From: Gammaproteobacteria bacterium
GTDB taxonomy: Bacteria > Pseudomonadota > Gammaproteobacteria > Pseudomonadales > Azotimanducaceae
NCBI GenBank assembly: GCA_026707905.1
Contig: JAPOVY010000090.1
Coordinates: 1-46,574 of the forward strand
Direction: 5' to 3'
Length of the DNA stretch: 46,574 bases
In this document: positions 1 to 46,574 of the stretch, in pieces
Layout: each line of letters begins with the position of its first letter
Numbering within the stretch: the first letter of the stretch is position 1
Made by a program: the position numbers and the translations under genes
Notes under the pieces: model-generated
What the model was told of the DNA's origin: nothing
The model's input: the letters and a program-made list of their open reading frames with translations, nothing else
The model's database searches: none

Positions 1-31
1 GGTCGGTCGAGAAAATCACGCCAAATCCTTT

Positions 32-60
32 TTGCAGAAAATAGTTGACACAACTAATAT
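32..60 (+). promoter_or_regulatory. Possible sigma-70 promoter for metK-metF
   Basis: TTGCAG at 32-37 and TAATAT at 55-60 are separated by 17 bases in an AT-rich stretch. Each box is only a partial match to consensus. If real, it gives metK a leader of about 190 nt. TTGACA at 45-50 and TATACT at 75-80 lie nearby but are too far apart (24) to pair. Confidence 0.3.
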
Positions 61-217
61 GTAGTTTTCACTTATATACTTTTTATCGATGTTAATATAA
101 AAGTGTTCTGCACAATGCACCAAGACTTCTAGGTATGAGAAAAGACTGGATTGCTTGGATTCATCGACTGTGGTAGCAAAGTCCTGCTTACAATACTTCG
201 TTCTTTATCGTTCGCTC

Positions 218-241
218 GCTGCGTAATTTGTAAGGCGTAGC
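218..241 (+). promoter_or_regulatory. Hairpin just before the metK ribosome-binding site
   Basis: GCTGCG (218-223) can pair with CGTAGC (236-241) through six pairs including one G-U. It ends about seven bases before the GGAG (248-251) that serves the TTG start of metK. It could affect initiation, but the stem is short. I do not recognise any named SAM or SAH riboswitch consensus in the leader. Confidence 0.25.
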
Positions 242-257
242 GTATCTGGAGCTGGTT

Positions 258-1433
258 TTGAGCGAGTATCGAACATTCACCTCTGAATCTGTATCAGAAG
301 GTCACCCCGACAAACTTTGTGATCAGATTTCTGATGCAGTTCTCGACGCCGCATTGTCGAGCGATCCGAACGCTCGCGTAGCATGCGAAACACTGCTCAA
401 GTCGAACACCGTAATCATCGCGGGCGAAGTTTCGACACGTACGAATCTTGATTACGACCACATCGCGCGTGAAGTGTTGCGCGACGTGGGGTACACCAAA
501 GAGTTCGGCATCGATTACGATGCGTGCGAAGTCTGTGTGATGGTGAATGAACAGTCGAGTGACATTGCTGCCGGTACGAAGGTAGGCGAATCGGAGGCGA
601 CACAGGACGAAGTAGGCGCTGGCGACCAGGGCATGATGTTTGGGTATGCGTCCAACGAAACGCCCGAGCTGATGCCTGCTCCCATCATGTATTCGCATCG
701 ATTGATGCGAAAGCATGCAGAAGTTAGGCGTGACGGGATGGACTTTCTCGGCCCGGATGCCAAGTGCCAGCTAACGTTTGCATATGAAAATGGCCACCCA
801 AGTACGGTGAAAACGATTGTGTTTTCTGCGCAGCATGACGAGGGTTTAGACGATAAATTCGTTGAAAAAGAGGTGACTGCGCACATCATCGAACCTGTTC
901 TTGGCGAACATTTCGACATTTCCGACGCTGAAATATTTGTCAACCCATGTGGACCTTGGACACTTGGAGGACCGGCAGTCGATTGCGGACTTACGGGTCG
1001 GAAAATCATTGTTGATACCTATGGTGGTATGGCGCGCCACGGTGGTGGCGCGTTTTCTGGTAAAGATCCGACGAAAGTTGATCGATCAGCTGCGTACGCG
1101 GCGCGATACGTCGCAAAGAACGTGGTTGCGGCGGGATTAGCGGAGCGTTGCGAGGTTCAGATTAGCTACGCAATCGGGCAGTCGCAACCGGTAGATGTCG
1201 CAGTCAATACGTTCGGTACCCGTGCAGACGGGATTGATGACGACAAGATCGGGTCACTGGTTAGGAAGCACTTCGACTTAAGCGCGGGCGGCATTGTTGA
1301 AATGCTGCAACTCAGAAATCCTATCTATCGCCGCACAGCGACATTTGGTCACTTCGGTCACTCGGACGACGTTTACACTTGGGAAAGTACCGATCGCGCC
1401 GATTCACTTAAGGCAGACGCCTTTGGAACGTAG
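258..1433 (+). CDS. metK: S-adenosylmethionine synthetase MetK
   Basis: Makes S-adenosylmethionine from methionine and ATP in the cytosol. The 391-residue protein has the usual family length. It carries the N-terminal EGHPDKLCDQISDAVLD signature with the ATP-site His and Lys, the GAGDQGMMFGYA motif, and the GGGAFSGKDPTKVDRSAAY segment that forms the active-site P-loop region. The start is TTG, supported by GGAG at 248-251 and by a normal family N-terminus immediately after it. The 3' end overlaps metF by 11 bases, so the two are almost certainly co-transcribed and translationally coupled. This pairs SAM synthesis with supply of the methyl group used to make methionine. ahcY, often found between these genes in proteobacteria, is absent here. 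Identity is certain. Confidence 0.98.
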   Translation: MSEYRTFTSESVSEGHPDKLCDQISDAVLDAALSSDPNARVACETLLKSNTVIIAGEVSTRTNLDYDHIAREVLRDVGYTKEFGIDYDACEVCVMVNEQSSDIAAGTKVGESEATQDEVGAGDQGMMFGYASNETPELMPAPIMYSHRLMRKHAEVRRDGMDFLGPDAKCQLTFAYENGHPSTVKTIVFSAQHDEGLDDKFVEKEVTAHIIEPVLGEHFDISDAEIFVNPCGPWTLGGPAVDCGLTGRKIIVDTYGGMARHGGGAFSGKDPTKVDRSAAYAARYVAKNVVAAGLAERCEVQISYAIGQSQPVDVAVNTFGTRADGIDDDKIGSLVRKHFDLSAGGIVEMLQLRNPIYRRTATFGHFGHSDDVYTWESTDRADSLKADAFGT

Positions 1434-2265
1434 CGATTTCTCGCACCTTAGTTTCGAATTTTTCCCACCTAAAACGTCTCGCGAGACTCTTAATCTCCTT
1501 CGAACCGCACGTCGTTTAGCTGAATTTGAGCCCGATTTCTACTCGGTAACACACGGTGCCGGGGGTTCCGCACGGGAAGGAACGCTAGAAACGGTACGTA
1601 TGCTCCACGAGCAAGGTTACAACGCGATTCCTCACATTACGTGGGGTGGCGATACGCGGCAAGACATGGTTGCCTTGCTCCGTGAGTATGAAGAGATTGG
1701 CGTAACGGATATGGTCGTTCTGCGTGGTGATATCGGCGCCGAAGCATCGGGTGACATGTCGTTTCGATACGCACACGAACTTGTATCGTTGATCCGTGAA
1801 GAAATGGGTCAGCGGTTTAGATTACACGTTGGTTGCTATCCGGAGATGCATCCGGAAGCCGCGTCAATTAGTGAGGACATTAGTCGCCTCAAAGAGAAGG
1901 TCGACGCTGGGGCGGATTTGTGTATAACCCAGTACTTTTACAATGCGGATGCATATCGGGCGTTCGTGGATAGCTGTGTCGACGCAGGTATAAACAGACC
2001 GATTCTGCCCGGTGTCATGCCAATCGCAAACTTTCAGAAACTGGTTCAATTCTCCGAAAAATGTGGTGCGGAAATCCCACGCTGGTTGATGATGCAACTG
2101 CGTTCTCGCGAATATGACTCTGAGGAGCTAAGGTCCTATGGGAGGGACGTCGTTGCGAATCTATGTCAACGACTATTAGCGGATGGTGCATCGGGTCTTC
2201 ACGTCTATACGTTGAACCTAGCACGCCCAACACAAGCGTTTTTGGGTCGACTACTGGATACGTAG
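1423..2265 (+). CDS. metF: Methylenetetrahydrofolate reductase MetF
   Basis: Reduces 5,10-methylene-THF to 5-methyl-THF with FAD, feeding methionine synthesis. Family landmarks include FEFFPPKTSRE near the N-terminus, the VTHGAGGS strand, VVLRGD, YPEMHPEA, the DLCITQYFYN segment and the C-terminal LHVYTLN. I place the start at TTG 1423, giving 280 residues, because TAAGG (1409-1413) lies nine bases upstream and the protein then begins just before the conserved FEFFPP region as in E. coli MetF. The ATG at 1294 would add 43 residues that are an out-of-frame reading of metK. The gene overlaps the metK stop and ends three bases before the convergent pseudokinase gene. Confidence 0.95.
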   Translation: MERSDFSHLSFEFFPPKTSRETLNLLRTARRLAEFEPDFYSVTHGAGGSAREGTLETVRMLHEQGYNAIPHITWGGDTRQDMVALLREYEEIGVTDMVVLRGDIGAEASGDMSFRYAHELVSLIREEMGQRFRLHVGCYPEMHPEAASISEDISRLKEKVDAGADLCITQYFYNADAYRAFVDSCVDAGINRPILPGVMPIANFQKLVQFSEKCGAEIPRWLMMQLRSREYDSEELRSYGRDVVANLCQRLLADGASGLHVYTLNLARPTQAFLGRLLDT

Positions 2266-2268
2266 TTA

Positions 2269-4020
2269 TTACAGTTTTCGCTCTTCGTCTTCTAACACGA
2301 GCGTCTGTAACAGCGCTTCAAGTTCCGTCAAGTTAATGATCGACTTGAACTCATCGCGCGAACCTTGGATTTCGATATCAAAAGACCCTGAGCGATGCAC
2401 GATCACGGGGATATTCAGTCGATTAGCATGTGTAAGCAAGTTGCCGTAAACTGGTAGATCGTTCTGTTCAACCAGGATCGCATGTGGATGTTGCTCTTGA
2501 AACGCCGCTGTAGCGTTCAGTTCACCTGCTGCGATTGACGTTTGGTAGATGCGTTTACTTAACTGTGAAGCGAGAGGTACCTCGCCAAGCACCAATAATC
2601 GATACGTAGCGCTTTTTCTAGGGCTAAGCGTCGAAGTTAGAGCATCGTCAAGATCGTCGATTGAGAGCAATACGACGAGGCGGCGGTCCAATAGACGCAT
2701 CCCACCACCGACATAGTTATTCACGCTAAACGAATCAAAGATTGGTAACTGACCGGGTGTCTCTATCCGATCCACGAACAATGCGAGTCGATTTTCACCG
2801 TCGTCAATTAGTAGACATGCTTCGTGATTTCCGCTTGTCGTATTCAAGGTACTGACTCGATAGGATCCAAGCTCGGTCTCGAGAGTCGAGGAAACCTCGG
2901 TACGTGCGGTTTTCGAGGGGTAGATGACCTCAGTGACGGATTCGGTCAATAGGGCGTACAGTGCACCATTCAACTTGAACACCGCGACTTCCTCCAAACT
3001 GACGTTGGCTGGTAGCACGATCGTCAAGCGATGGGTTTCTTCTGTCGCTTCGAAGGTTACTTGTGCACACACGGTTTGGAGTTGGTCAATCAGCGCGGCT
3101 GATCGAATGAGCGGTTCATGTGCTTCGGCTGATTCAGGTAGCAGTAGATATTGGAGTTCCTGCGCTTCCCGAAGTAGTGCATTAGGATGTAGAAATCCCT
3201 TTTCGACTGCAAGTGCACGAGAACCTGACAAGTGTGTCTCGCTTGTGTGGAGCACTAGTTGGATTTCAATCGTATCTTGTTTGCGGGAGATACTCAGGTC
3301 ACTGATCTCGATGATGCTCAGCGTATTGACAAGCTGAGTTACTAGCGAGGATAGGAGCGGGATGTAAGTAGGGTGAACGACGCTTTCATCATCGACATCC
3401 ACGTCTGTGCTCGTCACCGTTAGCTGAAGTGTGAGCAGTTCCTCTAATGTCCGTAGCGGTAGAGCGTGACTCGTGTTCGCGGGCGGTGTCAATGCATCTA
3501 GTAAACGTCGATGTCGCGCGAAAACCCTCGCGAAAGGAACACTAGAGCGAGTTTCTTCAGCGATGCTCTCGATAGATTCGAGTGAAGCGAGTAATCGATG
3601 AAGTGAGTTGTGGGTTCGTATCGAATCTGATTCCGAGTCTGTAGATTTGTCGAATTCCGGTACCTCACCTGCTTCTAGCGCGTCGAATCCACCTGAAGCT
3701 TCTAGGTCTATTCGTTCGAGCAGATTTGTTACCTCGTCGTCGAACGAGATGCCTTGTCTGAATGCACTATCCTCGTCAAGTAACGATTCCGCTTTGCGAA
3801 ACAGAGATGTCGTGTCGGCAGTTACTTCAATCGCACCATCGCGTAGCTGGTAGACGTAGTTCGTCATGGCTTCGAAAAGCTCGAACGTAGGATCGTCGTT
3901 CGATTTCGAACCCGATTCAAGTGCGTCACAGAGTGTGTCAAGCGATTCATCTGAAAAACGCTCTCTTACGCAATGAGCGAGCGCATCCAACAACATTCGA
4001 CTAGAAACAGAATTCGACAC
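2269..4020 (-). CDS. Degenerate CheA-like protein (pseudokinase with CheW-like and receiver-like domains)
   Basis: This 583-residue soluble protein has the architecture of a hybrid CheA but lacks its catalytic residues. Residues ~45-105 resemble the C-terminal half of a CheA HPt domain (QLRDGAIEVTAD), with no His-x-x-Lys-Gly phosphorylation motif. Residues ~215-340 read like a worn HATPase domain: the position of the N-box is LSSLVTQLVNTLS with no Asn/His/Asp-Gly, and the terminal strand is RLTIVLPANVSLE. Residues 345-457 form a better preserved CheW-like domain. Residues 472-575 look like a receiver whose acidic pair is replaced by Gly-Glu (VLGEV) and whose phosphoacceptor Asp is missing (LVEQNDLP). 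The start is GTG. No chemotaxis or pilus genes are adjacent. It may be a scaffold in a Chp-like pathway; domain calls are by eye. Confidence 0.7.
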   Translation of the reverse strand: MSNSVSSRMLLDALAHCVRERFSDESLDTLCDALESGSKSNDDPTFELFEAMTNYVYQLRDGAIEVTADTTSLFRKAESLLDEDSAFRQGISFDDEVTNLLERIDLEASGGFDALEAGEVPEFDKSTDSESDSIRTHNSLHRLLASLESIESIAEETRSSVPFARVFARHRRLLDALTPPANTSHALPLRTLEELLTLQLTVTSTDVDVDDESVVHPTYIPLLSSLVTQLVNTLSIIEISDLSISRKQDTIEIQLVLHTSETHLSGSRALAVEKGFLHPNALLREAQELQYLLLPESAEAHEPLIRSAALIDQLQTVCAQVTFEATEETHRLTIVLPANVSLEEVAVFKLNGALYALLTESVTEVIYPSKTARTEVSSTLETELGSYRVSTLNTTSGNHEACLLIDDGENRLALFVDRIETPGQLPIFDSFSVNNYVGGGMRLLDRRLVVLLSIDDLDDALTSTLSPRKSATYRLLVLGEVPLASQLSKRIYQTSIAAGELNATAAFQEQHPHAILVEQNDLPVYGNLLTHANRLNIPVIVHRSGSFDIEIQGSRDEFKSIINLTELEALLQTLVLEDEERKL

Positions 4021-4123
4021 GTGGACTAATTACTTGCAAAAATTGGTGTCACAAACGCGAGGCATTCAAATTGATCAGCCTCAGAACCAACTAATTTACC
4101 TTTACTCATGAGAACCGATTATC
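4021..4123. promoter_or_regulatory. Divergent promoter region with nested inverted repeats
   Basis: These 103 bases separate the CheA-like gene from ald. TTGGT (4043-4047) with ACCAA (4086-4090) encloses GAGGC (4059-4063) with GCCTC (4078-4082). The nested symmetry could bind a regulator of alanine dehydrogenase, for example an Lrp/AsnC-type protein, but the arms are only five bases long. Confidence 0.25.
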
Positions 4124-5248
4124 GTGCTGATTGGCGTTCCTAAAGAAATAAAAACCGATGAAAACCGTGTCGGTCTGACACCAGCGAGTGTCCGGGAGCT
4201 CGTACTCCACGGTCACAGCGTATTGGTCGAGGCTGGCTGTGCTTTCAAACTCGGATTGACTGATGAAGAATACAGTGCAGCCGGTGCATCTCTAACAAGT
4301 GACTTGGATCGATTATTCCAAGCGGACATGATCGTGAAAGTCAAAGAACCGCAGCCTGAAGAGGTTAAGAGACTCCACAAAGGACAGATCCTATTCACGT
4401 ATCTGCATCTTGCACCTCACCCCATCCTAACAACTGCGTTACAGAAGAGCGGATGTACCGCGATTGCATACGAAACCGTAACCGACGGCCGAGGTCGATT
4501 GCCGTTGCTTGCACCGATGAGTGAAGTCGCGGGTCGGATGTCCGTACAGGCAGGCGCACACGCACTCGAGATTGAACAGGGCGGTCGAGGCACGCTCCTT
4601 GGCGGTGTACCAGGTTCACCACCTGCGAGTGTAGTCGTCTTGGGTGGTGGCGTTGTCGGCATGAATGCAGCCCGTATAGCGCTAGGTATGGAAGCTGAAG
4701 TTGTGATATTCGATATTGACCTGCGGCGACTAGCAGAATTGGAATTGGAATTTCGGCCAGCGCTACACACGCGTTATTCAACTGTTAATTCGGTACATGA
4801 ACATGTGGTAAATGCGGATTTAGTTATCGGTGCTGTATTGGTTCCGGGCAGCAAAGCGCCTCGCTTGGTATCGGAAGATATGGTCAGAGAGATGCAACGA
4901 GGTTCGGTGTTAGTCGATGTGGCTATCGATCAGGGAGGGTGCTTTGAAACATCTCACGCCACGACACATTCAGAACCTATATTCGTTAAACACGACGTGG
5001 TGCATTACTGCGTAGCCAACATGCCCGGTGCGGTAGCCCGAACTTCGACTCTCGCCTTGAACAATGCAACGCTGCCGTTCGCACTAGCGTTAGCAGATAA
5101 GGGTGTATCTCAAGCCCTCTCCGAAGATCCACATTTACGTGCGGGTCTAAACGTGTACGAGGGCTACGTCACTCACGATGCAGTTGCTAACGCAACTGCC
5201 GCGGAATACGTGGCGGCGAGTGAGATCTTTCCGACACGCGAACGCTAA
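4124..5248 (+). CDS. ald: Alanine dehydrogenase
   Basis: Interconverts L-alanine and pyruvate plus ammonia with NAD in the cytosol, usually for alanine catabolism. The 374 residues match the family length of about 371. Visible landmarks are the N-terminal IGVPKEIKTDENRVGLTP, the KVKEPQPEE segment with the substrate-site Lys, FTYLHLAPHP with the active-site His, the Rossmann stretch VVVLGGGVVGMNAARIALG, and the C-terminal VANMPGAVARTST. The start is GTG and directly gives the family N-terminus. An ATG at 4108 is in another frame, and the ribosome-binding site is weak. It is divergent from the pseudokinase gene and probably monocistronic. Confidence 0.95.
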   Translation: MLIGVPKEIKTDENRVGLTPASVRELVLHGHSVLVEAGCAFKLGLTDEEYSAAGASLTSDLDRLFQADMIVKVKEPQPEEVKRLHKGQILFTYLHLAPHPILTTALQKSGCTAIAYETVTDGRGRLPLLAPMSEVAGRMSVQAGAHALEIEQGGRGTLLGGVPGSPPASVVVLGGGVVGMNAARIALGMEAEVVIFDIDLRRLAELELEFRPALHTRYSTVNSVHEHVVNADLVIGAVLVPGSKAPRLVSEDMVREMQRGSVLVDVAIDQGGCFETSHATTHSEPIFVKHDVVHYCVANMPGAVARTSTLALNNATLPFALALADKGVSQALSEDPHLRAGLNVYEGYVTHDAVANATAAEYVAASEIFPTRER

Positions 5249-5364
5249 TACCGTACTACCAAGAAATGGATTGGGTATCTTGAACCGAGTTAATTACATT
5301 TGAAAAGAGGACTGATTTCGGCAAAATTACCGCGCTATAAAATTCGTGACCTAAGGTAGCGTAC

Positions 5365-5383
5365 CGCCTTGAATTCAAAGGCG
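5365..5383 (+). other. Small hairpin between ald and coxB
   Basis: CGCCTT (5365-5370) and AAGGCG (5378-5383) form a perfect six-pair stem with a seven-base loop. It is not followed by a proper T-run, so it is at best a weak terminator for ald, whose stop lies about 115 bases upstream. The rest of the 277-base gap holds the cox promoter and nothing else I can see. Confidence 0.25.
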
Positions 5384-5440
5384 TGTCGCGTTTGTGTTTG
5401 TCGCTAGTACGAACGCGCCTGAGCGCCGCTATTTAGGTAC

Positions 5441-5468
5441 TTGCGAATCGCTTTCCACTCGCTATGTT
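5441..5468 (+). promoter_or_regulatory. Candidate promoter of the cox operon
   Basis: TTGCGA at 5441-5446 and TATGTT at 5463-5468 are spaced by 16 bases, each matching four of six consensus positions. The implied transcript would start near 5475, about 50 bases before the coxB start. Confidence 0.35.
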
Positions 5469-5525
5469 CGTGCGTAAATGCAAGAACATGTCTAGAGTTG
5501 CGCGAATTCGTGGATTTGGAGGACC

Positions 5526-6680
5526 ATGCGAAAGATTCTTGAACATCACGTAGCCATCCTGTTGGGGCTTGTGGTTGTTGGCTCAGTGATCTTTAATGTT
5601 TGGAGTCCGTGGCAATTCACGGACATCGCTTCAAACTGGGAGTTCATTGACTTTACCGTCATGGTTACATGGTGGATAACCGGCGTCGCATTTGTTCTCT
5701 TAGGTCTATTCATGGCGTGGGCGATTTGGCGATACAAGTACCACGAAAGCGGTGAATCACATTACGAGCCTGAGCATCCCGTTCTAGAAAGCTGGCTCAC
5801 CATCATCACTTCCATAGGCGTTGTGATCATGCTAGCACCGGGATTGATCGTCTGGGACGATTTCGTGCAGGTGCCTTCCGATGCGATGGAAGTCGAAGTC
5901 TATGGTGAACAATGGACATGGAAATTCCGTTTCCCGGGTGAGGATGGCATCTTCGGCACGACTTCAGTCAAGAAAAACGTCGACCGAGGTATGGACGGTC
6001 CGACATTCGAGCCAAATATCACATCATTAAATCCATTCGGCATGCGCGAAGGTGATCCTCACGGCGAGGACGACATTTTGGTTGCAAGTAATGTCCTCCA
6101 TCTACCGATCGATCGTAATATCAAAGTCGTGATGCGCTCAAAGGACGTGCTCCACAATTTTTGGGTGCCGGAAATTCGTGCCAAAATGGATATGGTTCCG
6201 GGCATGATCACGTATTTCTGGTTCCGTCCAACACGAACGGGTGAATTTGAAATCCTCTGTGCTGAACTTTGCGGTCGCGGTCATCACATCATGCGTGGTG
6301 AAATGTACATCGACACTCAAGAAGACTTCGAAACGTGGCTGGACTCGCAGGTAACTTGGGCTGAAATGAAAGCCGGGCAAACGCCGGAAGAACCGATGGT
6401 TGCGAAAGGTCGTCAGATAGCAGATCAGAATGGGTGCTTTGCGTGTCATTCACTGGACGGGACGTCGGTCGTCGGACCGACTTGGAAGGGGCTATGGGGT
6501 CGTGAAATCACGCTGTCTGATGGCACCACCGTCATTGCCGACGAGGAGTACATTGTCGAATCGATTGTTGAACCGAATGTAAAGCTCGTAGAGGGATTTG
6601 GGTCCGTAATGACCCCTTATGCTTTTGAAGACGACGAGATGGAAGCGCTTGTGCGTTTCCTCCAGGAGACGTCAAAATAA
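5526..6680 (+). CDS. coxB: Cytochrome c oxidase subunit II with fused cytochrome c domain
   Basis: Subunit II accepts electrons at the CuA centre of the terminal oxidase in the inner membrane. Two transmembrane helices (about residues 9-27 and 42-66) are followed by a further hydrophobic stretch near 90-110. The periplasmic cupredoxin domain has the CuA ligands H210, C245, E247, C249, H253 and M256. A C-terminal haem-c domain follows, with CFACH at 304-308 and a likely axial Met in GSVMTPYAF. The fusion makes this a caa3-type enzyme that can take electrons from a membrane-tethered cytochrome c. The ATG start has GGAGG at 5518-5522, only three bases away. First gene of coxB-A-C-D. Confidence 0.95.
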   Translation: MRKILEHHVAILLGLVVVGSVIFNVWSPWQFTDIASNWEFIDFTVMVTWWITGVAFVLLGLFMAWAIWRYKYHESGESHYEPEHPVLESWLTIITSIGVVIMLAPGLIVWDDFVQVPSDAMEVEVYGEQWTWKFRFPGEDGIFGTTSVKKNVDRGMDGPTFEPNITSLNPFGMREGDPHGEDDILVASNVLHLPIDRNIKVVMRSKDVLHNFWVPEIRAKMDMVPGMITYFWFRPTRTGEFEILCAELCGRGHHIMRGEMYIDTQEDFETWLDSQVTWAEMKAGQTPEEPMVAKGRQIADQNGCFACHSLDGTSVVGPTWKGLWGREITLSDGTTVIADEEYIVESIVEPNVKLVEGFGSVMTPYAFEDDEMEALVRFLQETSK

Positions 6681-6722
6681 CGATGCACAAACTAGGCCAA
6701 GCACTCTCGTTGAGGAACACTG

Positions 6723-8465
6723 ATGGCAACTGCTGAAATTCCTTATCAGGAAACCGTACCGCTTCACCATCCAAAGACTTGGATTGGGAAGTACGTTTTC
6801 AGTCAGGACCACAAGGTGATTGCCGTTCAATACGGGATCACGGCGATGGCCGTTGGCTTGGTTGCGTTGTTGCTCTCGGATTTGATGCGAATCCAAATCG
6901 CATTTCCAGATTGGAGCTGGATGGATTGGTTCGTCGAGGACTACTACTATCAAGCAATCACCATGCATGGCATGATCATGGTGATTTACCTACTTACCGC
7001 GTTTCTGTTGGGAGCGTTCGGTAATTTCACCGTGCCACTGATGTGCGGTGCAAGGGATATGGTTTTTCCGTTTGTAAATATGCTCAGTTATTGGGTGTAT
7101 CTGCTGTCGGTGATCATCCTGCTCTTAGGGTACATACCAGGGTTAGGCGGGCCAACCGGTGCTGGTTGGACGTTGTACCCACCTCAGACCATCACTGAAG
7201 GTACGCCGGGCGCCGACTGGGGTATCACGACGATGCTCGCCTCACTCGCCGTGTTCATTGTTGCATTTACGATGGGTGGTTTGAACTACATCACCACCAT
7301 TCTCCAAGCGCGCACACGTGGCATGTCACTCATGCGACTTCCGTTGACAGTATGGGGCATCTTTGTTGCGACCTTCTTGGGTCTGTTAGCGTTCCCGGCG
7401 CTTTTCGTAAGCGCAATCATGATGATCTTGGACTTGAAGATCGGAACCAGTTTCTTCATGCCTGCGATCGTGTCGCTCGGCCAGACGTTGGCATACGACG
7501 GTGGTCAGCCGCTGCTATTCCAGCACTTGTTCTGGTTCTTTGGCCATCCTGAGGTCTACATCGTCGCGCTTCCAGCGTTTGGCGTAGTATCAGATTTGAT
7601 TTCGGTGCACGCACGCAAGAACATCTTTGGCTACCGTCTCATGGTTTGGGCGCTGGTGTTTATCGGCATCTTGTCGTTCATCGTATGGGCTCACCACATG
7701 TTCGTTGCGGGTATGCACCCTTATTTCGGGTTCTTCTTCGCAACCACCACGCTTATCATCGCGGTACCGACAGCGATCAAGGTATACAACTGGATTTTGA
7801 CGCTGTGGAAGGCCAATATCAAGCTCACCGTCCCAATGTTGTACGCGCTTTCGTTTGTATTGACGTTCATCATGGGTGGCATCACGGGTTTGTTCTTAGG
7901 AAATGTGATCATTGATATTCCACTATCGGACACGTATTTCGTCGTTGCACACTTTCATATGGTGATGGGCGTATCTCCGATTCTTGCGATCTTCGGTGGC
8001 ATCTATCACTGGTACCCCAAGCTCACGGGACGAATGCTCAATGACACGTTAGGTAAATGGCACTTCTGGATTACGTTCCTGGGTACGTACGTAATCTACT
8101 TCCCGATGCATTACTTAGGTTTTATTGGGGTTCCGAGACGTTATTACGAGAACTTCGATTCAAGTTTCTACCCAGCTTCGGCTGAATTTTTGAATGAGAT
8201 CATCACGATCACTGCGTTGATCGTCGGTGTTGCACAGATCCTCTATATCGTTAACCTAGTCCACAGCTATTTCTACGGCAAATCAGCTGGGGATAACCCT
8301 TGGGGCGCAAACAGCCTCGAGTGGTGCACACCCGAAACGCCACCGGGTCACGGTAATTGGGGCGAGAAGCTTCCCACCGTTCATCGATGGGCGTACGACT
8401 ACAGTGTGCCCGGCTCAGAAAAGGATTTCATACCGCAGACGGTACCGCAAGAGCGAACGTCGTAG
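6723..8465 (+). CDS. coxA: Cytochrome c oxidase subunit I
   Basis: Catalytic subunit that reduces oxygen to water and pumps protons. It is a 580-residue polytopic membrane protein. The haem a ligands are H82 and H412, the haem a3 ligand is H410, and CuB is bound by H275, H324 and H325. Y279 is the His-Tyr cross-link tyrosine in the HPEVY motif. E277 and the Asp in GARDMVFP indicate an intact D-channel, so this is an A-family (A1-like) proton-pumping enzyme. The ATG start has GAGGA six bases upstream. It lies 42 bases after coxB in the same operon. Confidence 0.97.
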   Translation: MATAEIPYQETVPLHHPKTWIGKYVFSQDHKVIAVQYGITAMAVGLVALLLSDLMRIQIAFPDWSWMDWFVEDYYYQAITMHGMIMVIYLLTAFLLGAFGNFTVPLMCGARDMVFPFVNMLSYWVYLLSVIILLLGYIPGLGGPTGAGWTLYPPQTITEGTPGADWGITTMLASLAVFIVAFTMGGLNYITTILQARTRGMSLMRLPLTVWGIFVATFLGLLAFPALFVSAIMMILDLKIGTSFFMPAIVSLGQTLAYDGGQPLLFQHLFWFFGHPEVYIVALPAFGVVSDLISVHARKNIFGYRLMVWALVFIGILSFIVWAHHMFVAGMHPYFGFFFATTTLIIAVPTAIKVYNWILTLWKANIKLTVPMLYALSFVLTFIMGGITGLFLGNVIIDIPLSDTYFVVAHFHMVMGVSPILAIFGGIYHWYPKLTGRMLNDTLGKWHFWITFLGTYVIYFPMHYLGFIGVPRRYYENFDSSFYPASAEFLNEIITITALIVGVAQILYIVNLVHSYFYGKSAGDNPWGANSLEWCTPETPPGHGNWGEKLPTVHRWAYDYSVPGSEKDFIPQTVPQERTS

Positions 8466-8495
8466 CGTCTACAAAAAGGCACAGATTAAGTAAAT

Positions 8496-9170
8496 ATGGC
8501 TGAAGCTGCACAGACAGATCAGGGTCCACTAACCACGATTGTCGACGACTGGTCGTCGGACGTCACCACCTTCAAGGCGGTGCCGTGGGGCAAGGCCATG
8601 ATGTGGATTTTCCTGCTGTCGGACACGTTTATTTTCACGTCGTTCTTGGTCAGCTACATGGCTGTCAGAATGACGCAAACGGATGCGTGGCCTGAACCGA
8701 GCGCGGTCTTCTCACTTGAAGCGTTTGGTGTGCCGGTACCGTTGCTATTGATTGCGATCATGACGTTCATTCTGATCACGTCTAGCGGTACCATGGCAAT
8801 GGCGGTCAATATGGGTTACCGCAAACGAAAGGTTGCGGTGTTCTGGCTCATGCTCGCCACTGCTCTGCTCGGCTTGTCATTTGTCGGCATGCAAGCATTC
8901 GAGTGGACGAAGTTGATCACAGGTGAAGGTGTGAAAGCATGGCAGAACCCTATGGGTGCGCCGCAGTTCGGCTCGTTCTTCTTCATGATCACAGGCTTTC
9001 ATGGACTGCACGTATCAGCGGGGGTTGCCTATTTAGGGATTATTGCTTGGCGCGTACTTCGCGGCAAATACGATAACACGAATTTCGAGATCGTCGAGAT
9101 AACCGGTCTTTACTGGCACTTCGTCGACTTGGTCTGGGTCTTCATCTTCGCTTTCTTCTATCTCTGGTAA
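8496..9170 (+). CDS. coxC: Cytochrome c oxidase subunit III
   Basis: Structural subunit III of the haem-copper oxidase, which stabilises subunit I and its proton uptake path. The 224 residues contain five hydrophobic helices. They carry typical subunit III features: WIFLLSDTFIFTSF, the AFEW segment, the FHGLHVSAG motif, and a C-terminal YWHFVDLVWVFIF helix. Five helices rather than seven is the usual short bacterial form. It sits 30 bases downstream of coxA. Confidence 0.95.
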   Translation: MAEAAQTDQGPLTTIVDDWSSDVTTFKAVPWGKAMMWIFLLSDTFIFTSFLVSYMAVRMTQTDAWPEPSAVFSLEAFGVPVPLLLIAIMTFILITSSGTMAMAVNMGYRKRKVAVFWLMLATALLGLSFVGMQAFEWTKLITGEGVKAWQNPMGAPQFGSFFFMITGFHGLHVSAGVAYLGIIAWRVLRGKYDNTNFEIVEITGLYWHFVDLVWVFIFAFFYLW

Positions 9171-9187
9171 GGAATTACGAATAAGTC

Positions 9188-9553
9188 ATGGCGGAAGTCG
9201 GTCAACAGCATCCGATAAAGGTCTACTTTCTTGTCTGGTTGTTACTGTTTGTATTTAGTGCAGCCTCCTATATGGTGGATATTCTTGAATTTCAGGGTCA
9301 TCTGCGCTGGTTATTGATCATTATTTTCATGCTTTTGAAAGCAGGTTTTATCGTTGCGGTATTTATGCACATGAAATGGGAGCGTCCAACATTAATCACG
9401 GCGATCCTCGTACCACCACTCGTTCTAATCGTCCTAATGTACCTACTCGCGTACGAAGCAGATTACGCATGGGCGTCAAGGATTGTGTACTTTGGTGATG
9501 AAGTGGCACCAATCCCGGCGCCACCGCCAACGCACGCAGGTGTTGCGCACTAG
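9188..9553 (+). CDS. coxD: Cytochrome c oxidase subunit IV (bacterial COX4 type)
   Basis: A 121-residue protein with three transmembrane helices, the first following a short basic N-terminus (HPIKVYFLVW). The central segment LLKAGFIVAVFMHMKWE is characteristic of the prokaryotic subunit IV family. It is probably an assembly or stability subunit. It lies 17 bases after coxC and closes the operon. The C-terminal tail is Pro/Ala rich. No oxidase assembly genes (Cox11, Surf1, haem A synthesis) are present nearby. Confidence 0.88.
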   Translation: MAEVGQQHPIKVYFLVWLLLFVFSAASYMVDILEFQGHLRWLLIIIFMLLKAGFIVAVFMHMKWERPTLITAILVPPLVLIVLMYLLAYEADYAWASRIVYFGDEVAPIPAPPPTHAGVAH

Positions 9554-9597
9554 CAAACGCGTATCCAGCCCGGTTTAGAACCTTTCTGGCTCTGAAC

Positions 9598-9627
9598 TTG
9601 AAAGATACCGCGGTCGTTCTCTATACT
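9598..9627 (+). promoter_or_regulatory. Sigma-70 promoter of the FAD-linked dehydrogenase gene
   Basis: TTGAAA at 9598-9603 and TATACT at 9622-9627, spaced by 18 bases, each match five of six consensus positions. This is the best promoter in the window. The expected transcript start near 9634 gives a leader of about 23 bases, so the downstream gene is probably transcribed independently of cox. Confidence 0.6.
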
Positions 9628-9656
9628 GCACAACCCACATACTTGGACATCACTCG

Positions 9657-11033
9657 ATGAGTCAGCTTGTTGCTGAACTGGCAGATATCGCTGGTTCAGA
9701 TGCAGTTCTCACTGGCGACGATGTAAGTTCACGCGCGGTTGGTATCTGGCGTCCTCAAGGAATTCAAGCGCATGCGATCGTCAGACCACGTTCAACAAAA
9801 GAAGTCAGCGCGATCCTCAAGCTCTGCCACGAACGTGGCCAAACCGTTATCGCGCATGGTGGTCGCACGGGCTTGGTTGAAGGGGCGGATACCGTGCGGT
9901 CAGATTTGATTTTGTCGCTTGAACGGATGAACCAAATTGAGAGTGTCGACGAAGTCAATCGTACGATGACACTCCAAGCAGGGGTGCTGCTTCAAACGGC
10001 ACAAGAAGAAGCAGAACGCCATGGTTTGCTCTATCCGCTGGATATAGGCGCCCGTGGTAGCTGCACCATTGGTGGCAATATCGCAACGAACGCGGGTGGG
10101 AATCGAGTCATTCGATATGGCATGACCCGAGACATGGTGCTTGGTATTGAAGCGGTGCTGGCGGACGGAACGATAGTGTCGTCCATGAATGAGATGATCA
10201 AGAACAACGCTGGTTACGACATCAAGCAGCTATTCATTGGTACGGAAGGCTGTCTCGGAATCGTTACACAGGCGGTCGTGAGACTGCGAGAATTACCGCG
10301 CAGTCAGGAAACTGCCTTCGTGGCGGCGGACAGTTTTGAGAAGATGCCGCTCATACTCAAACACATGGATGCGTGTCTCGGCGGGACGTTATCGGCTTTC
10401 GAAGTCATGTGGAACGATTTTTACTGTTTGGTGACTACACCACCAGCCAAGCAACGCCCTCCACTCGACCAAAGCTACCCGATTTACGTCTTGATTGAAA
10501 CCATGGGTGGCGATCCTGAGAACGACAAAACCCGTCTCGAAGATGCGCTTGCAGAAGCATTAGAACAAGGTCTAGCTACGGACGCAACGGTCGCGCAGAA
10601 CGGTGATCAACGCAAGCAGTTCTGGGCTATGCGTGACGATGTGGAACAGATATTCCAATATGAGCCAGTGTTTATCTATGACGTCAGTCTGCAGGTTCCA
10701 TTCATGGAGCGCTACGTGAGCGAAGTCCGGGATAACTTAGAGAATCGATTCGGGGACCACCACCTGTTTACGTTTGGTCACATGGGCGACGGCAATCTGC
10801 ACTTCGCAATTTCTGCTGGCGAGGACGAATCAGCTCACCATGACGTGAATTTGTGCGTATATGAACCACTGCGTCCGATTGGTGGGTCTGTTTCCGCGGA
10901 ACACGGTGTGGGTCTCGAGAAAAAGCCTTATTTAGACGTCTCTCGAAACGACACCGAAGTTAATTTGATGAGAACGTTGAAAACCGCGCTTGATCCGAAA
11001 GGCATCCTGAATCCCGGGAAGGTATTCGCATAG
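9657..11033 (+). CDS. FAD-linked 2-hydroxyacid dehydrogenase (GlcD/D-lactate dehydrogenase family)
   Basis: Flavoprotein expected to oxidise a D-2-hydroxyacid such as D-lactate, glycolate or D-2-hydroxyglutarate. The N-terminal half (about 30-210) is a PCMH-type FAD-binding domain, with HGGRTGLVEGAD, GGNIATNAGGNRVIRYGM and the NNAGYDIKQLFIGTEG segment. The C-terminal FAD-oxidase domain carries FGHMGDGNLHFAIS and the closing EHGVGLEKKPYL. The 458 residues fit GlcD-like proteins. No GlcE or GlcF partner is adjacent, so it more likely works as a single-subunit enzyme. The exact substrate cannot be read from the sequence. Confidence 0.85.
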   Translation: MSQLVAELADIAGSDAVLTGDDVSSRAVGIWRPQGIQAHAIVRPRSTKEVSAILKLCHERGQTVIAHGGRTGLVEGADTVRSDLILSLERMNQIESVDEVNRTMTLQAGVLLQTAQEEAERHGLLYPLDIGARGSCTIGGNIATNAGGNRVIRYGMTRDMVLGIEAVLADGTIVSSMNEMIKNNAGYDIKQLFIGTEGCLGIVTQAVVRLRELPRSQETAFVAADSFEKMPLILKHMDACLGGTLSAFEVMWNDFYCLVTTPPAKQRPPLDQSYPIYVLIETMGGDPENDKTRLEDALAEALEQGLATDATVAQNGDQRKQFWAMRDDVEQIFQYEPVFIYDVSLQVPFMERYVSEVRDNLENRFGDHHLFTFGHMGDGNLHFAISAGEDESAHHDVNLCVYEPLRPIGGSVSAEHGVGLEKKPYLDVSRNDTEVNLMRTLKTALDPKGILNPGKVFA

Positions 11034-11058
11034 CAGGTAAACACAATTCAACCTGTTA
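11031..11058. terminator. Possible bidirectional terminator hairpin
   Basis: TAGCAGGT (11031-11038) pairs with ACCTGTTA (11051-11058), eight pairs with one G-U. It sits exactly between two convergent genes and includes both stop codons. There is no clear T-run on either side, so terminator function is weakly supported. Confidence 0.3.
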
Positions 11059-13149
11059 TTCGCCGTCCGGGATCTCGTTAATTTCTCTTAGCTGCTGCCA
11101 TAAAAACTGATATTCCAGCGCGGATATAAAAGCACGTTGGGTGTTGTCAGCTGCTCCCGCATGACCGCCCTCCAGGTTCTCGTAGTAAGTAACGTCTTTC
11201 TCAAACTCGTGCATACGCGCGACTAATTTACGTGCATGACCAGGATGGACACGGTCATCCGCAGTTGAGGTTGTCACAAATAATGGCGGATAGGTCTCGT
11301 CCTTGGAAAGATTGTGGTAAGGCGAAAAGTCCCTGATGAATCCCCATTCTTCAGGAATGTCAGGATCGCCGTATTCTGCCACCCAACTTGCTCCCGCGAG
11401 AAGAAGGTGATATCGCTTCATATCGAAGAGCGGGACGGCTGCAACGATCGCCCCAAACAGGTCAGGTCGACGAGTCAGCATGTTCCCCATTAACAAACCA
11501 CCATTACTGCCACCCATAGACCCGAGCGATTGAGAGTTCGTTACCTCTCGAGTGACTAGGTCCTCGGCCACCGGAATAAAGTCCTCAAAGGCTTTGTGTC
11601 GCTTTTCTTTACGTGCTGCTCTGTGCCACTGTGGACCGAACTCCCCACCACCGCGGATATTTGCTACGACATAGACGCCACCGTTCTCGAGCCACGCGGC
11701 ACCAGTGAGCTTCTGATAACCGGGCAGCATCGGGATTTCGAAACCACCATATCCATAGAGTAGCGTAGGTAGTGGTTTTGAGATCTGCTCGGGACTTACC
11801 TGGAAGTATGGTATTTGGGTGCCATCCTTCGACGTAGCCCAATGTTGCGAGATCGTTAGACCTTCTGTGTCGAAGATATGCGGTTCCTGTTTTAAGGCTT
11901 CCTCGGGTCCACCAATCTCGCCAATACCGAATGTGGGAGGCGTCAGAAAGTCGCTTTTTGTTATGAAATATGAGTCGTTGTCACTCTCGTCGACTGCTCG
12001 GACCGATACGGTCTGAAACCCCCGCGACGAGTGCAAGGGATCCGTATGCCGTTCCTCGTCGCGATATGAAGCAACCTCGATCTGGTTGCGAACGTTTTCC
12101 ATTACATTCAGCAGGAGAAAATTGCGAGTCGCACTAAAACCAGCCAAACTCCGACCCTTTGTCGGCGCAAACAGCACGTGAAGTTCACGTGAACCTTCCA
12201 AGTAGTGGTCAAGATGGGCGGCGAGAAGCGAACCGCTTGGATAGGTAGTCCCCTCAAGAATCCAGTCTTTTTTCGGCGCGAGTAAGATCCAATCTCGGAA
12301 GAAAGAAGCGTCTACGTGTGTTGGTTTATCGATCAATATCAATTCACCATCAATTAGTAGATGGGTGTTTGAATTGAAAAAGTCGATCGATCGAATAATC
12401 CCGGCACGTTCAAAGTCTTTGGTTTGATCAGAAAACCCAAAAATGCCGACATCGGTTGACTCGCCCTCGAACAGAAGCTCCGCTTCCTCGAGTGATTCGT
12501 CTCTTGACCAACGTTTGACGGTTCTTGGATACCCTGACTCCGTTAAAGAGCCTTCGCCAAAATCCGAAGCGACCAGGATTTCGTTCCTATTCAACCACGC
12601 GACGTCACTCTTCGCTTCTGTTAAGTTGAATCCGTTTTTTACAAATGACCGAGTCTTAAGATCGAACTCTCGGATTACGGCCGCGTCTGACCCGCCCCTT
12701 GATAGATTGATTAGGGTCCGCTCGTAAGTTGGTCTAAGTGTGTTCGAACCTCCGTAAACCCAACTTTCGCCTTCTGATTCTCCTAGTGCGTCGACATCTA
12801 TGACAACCTCCCATCTAGGTGTTGCCGTTCGAAACTCGGCTAGCGTGGTTCGCCGAAGGATGCCGCGCTCGTGCTCATCATCTTGCCAAAAGTTGTAGTA
12901 GAAATCACCTAGTTTCGTAATGTACGGAATACGATCGCGTGCGTCCAGAATTGTTTTGATTCGGTCCCGTAGCGCTTTGAATTCAGGCGTGCTCGCAAGT
13001 TGCTTATGTGCATTAGCGTTCATTTCCTTCACCCACTCAAGCGATGCCTCGCTTTGGATGTCTTCCAACCACAGGTATGGGTCGTTCGCGTTAATTAGCG
13101 TTGGAACGGTCATAAGTAAGAAAAAATAAGAGAGTGTTCGTTTAGACAC
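11056..13149 (-). CDS. Secreted prolyl oligopeptidase (family S9A)
   Basis: Serine peptidase that cleaves short peptides after proline, here probably periplasmic. A signal peptide of about 21 residues ends in LINA before NDPYLWLED, the usual start of the mature S9A fold. The middle is a beta-propeller. The C-terminal alpha/beta-hydrolase domain has the nucleophile S548 in GGSNGG, the acid in the ADDRVHP motif (D631/D632) and H663 in EGGHAG. The 697 residues are the normal length, and the start is GTG. It appears to be monocistronic, with an inverted repeat upstream. A second S9 peptidase of a different subfamily lies at the right end of the window. Confidence 0.92.
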   Translation of the reverse strand: MSKRTLSYFFLLMTVPTLINANDPYLWLEDIQSEASLEWVKEMNANAHKQLASTPEFKALRDRIKTILDARDRIPYITKLGDFYYNFWQDDEHERGILRRTTLAEFRTATPRWEVVIDVDALGESEGESWVYGGSNTLRPTYERTLINLSRGGSDAAVIREFDLKTRSFVKNGFNLTEAKSDVAWLNRNEILVASDFGEGSLTESGYPRTVKRWSRDESLEEAELLFEGESTDVGIFGFSDQTKDFERAGIIRSIDFFNSNTHLLIDGELILIDKPTHVDASFFRDWILLAPKKDWILEGTTYPSGSLLAAHLDHYLEGSRELHVLFAPTKGRSLAGFSATRNFLLLNVMENVRNQIEVASYRDEERHTDPLHSSRGFQTVSVRAVDESDNDSYFITKSDFLTPPTFGIGEIGGPEEALKQEPHIFDTEGLTISQHWATSKDGTQIPYFQVSPEQISKPLPTLLYGYGGFEIPMLPGYQKLTGAAWLENGGVYVVANIRGGGEFGPQWHRAARKEKRHKAFEDFIPVAEDLVTREVTNSQSLGSMGGSNGGLLMGNMLTRRPDLFGAIVAAVPLFDMKRYHLLLAGASWVAEYGDPDIPEEWGFIRDFSPYHNLSKDETYPPLFVTTSTADDRVHPGHARKLVARMHEFEKDVTYYENLEGGHAGAADNTQRAFISALEYQFLWQQLREINEIPDGE

Positions 13150-13189
13150 TGATATATCGTCCGAATGTTAAAGGGTATGTCAGATCGAA

Positions 13190-13229
13190 ATGAAGTGATA
13201 TTCTCAAAATCGCTAGAAATTCACTTCAT
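13190..13229. repeat. Nine-base inverted repeat between the metzincin and peptidase genes
   Basis: ATGAAGTGA (13190-13198) and TCACTTCAT (13221-13229) are exact inverted copies 22 bases apart. They lie between the stop of the giant metzincin gene and the start of the prolyl oligopeptidase, both read leftward. It may be the terminator of the former (the minus-strand arm is followed by TTTCG) or an operator for the latter. Confidence 0.35.
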
Positions 13230-13244
13230 ACGTCGGGATTGAAC

Positions 13245-16200
13245 TCACTCATCCAACCACATTGTCGAAACGTCCACTTGCATGTCTCGAACACCGTCTA
13301 GTTGATCAAGTCGCGCGAGGTCAGCGTACGCTAGCAAGATGATTTTGGTTCGCAAGTTCGCGCCATCTCCGTCGATTAATGTGATCAATATGTCCTCATG
13401 GTCATCACCGTCAAGATCGCCTAAGCAACCGAATCGCGCTCTTTCGCTGTGTACGGTCAGTGAACCAAAGGTAACGCGCCAAACATCTTCGGCATTCTGA
13501 CTAATAGCGTTCGAGAGGTCTATGCGCCCATCGGACCGACTATCGTGGAGGTCGAGCGTTGCGTTCGCTTTGGTATCGAAGACGTACAGCTCAAGCCCGT
13601 TGGTCAACGGAGCCGCAACGGTCGAACTGACCGAGGATGCGATGCCTTGTATGCGTCCTCCGCTGGAGTCAGGTTGACAGACGGTTAAGCTGCGGATACC
13701 GGGAAACTCCCACGCATTATTTATGCCACTCTCAATGGTCTGAATAACACCATCTACAGGACCTTCGGCACGATCGTGTGCCTCAAGTTCCCTTAGATCA
13801 ACGAAATGCGCACGGTTAAGGGTTCTGCTTTCGATAAGCGGTAAGAGAAACGATCTGGCATTCCCACTGCTTGCTTCATCCAATGTAGTCGTAAGAGTGC
13901 TGCTCGGATTCAGGAGATAACCATCTATTCGATATGAGTTCGGTTGGCCGTACGAGCTCCGTAAATCTATTTTCTGATCCGTTTGCGAGTCCTCGGCATC
14001 CATCGCCGGTATGTCGCTCGATGCCAGAATGTAGATGCGTGGTGGCGTGCTCAAACTGTTGTTGATCATGAATTCGTCAATCCCGTCACGATCTAAATCT
14101 GGAATTCGACTGACCAATGTCGTGCCGATGCCAGGGAGAAGGGCATCGAATTCAGGATAGAACGACCACGAACGGTTGTCACTCTCTAGCGCGTCAAGAA
14201 GAATAGTTTCGTCGTCGCTAGGTATAGTTGCTTCAATGGTCGCGTGCGGCATCAGATAAGTCGCACCGATGCCGGATCGAACTATTTGTCGCGACCGACC
14301 CGCTAAGGTCCCAATCACCAATGTGACGTCGTTTTCGTTAGCGAGATTTGCGATCAGAGTTGTGTTTAAGCCAAAACCGTGTCGGTTTTCAGAGCTTCTT
14401 AGTTGAGTGCAAGAACCTTGTTGTACGCATGCGTGTAAATCAATCTGTCCATCTTGATTCCCGTCAGTACCGTCGATTTCCGGCCAATCACCTCCGTATA
14501 CGAGCGTAACCGAACCAGAGAGGTTGTAGGACAAAGGTTCAACGATCACAATGTCTTGAAAACCATCTCGATTCAAATCACCCACCGTCGCGCCACTATA
14601 TCGTGCGGCGTCTACCTCCCCCTGACTATTAACGAATCGCCAACTTGATGCTCCTCGATGGATCTCGTTTAGATCGATAGTTCTATCGGCAGCACCGTCC
14701 AGTTCATCTAGCGTCGTGAGGTCTGCACCAGATACGAGCAATAAAGGATTGCGAGAAACTTGAGGCAGACCATTCGAAATCTCGATATCGGCTGTGCCAT
14801 CCCTATCGAAATCGCCTAAACGAAAAGCCTCGCTGGGGAAGCTCTCGAGCGCGCCGATATCACTTGAGTACCAATCTGATTGAAGACGATACGAGACAAA
14901 TTTGGTTGAGCCATGGTTGTCCCCGAGGCCGTCGCCGTCAAGGTCTTCCCATTCAAATGGGTCGAAGGGAAACTGATCAGAGTTGTCGCCATAACCATCG
15001 CCGTCGGAATCAAGCCATTCACCAGGGTCCAACGGGAATACGTCTTCGTCGTCTAAGTAGCCGTCGTTATCGTCATCAGGATCTGCATTGTTTCCGATCC
15101 CATCGAGATCGGTATCCAACCATTCGTTAGGATCGAGGGTAAAAGCATCGCCATTGTCACCTACGCCATCGCCATCGGAATCCAGACTTTCGTTCGGATC
15201 AATGGGAAACGCGTCGTCTTCATCAAGTACAGAGTCGTTATCGTCATCTAGATCCTCTTCGTTCGGGATTCCGTCATTGTCGAAATCACGAGGGAATGCA
15301 TCGTCTTCATTGAGTAGACCATCGCCGTCGATATCTGGATCGTCCCGATCGCCAATACCGTCGAAATCTAAATCCGAGTGCTCGCCAGCGTCTAATGGGT
15401 AGACGTCAATTGCGTTCGCATACCAATCAGCGTCGGCGTCGTATTGAAATTGACTTAGGTGAGGGTAAGCATCAAAAAAATCGGGTAAACCGTCGCCGTC
15501 GTCGTCTCTATCGTGGATGTTTGGAATCCCGTCGCCGTCAGTATCGGATCCGTTGTTATGCAGCATCACGATGTGATCCTCTTGTCCATCGGCGTGATCC
15601 AACGAATCGAGCTCTGTTGAGAACACCACATACATGGTGCTGTAGTCGCCTCGCAGATCTGCGGAGTGCAGAGCAAAAGCGAAGTCTGTGTTGGTGTCGC
15701 CGTCAAGGTCGCCGAGGGATACAACCCCGGTCAGCGGCGACCGACCTTTTGGTCCGTAAGGTACTCGCAGTTGATAGATACCTGGATAGCGAATTCGAAC
15801 GGGTACGTTGACGATGCCGTTTAGATCTGCGCCAGTTGGATCATCAAGATAGTCAAGATCGTTGAGTGGCGCTATGAGCAGCGATCCAAAACGAGGCGTG
15901 ACGAGTAGATTCCCAGCACTTTCGTCTTCAGCGCGTAACACAGTCGAGCTAACTGGTCCGGGGTCTAGATAGATTGTGTTAAGACGCCATGTGCCGAATT
16001 CTTCTTCAGGATCGCTAGGTAACTCGATCGATCCGTCCGGCGACAGATCGTTCAAGTCGTATAGACGTATACCCGCGTTTGAGAATACGTAATGGTTGCT
16101 GCGGCTACCCCAAACCATCAGGTCATTTCGATCGTCGTCATTGAAATCAGCGAGTGAGTTAACACTTAGTCCGAACGAAGAGTCTTCAGGATTGCTAATG

Positions 16201-18713
16201 CGCAACGTCATATCAGCAGCGACTAAGTCGTCGATAGCAACCCTTCGATCACCGTCCCTGTCGACGTCGTCGAGGTCTTGAAGCTGCTCCGAATTGAGAA
16301 TGTATACCCGTCCCGATCGGCCCCTTCGCTCGGTAACGCCGAGTAAGAGGTCAGTTGGGTGCGCATCTGAGACGTCCCCGTGGTTCCTCAGCTCTTGCGA
16401 TACGTCAAGACCGCTTACCGATAGGAGGAAACTGTTCTCGTCGGATCCGAATATTTCGGCAATTGTTAGTGATTCCTCACCGTTTGTCGACGAAGACTCG
16501 TTGATTCCGACACGATTTAGTACATACACCTGAAAGTCACGCCGATTTGATCTCTCATGACCAACGATCGCGACCTCGAACAAGCCGTCGCCGTCTAGAT
16601 CACTGATCGAGGCAATGCTCTTTATCTCGAAATCTCCGTATGCGTTTAGATGTACGCAATTTACGTCCGTATTGCAGTGATTCAGGTTGACGTTACGGTC
16701 TACTTCGCCATCTTTCTGATCCAATAACGCTAGTTGCGCTGGGTCCAGATTAACGATGTAAATCGATGCATCGCTCAGGATAAGGAGTTCAGGGCTTCCA
16801 GCAGTGTTATTTGCGAAGGCTAGTTGACGACCTGTGTTGCTATCTGCGTCAGAGCCATGTAGTATCCAAGTATTCGGTCGATTTGCTAGTTCGTCTAGAT
16901 GCTTTATTCCGGGAGTGGTGCTATCAGTCGCAGCTGGTTCGATTAACTCACTGAGAGCAAAAAGGAGTACCTTGCCTGATGCTTCTCCTGATGCATTCAC
17001 TGCATTTGGTGCTGAGACCGCAATGTCCGCTCTCCCATCCGCATCTAAATCATGGATACGCACTGAGTAGAAACCGAAGCTGTCCCCTTCCTCGCTACTC
17101 GATATTGCCAGTAATTTAGATTGTGTGGAAGCGGCATCAAACGGATTTGGGTCGGATAAATTGAGGATGCCATCGTTGTCGATATCCGGGTCGGAGTTAT
17201 CACCAATACCGTCGCCGTCCGTGTCGGCCCACTCCATCGGATCAGCTGGAAATGCGTCACGATTGTCACCGAATAGGTCTCCGTCGCTGTCGGACCACTC
17301 CGTCGGATCAACGGGAAAAGCATCCGCCTCTGCACCGACGCCATCGCCATCGAAATCAAAGCTAGGATCTGGCGTAGACGTTCGCGCGAATTGATATTTA
17401 AGGACATTTAAGGTCAGTGCAGAATCGGCACTTCCTGCGGAATTAGGTTCCGTATGGGATATTCCGCAAGGCTTGCCGTGGCAATCAAGGTGAGGGTTCG
17501 AGAACACATCGATACCAACGGCACGAAAAACAATCTCCGCGTATGCCATGACCGTACCGAATTCGCCGTATATCGCATGACCGCGTGACCAGAGATAGGC
17601 ACCCGTCGACAATTGCTCATAGGAATGACCCAATCCCATCAGGTGGCCTATTTCATGGGCGGTCACGTCAATCGCGCAACTAGAGGGATCGAGAAATAGC
17701 TCCGTGTAGGGAAAACGTTCGTTCGGGTGTAGAAAGCCTTTATCACCGAGACCACCGATCCTGACAGCGAAACCGCAGAGCCCGGTATCGCGAGAACGGT
17801 AAACTAAGACGATATCCGCATCGTATTCTTCTAGCAACTCTAGATATCGAGATTCCTCAAGCGACTCACCTTCCACGATCTCAGGGACATCGGACTCGTC
17901 GAGAATCCCAACCGCACGGAAACGGACGGGACTTCCACTACGCTCGTAAATATCGTTTGTCGCGGCGAGAATATGCGGGATAAACGTCTCACCGGTCGTG
18001 TTGTAGTGTTCAAATGAGAGTTCTTCGTGTAGGATCAGAATATCGATGACTGGCGGCGCCGGGACGTTGTTTGGATCATCGGGATCTGTTCCCTCAAGTT
18101 CCTCATTGACGTCGTCGACACCATCACCGTCGGAGTCGAGTAGGAAATTTGCATCTGTTATGTGCAGGTTCTCGATAGGCGTCGACCATTCGCCTTTGAA
18201 CCAGACGGAGTCCAGTCGTGGATGTCCGCCAACGATTTCGTTGTCGTGTAGTAGAAGCTCAAAGTAGTAAGAGCCTTCAGGAATAGCGCCTAAATCGACG
18301 GCGAAAACCTGTGAGCCGCTCGTAGAGTTTGCTCGAACACTGACTTCTAACTCAACCGTATCGACGAAGGCGGTGTAGTCGACAACCTGGCTTGTGCTGG
18401 TTCTTCTTTTGCCTGCAATCGCCAGAGTTACGTACAGCTCATCAACTAAGGTGTCTGTGTTGTTGATGAGCCCGAAGCGGAGTTCCGCAGTCTGGCCGTC
18501 CGTACTAGCTAGCGTACATGGACAGACTATGTTGACTTGTGCGCGTTCAAACTGCGAGTATGCCGGTACAGCAAGAAGGGCAATAAACAGTGAGAATAGC
18601 GCTCGTAGTAACACAACCGTACACCATCTCTTGCCGCGATTTATGGAATTCGAGTTGCGGATTTGGTGGCGATGCGGCGTGTTCGCTACAGCAATATTCG
18701 TAGGATCGTTCAC
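13245..18713 (-). CDS. Giant secreted metzincin with TSP3 and FG-GAP repeats
   Basis: An 1822-residue exported protein. A signal peptide ends near residue 53 (VPAYSQ). A beta-rich N-terminal region follows, then a short calcium-binding TSP3 segment (DSDGDGVDD, ~193-218). The metzincin domain has the zinc motif HEIGHLMGLGH at 353-363 and a Met-turn in GTVMAYA. Downstream, TSP3 repeats (~452-521) alternate with FG-GAP beta-propeller blades (for example SDLDGDGLFEVAIVG), and a second long TSP3 run covers ~1055-1265. It ends with more FG-GAP blades and no C-terminal sorting signal that I recognise. The start is GTG with a weak ribosome-binding site. It lies 27 bases after the propeptide-like gene and is probably co-transcribed with it. 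Likely a calcium-stabilised extracellular protease or adhesin; the substrate is unknown. Confidence 0.85.
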   Translation of the reverse strand: MNDPTNIAVANTPHRHQIRNSNSINRGKRWCTVVLLRALFSLFIALLAVPAYSQFERAQVNIVCPCTLASTDGQTAELRFGLINNTDTLVDELYVTLAIAGKRRTSTSQVVDYTAFVDTVELEVSVRANSTSGSQVFAVDLGAIPEGSYYFELLLHDNEIVGGHPRLDSVWFKGEWSTPIENLHITDANFLLDSDGDGVDDVNEELEGTDPDDPNNVPAPPVIDILILHEELSFEHYNTTGETFIPHILAATNDIYERSGSPVRFRAVGILDESDVPEIVEGESLEESRYLELLEEYDADIVLVYRSRDTGLCGFAVRIGGLGDKGFLHPNERFPYTELFLDPSSCAIDVTAHEIGHLMGLGHSYEQLSTGAYLWSRGHAIYGEFGTVMAYAEIVFRAVGIDVFSNPHLDCHGKPCGISHTEPNSAGSADSALTLNVLKYQFARTSTPDPSFDFDGDGVGAEADAFPVDPTEWSDSDGDLFGDNRDAFPADPMEWADTDGDGIGDNSDPDIDNDGILNLSDPNPFDAASTQSKLLAISSSEEGDSFGFYSVRIHDLDADGRADIAVSAPNAVNASGEASGKVLLFALSELIEPAATDSTTPGIKHLDELANRPNTWILHGSDADSNTGRQLAFANNTAGSPELLILSDASIYIVNLDPAQLALLDQKDGEVDRNVNLNHCNTDVNCVHLNAYGDFEIKSIASISDLDGDGLFEVAIVGHERSNRRDFQVYVLNRVGINESSSTNGEESLTIAEIFGSDENSFLLSVSGLDVSQELRNHGDVSDAHPTDLLLGVTERRGRSGRVYILNSEQLQDLDDVDRDGDRRVAIDDLVAADMTLRISNPEDSSFGLSVNSLADFNDDDRNDLMVWGSRSNHYVFSNAGIRLYDLNDLSPDGSIELPSDPEEEFGTWRLNTIYLDPGPVSSTVLRAEDESAGNLLVTPRFGSLLIAPLNDLDYLDDPTGADLNGIVNVPVRIRYPGIYQLRVPYGPKGRSPLTGVVSLGDLDGDTNTDFAFALHSADLRGDYSTMYVVFSTELDSLDHADGQEDHIVMLHNNGSDTDGDGIPNIHDRDDDGDGLPDFFDAYPHLSQFQYDADADWYANAIDVYPLDAGEHSDLDFDGIGDRDDPDIDGDGLLNEDDAFPRDFDNDGIPNEEDLDDDNDSVLDEDDAFPIDPNESLDSDGDGVGDNGDAFTLDPNEWLDTDLDGIGNNADPDDDNDGYLDDEDVFPLDPGEWLDSDGDGYGDNSDQFPFDPFEWEDLDGDGLGDNHGSTKFVSYRLQSDWYSSDIGALESFPSEAFRLGDFDRDGTADIEISNGLPQVSRNPLLLVSGADLTTLDELDGAADRTIDLNEIHRGASSWRFVNSQGEVDAARYSGATVGDLNRDGFQDIVIVEPLSYNLSGSVTLVYGGDWPEIDGTDGNQDGQIDLHACVQQGSCTQLRSSENRHGFGLNTTLIANLANENDVTLVIGTLAGRSRQIVRSGIGATYLMPHATIEATIPSDDETILLDALESDNRSWSFYPEFDALLPGIGTTLVSRIPDLDRDGIDEFMINNSLSTPPRIYILASSDIPAMDAEDSQTDQKIDLRSSYGQPNSYRIDGYLLNPSSTLTTTLDEASSGNARSFLLPLIESRTLNRAHFVDLRELEAHDRAEGPVDGVIQTIESGINNAWEFPGIRSLTVCQPDSSGGRIQGIASSVSSTVAAPLTNGLELYVFDTKANATLDLHDSRSDGRIDLSNAISQNAEDVWRVTFGSLTVHSERARFGCLGDLDGDDHEDILITLIDGDGANLRTKIILLAYADLARLDQLDGVRDMQVDVSTMWLDE
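14930..15545 (-). repeat. DNA encoding the long TSP3 calcium-binding repeat array
   Basis: This GC-richer, internally repetitive stretch encodes successive Asp-rich units of the type DxDxDGxxDxxDxFPxDxxE within the giant metzincin. The repeats are imperfect at DNA level and in frame, so this is a coding array and not a CRISPR or intergenic repeat. Confidence 0.8.
17150..17360 (-). repeat. DNA encoding the shorter TSP3 block after the metzincin domain
   Basis: It encodes about 70 residues of Asp-rich calcium-binding repeats (DFDGDGVGAEADAFPVDP and similar) that link the protease domain to the first FG-GAP propeller. Confidence 0.75.
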
Positions 18714-18740
18714 ATCGTGGTTGCGATTAATAGTTCACTT

Positions 18741-19418
18741 TTAATCCGTGCGGCGTGGAACGTACTCGGCGCCTGCATATCGATCGAAGTTTTCGTTGAG
18801 TATGTCGGATTCCGAATAGTCTTGCGAGCGTTTCAGCTCTGCGCTGGAAACTAGCCAACCGATCTGACCGTCTCCTGTCAGCTCCCAGGTTCCTTGTTTG
18901 GTTGAGACGTACGCCAAAGTCTGATCCTGACCATATGTCAGAATGAGCCGATTGAGCTCTTGTTCGTTTGGTGCAGCAGATGCGCGGATCGTTGTCGAAT
19001 GGCGACCATTTGGCGTGATTTCATCGACTATAGCACGGTACGTTGTATCGATATGAGGTATGCGGACCTCAACCGGTGTATTTAGCAACCACTGATCAAA
19101 GCGATCGTTAAGGCTGACGAACACCGCGTGATCTGGAACACGAGTCCACTTGGATTTTGGTAGGTTGTCATCTGACGAAATTTCAGTCCAAGCAATTTGT
19201 GGTTTGCGTGGCGGGTAGTTCGGTTGATTCGCCACTCCGTTCATTTGAGAAGACGATACCGGCGCTGACGAGCGCTCAACTTCCGTAAACGTAGATTCGT
19301 CTACGGGTGATTCGTTCCAAATATACAGGTATGCAACGACGAGTAGTGCGACGATAGCAATACCAGAAAAGGTTGCGTAACGATTGACTTGTGAACTCAC
19401 TATTCCCGCTCCCGGCAT
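18741..19418 (-). CDS. Membrane-anchored protein resembling a metzincin propeptide
   Basis: A 225-residue protein with one N-terminal hydrophobic helix (about 17-35), a Ser/Pro-rich linker, and a soluble beta-rich domain. I do not recognise a named family. The order TPVEVRIPHI, YRAIVDEITPNGRHSTTIRAS, LILTYGQDQTLAYVSTKQGTWELTG recalls the propeptide-like N-terminal domain of many bacterial reprolysin-type metzincins, where a pattern such as G-x-I-x-T-x-x-G-x-Y-x-L occurs. The giant metzincin encoded 27 bases downstream on the same strand has no such domain, so this may be its propeptide or chaperone encoded separately. The ATG at 19418 lacks a ribosome-binding site. A GTG at 19400 has GGGAG eight bases upstream and may be the true start. 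Confidence 0.6.
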   Translation of the reverse strand: MPGAGIVSSQVNRYATFSGIAIVALLVVAYLYIWNESPVDESTFTEVERSSAPVSSSQMNGVANQPNYPPRKPQIAWTEISSDDNLPKSKWTRVPDHAVFVSLNDRFDQWLLNTPVEVRIPHIDTTYRAIVDEITPNGRHSTTIRASAAPNEQELNRLILTYGQDQTLAYVSTKQGTWELTGDGQIGWLVSSAELKRSQDYSESDILNENFDRYAGAEYVPRRTD

Positions 19419-19748
19419 GGAACACGCTTCATGATCTTCGGTTCACCCTCTTCTAAAGTGGAAATGTTTGAACGTTAGGATACTCTCAGCAACATATTTT
19501 GACAGTTCTCCGGATAGAGCGTTTTACTAAAACGCCGTTTGGAAGTTTGCTACGTTCGGCGACCAAACTCTGTCGAGTTAAGAAACGGATGAAGAGGCGC
19601 CCGCGCTCTACGCGCGTGGACGGTTTGTAGGTCAATACGGTCGCTAACTAGCGTTCGCAACTACGGTTGACGCGACGAAGAGATCGCTCGTTTTAGCGTT
19701 TAGGAACTACTCAATGGGGTCTCTCGTCGATTAGCTGACAACAGTCGA
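19419..19748. other. 330-base gap with several hairpins, no gene seen
   Basis: No convincing reading frame is present. The stretch contains a perfect hairpin at 19519-19535, a CGCTA-AC-TAGCG palindrome at 19642-19653, a CGCG/CGCG stem around 19602-19614, and an ATTAG...CTAAT symmetry at 19730-19753 next to the MaoC stop codon. It probably holds the MaoC terminator and the promoter of the propeptide-like gene. A small RNA cannot be excluded. Confidence 0.4.
19519..19535. terminator. Perfect seven-pair hairpin with a three-base loop
   Basis: GCGTTTT and AAAACGC flank ACT. The A/T-rich upper stem is terminator-like, but no T-run follows on either strand. It lies about 210 bases beyond the MaoC stop codon. 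Confidence 0.3.
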
Positions 19749-20495
19749 CTAATTAACCGTACACATTCCTTGATCCAAGACGACATCACCGTTCTGATTG
19801 GTCGTTCGGAACACTACATCGTTGCCGTCTTTCCACATCGAAACAGTTAATTCATCGCCAGGTATCACTGGTCGAGAAAATCGGCCGGACATGGCACGGA
19901 AGCGTGAGGGATCACCGTCGCAAAGGGCTTGGAGAAGTGCACGTCCGGTAAAACCATAGGTACACAGTCCGTGAAGAATAGGCTTATCAAAACCTCCCAT
20001 CGCGGCAAATCTCGGATCCGAATGAAGTGGATTTCGATCCCCTGAGAGACGATAGGTTAGAGCCTGATCTTCACGAGTCTTGTAAGTTACGCTATGGGTT
20101 GGTTCAGTCTCAGGATACTCTACTTTGAGACTTGGACCTCGATCGCCTCCCCAGCCTCCTTCACCGCGCAAGAATAGTTGCGAGACGGTTTTTAGAAGCG
20201 GCTTACCCGACGCCTTGTTGATACTCGTTGAGGTCGTTTCAACGACCGCAGCGCTTCCTTTGTCCCAGATTCCCGAAATGCTTCCAGAGCTTTCGATTTC
20301 ACCATCGGGCGGGATTTCGTCGAACAGCTCGATTCCCATGAACCCGTGGACCATCAGTGCTCGATTGAAATCGCCGATCTTTTGCATTGGTGCGCCGCCT
20401 CCGCCGATGATCACGGCAAATGTTGGAAGCACGCGCTGAGGCACATCGGCCGTATTTTCCGTAGAGAATTGCAGTTCATCGGTTCCGGCACCCAC
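19749..20495 (-). CDS. MaoC-family (R)-specific enoyl-CoA hydratase; true start probably upstream
   Basis: Hotdog-fold hydratase that adds water to a 2-enoyl-CoA. The C-terminal half has the hydratase-2 motif YRLSGDRNPLHSDP with the catalytic Asp and His, then FDKPILHGLCTYGF. The N-terminal half is the second, non-catalytic hotdog typical of the long MaoC/MFE-2 type. The GTG start at 20495 truncates the protein: the same frame continues upstream to about 20585 and encodes INPDAVGETGG and RRWNSTDALLYAVGVGAG, which is how this family normally begins. That extension has no ATG, GTG or TTG before an in-frame stop, only ATT codons at 20577-20579 and 20583-20585. It is divergent from the Ltp/DUF35 genes, suggesting a shared CoA-thioester pathway. 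Confidence 0.85.
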   Translation of the reverse strand: MGAGTDELQFSTENTADVPQRVLPTFAVIIGGGGAPMQKIGDFNRALMVHGFMGIELFDEIPPDGEIESSGSISGIWDKGSAAVVETTSTSINKASGKPLLKTVSQLFLRGEGGWGGDRGPSLKVEYPETEPTHSVTYKTREDQALTYRLSGDRNPLHSDPRFAAMGGFDKPILHGLCTYGFTGRALLQALCDGDPSRFRAMSGRFSRPVIPGDELTVSMWKDGNDVVFRTTNQNGDVVLDQGMCTVN

Positions 20496-20662
20496 GCCAA
20501 CGGCGTATAAGAGGGCGTCAGTAGAATTCCAGCGACGCGAAACGGGACCGCCGGTTTCGCCAACGGCATCTGGGTTAATAGAAATTGTCTTGTACCGGGT
20601 ATATGAGTTGGCGACATTTTATATTTGAGGCGCCGCGGTCCTAAATCCCTGAGGTAATGTCC

Positions 20663-21841
20663 ATGAGTCGTACTATCCGCGGTAAAGTTGCGGTCGTTGG
20701 GTTAGGCGAAACACAGTATTACAAACGCGGTCAGTCACCCGATGCTGAATTCAAGCTGGCGTTAAAAGCCATCATCTCAGCATGTAAGGATGCCGGTATT
20801 TCGCCAAAGAAGGTCGATGGATTTGCGTCTTTTTCGAATGATCGAAGCGACCCATCTCGCCTCGCCGCGGCGCTGGGTTGCGATGACTTACGTTTCGCAA
20901 ATATGCAGTGGGGTGGCGGCGGCGGTGGCGGGTCTGGCGCTATCGCGAATGCCGCTGCTGCGATTGCTACAGGAATGGCCGAATGCGTGATCGTATTTCG
21001 AGCGCTGGCTCAGGGACAGTTCGGTCGCTTCGGTCAAGGACCTCGTAGCAACACGACATCAGGTGGCGGCGCTTATACCGTGCCGTACGGTTTGATGTCT
21101 CCCGCGCAGTCGTTCGCCATGAAGGTCAATCGCTTCATGCATGACCACGATGTCAAACAAGAAGCACTTCGAGCCATTTCGTTAGCTTCGTACCATCATG
21201 CGCAGAACAATCCGCGCGCGGTCATGCACGGTCGCCCCCTAGACGAAGAGAAATATGACGAATCTAGATGGATCGTGGAACCCTTCCACCTGTTTGACTG
21301 CTGTCTAGAAAACGACGGTGCCGCCGCGATGTTGCTCGTCCCGGCTGAGCGCGCGAAAGACTTTCCGCACAAACCTACGTATATCTTGAGCGCTCTTTCA
21401 GGCTCACACTACCGTGCTGGTGCGTCCGCGCATAACACGCCCGACTATGCGACATCCACATTTAAGACCACTGTACCAAGGCTGTATGAGATGGCGGAGC
21501 TCGGTCCTAAGGATGTTCAAGTGGCACAGGTGTACGAGAACTTCACAGGTGGCGTGCTAATGAGCATCGTTGAACATGGCTTCTGTGAACCTGACGCCTG
21601 TAATGAGTTCTTTACCAAGGAGAACCTTATTGCGCCAAACGGCGAATTACCGACCAACACCAGCGGCGGTAATCTTGCAGAATGCTATATGCATGGGTTG
21701 GGCTTGAACATTGAAGCTGTTCGCCAATTGCGTGGCGAGTCCACAAACCAAGTCGACAATGTGGACGTATCTCTCGTTGCGTCAGGTCCGATGGTGACGC
21801 CAGTAAGTTCTTCGATATTCGGTTCAGAGGCAACACTGTGA
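20663..21841 (+). CDS. Thiolase-like lipid-transfer protein (Ltp/SCP2-thiolase type)
   Basis: Thiolase-fold protein that probably acts as a retro-aldolase on an acyl-CoA side chain, by analogy with Ltp2 of steroid degradation. The N-terminus KVAVVGLGETQYYKRG and the overall fold order are typical. At the position of the thiolase nucleophile the sequence reads NMQWGGGGG with no Cys, as in non-condensing Ltp proteins. The C-terminal region has QVYENFTGGVLMSIVEHGF and GGNLAECYMHGLG. I place the start at ATG 20663, because GAGG (20651-20654) is eight bases from it and only two from the ATG at 20657. The gene overlaps the DUF35 gene by four bases, a pairing known to form Ltp-DUF35 aldolase complexes. 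Confidence 0.85.
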   Translation: MSRTIRGKVAVVGLGETQYYKRGQSPDAEFKLALKAIISACKDAGISPKKVDGFASFSNDRSDPSRLAAALGCDDLRFANMQWGGGGGGGSGAIANAAAAIATGMAECVIVFRALAQGQFGRFGQGPRSNTTSGGGAYTVPYGLMSPAQSFAMKVNRFMHDHDVKQEALRAISLASYHHAQNNPRAVMHGRPLDEEKYDESRWIVEPFHLFDCCLENDGAAAMLLVPAERAKDFPHKPTYILSALSGSHYRAGASAHNTPDYATSTFKTTVPRLYEMAELGPKDVQVAQVYENFTGGVLMSIVEHGFCEPDACNEFFTKENLIAPNGELPTNTSGGNLAECYMHGLGLNIEAVRQLRGESTNQVDNVDVSLVASGPMVTPVSSSIFGSEATL

Positions 21842-22275
21842 GCTATCTGAATCCGGGATTACCTATCCCAGTCGCCTCACCAGATGGTTTGGACACACCC
21901 TTTTGGGAAGCCGCCGCAAACGGTGTACTCATGCTGCAGGTTTGCGAGGATTGTGGCTACCACCAATGGGGACCGGAATGGGTGTGCCACCAATGTCACA
22001 GTGAGAATGTCTCGTTTAAGGAGATTGAACCCCGGGGAAGGATCTACAGCTATGAACGCGTGTGGCATCCAGTTCATCCTGCATTGAATGAACAAGGACC
22101 TTATTTAATCGTACTTGTTGAGTTTCCTAACTACAACAATGCACGCATGGTCGGTAATCTACTTGGCGATCCGGAACAAGAAGTGGTTATCGGGTCAACG
22201 GTTGAAGCAGTGTTTGAACACCACCCAGACGATGATCCTCCGTACACACTGATTCAATGGCAGATCGCCGATTAG
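21838..22275 (+). CDS. Zinc-ribbon/OB-fold DUF35 protein
   Basis: A 145-residue acyl-CoA-binding partner of Ltp-type thiolases. A rubredoxin-like zinc ribbon carries C36, C39, C50 and C53 (CEDCG and CHQC). It is followed by an OB-fold from about residue 65 containing RGRIYSYERVWHP and PYLIVLVEFP. The start is GTG inside the thiolase stop region (four-base overlap), so translation is coupled. By analogy with ChsH2-DUF35/Ltp2, it probably supports the thiolase-like protein as an aldolase. The MaoC hydratase across the divergent promoter would supply the hydroxyacyl-CoA substrate. Confidence 0.88.
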   Translation: MSYLNPGLPIPVASPDGLDTPFWEAAANGVLMLQVCEDCGYHQWGPEWVCHQCHSENVSFKEIEPRGRIYSYERVWHPVHPALNEQGPYLIVLVEFPNYNNARMVGNLLGDPEQEVVIGSTVEAVFEHHPDDDPPYTLIQWQIAD

Positions 22276-22287
22276 CTAGTGATTGCG

Positions 22288-23445
22288 TCAGTCCACAGAC
22301 GGTTGCGCTGTATCCGAAGGTAAGGAAGTCTCTGGCAATTCCGCGTAATTTCGCTCCATCGCAGGATCCTCGGCCGCGAGCTCCTTTAGGCTAGACCATG
22401 CGTGAGCGTGCAAAGTCGCTCCTCTAACGCTTGATAGGTATTCACTGAACTCAGGTGGTGGGGATTCACCGGCAGCTGCTCTTTCAGCGACTAAGTCCAG
22501 GAGTTGCTGTTCTTTATCGGTGATCGGCAGTTCGACTGGGTCCTCACGACCACCGGCTAACGATCGTGCAAAGAAAGCAAACATTTCCTTCATTCGACTC
22601 GACATTGTTACTCCCACGTGGTCGGCCCAACGAACCAAGTGATACTCGTGCCGAATGTCTTTGTCCCAGAGTACGCGATGCAAGAACTCGGTTCCATCGT
22701 GCAAATTTAGATAGTCTTCGTCCCCACACTCTAAGTAGATGTTCAACCCACTATCACGGATTGCTTCTGCATTGTCATGTGCTAGGCGAACTGGATTGTC
22801 GCTTATTTGCAGTGACGGCGCGGGTCCACGCGTCCACGTATTACGCGTAAAGTTCGGTAACTCCGTAAGTGTCGGTTCAATAGCCGGTTCCATTGCGCCG
22901 ACCGCGAGAAACCGTGTCGGATTCCGGAATGCGCTCTTGAGAGAGCCGTAACCACCCATGGAGATGCCTCCGATCATGACGCCTTCTCGATCGGTTCGAG
23001 TGTTGTAGCGTGATGCCATAGCTTCGGGTAATTCAGATTCGATGAAGCTCTCCCATGGACCTAAGAATCCGCTAAACGGTGTAGTTGTAAAAGAGACGAA
23101 CACCATTGGTGGAATCACGTTATCGATGAAAAACTGATCGATATAGCGTTTGGTTTGCACTAACTGTTGTCGGTCGCCGCCCCCGCCATGCAACCAAATG
23201 ACCAACGGGAGCTGAGACGCACTCTCGCGATCGAATCCAGGCGGTAGTATGGCTGACATAGCGACGTTTGCACCGACAGCAGTAGATTCCAGTTCGAAAA
23301 GTTCGACCAAACCGCCACCCTCAGTTGTTTCGTTCTGCAATTCTGACGCAATGAGTGTACTTGAATGAAGCACGATTACTGTAACAAGCGCGATTGGGAC
23401 GGCGTTGCAACGATAAAGCGTCTCAGTGAGTATTTGCTTGAACAT
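22288..23445 (-). CDS. Secreted esterase (esterase D/feruloyl esterase family)
   Basis: A 385-residue alpha/beta hydrolase with a signal peptide (about 33 residues, ending near LIASEL). The core has LVIWLHGGGGDRQQL for the oxyanion region, the nucleophile S162 in GGISMGGYG, a likely acid in the YLECGDEDYL segment, and the His in WADHVGVTM. It fits the PF00756 esterase family, which includes feruloyl and acetylxylan esterases and siderophore esterases; the substrate is not determined. A C-terminal tail of about 70 residues (PVELPITDKEQQLLDLV onward) is outside the hydrolase core. It converges on the DUF35 gene with a gap of only 12 bases. Confidence 0.85.
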   Translation of the reverse strand: MFKQILTETLYRCNAVPIALVTVIVLHSSTLIASELQNETTEGGGLVELFELESTAVGANVAMSAILPPGFDRESASQLPLVIWLHGGGGDRQQLVQTKRYIDQFFIDNVIPPMVFVSFTTTPFSGFLGPWESFIESELPEAMASRYNTRTDREGVMIGGISMGGYGSLKSAFRNPTRFLAVGAMEPAIEPTLTELPNFTRNTWTRGPAPSLQISDNPVRLAHDNAEAIRDSGLNIYLECGDEDYLNLHDGTEFLHRVLWDKDIRHEYHLVRWADHVGVTMSSRMKEMFAFFARSLAGGREDPVELPITDKEQQLLDLVAERAAAGESPPPEFSEYLSSVRGATLHAHAWSSLKELAAEDPAMERNYAELPETSLPSDTAQPSVD

Positions 23446-23655
23446 GCGTACCGAGTGTCGTGATAGCTTGTGAAGGATATTAGTAGCTGAATTTCGTTTT
23501 CACGCATCCGTCCGATTTGAAGTTGAGCTTACGCACCATGTGGGTTTACCGATCCATTCATGCGTGTTCCGATTCGATAATAAACACCGTTCAGGTACTT
23601 TCGAAACGTGCTCGACGATTGAACGGCAGATCGTTGGTTGCGGTACGTTTAGCTA

Positions 23656-24663
23656 CTAACCTGAAGGACGTTGAAGCTGCCTTTCTGCTAAGGGCAGCGC
23701 CAGAAACGCCCCACCATTTCTCTGCGTGAGTTCGTGCATTAAAACGGAGAAGCGCAGTGGCGACCAAGTTAAGCCAGGATCGTTCTCAAATCCGAATGCG
23801 TGAATTCGCAAAGTTCCTTCTGCGACATTTGCCGAGGAGACGACTTGATCAATACTCCGTATGTATTCGTCAAGATCTTCTGATCCCGAAAAATCGTCGC
23901 CAAAAATGAATAGTGCTATCTTCTTCTCAGAGTCATAAAGATCACGCAGTGCGACCTTGATGCCTTTTGCAGGGCTACTCGTGGAGAAGGCGCGCCAAGT
24001 CTTAAGTCGGGAAAGAGCGCGTTGACGAAGTTGCGGGGAATCGTCTAACCAACGCTTGCGGAATGTCTTGTAGAGATAACCTCCTTCATCGCTAAGAATC
24101 TGAAATCCCTTCATTTCGGGATAGAGTGACAATACGCCTTCAACTTCCTCTGTAACTTGGTACCAGATCGAACGCATACTCAAGGACGTATCGATCACGA
24201 AGATGACGTACTCCGAATCTACCGGTATACCAGCGTATTCACTTGGTGTCGTGCTAATCGCTTGTTGAGCTCTGGATCGCAACTCTTGTATTGCGGATTT
24301 GGTAGCAGTAGTACTCCTGTGTAGGCGATTGAGTTCTGCGGAAGTTGATTCGATCGTATTGCTGACCTGAGTGGATCTCGCGTCTCTGTCATTCGATTGC
24401 TCGCCGAGTCGCTCTAACAGCACACGGTTTACCTCAATCTCACGTGTCAGAGCGTCAATCTCACTGTCAAGCGTTCGTTGTTGCAGTACGAGCTGCCCGT
24501 AGTCTGTATTTACCGGTTCAGAATCTGCTAAGACCCCAAGTTCGCCAATTGGCAGAATCAGCACTAACAGCACGATCGCACCAAACGCACACGCAATCAC
24601 GTCTAGAAAGCTGACCGTTGCGCCGCCGGGTCGGTCGTCTTCTCGTTTCACGAGGTAGGCCAT
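23656..24663 (-). CDS. Membrane-anchored VWA protein 2 of the TolQ-like operon
   Basis: A 335-residue protein with one N-terminal transmembrane helix, a coiled-coil-prone region (about 55-135, rich in Glu/Arg/Leu), and a VWA domain from ~150. The metal-ion-dependent adhesion motif is IDTSLSM with D158, S160 and S162, and a later FGDD may complete the site. The helix begins SFLDVIACAFG. Its Asp D21 sits where TolR, ExbD and MotB have their proton-carrying Asp (for example PYIDVM in TolR). I infer that it is a stator B-type subunit whose peptidoglycan-binding domain is replaced by VWA. It is the last gene of the operon and overlaps the preceding gene by 16 bases. Confidence 0.75.
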   Translation of the reverse strand: MAYLVKREDDRPGGATVSFLDVIACAFGAIVLLVLILPIGELGVLADSEPVNTDYGQLVLQQRTLDSEIDALTREIEVNRVLLERLGEQSNDRDARSTQVSNTIESTSAELNRLHRSTTATKSAIQELRSRAQQAISTTPSEYAGIPVDSEYVIFVIDTSLSMRSIWYQVTEEVEGVLSLYPEMKGFQILSDEGGYLYKTFRKRWLDDSPQLRQRALSRLKTWRAFSTSSPAKGIKVALRDLYDSEKKIALFIFGDDFSGSEDLDEYIRSIDQVVSSANVAEGTLRIHAFGFENDPGLTWSPLRFSVLMHELTQRNGGAFLALPLAERQLQRPSG

Positions 24664-25784
24664 CCTGGGACCGGCGTTAATAAACGACCCCCATGCGAGG
24701 CTGCGAGTTCCCAGTAGCCGTGAACAGCGTTACTGTCACCTTCAAGTGGATACAGTACGACGTCAATTCGAATCCCTCGTAAGTCGCGTCGAGTAGCTCT
24801 CAATGCGTTATCAAAAATGTTTTTGCGACATTGCGGCGAGATTAGCGGTACTTGGCCTGCTTGAGCTCGCGGACATCCTCGGATTCGATTCAGAGAGGTT
24901 TTGCCGGGTAGGGTCGGGTAGCCGTCCGTGACCAGTATCACCTGAGCGGGTGATGGTCTTATGTCCGCTGCTATGGCAAGTGCCGTTTTTAAGTCAGTTG
25001 GCCCGAGAGGAACGAGGTCGTTCAGTAGCGTATCGACGTGGTGTTGTGCAGAAGCAGCGTCGTGTTTAGTATCCCATTGCGGGATTAGTACCCCAGTGAT
25101 TGGATTACCTTGAGAATCGCGTACGGTATCGCCGTAGGTCAAGATTTGATATGAAGCGCCGGTTGGTAGGCGATCGATAATCCATTTTGCCGCACCTCTT
25201 GCCGAGACCCACTTCTCAGCGCGTAGTTGGACCTGAGGGTTTGACGCCCGGAGACGAATGATCTCGACGAGGCTTGGACTTAGCATACTGGCAGAGGAAT
25301 CTAGTAAAACCACAACTCGGTCGTTGTTAACCATGAGACCGGTCAGGTGCTGTTGGGACGCGACTAGCTGTGCCTCTTCTGCTTCACGTTGTTGTTCTGC
25401 TGCGCCAGCCGCAAGTGCCTGGCGCGCGTTGCTCAGCGCGACACGTTGTTGCTGTACCTCGCGGAGCAGATCGCTGAGTCGAGATGCCTGTAATCGCGAA
25501 ACTGACGACTTCGCGTCGTCTCTTGCAGTGAGAGTGACTATCTGGCGTTGGGTTTCGTCAGCGACGCGTTGCAGTTCTGTTCTTCTCTCAGTCTTCGTTG
25601 CAATAAGCTCTTGTATCTCGGTTATGTGTTCGATCAGAAAACCCGCAGCGTCGATTTCTGCGACTGTTTCACCGTGTTTAACGACAAGTAATAGCAATAC
25701 GGCGGCGCCGAGTCCGCAGCAGAGCACATCGAGAAAACTAAGTCCGAATGCGACGACGGATTGTCGTTTAACCGAGCGACTCAT
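24648..25784 (-). CDS. Membrane-anchored VWA protein 1 of the TolQ-like operon
   Basis: A 378-residue relative of its downstream neighbour. It has a basic N-terminus, a transmembrane helix starting LSFLDVLCCGLGAAVLLLLV with D19 in the TolR/MotB-like position, a long coiled-coil-prone segment (~50-145), and a VWA domain. The MIDAS motif is complete: LDSSASM (D162, S164, S166), Thr in GPTDLKTAL, and Asp in LVTDGYPT. A Cys pair in the C-terminal part (RGCPRAQ, SPQCRKN) could form a disulfide if periplasmic. It overlaps the TolQ-like gene by 17 bases, so stoichiometric production is likely. The sensor or lever role is inferred. Confidence 0.78.
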   Translation of the reverse strand: MSRSVKRQSVVAFGLSFLDVLCCGLGAAVLLLLVVKHGETVAEIDAAGFLIEHITEIQELIATKTERRTELQRVADETQRQIVTLTARDDAKSSVSRLQASRLSDLLREVQQQRVALSNARQALAAGAAEQQREAEEAQLVASQQHLTGLMVNNDRVVVLLDSSASMLSPSLVEIIRLRASNPQVQLRAEKWVSARGAAKWIIDRLPTGASYQILTYGDTVRDSQGNPITGVLIPQWDTKHDAASAQHHVDTLLNDLVPLGPTDLKTALAIAADIRPSPAQVILVTDGYPTLPGKTSLNRIRGCPRAQAGQVPLISPQCRKNIFDNALRATRRDLRGIRIDVVLYPLEGDSNAVHGYWELAASHGGRLLTPVPGWPTS

Positions 25785-26625
25785 TGTCCGCAGGCGGCTG
25801 CGAGGGTTGGTCTTGCTCCTTCGCGAGGGCGGTTAACTTTCCAATAAGCTCGGCCGCTATGAAACGCTTGTAGTTTGCCACAAGACGCTCCTCGCGACCC
25901 TGCAATAAATAGGAAGCTAGCATGAGTAAGAGACTGATGAAAAGCGCGCAGAACGTTGAGTTAAACGCTACACCGAGGCTATTCGCAACGCCAGTTATGT
26001 CTCCTGCCAACGCTTCATCGGCGCGACCTAGTGCTTCGCCAATACCGCGCACAGTACCGAGAAAGCCAACGGAAGGAATTGCCCAAAGGATGTACTTATT
26101 GAGGCTCAGCTTCGCATCAAGTTGCTCTAAATAAACGTCGCAAGCTGCGGCGCCAACGTCACTTGCTTCTTTGAACTGAGAAATAGGTCTGCGCGGTTCA
26201 AGCGTGTTCAGTACGGTCTCGACAACGCCAAGCAACTGAAGATGAGGCGCACTTTGAAGCTTCCTCGCGACGACGTGGCGCAGCTCTGCTAACACGTCGT
26301 CATTGAATGCGGTCTTACTTCTCAGATCGAGGAAATCGGTCTTCAGCAAATGGGGTTCGTCCATGAACAACTGATAGCGGAAGAGCCAGAGCCAAGCACA
26401 CCACAAACCCAAAATGACGCAGATTTCTTGTTCGGGATCTTTAAGAATGATGGTTAGTGTTCTAGGTGGTGGTTCACCTTGTTCTTGGGCTATGTAGACC
26501 AACTGAGAAGCGCTTGGGTCGATCCAGAACATGTAGACTAAATGGACAAGCACGCCACTGATCAGTAGTCCCAGGATGTCCACGACCAGGCTGTTATTGA
26601 TGGCAAATCTGGCTAGTGCTTTCAC
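25768..26625 (-). CDS. TolQ/ExbB/MotA-family proton channel protein
   Basis: A 285-residue inner-membrane protein with four predicted helices (about 11-35, 68-86, 177-197, 212-242). The third contains WAIPSVGFLGTVRGIGEALG, the family motif seen in TolQ as GLLGTVxGI. The fourth contains GVANSLGVAFNSTFCALFISL, matching the second conserved channel helix. A cytoplasmic loop of ~90 residues lies between helices two and three. It should form the A-subunit ring that conducts protons. The two following genes, both with an Asp-bearing transmembrane helix, are the natural B subunits. The start is GTG. It is too divergent to be called TolQ, ExbB or MotA proper. Confidence 0.82.
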   Translation of the reverse strand: MKALARFAINNSLVVDILGLLISGVLVHLVYMFWIDPSASQLVYIAQEQGEPPPRTLTIILKDPEQEICVILGLWCAWLWLFRYQLFMDEPHLLKTDFLDLRSKTAFNDDVLAELRHVVARKLQSAPHLQLLGVVETVLNTLEPRRPISQFKEASDVGAAACDVYLEQLDAKLSLNKYILWAIPSVGFLGTVRGIGEALGRADEALAGDITGVANSLGVAFNSTFCALFISLLLMLASYLLQGREERLVANYKRFIAAELIGKLTALAKEQDQPSQPPADNESLG

Positions 26626-26647
26626 GATTGCTTAGCGTACGCGTGAG

Positions 26648-26932
26648 TTAGATGTCTTGAGGTAAATCGATGTTCGCATGGGCTCTGATCCTTTCCTTCA
26701 GTTCTAGTGGTTTCAGGTCCGTTGCCTGATTGCTCGGGGTTTTGCTTTGTGTGGTTTCTTGCGAATGCTCTTTCTTGTCACTCGAGACAGTTGTCTTGAG
26801 TTCTTGAGCTTGTTCTGCGTTTTGTTTAAGACGTACTGGGACTTCGTCCGACCCATTCTCGTCGGCGACCAAGAGCACCGCACCGAGTAGGCACACGCTG
26901 ACCAGCGCCTTTTTGGCGTTCAATAGATCCAT
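26648..26932 (-). CDS. Small membrane protein of the TolQ-like operon
   Basis: A 94-residue protein with an N-terminal hydrophobic segment (about 9-23, ALVSVCLLGAVLLVAD) and a polar Gln/Lys/Thr-rich remainder with no domain I recognise. The short segment could be an anchor or an uncleaved signal. It overlaps the end of the PEGA-SUMF1 gene by 13 bases and sits 22 bases before the channel gene, which argues that it is a real gene and a component of the same complex. Function unknown. Confidence 0.65.
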   Translation of the reverse strand: MDLLNAKKALVSVCLLGAVLLVADENGSDEVPVRLKQNAEQAQELKTTVSSDKKEHSQETTQSKTPSNQATDLKPLELKERIRAHANIDLPQDI

Positions 26933-28905
26933 CGGGCTACTCTAAACCCAAGCGTGGAACGCTTGCCGGTTTCAAAATCACGAAAGCTCGTCGCGACCGC
27001 ATCAATAGCGTATGTTTCGTAATTGGCACCTTTCACCACATTTGCGAATCCGGTTTTTGGACCCAAGTAATCGGGACCGCCGTTCGTTACGCGACTTATT
27101 TGATAGTAGTCGTGCGCCCATTCGCTTACGTTACCCGTCATGTCGTATAGCCCATTGACATTCGGTAAGTACGAAGCGACTGGCGCGACAGTTTCATGGT
27201 TGTCCATGAAGTCATCGAGATAGCGTGATCTGCTCTTTGATGTCTCGCGTCCTGCGAGGTTGCCGAAGCCAATGGGGATCGTAGGCGACTTTCCCCATTC
27301 GAAAGGTTCGAGGAGGCGGTTCGCGCGCCAATCGAACCCAACGCCAGTTTCCCATTCAGCTTCAGTAGGCAACCGAAAACCGAGCGAAGTGACGTCGATA
27401 TCTTCGACGACGTCGTTCACATTGATTAGGTAAAAAGGTCGCAAGTCGTTTTGCGCACTTAACCAATTACAGAACTTGACCGCGTCTGTCCACGATATGT
27501 CTGTAACGGGATGGTTGCCTGATCCTTGAACACTAGCCTTAAACAGCTTGTAAGCGTCTACGGTGACCTCGGTCGCACCGAGATAGAACGGTCGTGTAAG
27601 CTCGATTGGCATTGATTCGTCGTTCTGGTGATCGCTGACGCTATGGAAACTGACAGGCGGGAATCTGATCAATTCCAGACCACCAGTCACTGTGGTTCGT
27701 TCTGCCGCGAAGTGGTATGCATGTGCAGAAGGTTCGAGCAATTCGAAAGCAATGGATTGATTTAAACCATGGTCTGCTGACATAGTCCTCGATTGAGAAG
27801 CGAAGCCCTCGCTACGAGCTTCTATAACGTCTCCGGGGTAGACATCTAGCGTCAAGGGTGTCGCTCCTACTTGAATCCCATTCACGAATACCGTTGAGCT
27901 TGGACTTGCCTGGACCTCAACCCGAATCGTTTCCTGTTCGAAGTCGATTGTCTGAGAAATGTCCTTTCCGATTTCTGGCGTGAGCATGGCATTGTGCTCT
28001 CGAAATCCGGGTTTGCGTACTACTAATTCGTACGAACGACCTGGACGCAATGGAAAAGACACGGCACTTTCACCTACAAATGAACCGTCGAGTAGGACAG
28101 ATGCGTTGCCTGGACTGGTTGTGATCGTGGTGGTGATTAGTGAAGGTAAAAGTTCTACGATGCCGAGATTGAGAGTTTCACCACGTTCTAACGTAATGTC
28201 GATGCGCTTGGAGTCGTAACCTGGAGCTCCGATATGGAGTTGACTCGATAGCGCAGGAACCCCACCTTCGAATCTGCCTTGCCCAAGCGTTGTATCGTCT
28301 AGTTTGATCGTTGCGGACCGCGGCTTCACAGTCACGTGTAACAATGCTTGATACGCTGATAGGTCAACGAAAATTTCTTGAGGATTGCCGAAGCCTTCGA
28401 TTTCTACCGCGTACGCCGCGAGTTGAGTATCCCCACGCATAACTGTAACGACGTGACGTCCCTGCACCAATTCGATTTTTTCTAGACGAGTCTGTAATTC
28501 GCCGTCAATATGGATGGAAACAGGGAATTCTTGTGTGACTGTTACGTCAAGATATCCCGGTAGAGGATAGAGCTCGATGGAATAAACACGTTGCTCTGAT
28601 TGACGGTCGAACGAGACTGATTCGCTCGCATATCCGGGGCTACTAAGTTCGTATGTCGCTTCATCGGAGAAAACAAGGGCGCGATTGAACATCTCAAGCG
28701 CACTACCCCTTTGACGCTTGATCGAATACGAGGATTCAATTTCACTTGGAGCGACGGAATACTGGAATATCTCACCAAACGAAAGTAGCGCGATCGGAAG
28801 TAACAAGACCGCCGCGACGACAACGACGATCCCTACGGTGGTTAGCCGCTCACGTCGCACTGATCTCGAGTCGAAGTCGTTATCTGATTGGGTTGCTTCT
28901 GTCAA
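26920..28905 (-). CDS. Membrane-anchored PEGA-repeat protein with a SUMF1-type domain
   Basis: A 661-residue protein anchored by one helix (about 22-44) with the rest presumably periplasmic. Residues ~120-400 hold several PEGA-type beta modules (for example PGNASVLLDGSFVGESAVSF and SSTVFVNGIQVGATPLTL). Residues ~405-661 are a formylglycine-generating-enzyme (SUMF1) fold with ATEVTVDAYKLF, HPVTDISWTDAVKFCNWLS, FRLPTEAEWE, YDMTGNVSEWAHD and a final GFRVAR. The catalytic cysteines near the C-terminus of true FGE are missing (the segment reads GANYETYAIDA), so it probably binds a ligand instead of oxidising cysteine. The start is TTG overlapping the upstream stop. Role in the complex unknown. Confidence 0.82.
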   Translation of the reverse strand: MTEATQSDNDFDSRSVRRERLTTVGIVVVVAAVLLLPIALLSFGEIFQYSVAPSEIESSYSIKRQRGSALEMFNRALVFSDEATYELSSPGYASESVSFDRQSEQRVYSIELYPLPGYLDVTVTQEFPVSIHIDGELQTRLEKIELVQGRHVVTVMRGDTQLAAYAVEIEGFGNPQEIFVDLSAYQALLHVTVKPRSATIKLDDTTLGQGRFEGGVPALSSQLHIGAPGYDSKRIDITLERGETLNLGIVELLPSLITTTITTSPGNASVLLDGSFVGESAVSFPLRPGRSYELVVRKPGFREHNAMLTPEIGKDISQTIDFEQETIRVEVQASPSSTVFVNGIQVGATPLTLDVYPGDVIEARSEGFASQSRTMSADHGLNQSIAFELLEPSAHAYHFAAERTTVTGGLELIRFPPVSFHSVSDHQNDESMPIELTRPFYLGATEVTVDAYKLFKASVQGSGNHPVTDISWTDAVKFCNWLSAQNDLRPFYLINVNDVVEDIDVTSLGFRLPTEAEWETGVGFDWRANRLLEPFEWGKSPTIPIGFGNLAGRETSKSRSRYLDDFMDNHETVAPVASYLPNVNGLYDMTGNVSEWAHDYYQISRVTNGGPDYLGPKTGFANVVKGANYETYAIDAVATSFRDFETGKRSTLGFRVARWIY

Positions 28906-29906
28906 AATCGTTCATTCGCCTTTATCTCGACAGATTTAGTCTCGTCGTCTGGGTTCAGTGGTAACGATCTGCGAACCTCTCGGAATCCATCTCGTCTTCC
29001 AATCAATTCATACTCGCCAGGCATCAATCGAATCGTTTGTGTTCGGAATCGACCAAGGCTCCTGCCGGGACGTAATAAGACAGTCGTATAGCCATCTGAA
29101 GTGAGATTGACCACGACGGGCGATGTCCAACGCCGACTCATTTCGTTCAAACGTTTGGATTTCTCGCCGACGCGTTGACCGGGATCCACACCCGCAATCA
29201 GGTTGCGAAGGCGACTCACTTCGGTCTGAATCGAAGGACGTGAGAGACGTTCTGGATTAGCAACTAACCGGTCGATGAGTTGCTCAGCCTCTATCAAAGT
29301 CGTGACGCGTTGGATCTGCTCAAGCACCGCTGAGTCTTGCGTTTCCAAATTGGCTGCGATCTTGCTCGCTTCGATCCATTCCTCAGCGTGTATCGCTTCG
29401 GTGAATTTCTGACCGAGATCTCGTTGGTGCAGTCTTTCAAGTTGCTTCGTGACGAGGTCTCGCAAGTCTTGCGCCGCGACTGATTTTGGGTCGAATTGCG
29501 AAGCCTCGTCTAACAAGCGTCCAGCTTCCTCCCACTGCTCTTGATCGATCGCTTGGTGGATGCGCGTCATTAAACTGTTAAAAGTCGATAATGCTTGGGA
29601 GGGACTGGAATCCGGAATTCCGCTCGCTCCTGCGCCGATTTCAACACGTTCTGTTTGCGTTAACGGTGGATCGTCGTCGACAGGTGAATCGTTTGATTGG
29701 TCCACAGCCACAAACGTGGACGACGATTCTTCGGTTTCTTCTTCGGGAACAGTGCGTGCCGACTCGCTTGGCGAGTCCTCAACGGACCTCTGTGACTCTG
29801 GATTTCCGTTTACTTGACTGTCGTTTTCAACCGGGGTGATCGTCTGCGTCTCGACACAACCCAATAGGGCGGCCACGCATAAAACCACACAGAACCGATA
29901 CGGCAT
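28902..29906 (-). CDS. Lipoprotein with C-terminal PEGA-like domain
   Basis: A 334-residue lipoprotein. I start it at ATG 29906 because this gives a textbook lipoprotein signal, MPYRFCVVLCVAALLGC, with the lipidated Cys at 17. A longer in-frame extension upstream is Arg-rich and overlaps the previous gene. An acidic Ser/Glu-rich linker (~20-95) leads to a helical region (~105-245, TPR-like in feel: DQEWEEAGRLLDEASQFDP, HAEEWIEASKIAANLE). The end is a PEGA-like beta domain (VVVNLTSDGYTTVLLRPGR, MPGEYELIGRRDGFREV). It lies 41 bases after the preceding gene and overlaps the next by four. It could link the inner-membrane machine to the outer membrane. Confidence 0.75.
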   Translation of the reverse strand: MPYRFCVVLCVAALLGCVETQTITPVENDSQVNGNPESQRSVEDSPSESARTVPEEETEESSSTFVAVDQSNDSPVDDDPPLTQTERVEIGAGASGIPDSSPSQALSTFNSLMTRIHQAIDQEQWEEAGRLLDEASQFDPKSVAAQDLRDLVTKQLERLHQRDLGQKFTEAIHAEEWIEASKIAANLETQDSAVLEQIQRVTTLIEAEQLIDRLVANPERLSRPSIQTEVSRLRNLIAGVDPGQRVGEKSKRLNEMSRRWTSPVVVNLTSDGYTTVLLRPGRSLGRFRTQTIRLMPGEYELIGRRDGFREVRRSLPLNPDDETKSVEIKANERF

Positions 29907-29947
29907 GAACGCTAAATTCGGACTGACCGATTTACTAGATTCGTGTT

Positions 29948-31258
29948 TTAGTCGTCCACGACGTGTATGGTGTAAGCGTCGGTTTCTTCGTGGCTGTAGA
30001 GCTCGTGTACGACTTGACGCCATCGTTCGAATTGTGCCGCCGCCTTACCTTGCAACGTGATCGTTTCACCTTCGATCTCGAGATTAACCGGAGCGAATGT
30101 GTCATGGTAGCTCTGCGACATTTCGTCGAAGAGCCCTAGGTTTTCCTTGAAATCCGCTCGATCAATCAAACTCTTGATGATTAGACCGCCACCAACAGCA
30201 GAACCCACTGCTAGCGTTGTGTCTCGTGCTTCAGCAGAATCTGCGTTAGCCGCTGCTACAGCTGTCGCCGCCAAAATAACGCCACCAACTGCACGCTCGA
30301 CTCGATAACGTCGTTGCTCTAATCGCATTTCGCGAGCATACGGATAGACTTCGTTTAACCACTTTTCGTAATTCGGGTTCACCTTTTCGAAGAAACCAGC
30401 GTAGTGCTTGTCATATAGGAACGCGACTTCTTGGTCTTTTCTCGCAAAAGCTTGCGTGCGTAACCATTCTTCGGTAGTCGGATCGGGCAGGTACGAAATT
30501 TCCCATTGATCTCGATCATTTACTTTGATCGTGTCACCGTACAGCGCCGGCGCAAAGAATCTGGCCAGTACTAAGTCGCGTGTATGCGTAATCTCTTCCA
30601 GACGAGACAACCTTGCGGCTTGGCCACGACTTCTACGTGATTCATTTCGCTTCGCTATGTCGGCATGATTATTGGCGAAATCCTTCAAGCGTGCGTAGAC
30701 ATCACGAGCGATTTCATTCCACAGAGGTTGAAACGCGTCTTTTCCGGGTTCGTAGAAACGCTGATGCCAACCGAGAGCTACTCGATGGTCGGATGTTTTC
30801 CAGTCGATCCACTCGAATCCGCGTGCATCTATCAAATTCCAACGGATCTTCATCACTTCCGAGGTGGATTCAAGTATCTTGCCGCGGAGATAGAGGTCTG
30901 AGCTGACCGTGGCTGAAGGCGCTACAGTTACATGGTCAAACTGGTTCAACCGTTCCATCGCTTCCTTAATGCGAAACGCGGAGCGGATACCCTCAGTTTT
31001 GCGGACCTCTGGCCAGACACCTTTCTCCCGCATTTGATCATCGTTCGCGTCGAGCTGTGGATCAAAGACGACCACCGCGAAGTCGAGGGCAGGTATGTCA
31101 AGCCTCTCATACGTCGGGCCGATGGAGGCGGAAGTAGATTTTGGTTCTTCCTGAGGTAGCTTTGGACCGACCGGTACTGCGGAAACGCTCAGACAGGCAT
31201 AGGTCGCAAACACGCCGAAGGCAAATTGCGCACATTTTTGTAGAGCCACGTGATTCAC
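29948..31258 (-). CDS. Exported protein of unknown function with a glycine-zipper-like segment
   Basis: A 436-residue protein with a signal peptide (about 27 residues, ending SVSAVP). The central part is mixed alpha/beta and charged. Near residues 325-370 there are two Gly/Ala-rich stretches (AVGGVILAATAVAAANA and LAVGSAVGGGLIIKSL) resembling a glycine-zipper hairpin that might insert in a membrane. I do not recognise a family. The first ~150 residues (LDFAVVVFDPQLD, VTVAPSATVSSDLYLRGKI) recall the fold of outer-membrane or LPS-assembly accessory proteins, but this is weak. The start is GTG, overlapping the upstream gene by four bases. Second gene of the operon. Confidence 0.65.
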   Translation of the reverse strand: MNHVALQKCAQFAFGVFATYACLSVSAVPVGPKLPQEEPKSTSASIGPTYERLDIPALDFAVVVFDPQLDANDDQMREKGVWPEVRKTEGIRSAFRIKEAMERLNQFDHVTVAPSATVSSDLYLRGKILESTSEVMKIRWNLIDARGFEWIDWKTSDHRVALGWHQRFYEPGKDAFQPLWNEIARDVYARLKDFANNHADIAKRNESRRSRGQAARLSRLEEITHTRDLVLARFFAPALYGDTIKVNDRDQWEISYLPDPTTEEWLRTQAFARKDQEVAFLYDKHYAGFFEKVNPNYEKWLNEVYPYAREMRLEQRRYRVERAVGGVILAATAVAAANADSAEARDTTLAVGSAVGGGLIIKSLIDRADFKENLGLFDEMSQSYHDTFAPVNLEIEGETITLQGKAAAQFERWRQVVHELYSHEETDAYTIHVVDD

Positions 31259-31911
31259 TTTTTCTTGTTGTTCAGGTAGTTAGTTAGTTCCTTTCCGAGC
31301 GCTTCTTTCAAGACCGGATCGGTCTCCGCCAAATAGGCTTCATGTAGCGTTTTCGCATAGTCGTCGAGGACGAGCTCATCATCGGAACCGAAATCAAATA
31401 TGTTGGTGTTGTGTTGAAGCGACGTTGAACGGTTGTTGTCGACTCTCCAGACGTCACTACTTTGCGCCGGTTGGTCAAGATCATCATCTGACGTATTACT
31501 CGGATCTGAATCAGATATCGCGTTCGCGATCGCAATTTCGTCGACTTGTGTGGTCGAATGAGCTGGTTCGTTTGCTTCACCGGAAATCCCGGTTGACCCC
31601 GGTTGTTGAGAAACGTGCGGCCCAGCTTGAGTTCCCTTCGTACCAGCTCGCGTAGCGCCAGCTAAATCAGCCGCTGCCCCTCCAATACAACGGTCCATAT
31701 CTAGGAGCATCTGAGCGATGATGCGTGCCTTCGTTCTTTCGGGGTCGGCGGCCAGTTGTCTCGAATCGATAGGAGCGACGTGGATCTCACATGGGTCAGA
31801 GACTTTGTCGGCTTCATCGGATTGCTGGGCTTCGACGAAAGTTGAGGCGGCGATAATGAAGACCAACGAAGTAATGCCTACATGTGTTCGCCGATTGAAC
31901 TGAGAGGTCAT
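31255..31911 (-). CDS. Exported protein of unknown function, first gene of the TolQ-like operon
   Basis: A 218-residue protein. I start it at ATG 31911 because this gives a proper signal peptide (MTSQFNRRTHVG... ending in VEAQQ). A further in-frame extension to 31953 adds only 14 unlikely residues. The mature part begins with a small conserved-looking region holding two Cys (DPCEIHVAP and MDRCIGG). It continues as a long low-complexity Ser/Thr/Asp/Gln linker and ends with a helical segment (LDDYAKTLHEAYLAETDP). No family recognised. It overlaps the next gene by four bases. Confidence 0.6.
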   Translation of the reverse strand: MTSQFNRRTHVGITSLVFIIAASTFVEAQQSDEADKVSDPCEIHVAPIDSRQLAADPERTKARIIAQMLLDMDRCIGGAAADLAGATRAGTKGTQAGPHVSQQPGSTGISGEANEPAHSTTQVDEIAIANAISDSDPSNTSDDDLDQPAQSSDVWRVDNNRSTSLQHNTNIFDFGSDDELVLDDYAKTLHEAYLAETDPVLKEALGKELTNYLNNKKK

Positions 31912-31980
31912 GTCATACACCGATATATCGGCACGACACAAAGCGTGACCCACCTTACTTGGTGGTTCTGCGTAAAAAAG

Positions 31981-32041
31981 CTGAGATTACTCAGAGTGTG
32001 ACCCCTCCTATAGGCAGATACGGGTCTCACCGGACCGTGAG
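31981..32041. promoter_or_regulatory. Inverted repeats in the divergent region upstream of the operon and phyH-like gene
   Basis: CTGAG-ATTA-CTCAG (31981-31994) and CTCAC-CGGACC-GTGAG (32026-32041) are two short perfect inverted repeats. They lie in the 228-base gap between the TolQ-like operon and the dioxygenase gene. Either could be an operator. I see no convincing promoter boxes. Confidence 0.3.
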
Positions 32042-32139
32042 TGGACAGATTGATAGTATGCTACAAATTAGACAAATCGGTAATAAAAAGTTGCTAAACA
32101 TATCCGCGCAGCCAAAGTGCATTAGGACATTGTTGTTCA

Positions 32140-32901
32140 ATGCTTAACACTAACCAAATTGACGCATACGTCGAAAACGGTTATCTGGTTATGCCGGAAT
32201 TGGTCGAGATCGACGAACTTGAAAACTGGAGTAAACGGTTTGTCGATGTCGTAAACGGTATTCGACCGCAAACGCGGGGCATGGTGTTGATGAAGGACGT
32301 CATGGTCGCGAAAGGGGAAGTAGTTCCTAAGGATCCAATACTCGGCGTAAATAAGCTGTTGAACTTTGAGGACGATCCCGGTTTCTACTCCTATGTTGAG
32401 AATAAGAACCTAGTTGCCGTCGCCAGTGATTTGATTGGAAACGAGCTCTATTCGCTTGTCACTAACGTGTTCAACAAGCCGCCAGAGGTGGATGGTCGCC
32501 ATCCGCTCCATCAGGACCTACGCTACTTCAGAATGCGACCACCGGAGAAGATTGTTGCGGCCTGGACTGCGATATCGCCGTGCACGCGCGACAATGGATG
32601 CTTAGCGGTTGTCCCGAAGTCTCATCGCATGGGATCATTGGAACACCGATTACCCGACTGGGATTTCGTGAACTTCGCGTTTTACGGGATTGAGGACACG
32701 ACCGGTCTGGAACGGCAACATATCGAAATGGAACCTGGGGATACGGTCTTCTTTCACCCGTTGTTAGTCCATGGGTCTGGCCGTAATCTCACGAACGAAT
32801 GTCGACGTTCTATCTCCACACACTACGCCAGTCATGAGTGTGAATCGCCTGCCCCAGATTGGCGTGAAAACGATCGAGTTCGTCGAGTTCAAGGCAGCTA
32901 G
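32140..32901 (+). CDS. Phytanoyl-CoA dioxygenase (PhyH) family protein
   Basis: A 253-residue Fe(II)/2-oxoglutarate-dependent oxygenase, predicted cytosolic. The metal triad is visible: H124 and D126 in HQD, and distal H211 in FFHPLLVHGSGRN, with R215 positioned to bind 2-oxoglutarate. The region CTRDNGCLAVVPKSH is the typical PhyH strand that frames the active site. The substrate cannot be told; bacterial PhyH proteins hydroxylate lipids, amino acids or secondary metabolites. No clear ribosome-binding site precedes the ATG. It converges on the LLM oxidoreductase with two bases between the stops. Confidence 0.85.
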   Translation: MLNTNQIDAYVENGYLVMPELVEIDELENWSKRFVDVVNGIRPQTRGMVLMKDVMVAKGEVVPKDPILGVNKLLNFEDDPGFYSYVENKNLVAVASDLIGNELYSLVTNVFNKPPEVDGRHPLHQDLRYFRMRPPEKIVAAWTAISPCTRDNGCLAVVPKSHRMGSLEHRLPDWDFVNFAFYGIEDTTGLERQHIEMEPGDTVFFHPLLVHGSGRNLTNECRRSISTHYASHECESPAPDWRENDRVRRVQGS

Positions 32902-32903
32902 TG

Positions 32904-33839
32904 TCAACTGAACTCGGGTATTACCCCTTCTTTGAACATTTGCGCGGGTTCCCGAGTGTCTTTTCCGAAGAATTCGATGATAAACATCGTGCATCCAAGG
33001 TCGATGTGCTTCTGAATGGCTTCGCAGCACTGTTCGACCGTGCCGGTAATCGCCAAATCGCCTTTTGGATTACCCATATGCCCTCCGAAGATGCGCTGTG
33101 CGTTATCAGCCATTGGTCCCGCTTCTTCTGCAGTTCGTGCGATTGTGACGAGGCACTGTTGACTAACGACGATGTCATCAAAATCACGACCAACCGCATC
33201 GCAATGTGACTTCAAGACATCTACCTTGTGTCTTAGATTGTCCTGATGACCCGCGAGGTTGTTCCACATATCAGCCTTCTCTGCGACGAGTTTAAGAGTT
33301 ACTTTCTCTCCTGCGCCGCCAATGAGGATTGGCACACGTCGGGCTGGAAGGGGTTGGCAAACTACATCGGTCGCTTGAACGTAATCGCCGCTGAACGTGA
33401 CTGGACTGTCGTCTTTCCACATCGCTACAAATAGGTCGATCGTCTCCCGTAGTTGCTTTAGTCGTTCACCGACACTCAGGAACGGCATACCGAAGTCTTC
33501 GAATTCGCTCTCCATCCAACCTGCACCAAGTCCAGCAATCACTCGACCGCCTGCAATGTTGTCGATCGATGCGATCGTCTTTCCTAGCTGTGCTTGATTT
33601 CGCATACCAGCAGGTGTAACCAAGGTACCTAATTCGACGTGTTCTGTGATCGCTGCAACGGCGGCCAGTAAGGACCATGCTTCCATGATGGGCAGCTGTT
33701 TGGCCTGTGGCCCGTAAAGGTGGTCGCAAACCCAAAGTGAGTCATAGCCTAGACCTTCGAATAGTTCAGCCGCGTCCTTCGTGGCGACCCAAGGTCGCTT
33801 GATTTGAGGTAACGTAACGCCGAAATGTGCCGTTGTCAT
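32904..33839 (-). CDS. LLM-class (luciferase-like) flavin or F420-dependent oxidoreductase
   Basis: A 311-residue TIM-barrel protein of the bacterial luciferase/F420 oxidoreductase superfamily. Features are FGVTLPQ at the N-terminus, the LWVCDHLY strand, VELGTLVTPAGMRNQAQLGKT, the GGRVIAGLGAGWMESEF motif that contacts the cofactor, and VPILIGGAGEKV. The C-terminal segment GTVEQCCEAIQKHIDLG is standard. Cofactor choice between FMN and F420 cannot be decided here. It lies 16 bases downstream of the ketopantoate reductase-like gene on the same strand, so the two are probably co-transcribed. Confidence 0.88.
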   Translation of the reverse strand: MTTAHFGVTLPQIKRPWVATKDAAELFEGLGYDSLWVCDHLYGPQAKQLPIMEAWSLLAAVAAITEHVELGTLVTPAGMRNQAQLGKTIASIDNIAGGRVIAGLGAGWMESEFEDFGMPFLSVGERLKQLRETIDLFVAMWKDDSPVTFSGDYVQATDVVCQPLPARRVPILIGGAGEKVTLKLVAEKADMWNNLAGHQDNLRHKVDVLKSHCDAVGRDFDDIVVSQQCLVTIARTAEEAGPMADNAQRIFGGHMGNPKGDLAITGTVEQCCEAIQKHIDLGCTMFIIEFFGKDTREPAQMFKEGVIPEFS

Positions 33840-33855
33840 CCTGATTCCTTTTTCG

Positions 33856-34833
33856 TTAGTTTTCAGATCGTTCGGTCTGCAGTTTCATTTGGAGCATGGC
33901 TTGCATCATACGGATGGTCGGAGCGTCCACGTTCGCAAGCGAAGCTAATTCAAGGACGCCGTCCAATACAGCATTCGATTCAAGTGGTTTGCCTTGTAGG
34001 TAATCCTGCAACATCGAAGTCTTGTGCGGGCCTACCGAAGCAGCACCTTCTATCCGCTTGGGGATAGTCATTCCAAAGCGTGCGCCGTAGCGGGTGCCGA
34101 TCGCTTGAGTTTCTTCCATCAGTCGACTCGCGATAAATTGCGTCCCCGGATCCGTTGCGAGTTGATCTAATGTACCGCCGGTTAGCACACTCAGCGGGTT
34201 AAACGCCACGTTCCCCCATAGTTTGATCCATATTTCGTTCCTGATATCACGTCGAACGGAGGTGCGGCAATCTGCGTCTGAGAGAATGGCTGCGATTTTT
34301 TCAGTACGGTCCAAGTTGGTTTCCTTAGGTTCACCAATACTTATCCGGTTTCCAGAAACATGCTTCACCACACCTGGTGAGACGAGTTCAGCCGCGGGAT
34401 ATAGAACGCATCCGATTGCCCGTTCGGGACGTATTTCGTGCCAAATTCGACCATCGGGATCTACACTCTCTATTGGTTGTTCGTCTCGCTCCGAATCTAG
34501 CCCATAGAAAAACCACCATGGAACTCCGTTTACTGCAAAGAGCGTGACGGTGTTCTCATGAAGTAAACTCGTAAGATGCTCAAGTGCTGACGTAATCGAG
34601 TGAGCCTTCAACGTCACGATAATCAAGTCTTGCGCTGGGAGGTTGTCTTGTTCTCCGAATGCACTGACCGGAATCGTGTGAGTTCGGTTAGCCTCCGTGA
34701 GTCGTAAGCCTTTTTGCTTTAAGGCGTCAAGGTGAGCTCCGCGCGCAACGAGATTCGCTTGGTATCCAGCTCGGTAAAGACGTGCGGCTATCCAACAACC
34801 GATTGCGCCGGCGCCGTAAATACAAATATTCAA
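33856..34833 (-). CDS. 2-dehydropantoate 2-reductase family protein (ApbA/PanE)
   Basis: A 325-residue NADPH-dependent reductase of the ketopantoate reductase family. The Rossmann motif is IYGAGAIGCWIAARL, followed by VARGAHLDAL. The C-terminal helical domain has IRNEIWIKLWGNVAFNPLSVLTGGT, with the conserved Lys and Asn residues, and KTSMLQDYLQGKPLE. The start is TTG with a poor ribosome-binding site. Since panB/panC are absent and it is paired with an LLM oxidoreductase, it may reduce another 2-oxoacid and not serve pantothenate synthesis, so I do not assign panE. Confidence 0.85.
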   Translation of the reverse strand: MNICIYGAGAIGCWIAARLYRAGYQANLVARGAHLDALKQKGLRLTEANRTHTIPVSAFGEQDNLPAQDLIIVTLKAHSITSALEHLTSLLHENTVTLFAVNGVPWWFFYGLDSERDEQPIESVDPDGRIWHEIRPERAIGCVLYPAAELVSPGVVKHVSGNRISIGEPKETNLDRTEKIAAILSDADCRTSVRRDIRNEIWIKLWGNVAFNPLSVLTGGTLDQLATDPGTQFIASRLMEETQAIGTRYGARFGMTIPKRIEGAASVGPHKTSMLQDYLQGKPLESNAVLDGVLELASLANVDAPTIRMMQAMLQMKLQTERSEN

Positions 34834-35001
34834 GGGTGTGGAGAGCTGGACCTCGCTATCGTTTAGGCGTGAGCAAACTCACTGTTACTGCGGCATTTTC
34901 TCACTGGAAGGAGATCTTCTAACGCGGATGAGACCGACTTGGTGTGAACGCCTACATCTAAGTGTACGACACGCCGAAGCGCAGACGCATTTGGCAGAAA
35001 A

Positions 35002-38000
35002 ATGGCACTAATTAATCTCACCCAAACTGCGTGTCGGTGGTCTGTCTTTGCATTCTGTTCGTTGATGGTTGCTGGTTGTGGTGGCAGCGGAGGATCCGAC
35101 CCGGTCGCTCCGCCGCCCGAACCACCGATACAGATTTCCTATTCGATAAATGTCACTGCGGAGCCGGATACTGCCTCCGTTAGGGTCGGTCAAACAGCGG
35201 AAGCGTCGATCACATGGCACTTCACGTCCACCGCCGCAAATCCTTCCTCATCGAGTTACAACGTTTCGTCGACGACCGACGGCGTGCAGATTACGGGCGG
35301 CACGGGCACGTCGCTTCCAAACAATGACATTTCGACGTCGCTCCGCTATGAGTGTCCGTCTATTGAGACCGTTGTCGCGCAACTAACCGTGAGCGTTGAC
35401 TCGACTAATCGCAACGTCTCATGGGAGATCAACTGCACAGGTCAACGTATCACAGTCGAGTCAATCGAATCCTCGGTCGCTTCGATCGGCTTCGAAGCGC
35501 AGGCATCTCTGATCTGGCGGTTCGAGAGCATCGGTGAGGAACCAACCGAGCTTGAGTACACGGTAACCAGCAATGACGAATCAGTAACCGTAACGCCAAG
35601 TGAAGGTAGTGCTACGCCAGAGGAAAGTATCACGGTTGAAGTACGTTACATGTGTCAGACAGCTGGCGATGTGACGTTTGAATTGACAGCTAGCGTAGGG
35701 ACTGCCTCACAGGTAGCATCGTGGGTCGTGACTTGCACCGAAGAAGCAATTACTGTTGAGACGCCGCCAGCGATAGCGGTCGTCTCGATCGGTGATGAAG
35801 CAGTGTCTCAATTTACGTGGCTCTTTAGCTCCACCGGCAGTGAACCACGACACATACCTTATTCAGCTAGTACGGACTATGACGGAGTAACGATCACGGA
35901 TGCGATGGGTACCGCGTTACCCGAATCATCTGTAAATCATCAACTAGGTTTTCAGTGTGAAGTCCAGGGACTCGTCGAAATCGAACTGACGCTCACAGTC
36001 GGAAGCGACTCGCGGACGATCTCTTGGATTGTCGAGTGTACGATTGAGACGATTGAGATATTGAATTACCCGATGGCGAGTCATATCTCGGTTGGTGAGA
36101 GCGCCGCGCATGAATTGGTGTGGCAGTTCACTACTACAAGCGACAATGAGCGCACGTTCAGCTATTCGGTTGTTCCTGACAATCCGTCCGTAGGGGTAGC
36201 TGGTGGCGCTGGCGTTGCGTCGCCTGACAACGAATTGAGTACGCAGCTGATCTTTGCGTGTGAGTCGGCAGGGACCGTTCAAATTGATGTCGTGATTACG
36301 GTCGCCAATACGGTTGCGACAACGACTTGGCTAATCACCTGTTCAGAGGAATCGGTGGTAGTTGATCAGGCGCTTTCAGACCTATCGATATCCGTCGGAT
36401 CGGAAGGGGTATCTAGTTTCAGCTGGCGAGTCGAGACAACGGGTATTCAGAGTCGTATGTTCTCGTACTCTATCGAGTCGCGAAACGAAGCGTTGGAGAT
36501 ACATCCGAATCGAGGTCAGATTGGCGCGGAGGATATCGTCGTATCGAGAGTGTCCTATACCTGCACGGAGGCTGTGCAAGTCGGAATCTCGATAACGATC
36601 AACGTAGGTAGTGCATCGCATCCTCTGCTATGGCATGTCGAATGTAGTGAGGAGCAAATTGAAGTCGCTTCGTCGCCAACGGAAACAACAGTTGCATCCA
36701 CTGGTTCGACCACATCGATTGAGTTTCAGTGGTCAATCAGCTCGACAACGACCCGCGCGCGTTCGTTCCCATTCACAGTGATGTCAACGACCGCAGGTAT
36801 ACAGATCGTCTCGCCGACTGGCTTCATTTCAGCAGAAGAAGAACTCGTAACAGTCGTGAGTTATGAATGTCGTGAAGTCGGCATTACGGAAGCACTTATT
36901 GTGATCAGTGCAGGTAGTGCAACAAGCGAACTGACATGGTCGATTGAATGTAGTCAAGAGACCATCGAGATCGTCGATGCCCCTACACCGATATCGGTTT
37001 CCGTCGGGGAGTTTGCGAGCTCAACTATTCGCTGGCGCGCGAAGACAACAATCTCTTTTTTAGAGGAGTTGGACTATCTGATCAAGCCCGATCGTAGTGA
37101 ATTGACCGTGGAGCTGGCCACGGGTCGAATCGGAATTGATGAGGTCATCGAAACCAACATCGTGTTCGAATGCACAGCGCAAGCGCAACTCGTCTTTGAA
37201 ATTGCTATTGAAGTTGGAAATGCACGGCATGCACTTACTTGGATTGTCGAATGTACCACGGAGTCGATCGTATTTGAGTTAGATCCACTACCCGTGACAG
37301 CCGCAGAAGTTGGTGAGACGGCAAGGGTTGAACTGAACTGGCTACTGAATTCGACGGCTCACACCACGCGGGAATTTATGTATGAGATCACTACCAATTC
37401 ATTGAACGTACATATCAGTAACCCGACTGGGATGACGAAGCCGGGCGTAGCCATCAGCAATGACATCTCTTACGTGTGTCATGAATTAGGCGAGTTCGAT
37501 ATCGTGTTTTCTGTGACGGTTGGATCCACCAGCGCGGCTACTTCGTGGTCCGTCGCCTGTGCAAGGGAATATATCGCGGTGTTGACCGCACCGATGCAGC
37601 GGCAAGTTCCTGTTGGCGATAGCGTCACCGCGGAACTCGTATGGGAGTATCGGTCCCCTTCTACTAGCGAGGAAGTCCGGTACGAGATCAGTTCATCGAC
37701 TCGTGGTATTCAGATCCTCAACAGTAGAGGTACGGTACTTCCCGGTACGGAGGTTACGTCAAGATTGCGATTCCCGTGTTCTACTCGGCGCAATGTCACA
37801 GTCATGTTGCGGATTAGCGCGGGTGATATTTCTCGCGACTTACCTTGGCGGATTGAATGTGCGGGTGAAGACCTGACGCAATTTATCACCTCGTTTTTCC
37901 AAGGTCCACGGATTGGGGTGTTTCGATTTGAGTCAACAGCGGATGGATGGACGAGTTCAGCCGTAACCGAATCTGAAGAGGATTCTCACGACAGGCTTCA

Positions 38001-39327
38001 GTTCAGAACCAATAGGCAAGTATTCGTTGAAATCCGTACAGAACACAATGAGCTCGTACCGCTTCCAATTGCAGTTCAAATGGACGTTGGTACGAGCGGT
38101 TTCGTAGTTAATCAAATTGGCGAGGTCGAGACGAAGGTAAATGAGTCGGACGTAGGTTACAAGTACACAAGCACCTTCCTTTTCGACATTGCCGCTGGTA
38201 TATTCACAAGTCCAAGCAAGATTCAGGTTCTTGTTGACCCAGAATCGTTGTATCCAGAACTCGACGAAAGCAACAACACTGCCTCGTTCACCTTTGATGC
38301 ACGCAATACCTGGGAGTTACCGAAGTTGCATGTCACTTTCGTTCCAATTCGAACCCAAGACGGTGTACCGGATCTAAGCGACATCGAACCTTTTGTGCAG
38401 CCACTTTATGAGCTGATGCCAGTCGGTACGATCGAGGTTTCGATCGGTGAGGAATTAGACGCCGGCGACGTTTCGTGGACACTGGATACTAGCCGTGTCA
38501 TCCTCGATAGTCTTCACGTCCGTTACATGAGCTCGGCCGATTCAGATTCCTACTACCAAGGTATAGTGCGAAGACCGGAAGAAGTGGAAGTTAACTTATG
38601 CGGGAATGCATTCTTGGACGCGACTGTGAGCATCACTGTTGAACAATGTTCGCAGGATACCGGGGCGCACGAGCTCGGTCATAACTTCAATTTGAAGCAT
38701 GCGCCAGCGTGCGGCGCTGAGAATACAAATGTCGATTTGGACTTCCCGTATCCAGCCGGAAATATTGGGCGAGAAACGGGTTGGTTGATGCAACAAAAGC
38801 GCTTTATCGATGGCTCTGCGCCGAAAGAGTATGTCCAGCTGGAGTATCGTTATTACGACATCATGTCATATTGCCCAGAAACGTTCACAAGTCGCTATAG
38901 CTACGGTAAAGCGTTGGCCTACCTCAATCGAAAGTATCCGGTTCTTGCGTCGCTACCGCCGTACAAGCCGGTCGGCGCTGAGTACGCTAAGGTTCAAGAG
39001 CGAAGTGTTGTCCTTTCTGGGTTGGTCTCGCCAGAATCCAATTGGGAACTACGACACATCATGCTCGTTGACTTGAACCCAAAACGTTTTTACGCGTCGC
39101 CGACGGATCATTCCATCGCGGTTATTCACGAAGCAAGTGCCACTGTACTTCATCGAGAACCTTTACATGTCCTACGGGCAGCGCATGGGAACAACGAACA
39201 TTTGTCTTGGGGTGTTCGTCTCCCATACTTTGATAGCGATGACGTACACGTATACGTTGTCGATGAGGTCGATCGGATAATGCTAGAAGTTGACTTAGAC
39301 GCCCGGTTGCGAGCATTGACGCATTGA
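35002..39327 (+). CDS. Lipoprotein metzincin with nine two-cysteine beta repeats
   Basis: A 1441-residue lipoprotein with lipobox LMVAGC (Cys26) and a Gly/Pro-rich linker. Residues ~44-955 consist of nine repeats of about 101 residues. Each has a VSVGxxAxxxxxW opening, an S-Y/F-x-V strand, a mid-repeat C (YxC) and a closing WxIxC-x-E-x-I, so each probably carries one disulfide. A CARDB-like region follows (LVDPESLYPELDESNNTASF). The C-terminal protease-like domain has HELGHNFNLKH starting at 1223, with Asn instead of Gly at position eight, APACGAEN directly after, and a Met-turn DIMSYC (M1288). The start is ATG. It is homologous to the gene at 39827. Probably outer-membrane anchored and surface exposed; substrate unknown. 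Confidence 0.8.
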   Translation: MALINLTQTACRWSVFAFCSLMVAGCGGSGGSDPVAPPPEPPIQISYSINVTAEPDTASVRVGQTAEASITWHFTSTAANPSSSSYNVSSTTDGVQITGGTGTSLPNNDISTSLRYECPSIETVVAQLTVSVDSTNRNVSWEINCTGQRITVESIESSVASIGFEAQASLIWRFESIGEEPTELEYTVTSNDESVTVTPSEGSATPEESITVEVRYMCQTAGDVTFELTASVGTASQVASWVVTCTEEAITVETPPAIAVVSIGDEAVSQFTWLFSSTGSEPRHIPYSASTDYDGVTITDAMGTALPESSVNHQLGFQCEVQGLVEIELTLTVGSDSRTISWIVECTIETIEILNYPMASHISVGESAAHELVWQFTTTSDNERTFSYSVVPDNPSVGVAGGAGVASPDNELSTQLIFACESAGTVQIDVVITVANTVATTTWLITCSEESVVVDQALSDLSISVGSEGVSSFSWRVETTGIQSRMFSYSIESRNEALEIHPNRGQIGAEDIVVSRVSYTCTEAVQVGISITINVGSASHPLLWHVECSEEQIEVASSPTETTVASTGSTTSIEFQWSISSTTTRARSFPFTVMSTTAGIQIVSPTGFISAEEELVTVVSYECREVGITEALIVISAGSATSELTWSIECSQETIEIVDAPTPISVSVGEFASSTIRWRAKTTISFLEELDYLIKPDRSELTVELATGRIGIDEVIETNIVFECTAQAQLVFEIAIEVGNARHALTWIVECTTESIVFELDPLPVTAAEVGETARVELNWLLNSTAHTTREFMYEITTNSLNVHISNPTGMTKPGVAISNDISYVCHELGEFDIVFSVTVGSTSAATSWSVACAREYIAVLTAPMQRQVPVGDSVTAELVWEYRSPSTSEEVRYEISSSTRGIQILNSRGTVLPGTEVTSRLRFPCSTRRNVTVMLRISAGDISRDLPWRIECAGEDLTQFITSFFQGPRIGVFRFESTADGWTSSAVTESEEDSHDRLQFRTNRQVFVEIRTEHNELVPLPIAVQMDVGTSGFVVNQIGEVETKVNESDVGYKYTSTFLFDIAAGIFTSPSKIQVLVDPESLYPELDESNNTASFTFDARNTWELPKLHVTFVPIRTQDGVPDLSDIEPFVQPLYELMPVGTIEVSIGEELDAGDVSWTLDTSRVILDSLHVRYMSSADSDSYYQGIVRRPEEVEVNLCGNAFLDATVSITVEQCSQDTGAHELGHNFNLKHAPACGAENTNVDLDFPYPAGNIGRETGWLMQQKRFIDGSAPKEYVQLEYRYYDIMSYCPETFTSRYSYGKALAYLNRKYPVLASLPPYKPVGAEYAKVQERSVVLSGLVSPESNWELRHIMLVDLNPKRFYASPTDHSIAVIHEASATVLHREPLHVLRAAHGNNEHLSWGVRLPYFDSDDVHVYVVDEVDRIMLEVDLDARLRALTH
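35131..37870 (+). repeat. Nine tandem ~303-base coding repeats
   Basis: These encode the nine ~101-residue beta modules of the lipoprotein metzincin. The final Cys of repeat 1 is residue 145 and that of repeat 9 is residue 953, giving the period. They are conserved in protein pattern (W, two Cys, E-x-I) but well diverged in DNA, so the expansion is not recent. Confidence 0.8.
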
Positions 39328-39494
39328 CGGCTAGAAGATAGTCTCAGACGCGCAAGTTCTGCAAAGTGAACCTATTGCGATTTGGTTTCAGAAGCGTCTT
39401 GTCAAAAGATGTGAGTATTCAGACTGTGAATCGCATATCGGTTAGCCTCGAGCGATGGGAAGTATGATTGCCATGAGTCGAGATGGAATGAGTC

Positions 39495-39716
39495 ATGCAT
39501 ATATCTATCAAATATTGCACCTCTTGAGGGTATCGACCCAAAGCGGTCAGTTTGGCTGCAAAGTTTGAGTCGGAGCTCGGCGCGACAACGGAATTACTCG
39601 AAGGATCGGGTGGAATTTTCGACGTGCGATTGGATGATCGACTGGTCTTTTCCAAGCACGAAACGGGCGATTTCCCGAACGAAGACGCGCTTCTCGGAGA
39701 ACTAGCAACGCAGTAG
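39495..39716 (+). CDS. SelW-family (Rdx) selenoprotein with in-frame TGA selenocysteine
   Basis: A 73-residue thioredoxin-like protein whose TGA codon at 39525-39527 must be read as selenocysteine (U11). The N-terminus is MHISIKYCTSUGYRPKA, with the C-x-x-U redox motif at 8-11 followed by Gly-Tyr exactly as in SelW. After the TGA the frame stays open and gives LAAKFESELGA, then GSGGIFDVRLDDRLVFSK and TGDFPNE, the hallmark Rdx strands (GGxFxVxxDxxLxxSK). The stop is TAG at 39714. The ATG has GGA at 39485-39487 upstream. A SECIS-like hairpin lies just after the TGA. A conventional gene finder would miss it. SelW proteins are thought to act in glutathione- or thioredoxin-linked redox control. 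Confidence 0.88.
39525..39555 (+). promoter_or_regulatory. Selenocysteine codon with SECIS-like hairpin
   Basis: Beyond the TGA (39525-39527), CCAAA (39538-39542) pairs perfectly with TTTGG (39551-39555) around the loop GCGGTCAG. The loop exposes a GGU about 17 bases after the TGA. This fits the geometry known for bacterial SECIS elements, which bind SelB through a loop with one or two G residues. A competing small stem GGGT/ACCC (39528-39539) is also possible. Confidence 0.6.
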
Positions 39717-39826
39717 TCGGTCCGCCGACACGCGCATCGAGCAAACGAGGATCAAACGCCTCGTAGGGCGAAGCTGCGGCACTTAACCGCGTGCCAGCAC
39801 ATTCTTTTCCAGAATTGAGGTAACTA

Positions 39827-42004
39827 TTGCTGCGAATATCGCTGACGTGGACGAGGCTATTCGCGTTGTTAAGCCTTGGCGCGATTCTCGTTGCTTGTGG
39901 AGGAAGCGGTGGCGGGGGGCCAACTCCGCCACCCCCACCTCCGCCGCCACCGCCACCGACAAATATCACCTATTCAATTGAGGTCGCTTCGGGTCCAACC
40001 GAAGTCACAGCATCAGTCGGGGAATCAACGGAAACCTCGGTGACGTGGTCGTTTACTGCTTCTGTATCGGATGCGCCGTCGACGAGTTACTCCGTGACAT
40101 CGGGAACGTCGGGTGTTCAGATTACAGGCGGCTCAGGAAGTGTGGTACCTGGAACTTCAATCAATACTCGACTTGCTTTTACATGTTCGACAGCTGGGAC
40201 AATCCAAGCGGAGATCACGTTCGCGGTAGGTTCGACAACTGAAAACGCAACATGGACGATCGGTTGTACAGAAGAACAGATCACTTTCGAGCCGCTCGCA
40301 GAAGTCAGGATCGAACAAGGTGACGCCGCTCGTGCAACTTTAACGTGGCGTTTTCAAACGACGGGTGATTCGACACGCTCTTTCGATTACGAGCTCCTTC
40401 CGGAGACAGACCGACTACAGCTAACAAACGCATCTGGAACTTCGCCTCCTGATACTGAAATCGAAAGCACGCTTCGATACGCTTGTTCTGAGGTCGGGGT
40501 TTTCGTAATCGCGCTGCAGATTCAGGTCGGTAGTGCAACGCAACGAGTTGAATGGATGGTGGCGTGTACGGTAGAAGATATACAGTCGTTGACCATGCAA
40601 TTCCATCAAGGACCGTTGATTGAACATGTCGAATTTACGTTAGTCAATGACCAATGGCAGATGGAGGTTGTTCCTTTGTTCTACACTGGACAACGACCCT
40701 TGCGACTTGGTTCAAATCGGCAGGCATTCGTGACGATCAGTTTTGAATCTGAGGTCGAAAGCGAACTCGATATTGCACTTGAATCTTCGAATACAGCAGA
40801 AGATGTGGTGATCGAACGGATCAGTGCGAGTAATGCCGTACCGAATCTTTCAGGTACGCGCACGAACTATATTCGTCGTATCGTATTCGACGTTACTGCT
40901 GATGATCTTTCAACATTAGCGACGCTACATATTCGTATTGATCCCGATGACGCTATTCCTCAACGAAATGAGGGGAATAATGAGATTGCATTTGACGTTA
41001 CTAATTTAGAGATCATCGAGTTGCCTCATCTGAGGTTGACGCTCTTTCCGATACGTTCAAGCAATGGTGAACCGGACCTGAGCGATACGAGCTTTTACGT
41101 TGATGTTCTCTATGAATTGTTACCGATCGGTACCTATTCAGTGAACGTCGGTGAAACAATTGACATAAGGTCGGAAGGACCATTCGACGCTGAAGTTGCA
41201 CTCGATGCCATATTTGATCGCTGGATTGAAAGTGGCGACCGTAATGAGTTTTACCACGGTATCTTCACCCCACCTGAAGCTGTCGAGGTCTGTGGACTCG
41301 CTCATGTTGCAGGAAACTCGGGTGCTACGGGTGAGTCAAACACACGATGTTCGGAGAATACGTTCGCTCATGAAATGGGACACAATTTATCGTTGAATCA
41401 TGCTCCCGCTTGCGGCGCGGAGAATGCCAATCCTGACCCAGACTTTCCGTATGCGGATGGGTCGATTGGCACTGAAAGCGGCTGGTTGATGCGCAAGAGG
41501 CGGCCGATCGGAGAAGCTGGGATCACGACATCAAAGATATACGATACGATGTCATATTGCCTTGAGACGTTCACCAGTCAATACAGCTACGGTAGAGCAA
41601 ATGACTACTTTTTACGGCGCTTTGGCACAACCGTAGCTGCTTCGGAAGTACCGTCGCCTAAAGTTACAGGTTTCGAACTCGTCGAAGGTCGAAGCCTTGC
41701 TCTTCTAGGTTTCTACTCAACGACAGAAGGCTGGCATCTGGAAAAAGCTACGTACGTCGAAAAACCGCCGTTGTCACGCATATTAGATGATTCTGAATTC
41801 GAATTGCAGCTGATTCACACCGCGTCGGGTACGCGTCTGTATCGTGAGAACTTTCATTTAATGGTCGTTGCTCACGGCAATCCTGAGAAAAAGGTATGGG
41901 GATTACGCGTACCAGCATTTGCGGCGTCGGGTCTACATATAGCTATTGTGGATAACGAAGGTAGAGTAATGTTGGAACACGCAATTGAAGGTGAAGCCGA
42001 CTAG
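39827..42004 (+). CDS. Lipoprotein metzincin with two two-cysteine beta repeats
   Basis: A 725-residue paralogue of the lipoprotein at 35002. The start is TTG with GAGG at 39817-39820, six bases upstream. It gives a lipoprotein signal ending AILVAC (Cys24), then a Gly- and Pro-run linker. Two ~100-residue repeats of the same two-Cys type follow, then a linker region with a CARDB-like strand pair (IRIDPDDAIPQRNEGNNEIAF). The protease-like domain has HEMGHNLSLNH at 515-525, with Ser instead of Gly at position eight, APACGAEN again, and a Met-turn TMSYC (M575). Both copies share the C-terminal tail. It probably acts at the outer membrane. Confidence 0.82.
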   Translation: MLRISLTWTRLFALLSLGAILVACGGSGGGGPTPPPPPPPPPPPTNITYSIEVASGPTEVTASVGESTETSVTWSFTASVSDAPSTSYSVTSGTSGVQITGGSGSVVPGTSINTRLAFTCSTAGTIQAEITFAVGSTTENATWTIGCTEEQITFEPLAEVRIEQGDAARATLTWRFQTTGDSTRSFDYELLPETDRLQLTNASGTSPPDTEIESTLRYACSEVGVFVIALQIQVGSATQRVEWMVACTVEDIQSLTMQFHQGPLIEHVEFTLVNDQWQMEVVPLFYTGQRPLRLGSNRQAFVTISFESEVESELDIALESSNTAEDVVIERISASNAVPNLSGTRTNYIRRIVFDVTADDLSTLATLHIRIDPDDAIPQRNEGNNEIAFDVTNLEIIELPHLRLTLFPIRSSNGEPDLSDTSFYVDVLYELLPIGTYSVNVGETIDIRSEGPFDAEVALDAIFDRWIESGDRNEFYHGIFTPPEAVEVCGLAHVAGNSGATGESNTRCSENTFAHEMGHNLSLNHAPACGAENANPDPDFPYADGSIGTESGWLMRKRRPIGEAGITTSKIYDTMSYCLETFTSQYSYGRANDYFLRRFGTTVAASEVPSPKVTGFELVEGRSLALLGFYSTTEGWHLEKATYVEKPPLSRILDDSEFELQLIHTASGTRLYRENFHLMVVAHGNPEKKVWGLRVPAFAASGLHIAIVDNEGRVMLEHAIEGEAD
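39965..40580 (+). repeat. Two ~300-base coding repeats of the two-cysteine beta module
   Basis: These encode two modules homologous to the nine in the upstream paralogue, each with the central W, a mid-repeat Cys and the closing W-x-x-x-C pattern. Confidence 0.75.
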
Positions 42005-42143
42005 CGGTTCCTGCTAGTAACCGACTTGCGGTTAGAGATTTAGCCTACTTCGTATGGTGGTGCAGTTCAGGAGCGATTTTGCGCTAGTTATGTTCACCGA
42101 AGGCAAGCATGCAAATTAAGTTCAACAAGGAGCGCCTTGGGTC

Positions 42144-43625
42144 GTGGAATTAGGCGAAACGTCTTACCTTCTGAAGATGAACCTTGGCTTGGTCAACGGA
42201 CTCCGCAAAGACGATGCTCTGGAGTTTCGGGGAATTCGCTATGCAGAACCGCCAACGGGTTCACTTCGATTCCTCCCTCCGGTTTCTGCTGATGCTTGGT
42301 CTGGTGTACTTGATGCAACGCAGTATCCAAATCGGTGTTCGCAACCGCCGATGGCGTACTTAGGCGAGACATTAGGTGCGCCAAGTGAGGACTGTCTCTT
42401 TCTCAACATCGTGACACCGGCAACCGAAGGTAAAGGTCGTCCGGTGCTGTTTTGGATACATGGCGGCGCGTTTATTAACGGCTCAGCAAATGACTATGAC
42501 GGTTCTATGCTGGCCGCGCAAGGCGACGTCGTTGTCGTAACGATTAATTACAGATTAGGTCTTCTTGGATTTTTAGACCTTTCAACACTTGGTGCTGAAT
42601 TTGCAGGTTCAGCTTCCAACGGAATTCGAGATCAGATTCTTGCTCTTAAATGGGTAAGAGACCACATTGCGGACTTTGGCGGCGATCCGGAAAACGTGAC
42701 GATATTTGGCGAGTCGGCAGGTGGCCATTCTGTTATGAGTCTGCTCGCGTCTCGCGAAGCTGATGGGCTCTTTCACAAAGCTATTGCACACAGTCCAGGT
42801 ACGACCGATAGGCCACCACCGGATCTCATACCATCGCTCGAGACGCACTTAGGTGTGGATCGCGACAAACTCGTGGCAGTACTGCGTGACGCATCAGCTG
42901 AGCAACTTTTGGCGATTCAGGGCGCCGTGCCGAGTGTTGGTGTTGGAATCGACGGGAACGTGGTTACCCGTTCAACCAACGAAGCAATCATTGAAAAAGG
43001 TGTGGGTGGTGTGCCTTTAATCGCGGGAACGAATAAGGACGAAGGGAAGTTCTTTACGGCGTTGTACGCCCTTGCAGACCCCGATTACCTGCCACCTCAG
43101 GAACCTATAGCTCGTATTGTGACCGGTGGCGCGGATCCGACGTCTTACATTGGGCGGTTAAAGGCTCTGCACCCGACGGCGAGCTCTGCAGAGATTTTTG
43201 AACGCATATGGGATGGCTTGTTCCGGCGAGCGGCCATTGGTGGTGTGGTTAGTTCGACCGTGGCAGGCGTGGGAGGTTGGCTTTACCAGTTTGATTTGCC
43301 ATCGACGGAGAAATTCCTAGGTCACGATGTTGGTGCTGGGCATGCGGTCGAGATTCCGTTCACTTTCAATCGATTCAACAGTGCCGATCCTGGTTTTGCA
43401 GTTTTCTATAGAGCGAGTGACCCGGATGTGCGGAAGCTCTCTCAGCACTGGTCAGATACGGTCATCCAATTCGCAAAAACGGGCGATCCGAACGGTGCAG
43501 GACTGCCGCATTGGCCGCGTTACGATGAGCAAAGTCGTGCGACCATGGTGTTGGATCGGAATTCGCGAATCGAAAGCGATTTAAATCGTGTGGAACGCCT
43601 ATTGTGGGACGAGCACAAACCATAA
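42144..43625 (+). CDS. Type-B carboxylesterase
   Basis: A 493-residue alpha/beta hydrolase of the carboxylesterase/cholinesterase family, which hydrolyses carboxylic esters. The sequence has FRGIRYAEPPTGSLRF, the EDCLFLNIVTP disulfide-region signature, the oxyanion-hole motif FWIHGGAFINGS, and the nucleophile elbow FGESAGGHS. The acid is probably the Glu in GTNKDEGKFF, and the His lies in the GAGHAVEIPFTF segment. There is no signal peptide, so it is cytosolic. The GTG start has AAGGAG at 42127-42132, about 11 bases upstream. It converges on dapD. Confidence 0.92.
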   Translation: MELGETSYLLKMNLGLVNGLRKDDALEFRGIRYAEPPTGSLRFLPPVSADAWSGVLDATQYPNRCSQPPMAYLGETLGAPSEDCLFLNIVTPATEGKGRPVLFWIHGGAFINGSANDYDGSMLAAQGDVVVVTINYRLGLLGFLDLSTLGAEFAGSASNGIRDQILALKWVRDHIADFGGDPENVTIFGESAGGHSVMSLLASREADGLFHKAIAHSPGTTDRPPPDLIPSLETHLGVDRDKLVAVLRDASAEQLLAIQGAVPSVGVGIDGNVVTRSTNEAIIEKGVGGVPLIAGTNKDEGKFFTALYALADPDYLPPQEPIARIVTGGADPTSYIGRLKALHPTASSAEIFERIWDGLFRRAAIGGVVSSTVAGVGGWLYQFDLPSTEKFLGHDVGAGHAVEIPFTFNRFNSADPGFAVFYRASDPDVRKLSQHWSDTVIQFAKTGDPNGAGLPHWPRYDEQSRATMVLDRNSRIESDLNRVERLLWDEHKP

Positions 43626-43743
43626 GGAAGATCACGTAGCGTCGTGTTCACGAACTAGGTACATCTCACTTAGTAGATTCGATGAAAAACTCGGAGATGT
43701 GGTGTTCAATGAGGTCGACGACGAATCTTTAGTTACCTGAAGT

Positions 43744-44577
43744 TCACTCGCGCAGAAGTTCGTTTATTGAGGTCTTCGAACGAGTCTGTTCGTCGACGGT
43801 TTTGATGATCACCGCACAATATAGACTGGGTCTGGGTGCACCGTTGTCGTAACTCCCTTGGGGTAGAGAGCCAGGTACAACAACCGCATATCCTGGTACC
43901 CGGCCCGTGTGGATTTCGCCGGTTTGACGATCGATGATCTTTGTCGAAGCGCCGATAAACACACCCATCGAAAGAACTGCGCCTTCCTCAACGACCACGC
44001 CTTCGACGACCTCCGATCGTGCTCCGATGAAACAGTTATCTTCGACGATCACTGGATTTGCCTGTAATGGCTCAAGTACGCCGCCGATTCCAGCACCACC
44101 TGAAATATGACAGTTTTTACCGATTTGGGCGCACGAACCAACGGTAGCCCAAGTGTCGATCATCGTACCGCTGTCAACGTATGCACCAAGATTGACATAG
44201 CTAGGCATCAAAACGACACTTGGTGCGATGTACGCTGAATGTCGCACGTACGCAGTAGGTGCGGCACGGAACCCAGCTTCCTCGAAGTCTCGATCACTCC
44301 ACCCATCGAATTTCGCAGGAACCTTGTCCCACCAGGACGTACCATCGGGTCCTCCAGTCATTCGCCGCATTGGGTTTAACGAAAAACTAAGCAACACTGC
44401 CTTCTTAACCCATTGGTTGACGATCCATTGATCTTGGATCTTCTCGGCGACCCTGAATTCACCTCGGTCGAGTCCATCCAATGCGGCTTGCACTGCGTCA
44501 CGGACTGGTCCGGTTGTGTCGACCGAAAGGGTGTTTCGGTTTTCCCATGCTTCATCAATCGTTTTCTGCAATGACAA
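43744..44577 (-). CDS. dapD: Tetrahydrodipicolinate N-succinyltransferase DapD
   Basis: Transfers a succinyl group from succinyl-CoA to tetrahydrodipicolinate in the lysine/diaminopimelate pathway, in the cytosol. The 277 residues match the usual 274. The left-handed beta-helix is visible as hexapeptide repeats ([21 protein letters not shown], then [18 protein letters not shown] and [15 protein letters not shown]). The start is TTG (TTG TCA TTG CAG). The other dap genes are not nearby. A strong palindrome lies about 80 bases upstream. Confidence 0.96.
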
Positions 44578-44656
44578 TTTCGCGTCGTCCTGGTAGGGAA
44601 GGGTTGAATGTTAAGGAGGGGTTACATAGTCGACTCAGAGCAACTGTTCGTGAAAT

Positions 44657-44679
44657 AGTCTTTAGCATGCTAATAGACT
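44657..44679. promoter_or_regulatory. Palindromic operator candidate between dapD and the S9 peptidase
   Basis: TTAGCATGCTAA (44662-44673) is a perfect 12-base palindrome. It is flanked by AGTCT (44657-44661) and AGACT (44675-44679), extending the symmetry with a one-base offset. It lies 80 bases upstream of dapD and about 100 upstream of the divergent peptidase gene, a good place for a dimeric regulator. Confidence 0.4.
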
Positions 44680-44778
44680 TCGTGGAGTGTCATTGAAGAG
44701 TACGGTACGATGTGGCTTAGCGAACAAGCGATTTCGTACGTAACTGACGCCTTACGACAACCCAAGGGACAGCGCACT

Positions 44779-46574
44779 TTGAATCGACATTTGACGGTGG
44801 CCATTTTTGCACTACTACTCGCTACTGCGACTCTCACAGCCACAGGAGAGTACGTGAATCCGCCAATCGCGATGGAGCTCACGAGCGTCCCGGTGGTACC
44901 GCTTCAGCTGACAACGAATGTACGTCGATACCAGAATGTGAGATCGGCATCAGTGATCGATTGGATTGGTGAGGACCTGCTCATCATGACGCGTTTCGGT
45001 GACACGACGCAGATTCACCTTGTGAGTTCACCACTGGGAATGCGCGAGCAGATCACGTTTGCTCAGGAACCGATCGGTGGGGCATTAGTGCCGTCGCTGG
45101 CGGCACCCAAGCGATTTATCTATTCCAAGGATGTAGGCGGTAGTGAGAGTTATCAGTTATTCCTGATGGATCTCGTATCGAGATCGAGTGAACTGCTAAC
45201 TGACGGGAGCTCGCGTTATACAGGTGTGTCGTTCAGTCCATCTGGAAATCGGATTGCTTACTCCTCGACAGAGATCAATGGGCGCGATACGGACCTGTTT
45301 ATTCAGGAGTTAGGAGGTGAGAGAGTTGTTGTTCAACAGGGCGAAGGCGTCGGGTGGAGTGTCGAAGACTGGTCACCGGATGAACGGCGGATTCTTATTT
45401 CCAGATATGTCAGCGTCGTCGAATCGGAACTCTATGAAGTCGATCTGTCCTCACTCGAACGTACGCGTTTACTTGAGGACCACGGCGAGATCTCAATTGG
45501 TAGCGTGGCGTACAGTGCTTCAGGTGAGCACGTGTTCTTTACTTCGTACCTTGATGGCGCATTCACTCGCATATTCGAATTGGAACTCTCGACTGGCGCG
45601 GTCGGTCCACGTTCGCCGCAGATCAACTGGAACGTCTCGTTCTTCCGTCTTTCCCACGATCGCTCTTTACTCGCGTACGTGATCAACGAAGGAGGCTATA
45701 GCAAGACCCACATTGTCGACCTTGGCACCAAACAGGAACTGGTATTACCGAACTTTCCGGTTGGGCTCATGTCGGGTATCCGATTTAACCAGGACGACAC
45801 TCGGATGGCGTTCTCATACCAAACTGCTACATCACAAACTGACGTATATGTCCTAGACCTGGTTAATCAAGAATTAACGCGTTGGACCAAATCAGAGCTC
45901 GGTGAACTGCCTGGCGAGAGGATGGTCAGTCCCGAACTCAAACAGTTTAGCGCGTTCGATGGGCGCCAAATCCCGGTGTTCGTATACGAACCGAAGTCCG
46001 CTGGACCACATCCCGTTCTCATCTATATCCACGGCGGACCTGAGTCTCAATACCGCCCAAGGTTCTCAGCTACGTTCCAGTTTTATGTGAATGAACTCGG
46101 TGTTGCGCTATGGGTTCCTAATGTTCGAGGGTCCTCGGGATACGGCAAAGAGTATATAGGTCTCGACAACGGTTATCTGCGCGAGGATTCGGTCAGGGAC
46201 ATCGGTGCACTACTCGACTTCATCGCGACAGATGAATCGATGGATTCGTCGCGGGTTGGCGTTATCGGTGGTTCCTACGGTGGCTATATGGTCTTGGCTT
46301 CACTCGTTCATTTCGGTGATCGATTGAAAGCGGGGATCGAGACCGTCGGTATTAGCAACTTTGTGACGTTTCTTGAAAACACTCAAGACTATCGACGGGA
46401 TTTGAGAAGAGCTGAATACGGTGATGAGCGTGACCCTGATATGCGAGCATTCTTAGAGTCCATCGCGCCATTGAATCACGTGGACCGGATTTCAACGCCA
46501 TTGTTAATCGGACAAGGATTGAATGACCCCCGTGTGCCAGCCTCCGAGAGCCGACAGATTTTGGAAGCGTTGCA
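44779..46574 (+). CDS. S9-family serine peptidase (dipeptidyl/acylaminoacyl-peptidase type), truncated by the window end
   Basis: Exported prolyl-oligopeptidase-family enzyme. I start at TTG 44779, preceded by AAGGGA (44764-44769), because it gives a signal peptide (MNRHLTVAIFALLLATATLTATG). An in-frame ATG at 44710 would add 23 residues ahead of it. The N-terminal part is a WD40-like beta-propeller (for example YTGVSFSPSGNRIAYSS). The catalytic domain has the oxyanion segment LIYIHGGPESQ, VRGSSGYGKEY, the nucleophile S499 in GGSYGGYM and D583 in GLNDPRVP. The catalytic His lies beyond the window, so the gene is incomplete here only because the sequence ends. It is most like S9C enzymes. Confidence 0.88.
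   Translation, partial: MNRHLTVAIFALLLATATLTATGEYVNPPIAMELTSVPVVPLQLTTNVRRYQNVRSASVIDWIGEDLLIMTRFGDTTQIHLVSSPLGMREQITFAQEPIGGALVPSLAAPKRFIYSKDVGGSESYQLFLMDLVSRSSELLTDGSSRYTGVSFSPSGNRIAYSSTEINGRDTDLFIQELGGERVVVQQGEGVGWSVEDWSPDERRILISRYVSVVESELYEVDLSSLERTRLLEDHGEISIGSVAYSASGEHVFFTSYLDGAFTRIFELELSTGAVGPRSPQINWNVSFFRLSHDRSLLAYVINEGGYSKTHIVDLGTKQELVLPNFPVGLMSGIRFNQDDTRMAFSYQTATSQTDVYVLDLVNQELTRWTKSELGELPGERMVSPELKQFSAFDGRQIPVFVYEPKSAGPHPVLIYIHGGPESQYRPRFSATFQFYVNELGVALWVPNVRGSSGYGKEYIGLDNGYLREDSVRDIGALLDFIATDESMDSSRVGVIGGSYGGYMVLASLVHFGDRLKAGIETVGISNFVTFLENTQDYRRDLRRAEYGDERDPDMRAFLESIAPLNHVDRISTPLLIGQGLNDPRVPASESRQILEAL

Follow-up and report, generated by a model that had tools for sequence, protein, structure and literature searches.

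SelW-like proteins are a common and already known marine selenoprotein family. According to PMC1088965, they outnumber every other selenoprotein family in the Sargasso Sea set, with 48 genes, and 427 Sec and 56 Cys SelW-like sequences are recorded for GOS in PMC2398784. The constraints that a bacterial SECIS (bSECIS) hairpin follows have likewise been published (PMC13188914), including an energy of -7.5 kcal/mol, and these are the ones applied here. The stretch of DNA analysed, hereafter the window, is 46,574 nucleotides long, and we place at roughly 97% the probability that its positions 39495-39716 are a SelW/Rdx gene in which selenocysteine (Sec) is the predicted reading of the TGA at 39525-39527, giving a 73-residue product that is likely a small C-x-x-U redox protein. 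The features on which the discussion turns are the following.

39495..39716, + strand: selW-like gene of 73 codons plus TAG
39516..39518, + strand: TGC, Cys8 of the C-x-x-U motif (all 101 loci read encode Cys here, 96 of them by TGC, 5 by TGT)
39525..39527, + strand: in-frame TGA, predicted Sec codon, position 11 (U11)
39543..39559, + strand: predicted hairpin of the bacterial SECIS type with stem GCGGUCA/UGGCUGC and loop GUU (39550-39552), from pairing, covariation, RNAalifold and energies
39552..39716, + strand: 54-aa stub predicted instead of the gene (P0002 in the protein database), with its TTG start where the SECIS loop ends
39547..39969, - strand: 140-aa shadow ORF from a mechanical ORF list, judged no gene

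Translated with TGA as U, 39495-39716 reads MHISIKYCTSUGYRPKAVSLAAKFESELGATTELLEGSGGIFDVRLDDRLVFSKHETGDFPNEDALLGELATQ and stops at the TAG of 39714-39716, in agreement with an earlier note on this DNA, which had described a frame from ATG 39495 through YCTS-TGA-GYRPKA to that TAG. The 73-codon frame contains exactly one in-frame TGA, located in the C-x-x-TGA motif, and ATG 39495 is the earliest ATG that it can use because another in-frame TGA lies two codons upstream; the Shine-Dalgarno sequence before this ATG was judged by eye to be weak. When both strands of the whole window were scanned for a TGA preceded, three codons earlier, by a Cys codon, with an ATG no more than 39 codons upstream and 62 or more open codons behind it, this site was the sole match, and the presence of a SelW-like frame with an in-frame TGA is confirmed as a real observation, beyond chance. 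The SelW/Rdx identity proposed in the earlier note was upheld by two profiles, Pfam Rdx (PF10262; 61.9 bits against a cut-off of 22.6, E 6.6e-17) and TIGR02174 for the SelT/SelW/SelH subfamily (57.6 bits against 34.2, E 1.1e-15), while the narrower, Campylobacter-type equivalog NF041051 (SelTWH_Campy) scored 76.7 bits, below its 88-bit cut-off, and the gene is not assigned to it.

An AlphaFold model calculated from a 57-row alignment, with U entered as C, reached a mean pLDDT of 89 and a pTM of 0.73, and placed a strand at residues 2-8, a helix at 14-28, strands at 31-37, 42-46 and 49-53, and helices at 54-57 and 63-72. The best Foldseek matches of this model were the SelW-related crystal structures 2fa8, 3dex, 2ojl, 2obk, 2oka and 2p0g (TMq 0.76-0.88), followed by mouse SelW 2npb (TMq 0.65, E 1.8e-4) and MIEN1, and then by thioredoxins. 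The C-x-x-U/C motif follows the first strand of the predicted thioredoxin-like fold, as is expected of SelW/Rdx proteins, and both C8 and position 11 are invariant in the 57 sequences of alignment A2, as is Tyr13 in the 57-row alignment. One detail of the earlier note has to be corrected, since the C-x-x-U-G-Y context that it regarded as diagnostic is not the usual one: the residue after U is more often Asn (39 of 74 distinct relatives) than Gly (26 of 74).

A C-x-x-U motif on a thioredoxin-like fold is likely a thiol/selenol redox site, and by analogy with SelW either glutathione or thioredoxin might be its redox partner. A protein that carries Sec and yet is no SelW-like redox enzyme in vivo, but for example a protein-binding adaptor or a selenium store, appears unlikely, though it deserves consideration, given that PMC1088965 states the function of bacterial SelW-like proteins to be unclear and that no functional neighbour was conserved beyond the closest clade in the 1.5-4.5 kb flanks compared. 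The invariance of C-x-x-U behind strand 1 of the predicted fold in the 57 aligned sequences, an arrangement typical of redox active sites, argues for the redox reading, and PMC1088965 likewise takes the motif as suggestive of a redox function and reports an interaction of the protein with glutathione.

The gene neighbourhood gives no functional clue, as relatives of the two genes flanking selW were found only in five loci (L051-L055) within the flanks compared. These two genes, at 35002-39327 and 39827-42004 of the window, are homologous to each other; an Ig-like domain (PF24798) in the upstream gene and Peptidase_M66 and Reprolysin_3 in the downstream gene score over their Pfam cut-offs. The downstream gene is kept in all five loci, and the long upstream gene adjoins selW in L051, L054 and L055 (best segments 66%, 41% and 38% identity, respectively), with relatives of window 33856-34833, of the ketopantoate reductase family, as the nearest matched frames in L052 and L053.

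Conservation of the TGA was followed in two overlapping sets of loci. A selW profile search across 58 genomes, the own genome and its relatives, gave 34 matches in 33 genomes (G020 has one with TGA and one without); exactly one TGA lies inside the match in 29 of the 33, own included, and the remaining four (G042, G043, G051 and G056) have weak matches with no stop inside. A scan of the genome_contigs set returned 71 loci, each of them with the TGA. These 71 and 30 of the 34 matches, with TGA in 29 of the 30, make up the 101 loci read, which correspond to 93 distinct stretches. Codon 11 is TGA in 92 of these 93, own included, the exception being the distant TGT form of L050 in G042, and the frame continues past the site in the 101 loci. 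Close homologues frameshifted at the same place, which the earlier note had named as grounds for abandoning the reading, did not appear. Differences from five close relatives (L022-L026) are mostly synonymous both upstream and downstream of the TGA. Against L022, synonymous differences number 6.0 over 5.7 sites in the nine codons before the TGA and 17.7 over 37.2 sites in the 50 codons that follow the hairpin, compared with nonsynonymous differences of 1.0 over 21.3 sites and 2.3 over 112.8 sites, respectively. On these counts, the constraint before the TGA is not accounted for by a stub starting at TTG 39552.

Such data bear directly on whether the TGA might be a true stop, in which case a Cys-type Rdx gene would have decayed here to a pseudogene, or the stretch would encode a short 54-aa protein from TTG 39552. 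TGA does serve as an ordinary stop elsewhere in the window, and the 54-aa stub is present in the protein database. A pseudogene is nevertheless rejected in view of the conserved TGA, the frame that continues behind it in the loci read and the mostly synonymous differences in the nine codons before it; the stub is rejected as the true product as it would miss the first strand of the fold and the C-x-x-U motif, and we regard termination at this TGA as very improbable overall.

By record title, TGA-type SelW occurs in Gammaproteobacteria/Pseudomonadales, Desulfopila, Desulfuromonas, Planctomycetes and Verrucomicrobia, with single titles from other groups. The nearest named relative seen, in a search that may omit the window's own genome, was JAPOVV010000110.1 (Gammaproteobacteria bacterium COS1_bin_8), with 95% identity. 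The Pseudohongiella contig OX638341.1 carries two TGA-type SelW copies about 5.5 kb apart (L078:3031 and L086:3031).

The SECIS hairpin, as judged from sequence comparison, is the strongest evidence added to the observations of the earlier note. It begins 15 nt downstream of the TGA, and when the TGA and the 45 bases of 100 TGA loci were collapsed to 74 distinct sequences, a 7-bp stem with a 3-base loop was found at a fixed place, the loop lying 22 nt past the TGA; RNAalifold returned exactly the helix 39543-39559. Paired states make up 99.0% of the 518 pair cells of the 74 sequences, versus 91.0% in shuffles, and cells changed on both sides number 39, a figure that none of 500 shuffles attains (15.1 +/- 2.3), with 0-1 such cells in the six slid controls. 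Five covariation measures were used in all, and two of them are indistinct from shuffles, namely pairs changed on both sides (2, reached by 183 of 500 shuffles) and further pair types (8, reached by 39 of 500). In the main covarying pair, the third codon positions of Ala17 and Ala21 face each other, and its changes are silent for the protein because Ala is kept in 74 of 74 sequences at both places and only third positions are involved; the types observed are G-U 34, C-G 28, U-A 5, G-C 3, A-U 1 and U-G 1, with 2 unpaired. These covariation counts are inflated by kinship. A tree built without the SECIS columns, itself poorly resolved, requires at least 17 changes of pair type, and a tree-based independence test offers 4 well-supported pairs (3 concordant, 0 discordant, 1 unchanged), a sample too small to reach significance.

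Folding energies of single sequences give a mixed picture. The 17 nt alone fold at -7.1 kcal/mol (z -3.5, a value matched by 0 of 200 shuffles), which just misses the published -7.5, a value that only longer stretches pass. Those of 40-49 nt after the UGA reach -14.0 to -15.1 kcal/mol (z -1.9 to -3.0), and the longest one folded, of 58 nt, is unremarkable (z -1.24, equalled by 24 of 200 shuffles). The 7-bp stem, the 3-nt loop GUU with G as its first base, the distance of 22 nt from the UGA and a 45-nt region at -14.0 kcal/mol all agree with the bSECIS constraints. Under a single-sequence rule, a bSECIS-like fold is present in 87 of the 92 TGA stretches (L041, L083, L089, L090 and L092 fail) versus 3 of 17 Cys homologues, L050 included. 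A second exact copy of the hairpin was not found in the own genome, where two near matches have one mismatch each: the one in L134 has no TGA at equal spacing, and that in L135 has a TGA but, by eye, a broken stem and a stop about 14 codons later, and both were discarded. Within the window, no RNA family reached its gathering score, and a tRNA was likewise not detected.

The earlier note predicted that this organism has SelA, SelB, SelC and SelD, and it took the absence of all sel genes as a reason to give up the reading. In the own genome, 93% complete in 157 contigs and gammaproteobacterial as judged from its nearest relatives, the prediction proved correct, each component scoring over its curated cut-off: selA (536 bits, C125:2412-3728) and selB (405 bits, C125:3767-5623) are adjacent on one contig, selD reaches 263 bits, and a tRNA-Sec (71 bits, C56:46831-46920), with anticodon TCA according to ARAGORN, is the sole match over the cut-off. 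SelD carries Cys, not Sec, as seen by eye. The selD match is the C-terminal part of a 740-aa protein (L018:292-2514), the N-terminal part of which looks by eye like an FAD/NAD(P) oxidoreductase. A selA match is present in 41 of the 58 genomes, over the cut-off in 39, and in all 37 genomes of the window's family, in G032 and G034 only as pieces below the cut-off. TGA-SelW is found in 29 of the 41 genomes with selA and in none of the 17 that lack a selA match (Fisher p 5e-7, uncorrected for kinship), and 8 of the 37 family genomes have a selA match and no SelW match.

Locally, a genome that had reassigned TGA throughout to a standard amino acid would present the same picture of a conserved gene with a TGA in its frame. 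Such a variant genetic code seems more improbable still than a true stop and is rejected, inasmuch as TGA ends 10 of the 28 window ORFs of at least 200 aa, with another stop within 21 codons in 9 of those 10, and the matches to selA, selB, selD and formate dehydrogenase alpha in the own genome have no stop inside; the bSECIS-like hairpin and the tRNA-Sec also argue against it.

Outside the window, the same genome has a second predicted selenoprotein gene, a Prx-like AhpC/TSA gene (C133:7397-8020; L130:1354-1980) with one TGA in N-W-U-L-Y-C and a hairpin UCAGCU-CGUGC-AGCUGA behind it. All 20 loci read, the own one among them, have this TGA at an identical codon, and 34 of the 37 family genomes have a Prx-like match (E 2e-14 or better) with TGA inside, its position having been checked in the 20 loci. 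The Sec machinery therefore likely serves at least two genes. Both genes have the TGA in a conserved frame with a hairpin behind, but the Prx-like one belongs to the AhpC/TSA family and differs in its U-x-x-C order and in a CGUGC loop instead of GUU. Six genomes of the same genus (G002, G005, G008, G009, G012 and G014) show two neighbouring Prx-like matches with a TGA inside, separated by less than 1 kb, an arrangement that resembles a tandem duplication. The CMD/AhpD family gave no match in the own genome.

Taken together, the conserved frame, the pairing and covariation of the hairpin, and the sel genes with tRNA-Sec predict Sec insertion at TGA 39525-39527. In the proposed mechanism, SelD would make selenophosphate, SelA would turn Ser-tRNA-Sec into Sec-tRNA-Sec, and SelB, bound to the hairpin 39543-39559, would deliver the latter to the ribosome at the UGA, after which translation would continue to TAG 39714; should SelB fail, the chain would end at the UGA after 10 residues.

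It was also anticipated in the earlier note that standard annotation would leave this stretch blank or call frames on the other strand. In effect the gene is indeed missed, although the miscall seen is neither a blank nor an opposite-strand frame but the 54-aa stub on the same strand. A word-based search of 5.8 billion protein sequences returned six proteins, every one a stub of 50 or 54 aa that starts downstream of the TGA; the stub of the window itself is among the six. The 140-aa shadow ORF on the opposite strand does exist, the loci compared giving a single partial match to it (54% over 68 residues), and opposite-strand frames like it lie at or near selW in 25 of 56 loci compared; it is rejected as a gene and taken as a by-product of conserved codons. 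A complete gene for a predicted selenium-dependent redox protein is in this way reduced by gene callers to a tail devoid of its active site. The locus is also a clear case of silent codon positions that covary to keep a SECIS stem, which offers an easy check, from sequence alone, for Sec codons in metagenomic bins.

Rdx proteins of the Cys type from Gammaproteobacteria offer a comparison. A class-wide sample of 370 genomes contained 55 with an Rdx match, with TGA in 4 (own, G401, G135 and G410) and no stop in 51; 19 of the 54 other matches were read (L136-L154), 3 with TGA and 16 with Cys codons. The CxxC forms (16 of the 19 loci) are found by the same profile as the window gene but have TGC or TGT at the Sec position, few bSECIS-like folds (the 3 of 17 mentioned above), and a segment after the motif of the R-W/F-x-L-R-A/S-x-W-x-A/T-Q-E type, where the window lineage has Y-x-P-K-A-V-S-L-A-A. 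The three TGA-type SelW loci from other families of the class (L136, L143 and L146) have a different SECIS-like hairpin at the same place (CCCUC-CGGGU-GAGGG, CGCUCUC-CGUGC-GAGAGCG and GCUC-CGUGU-GAGC) and an A-L-R peptide at the hairpin, and the Cys forms have neither A-L-R nor the peptide of the window lineage. This comparison of Sec and Cys forms suggests, short of proof, that the peptide after the motif is shaped by the hairpin. We would speculate further, tentatively and with the odds somewhat against us, that the RNA hairpin, not the protein, dictates A-V-S-L-A in this Sec-type SelW lineage, a self-contained Sec cassette that would be locked into Sec by its stem and would have passed nearly letter for letter among Gammaproteobacteria, Desulfopila/Desulfuromonas, Planctomycetes and Verrucomicrobia, while the lineage of L136, L143 and L146 would have replaced hairpin and peptide together (A-L-R, with CGGGU, CGUGC and CGUGU loops).

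With mouse SelW (2npb) the window gene has the Rdx fold (sequence E 0.0013, Foldseek E 1.8e-4) and the C-x-x-U motif in common. A difference is that SECIS elements of eukaryotes are located in the 3' UTR, according to PMC1088965, whereas the hairpin of the window gene is part of the coding frame. As both the family and the mechanism are already known, the advance is one of annotation and not of concept: the window gene resembles the described bacterial SelW-like selenoproteins (Rdx) in family match, C-x-x-U, length, predicted fold and TGA with a downstream bSECIS, and differs from them only in its host lineage and its individual sequence.
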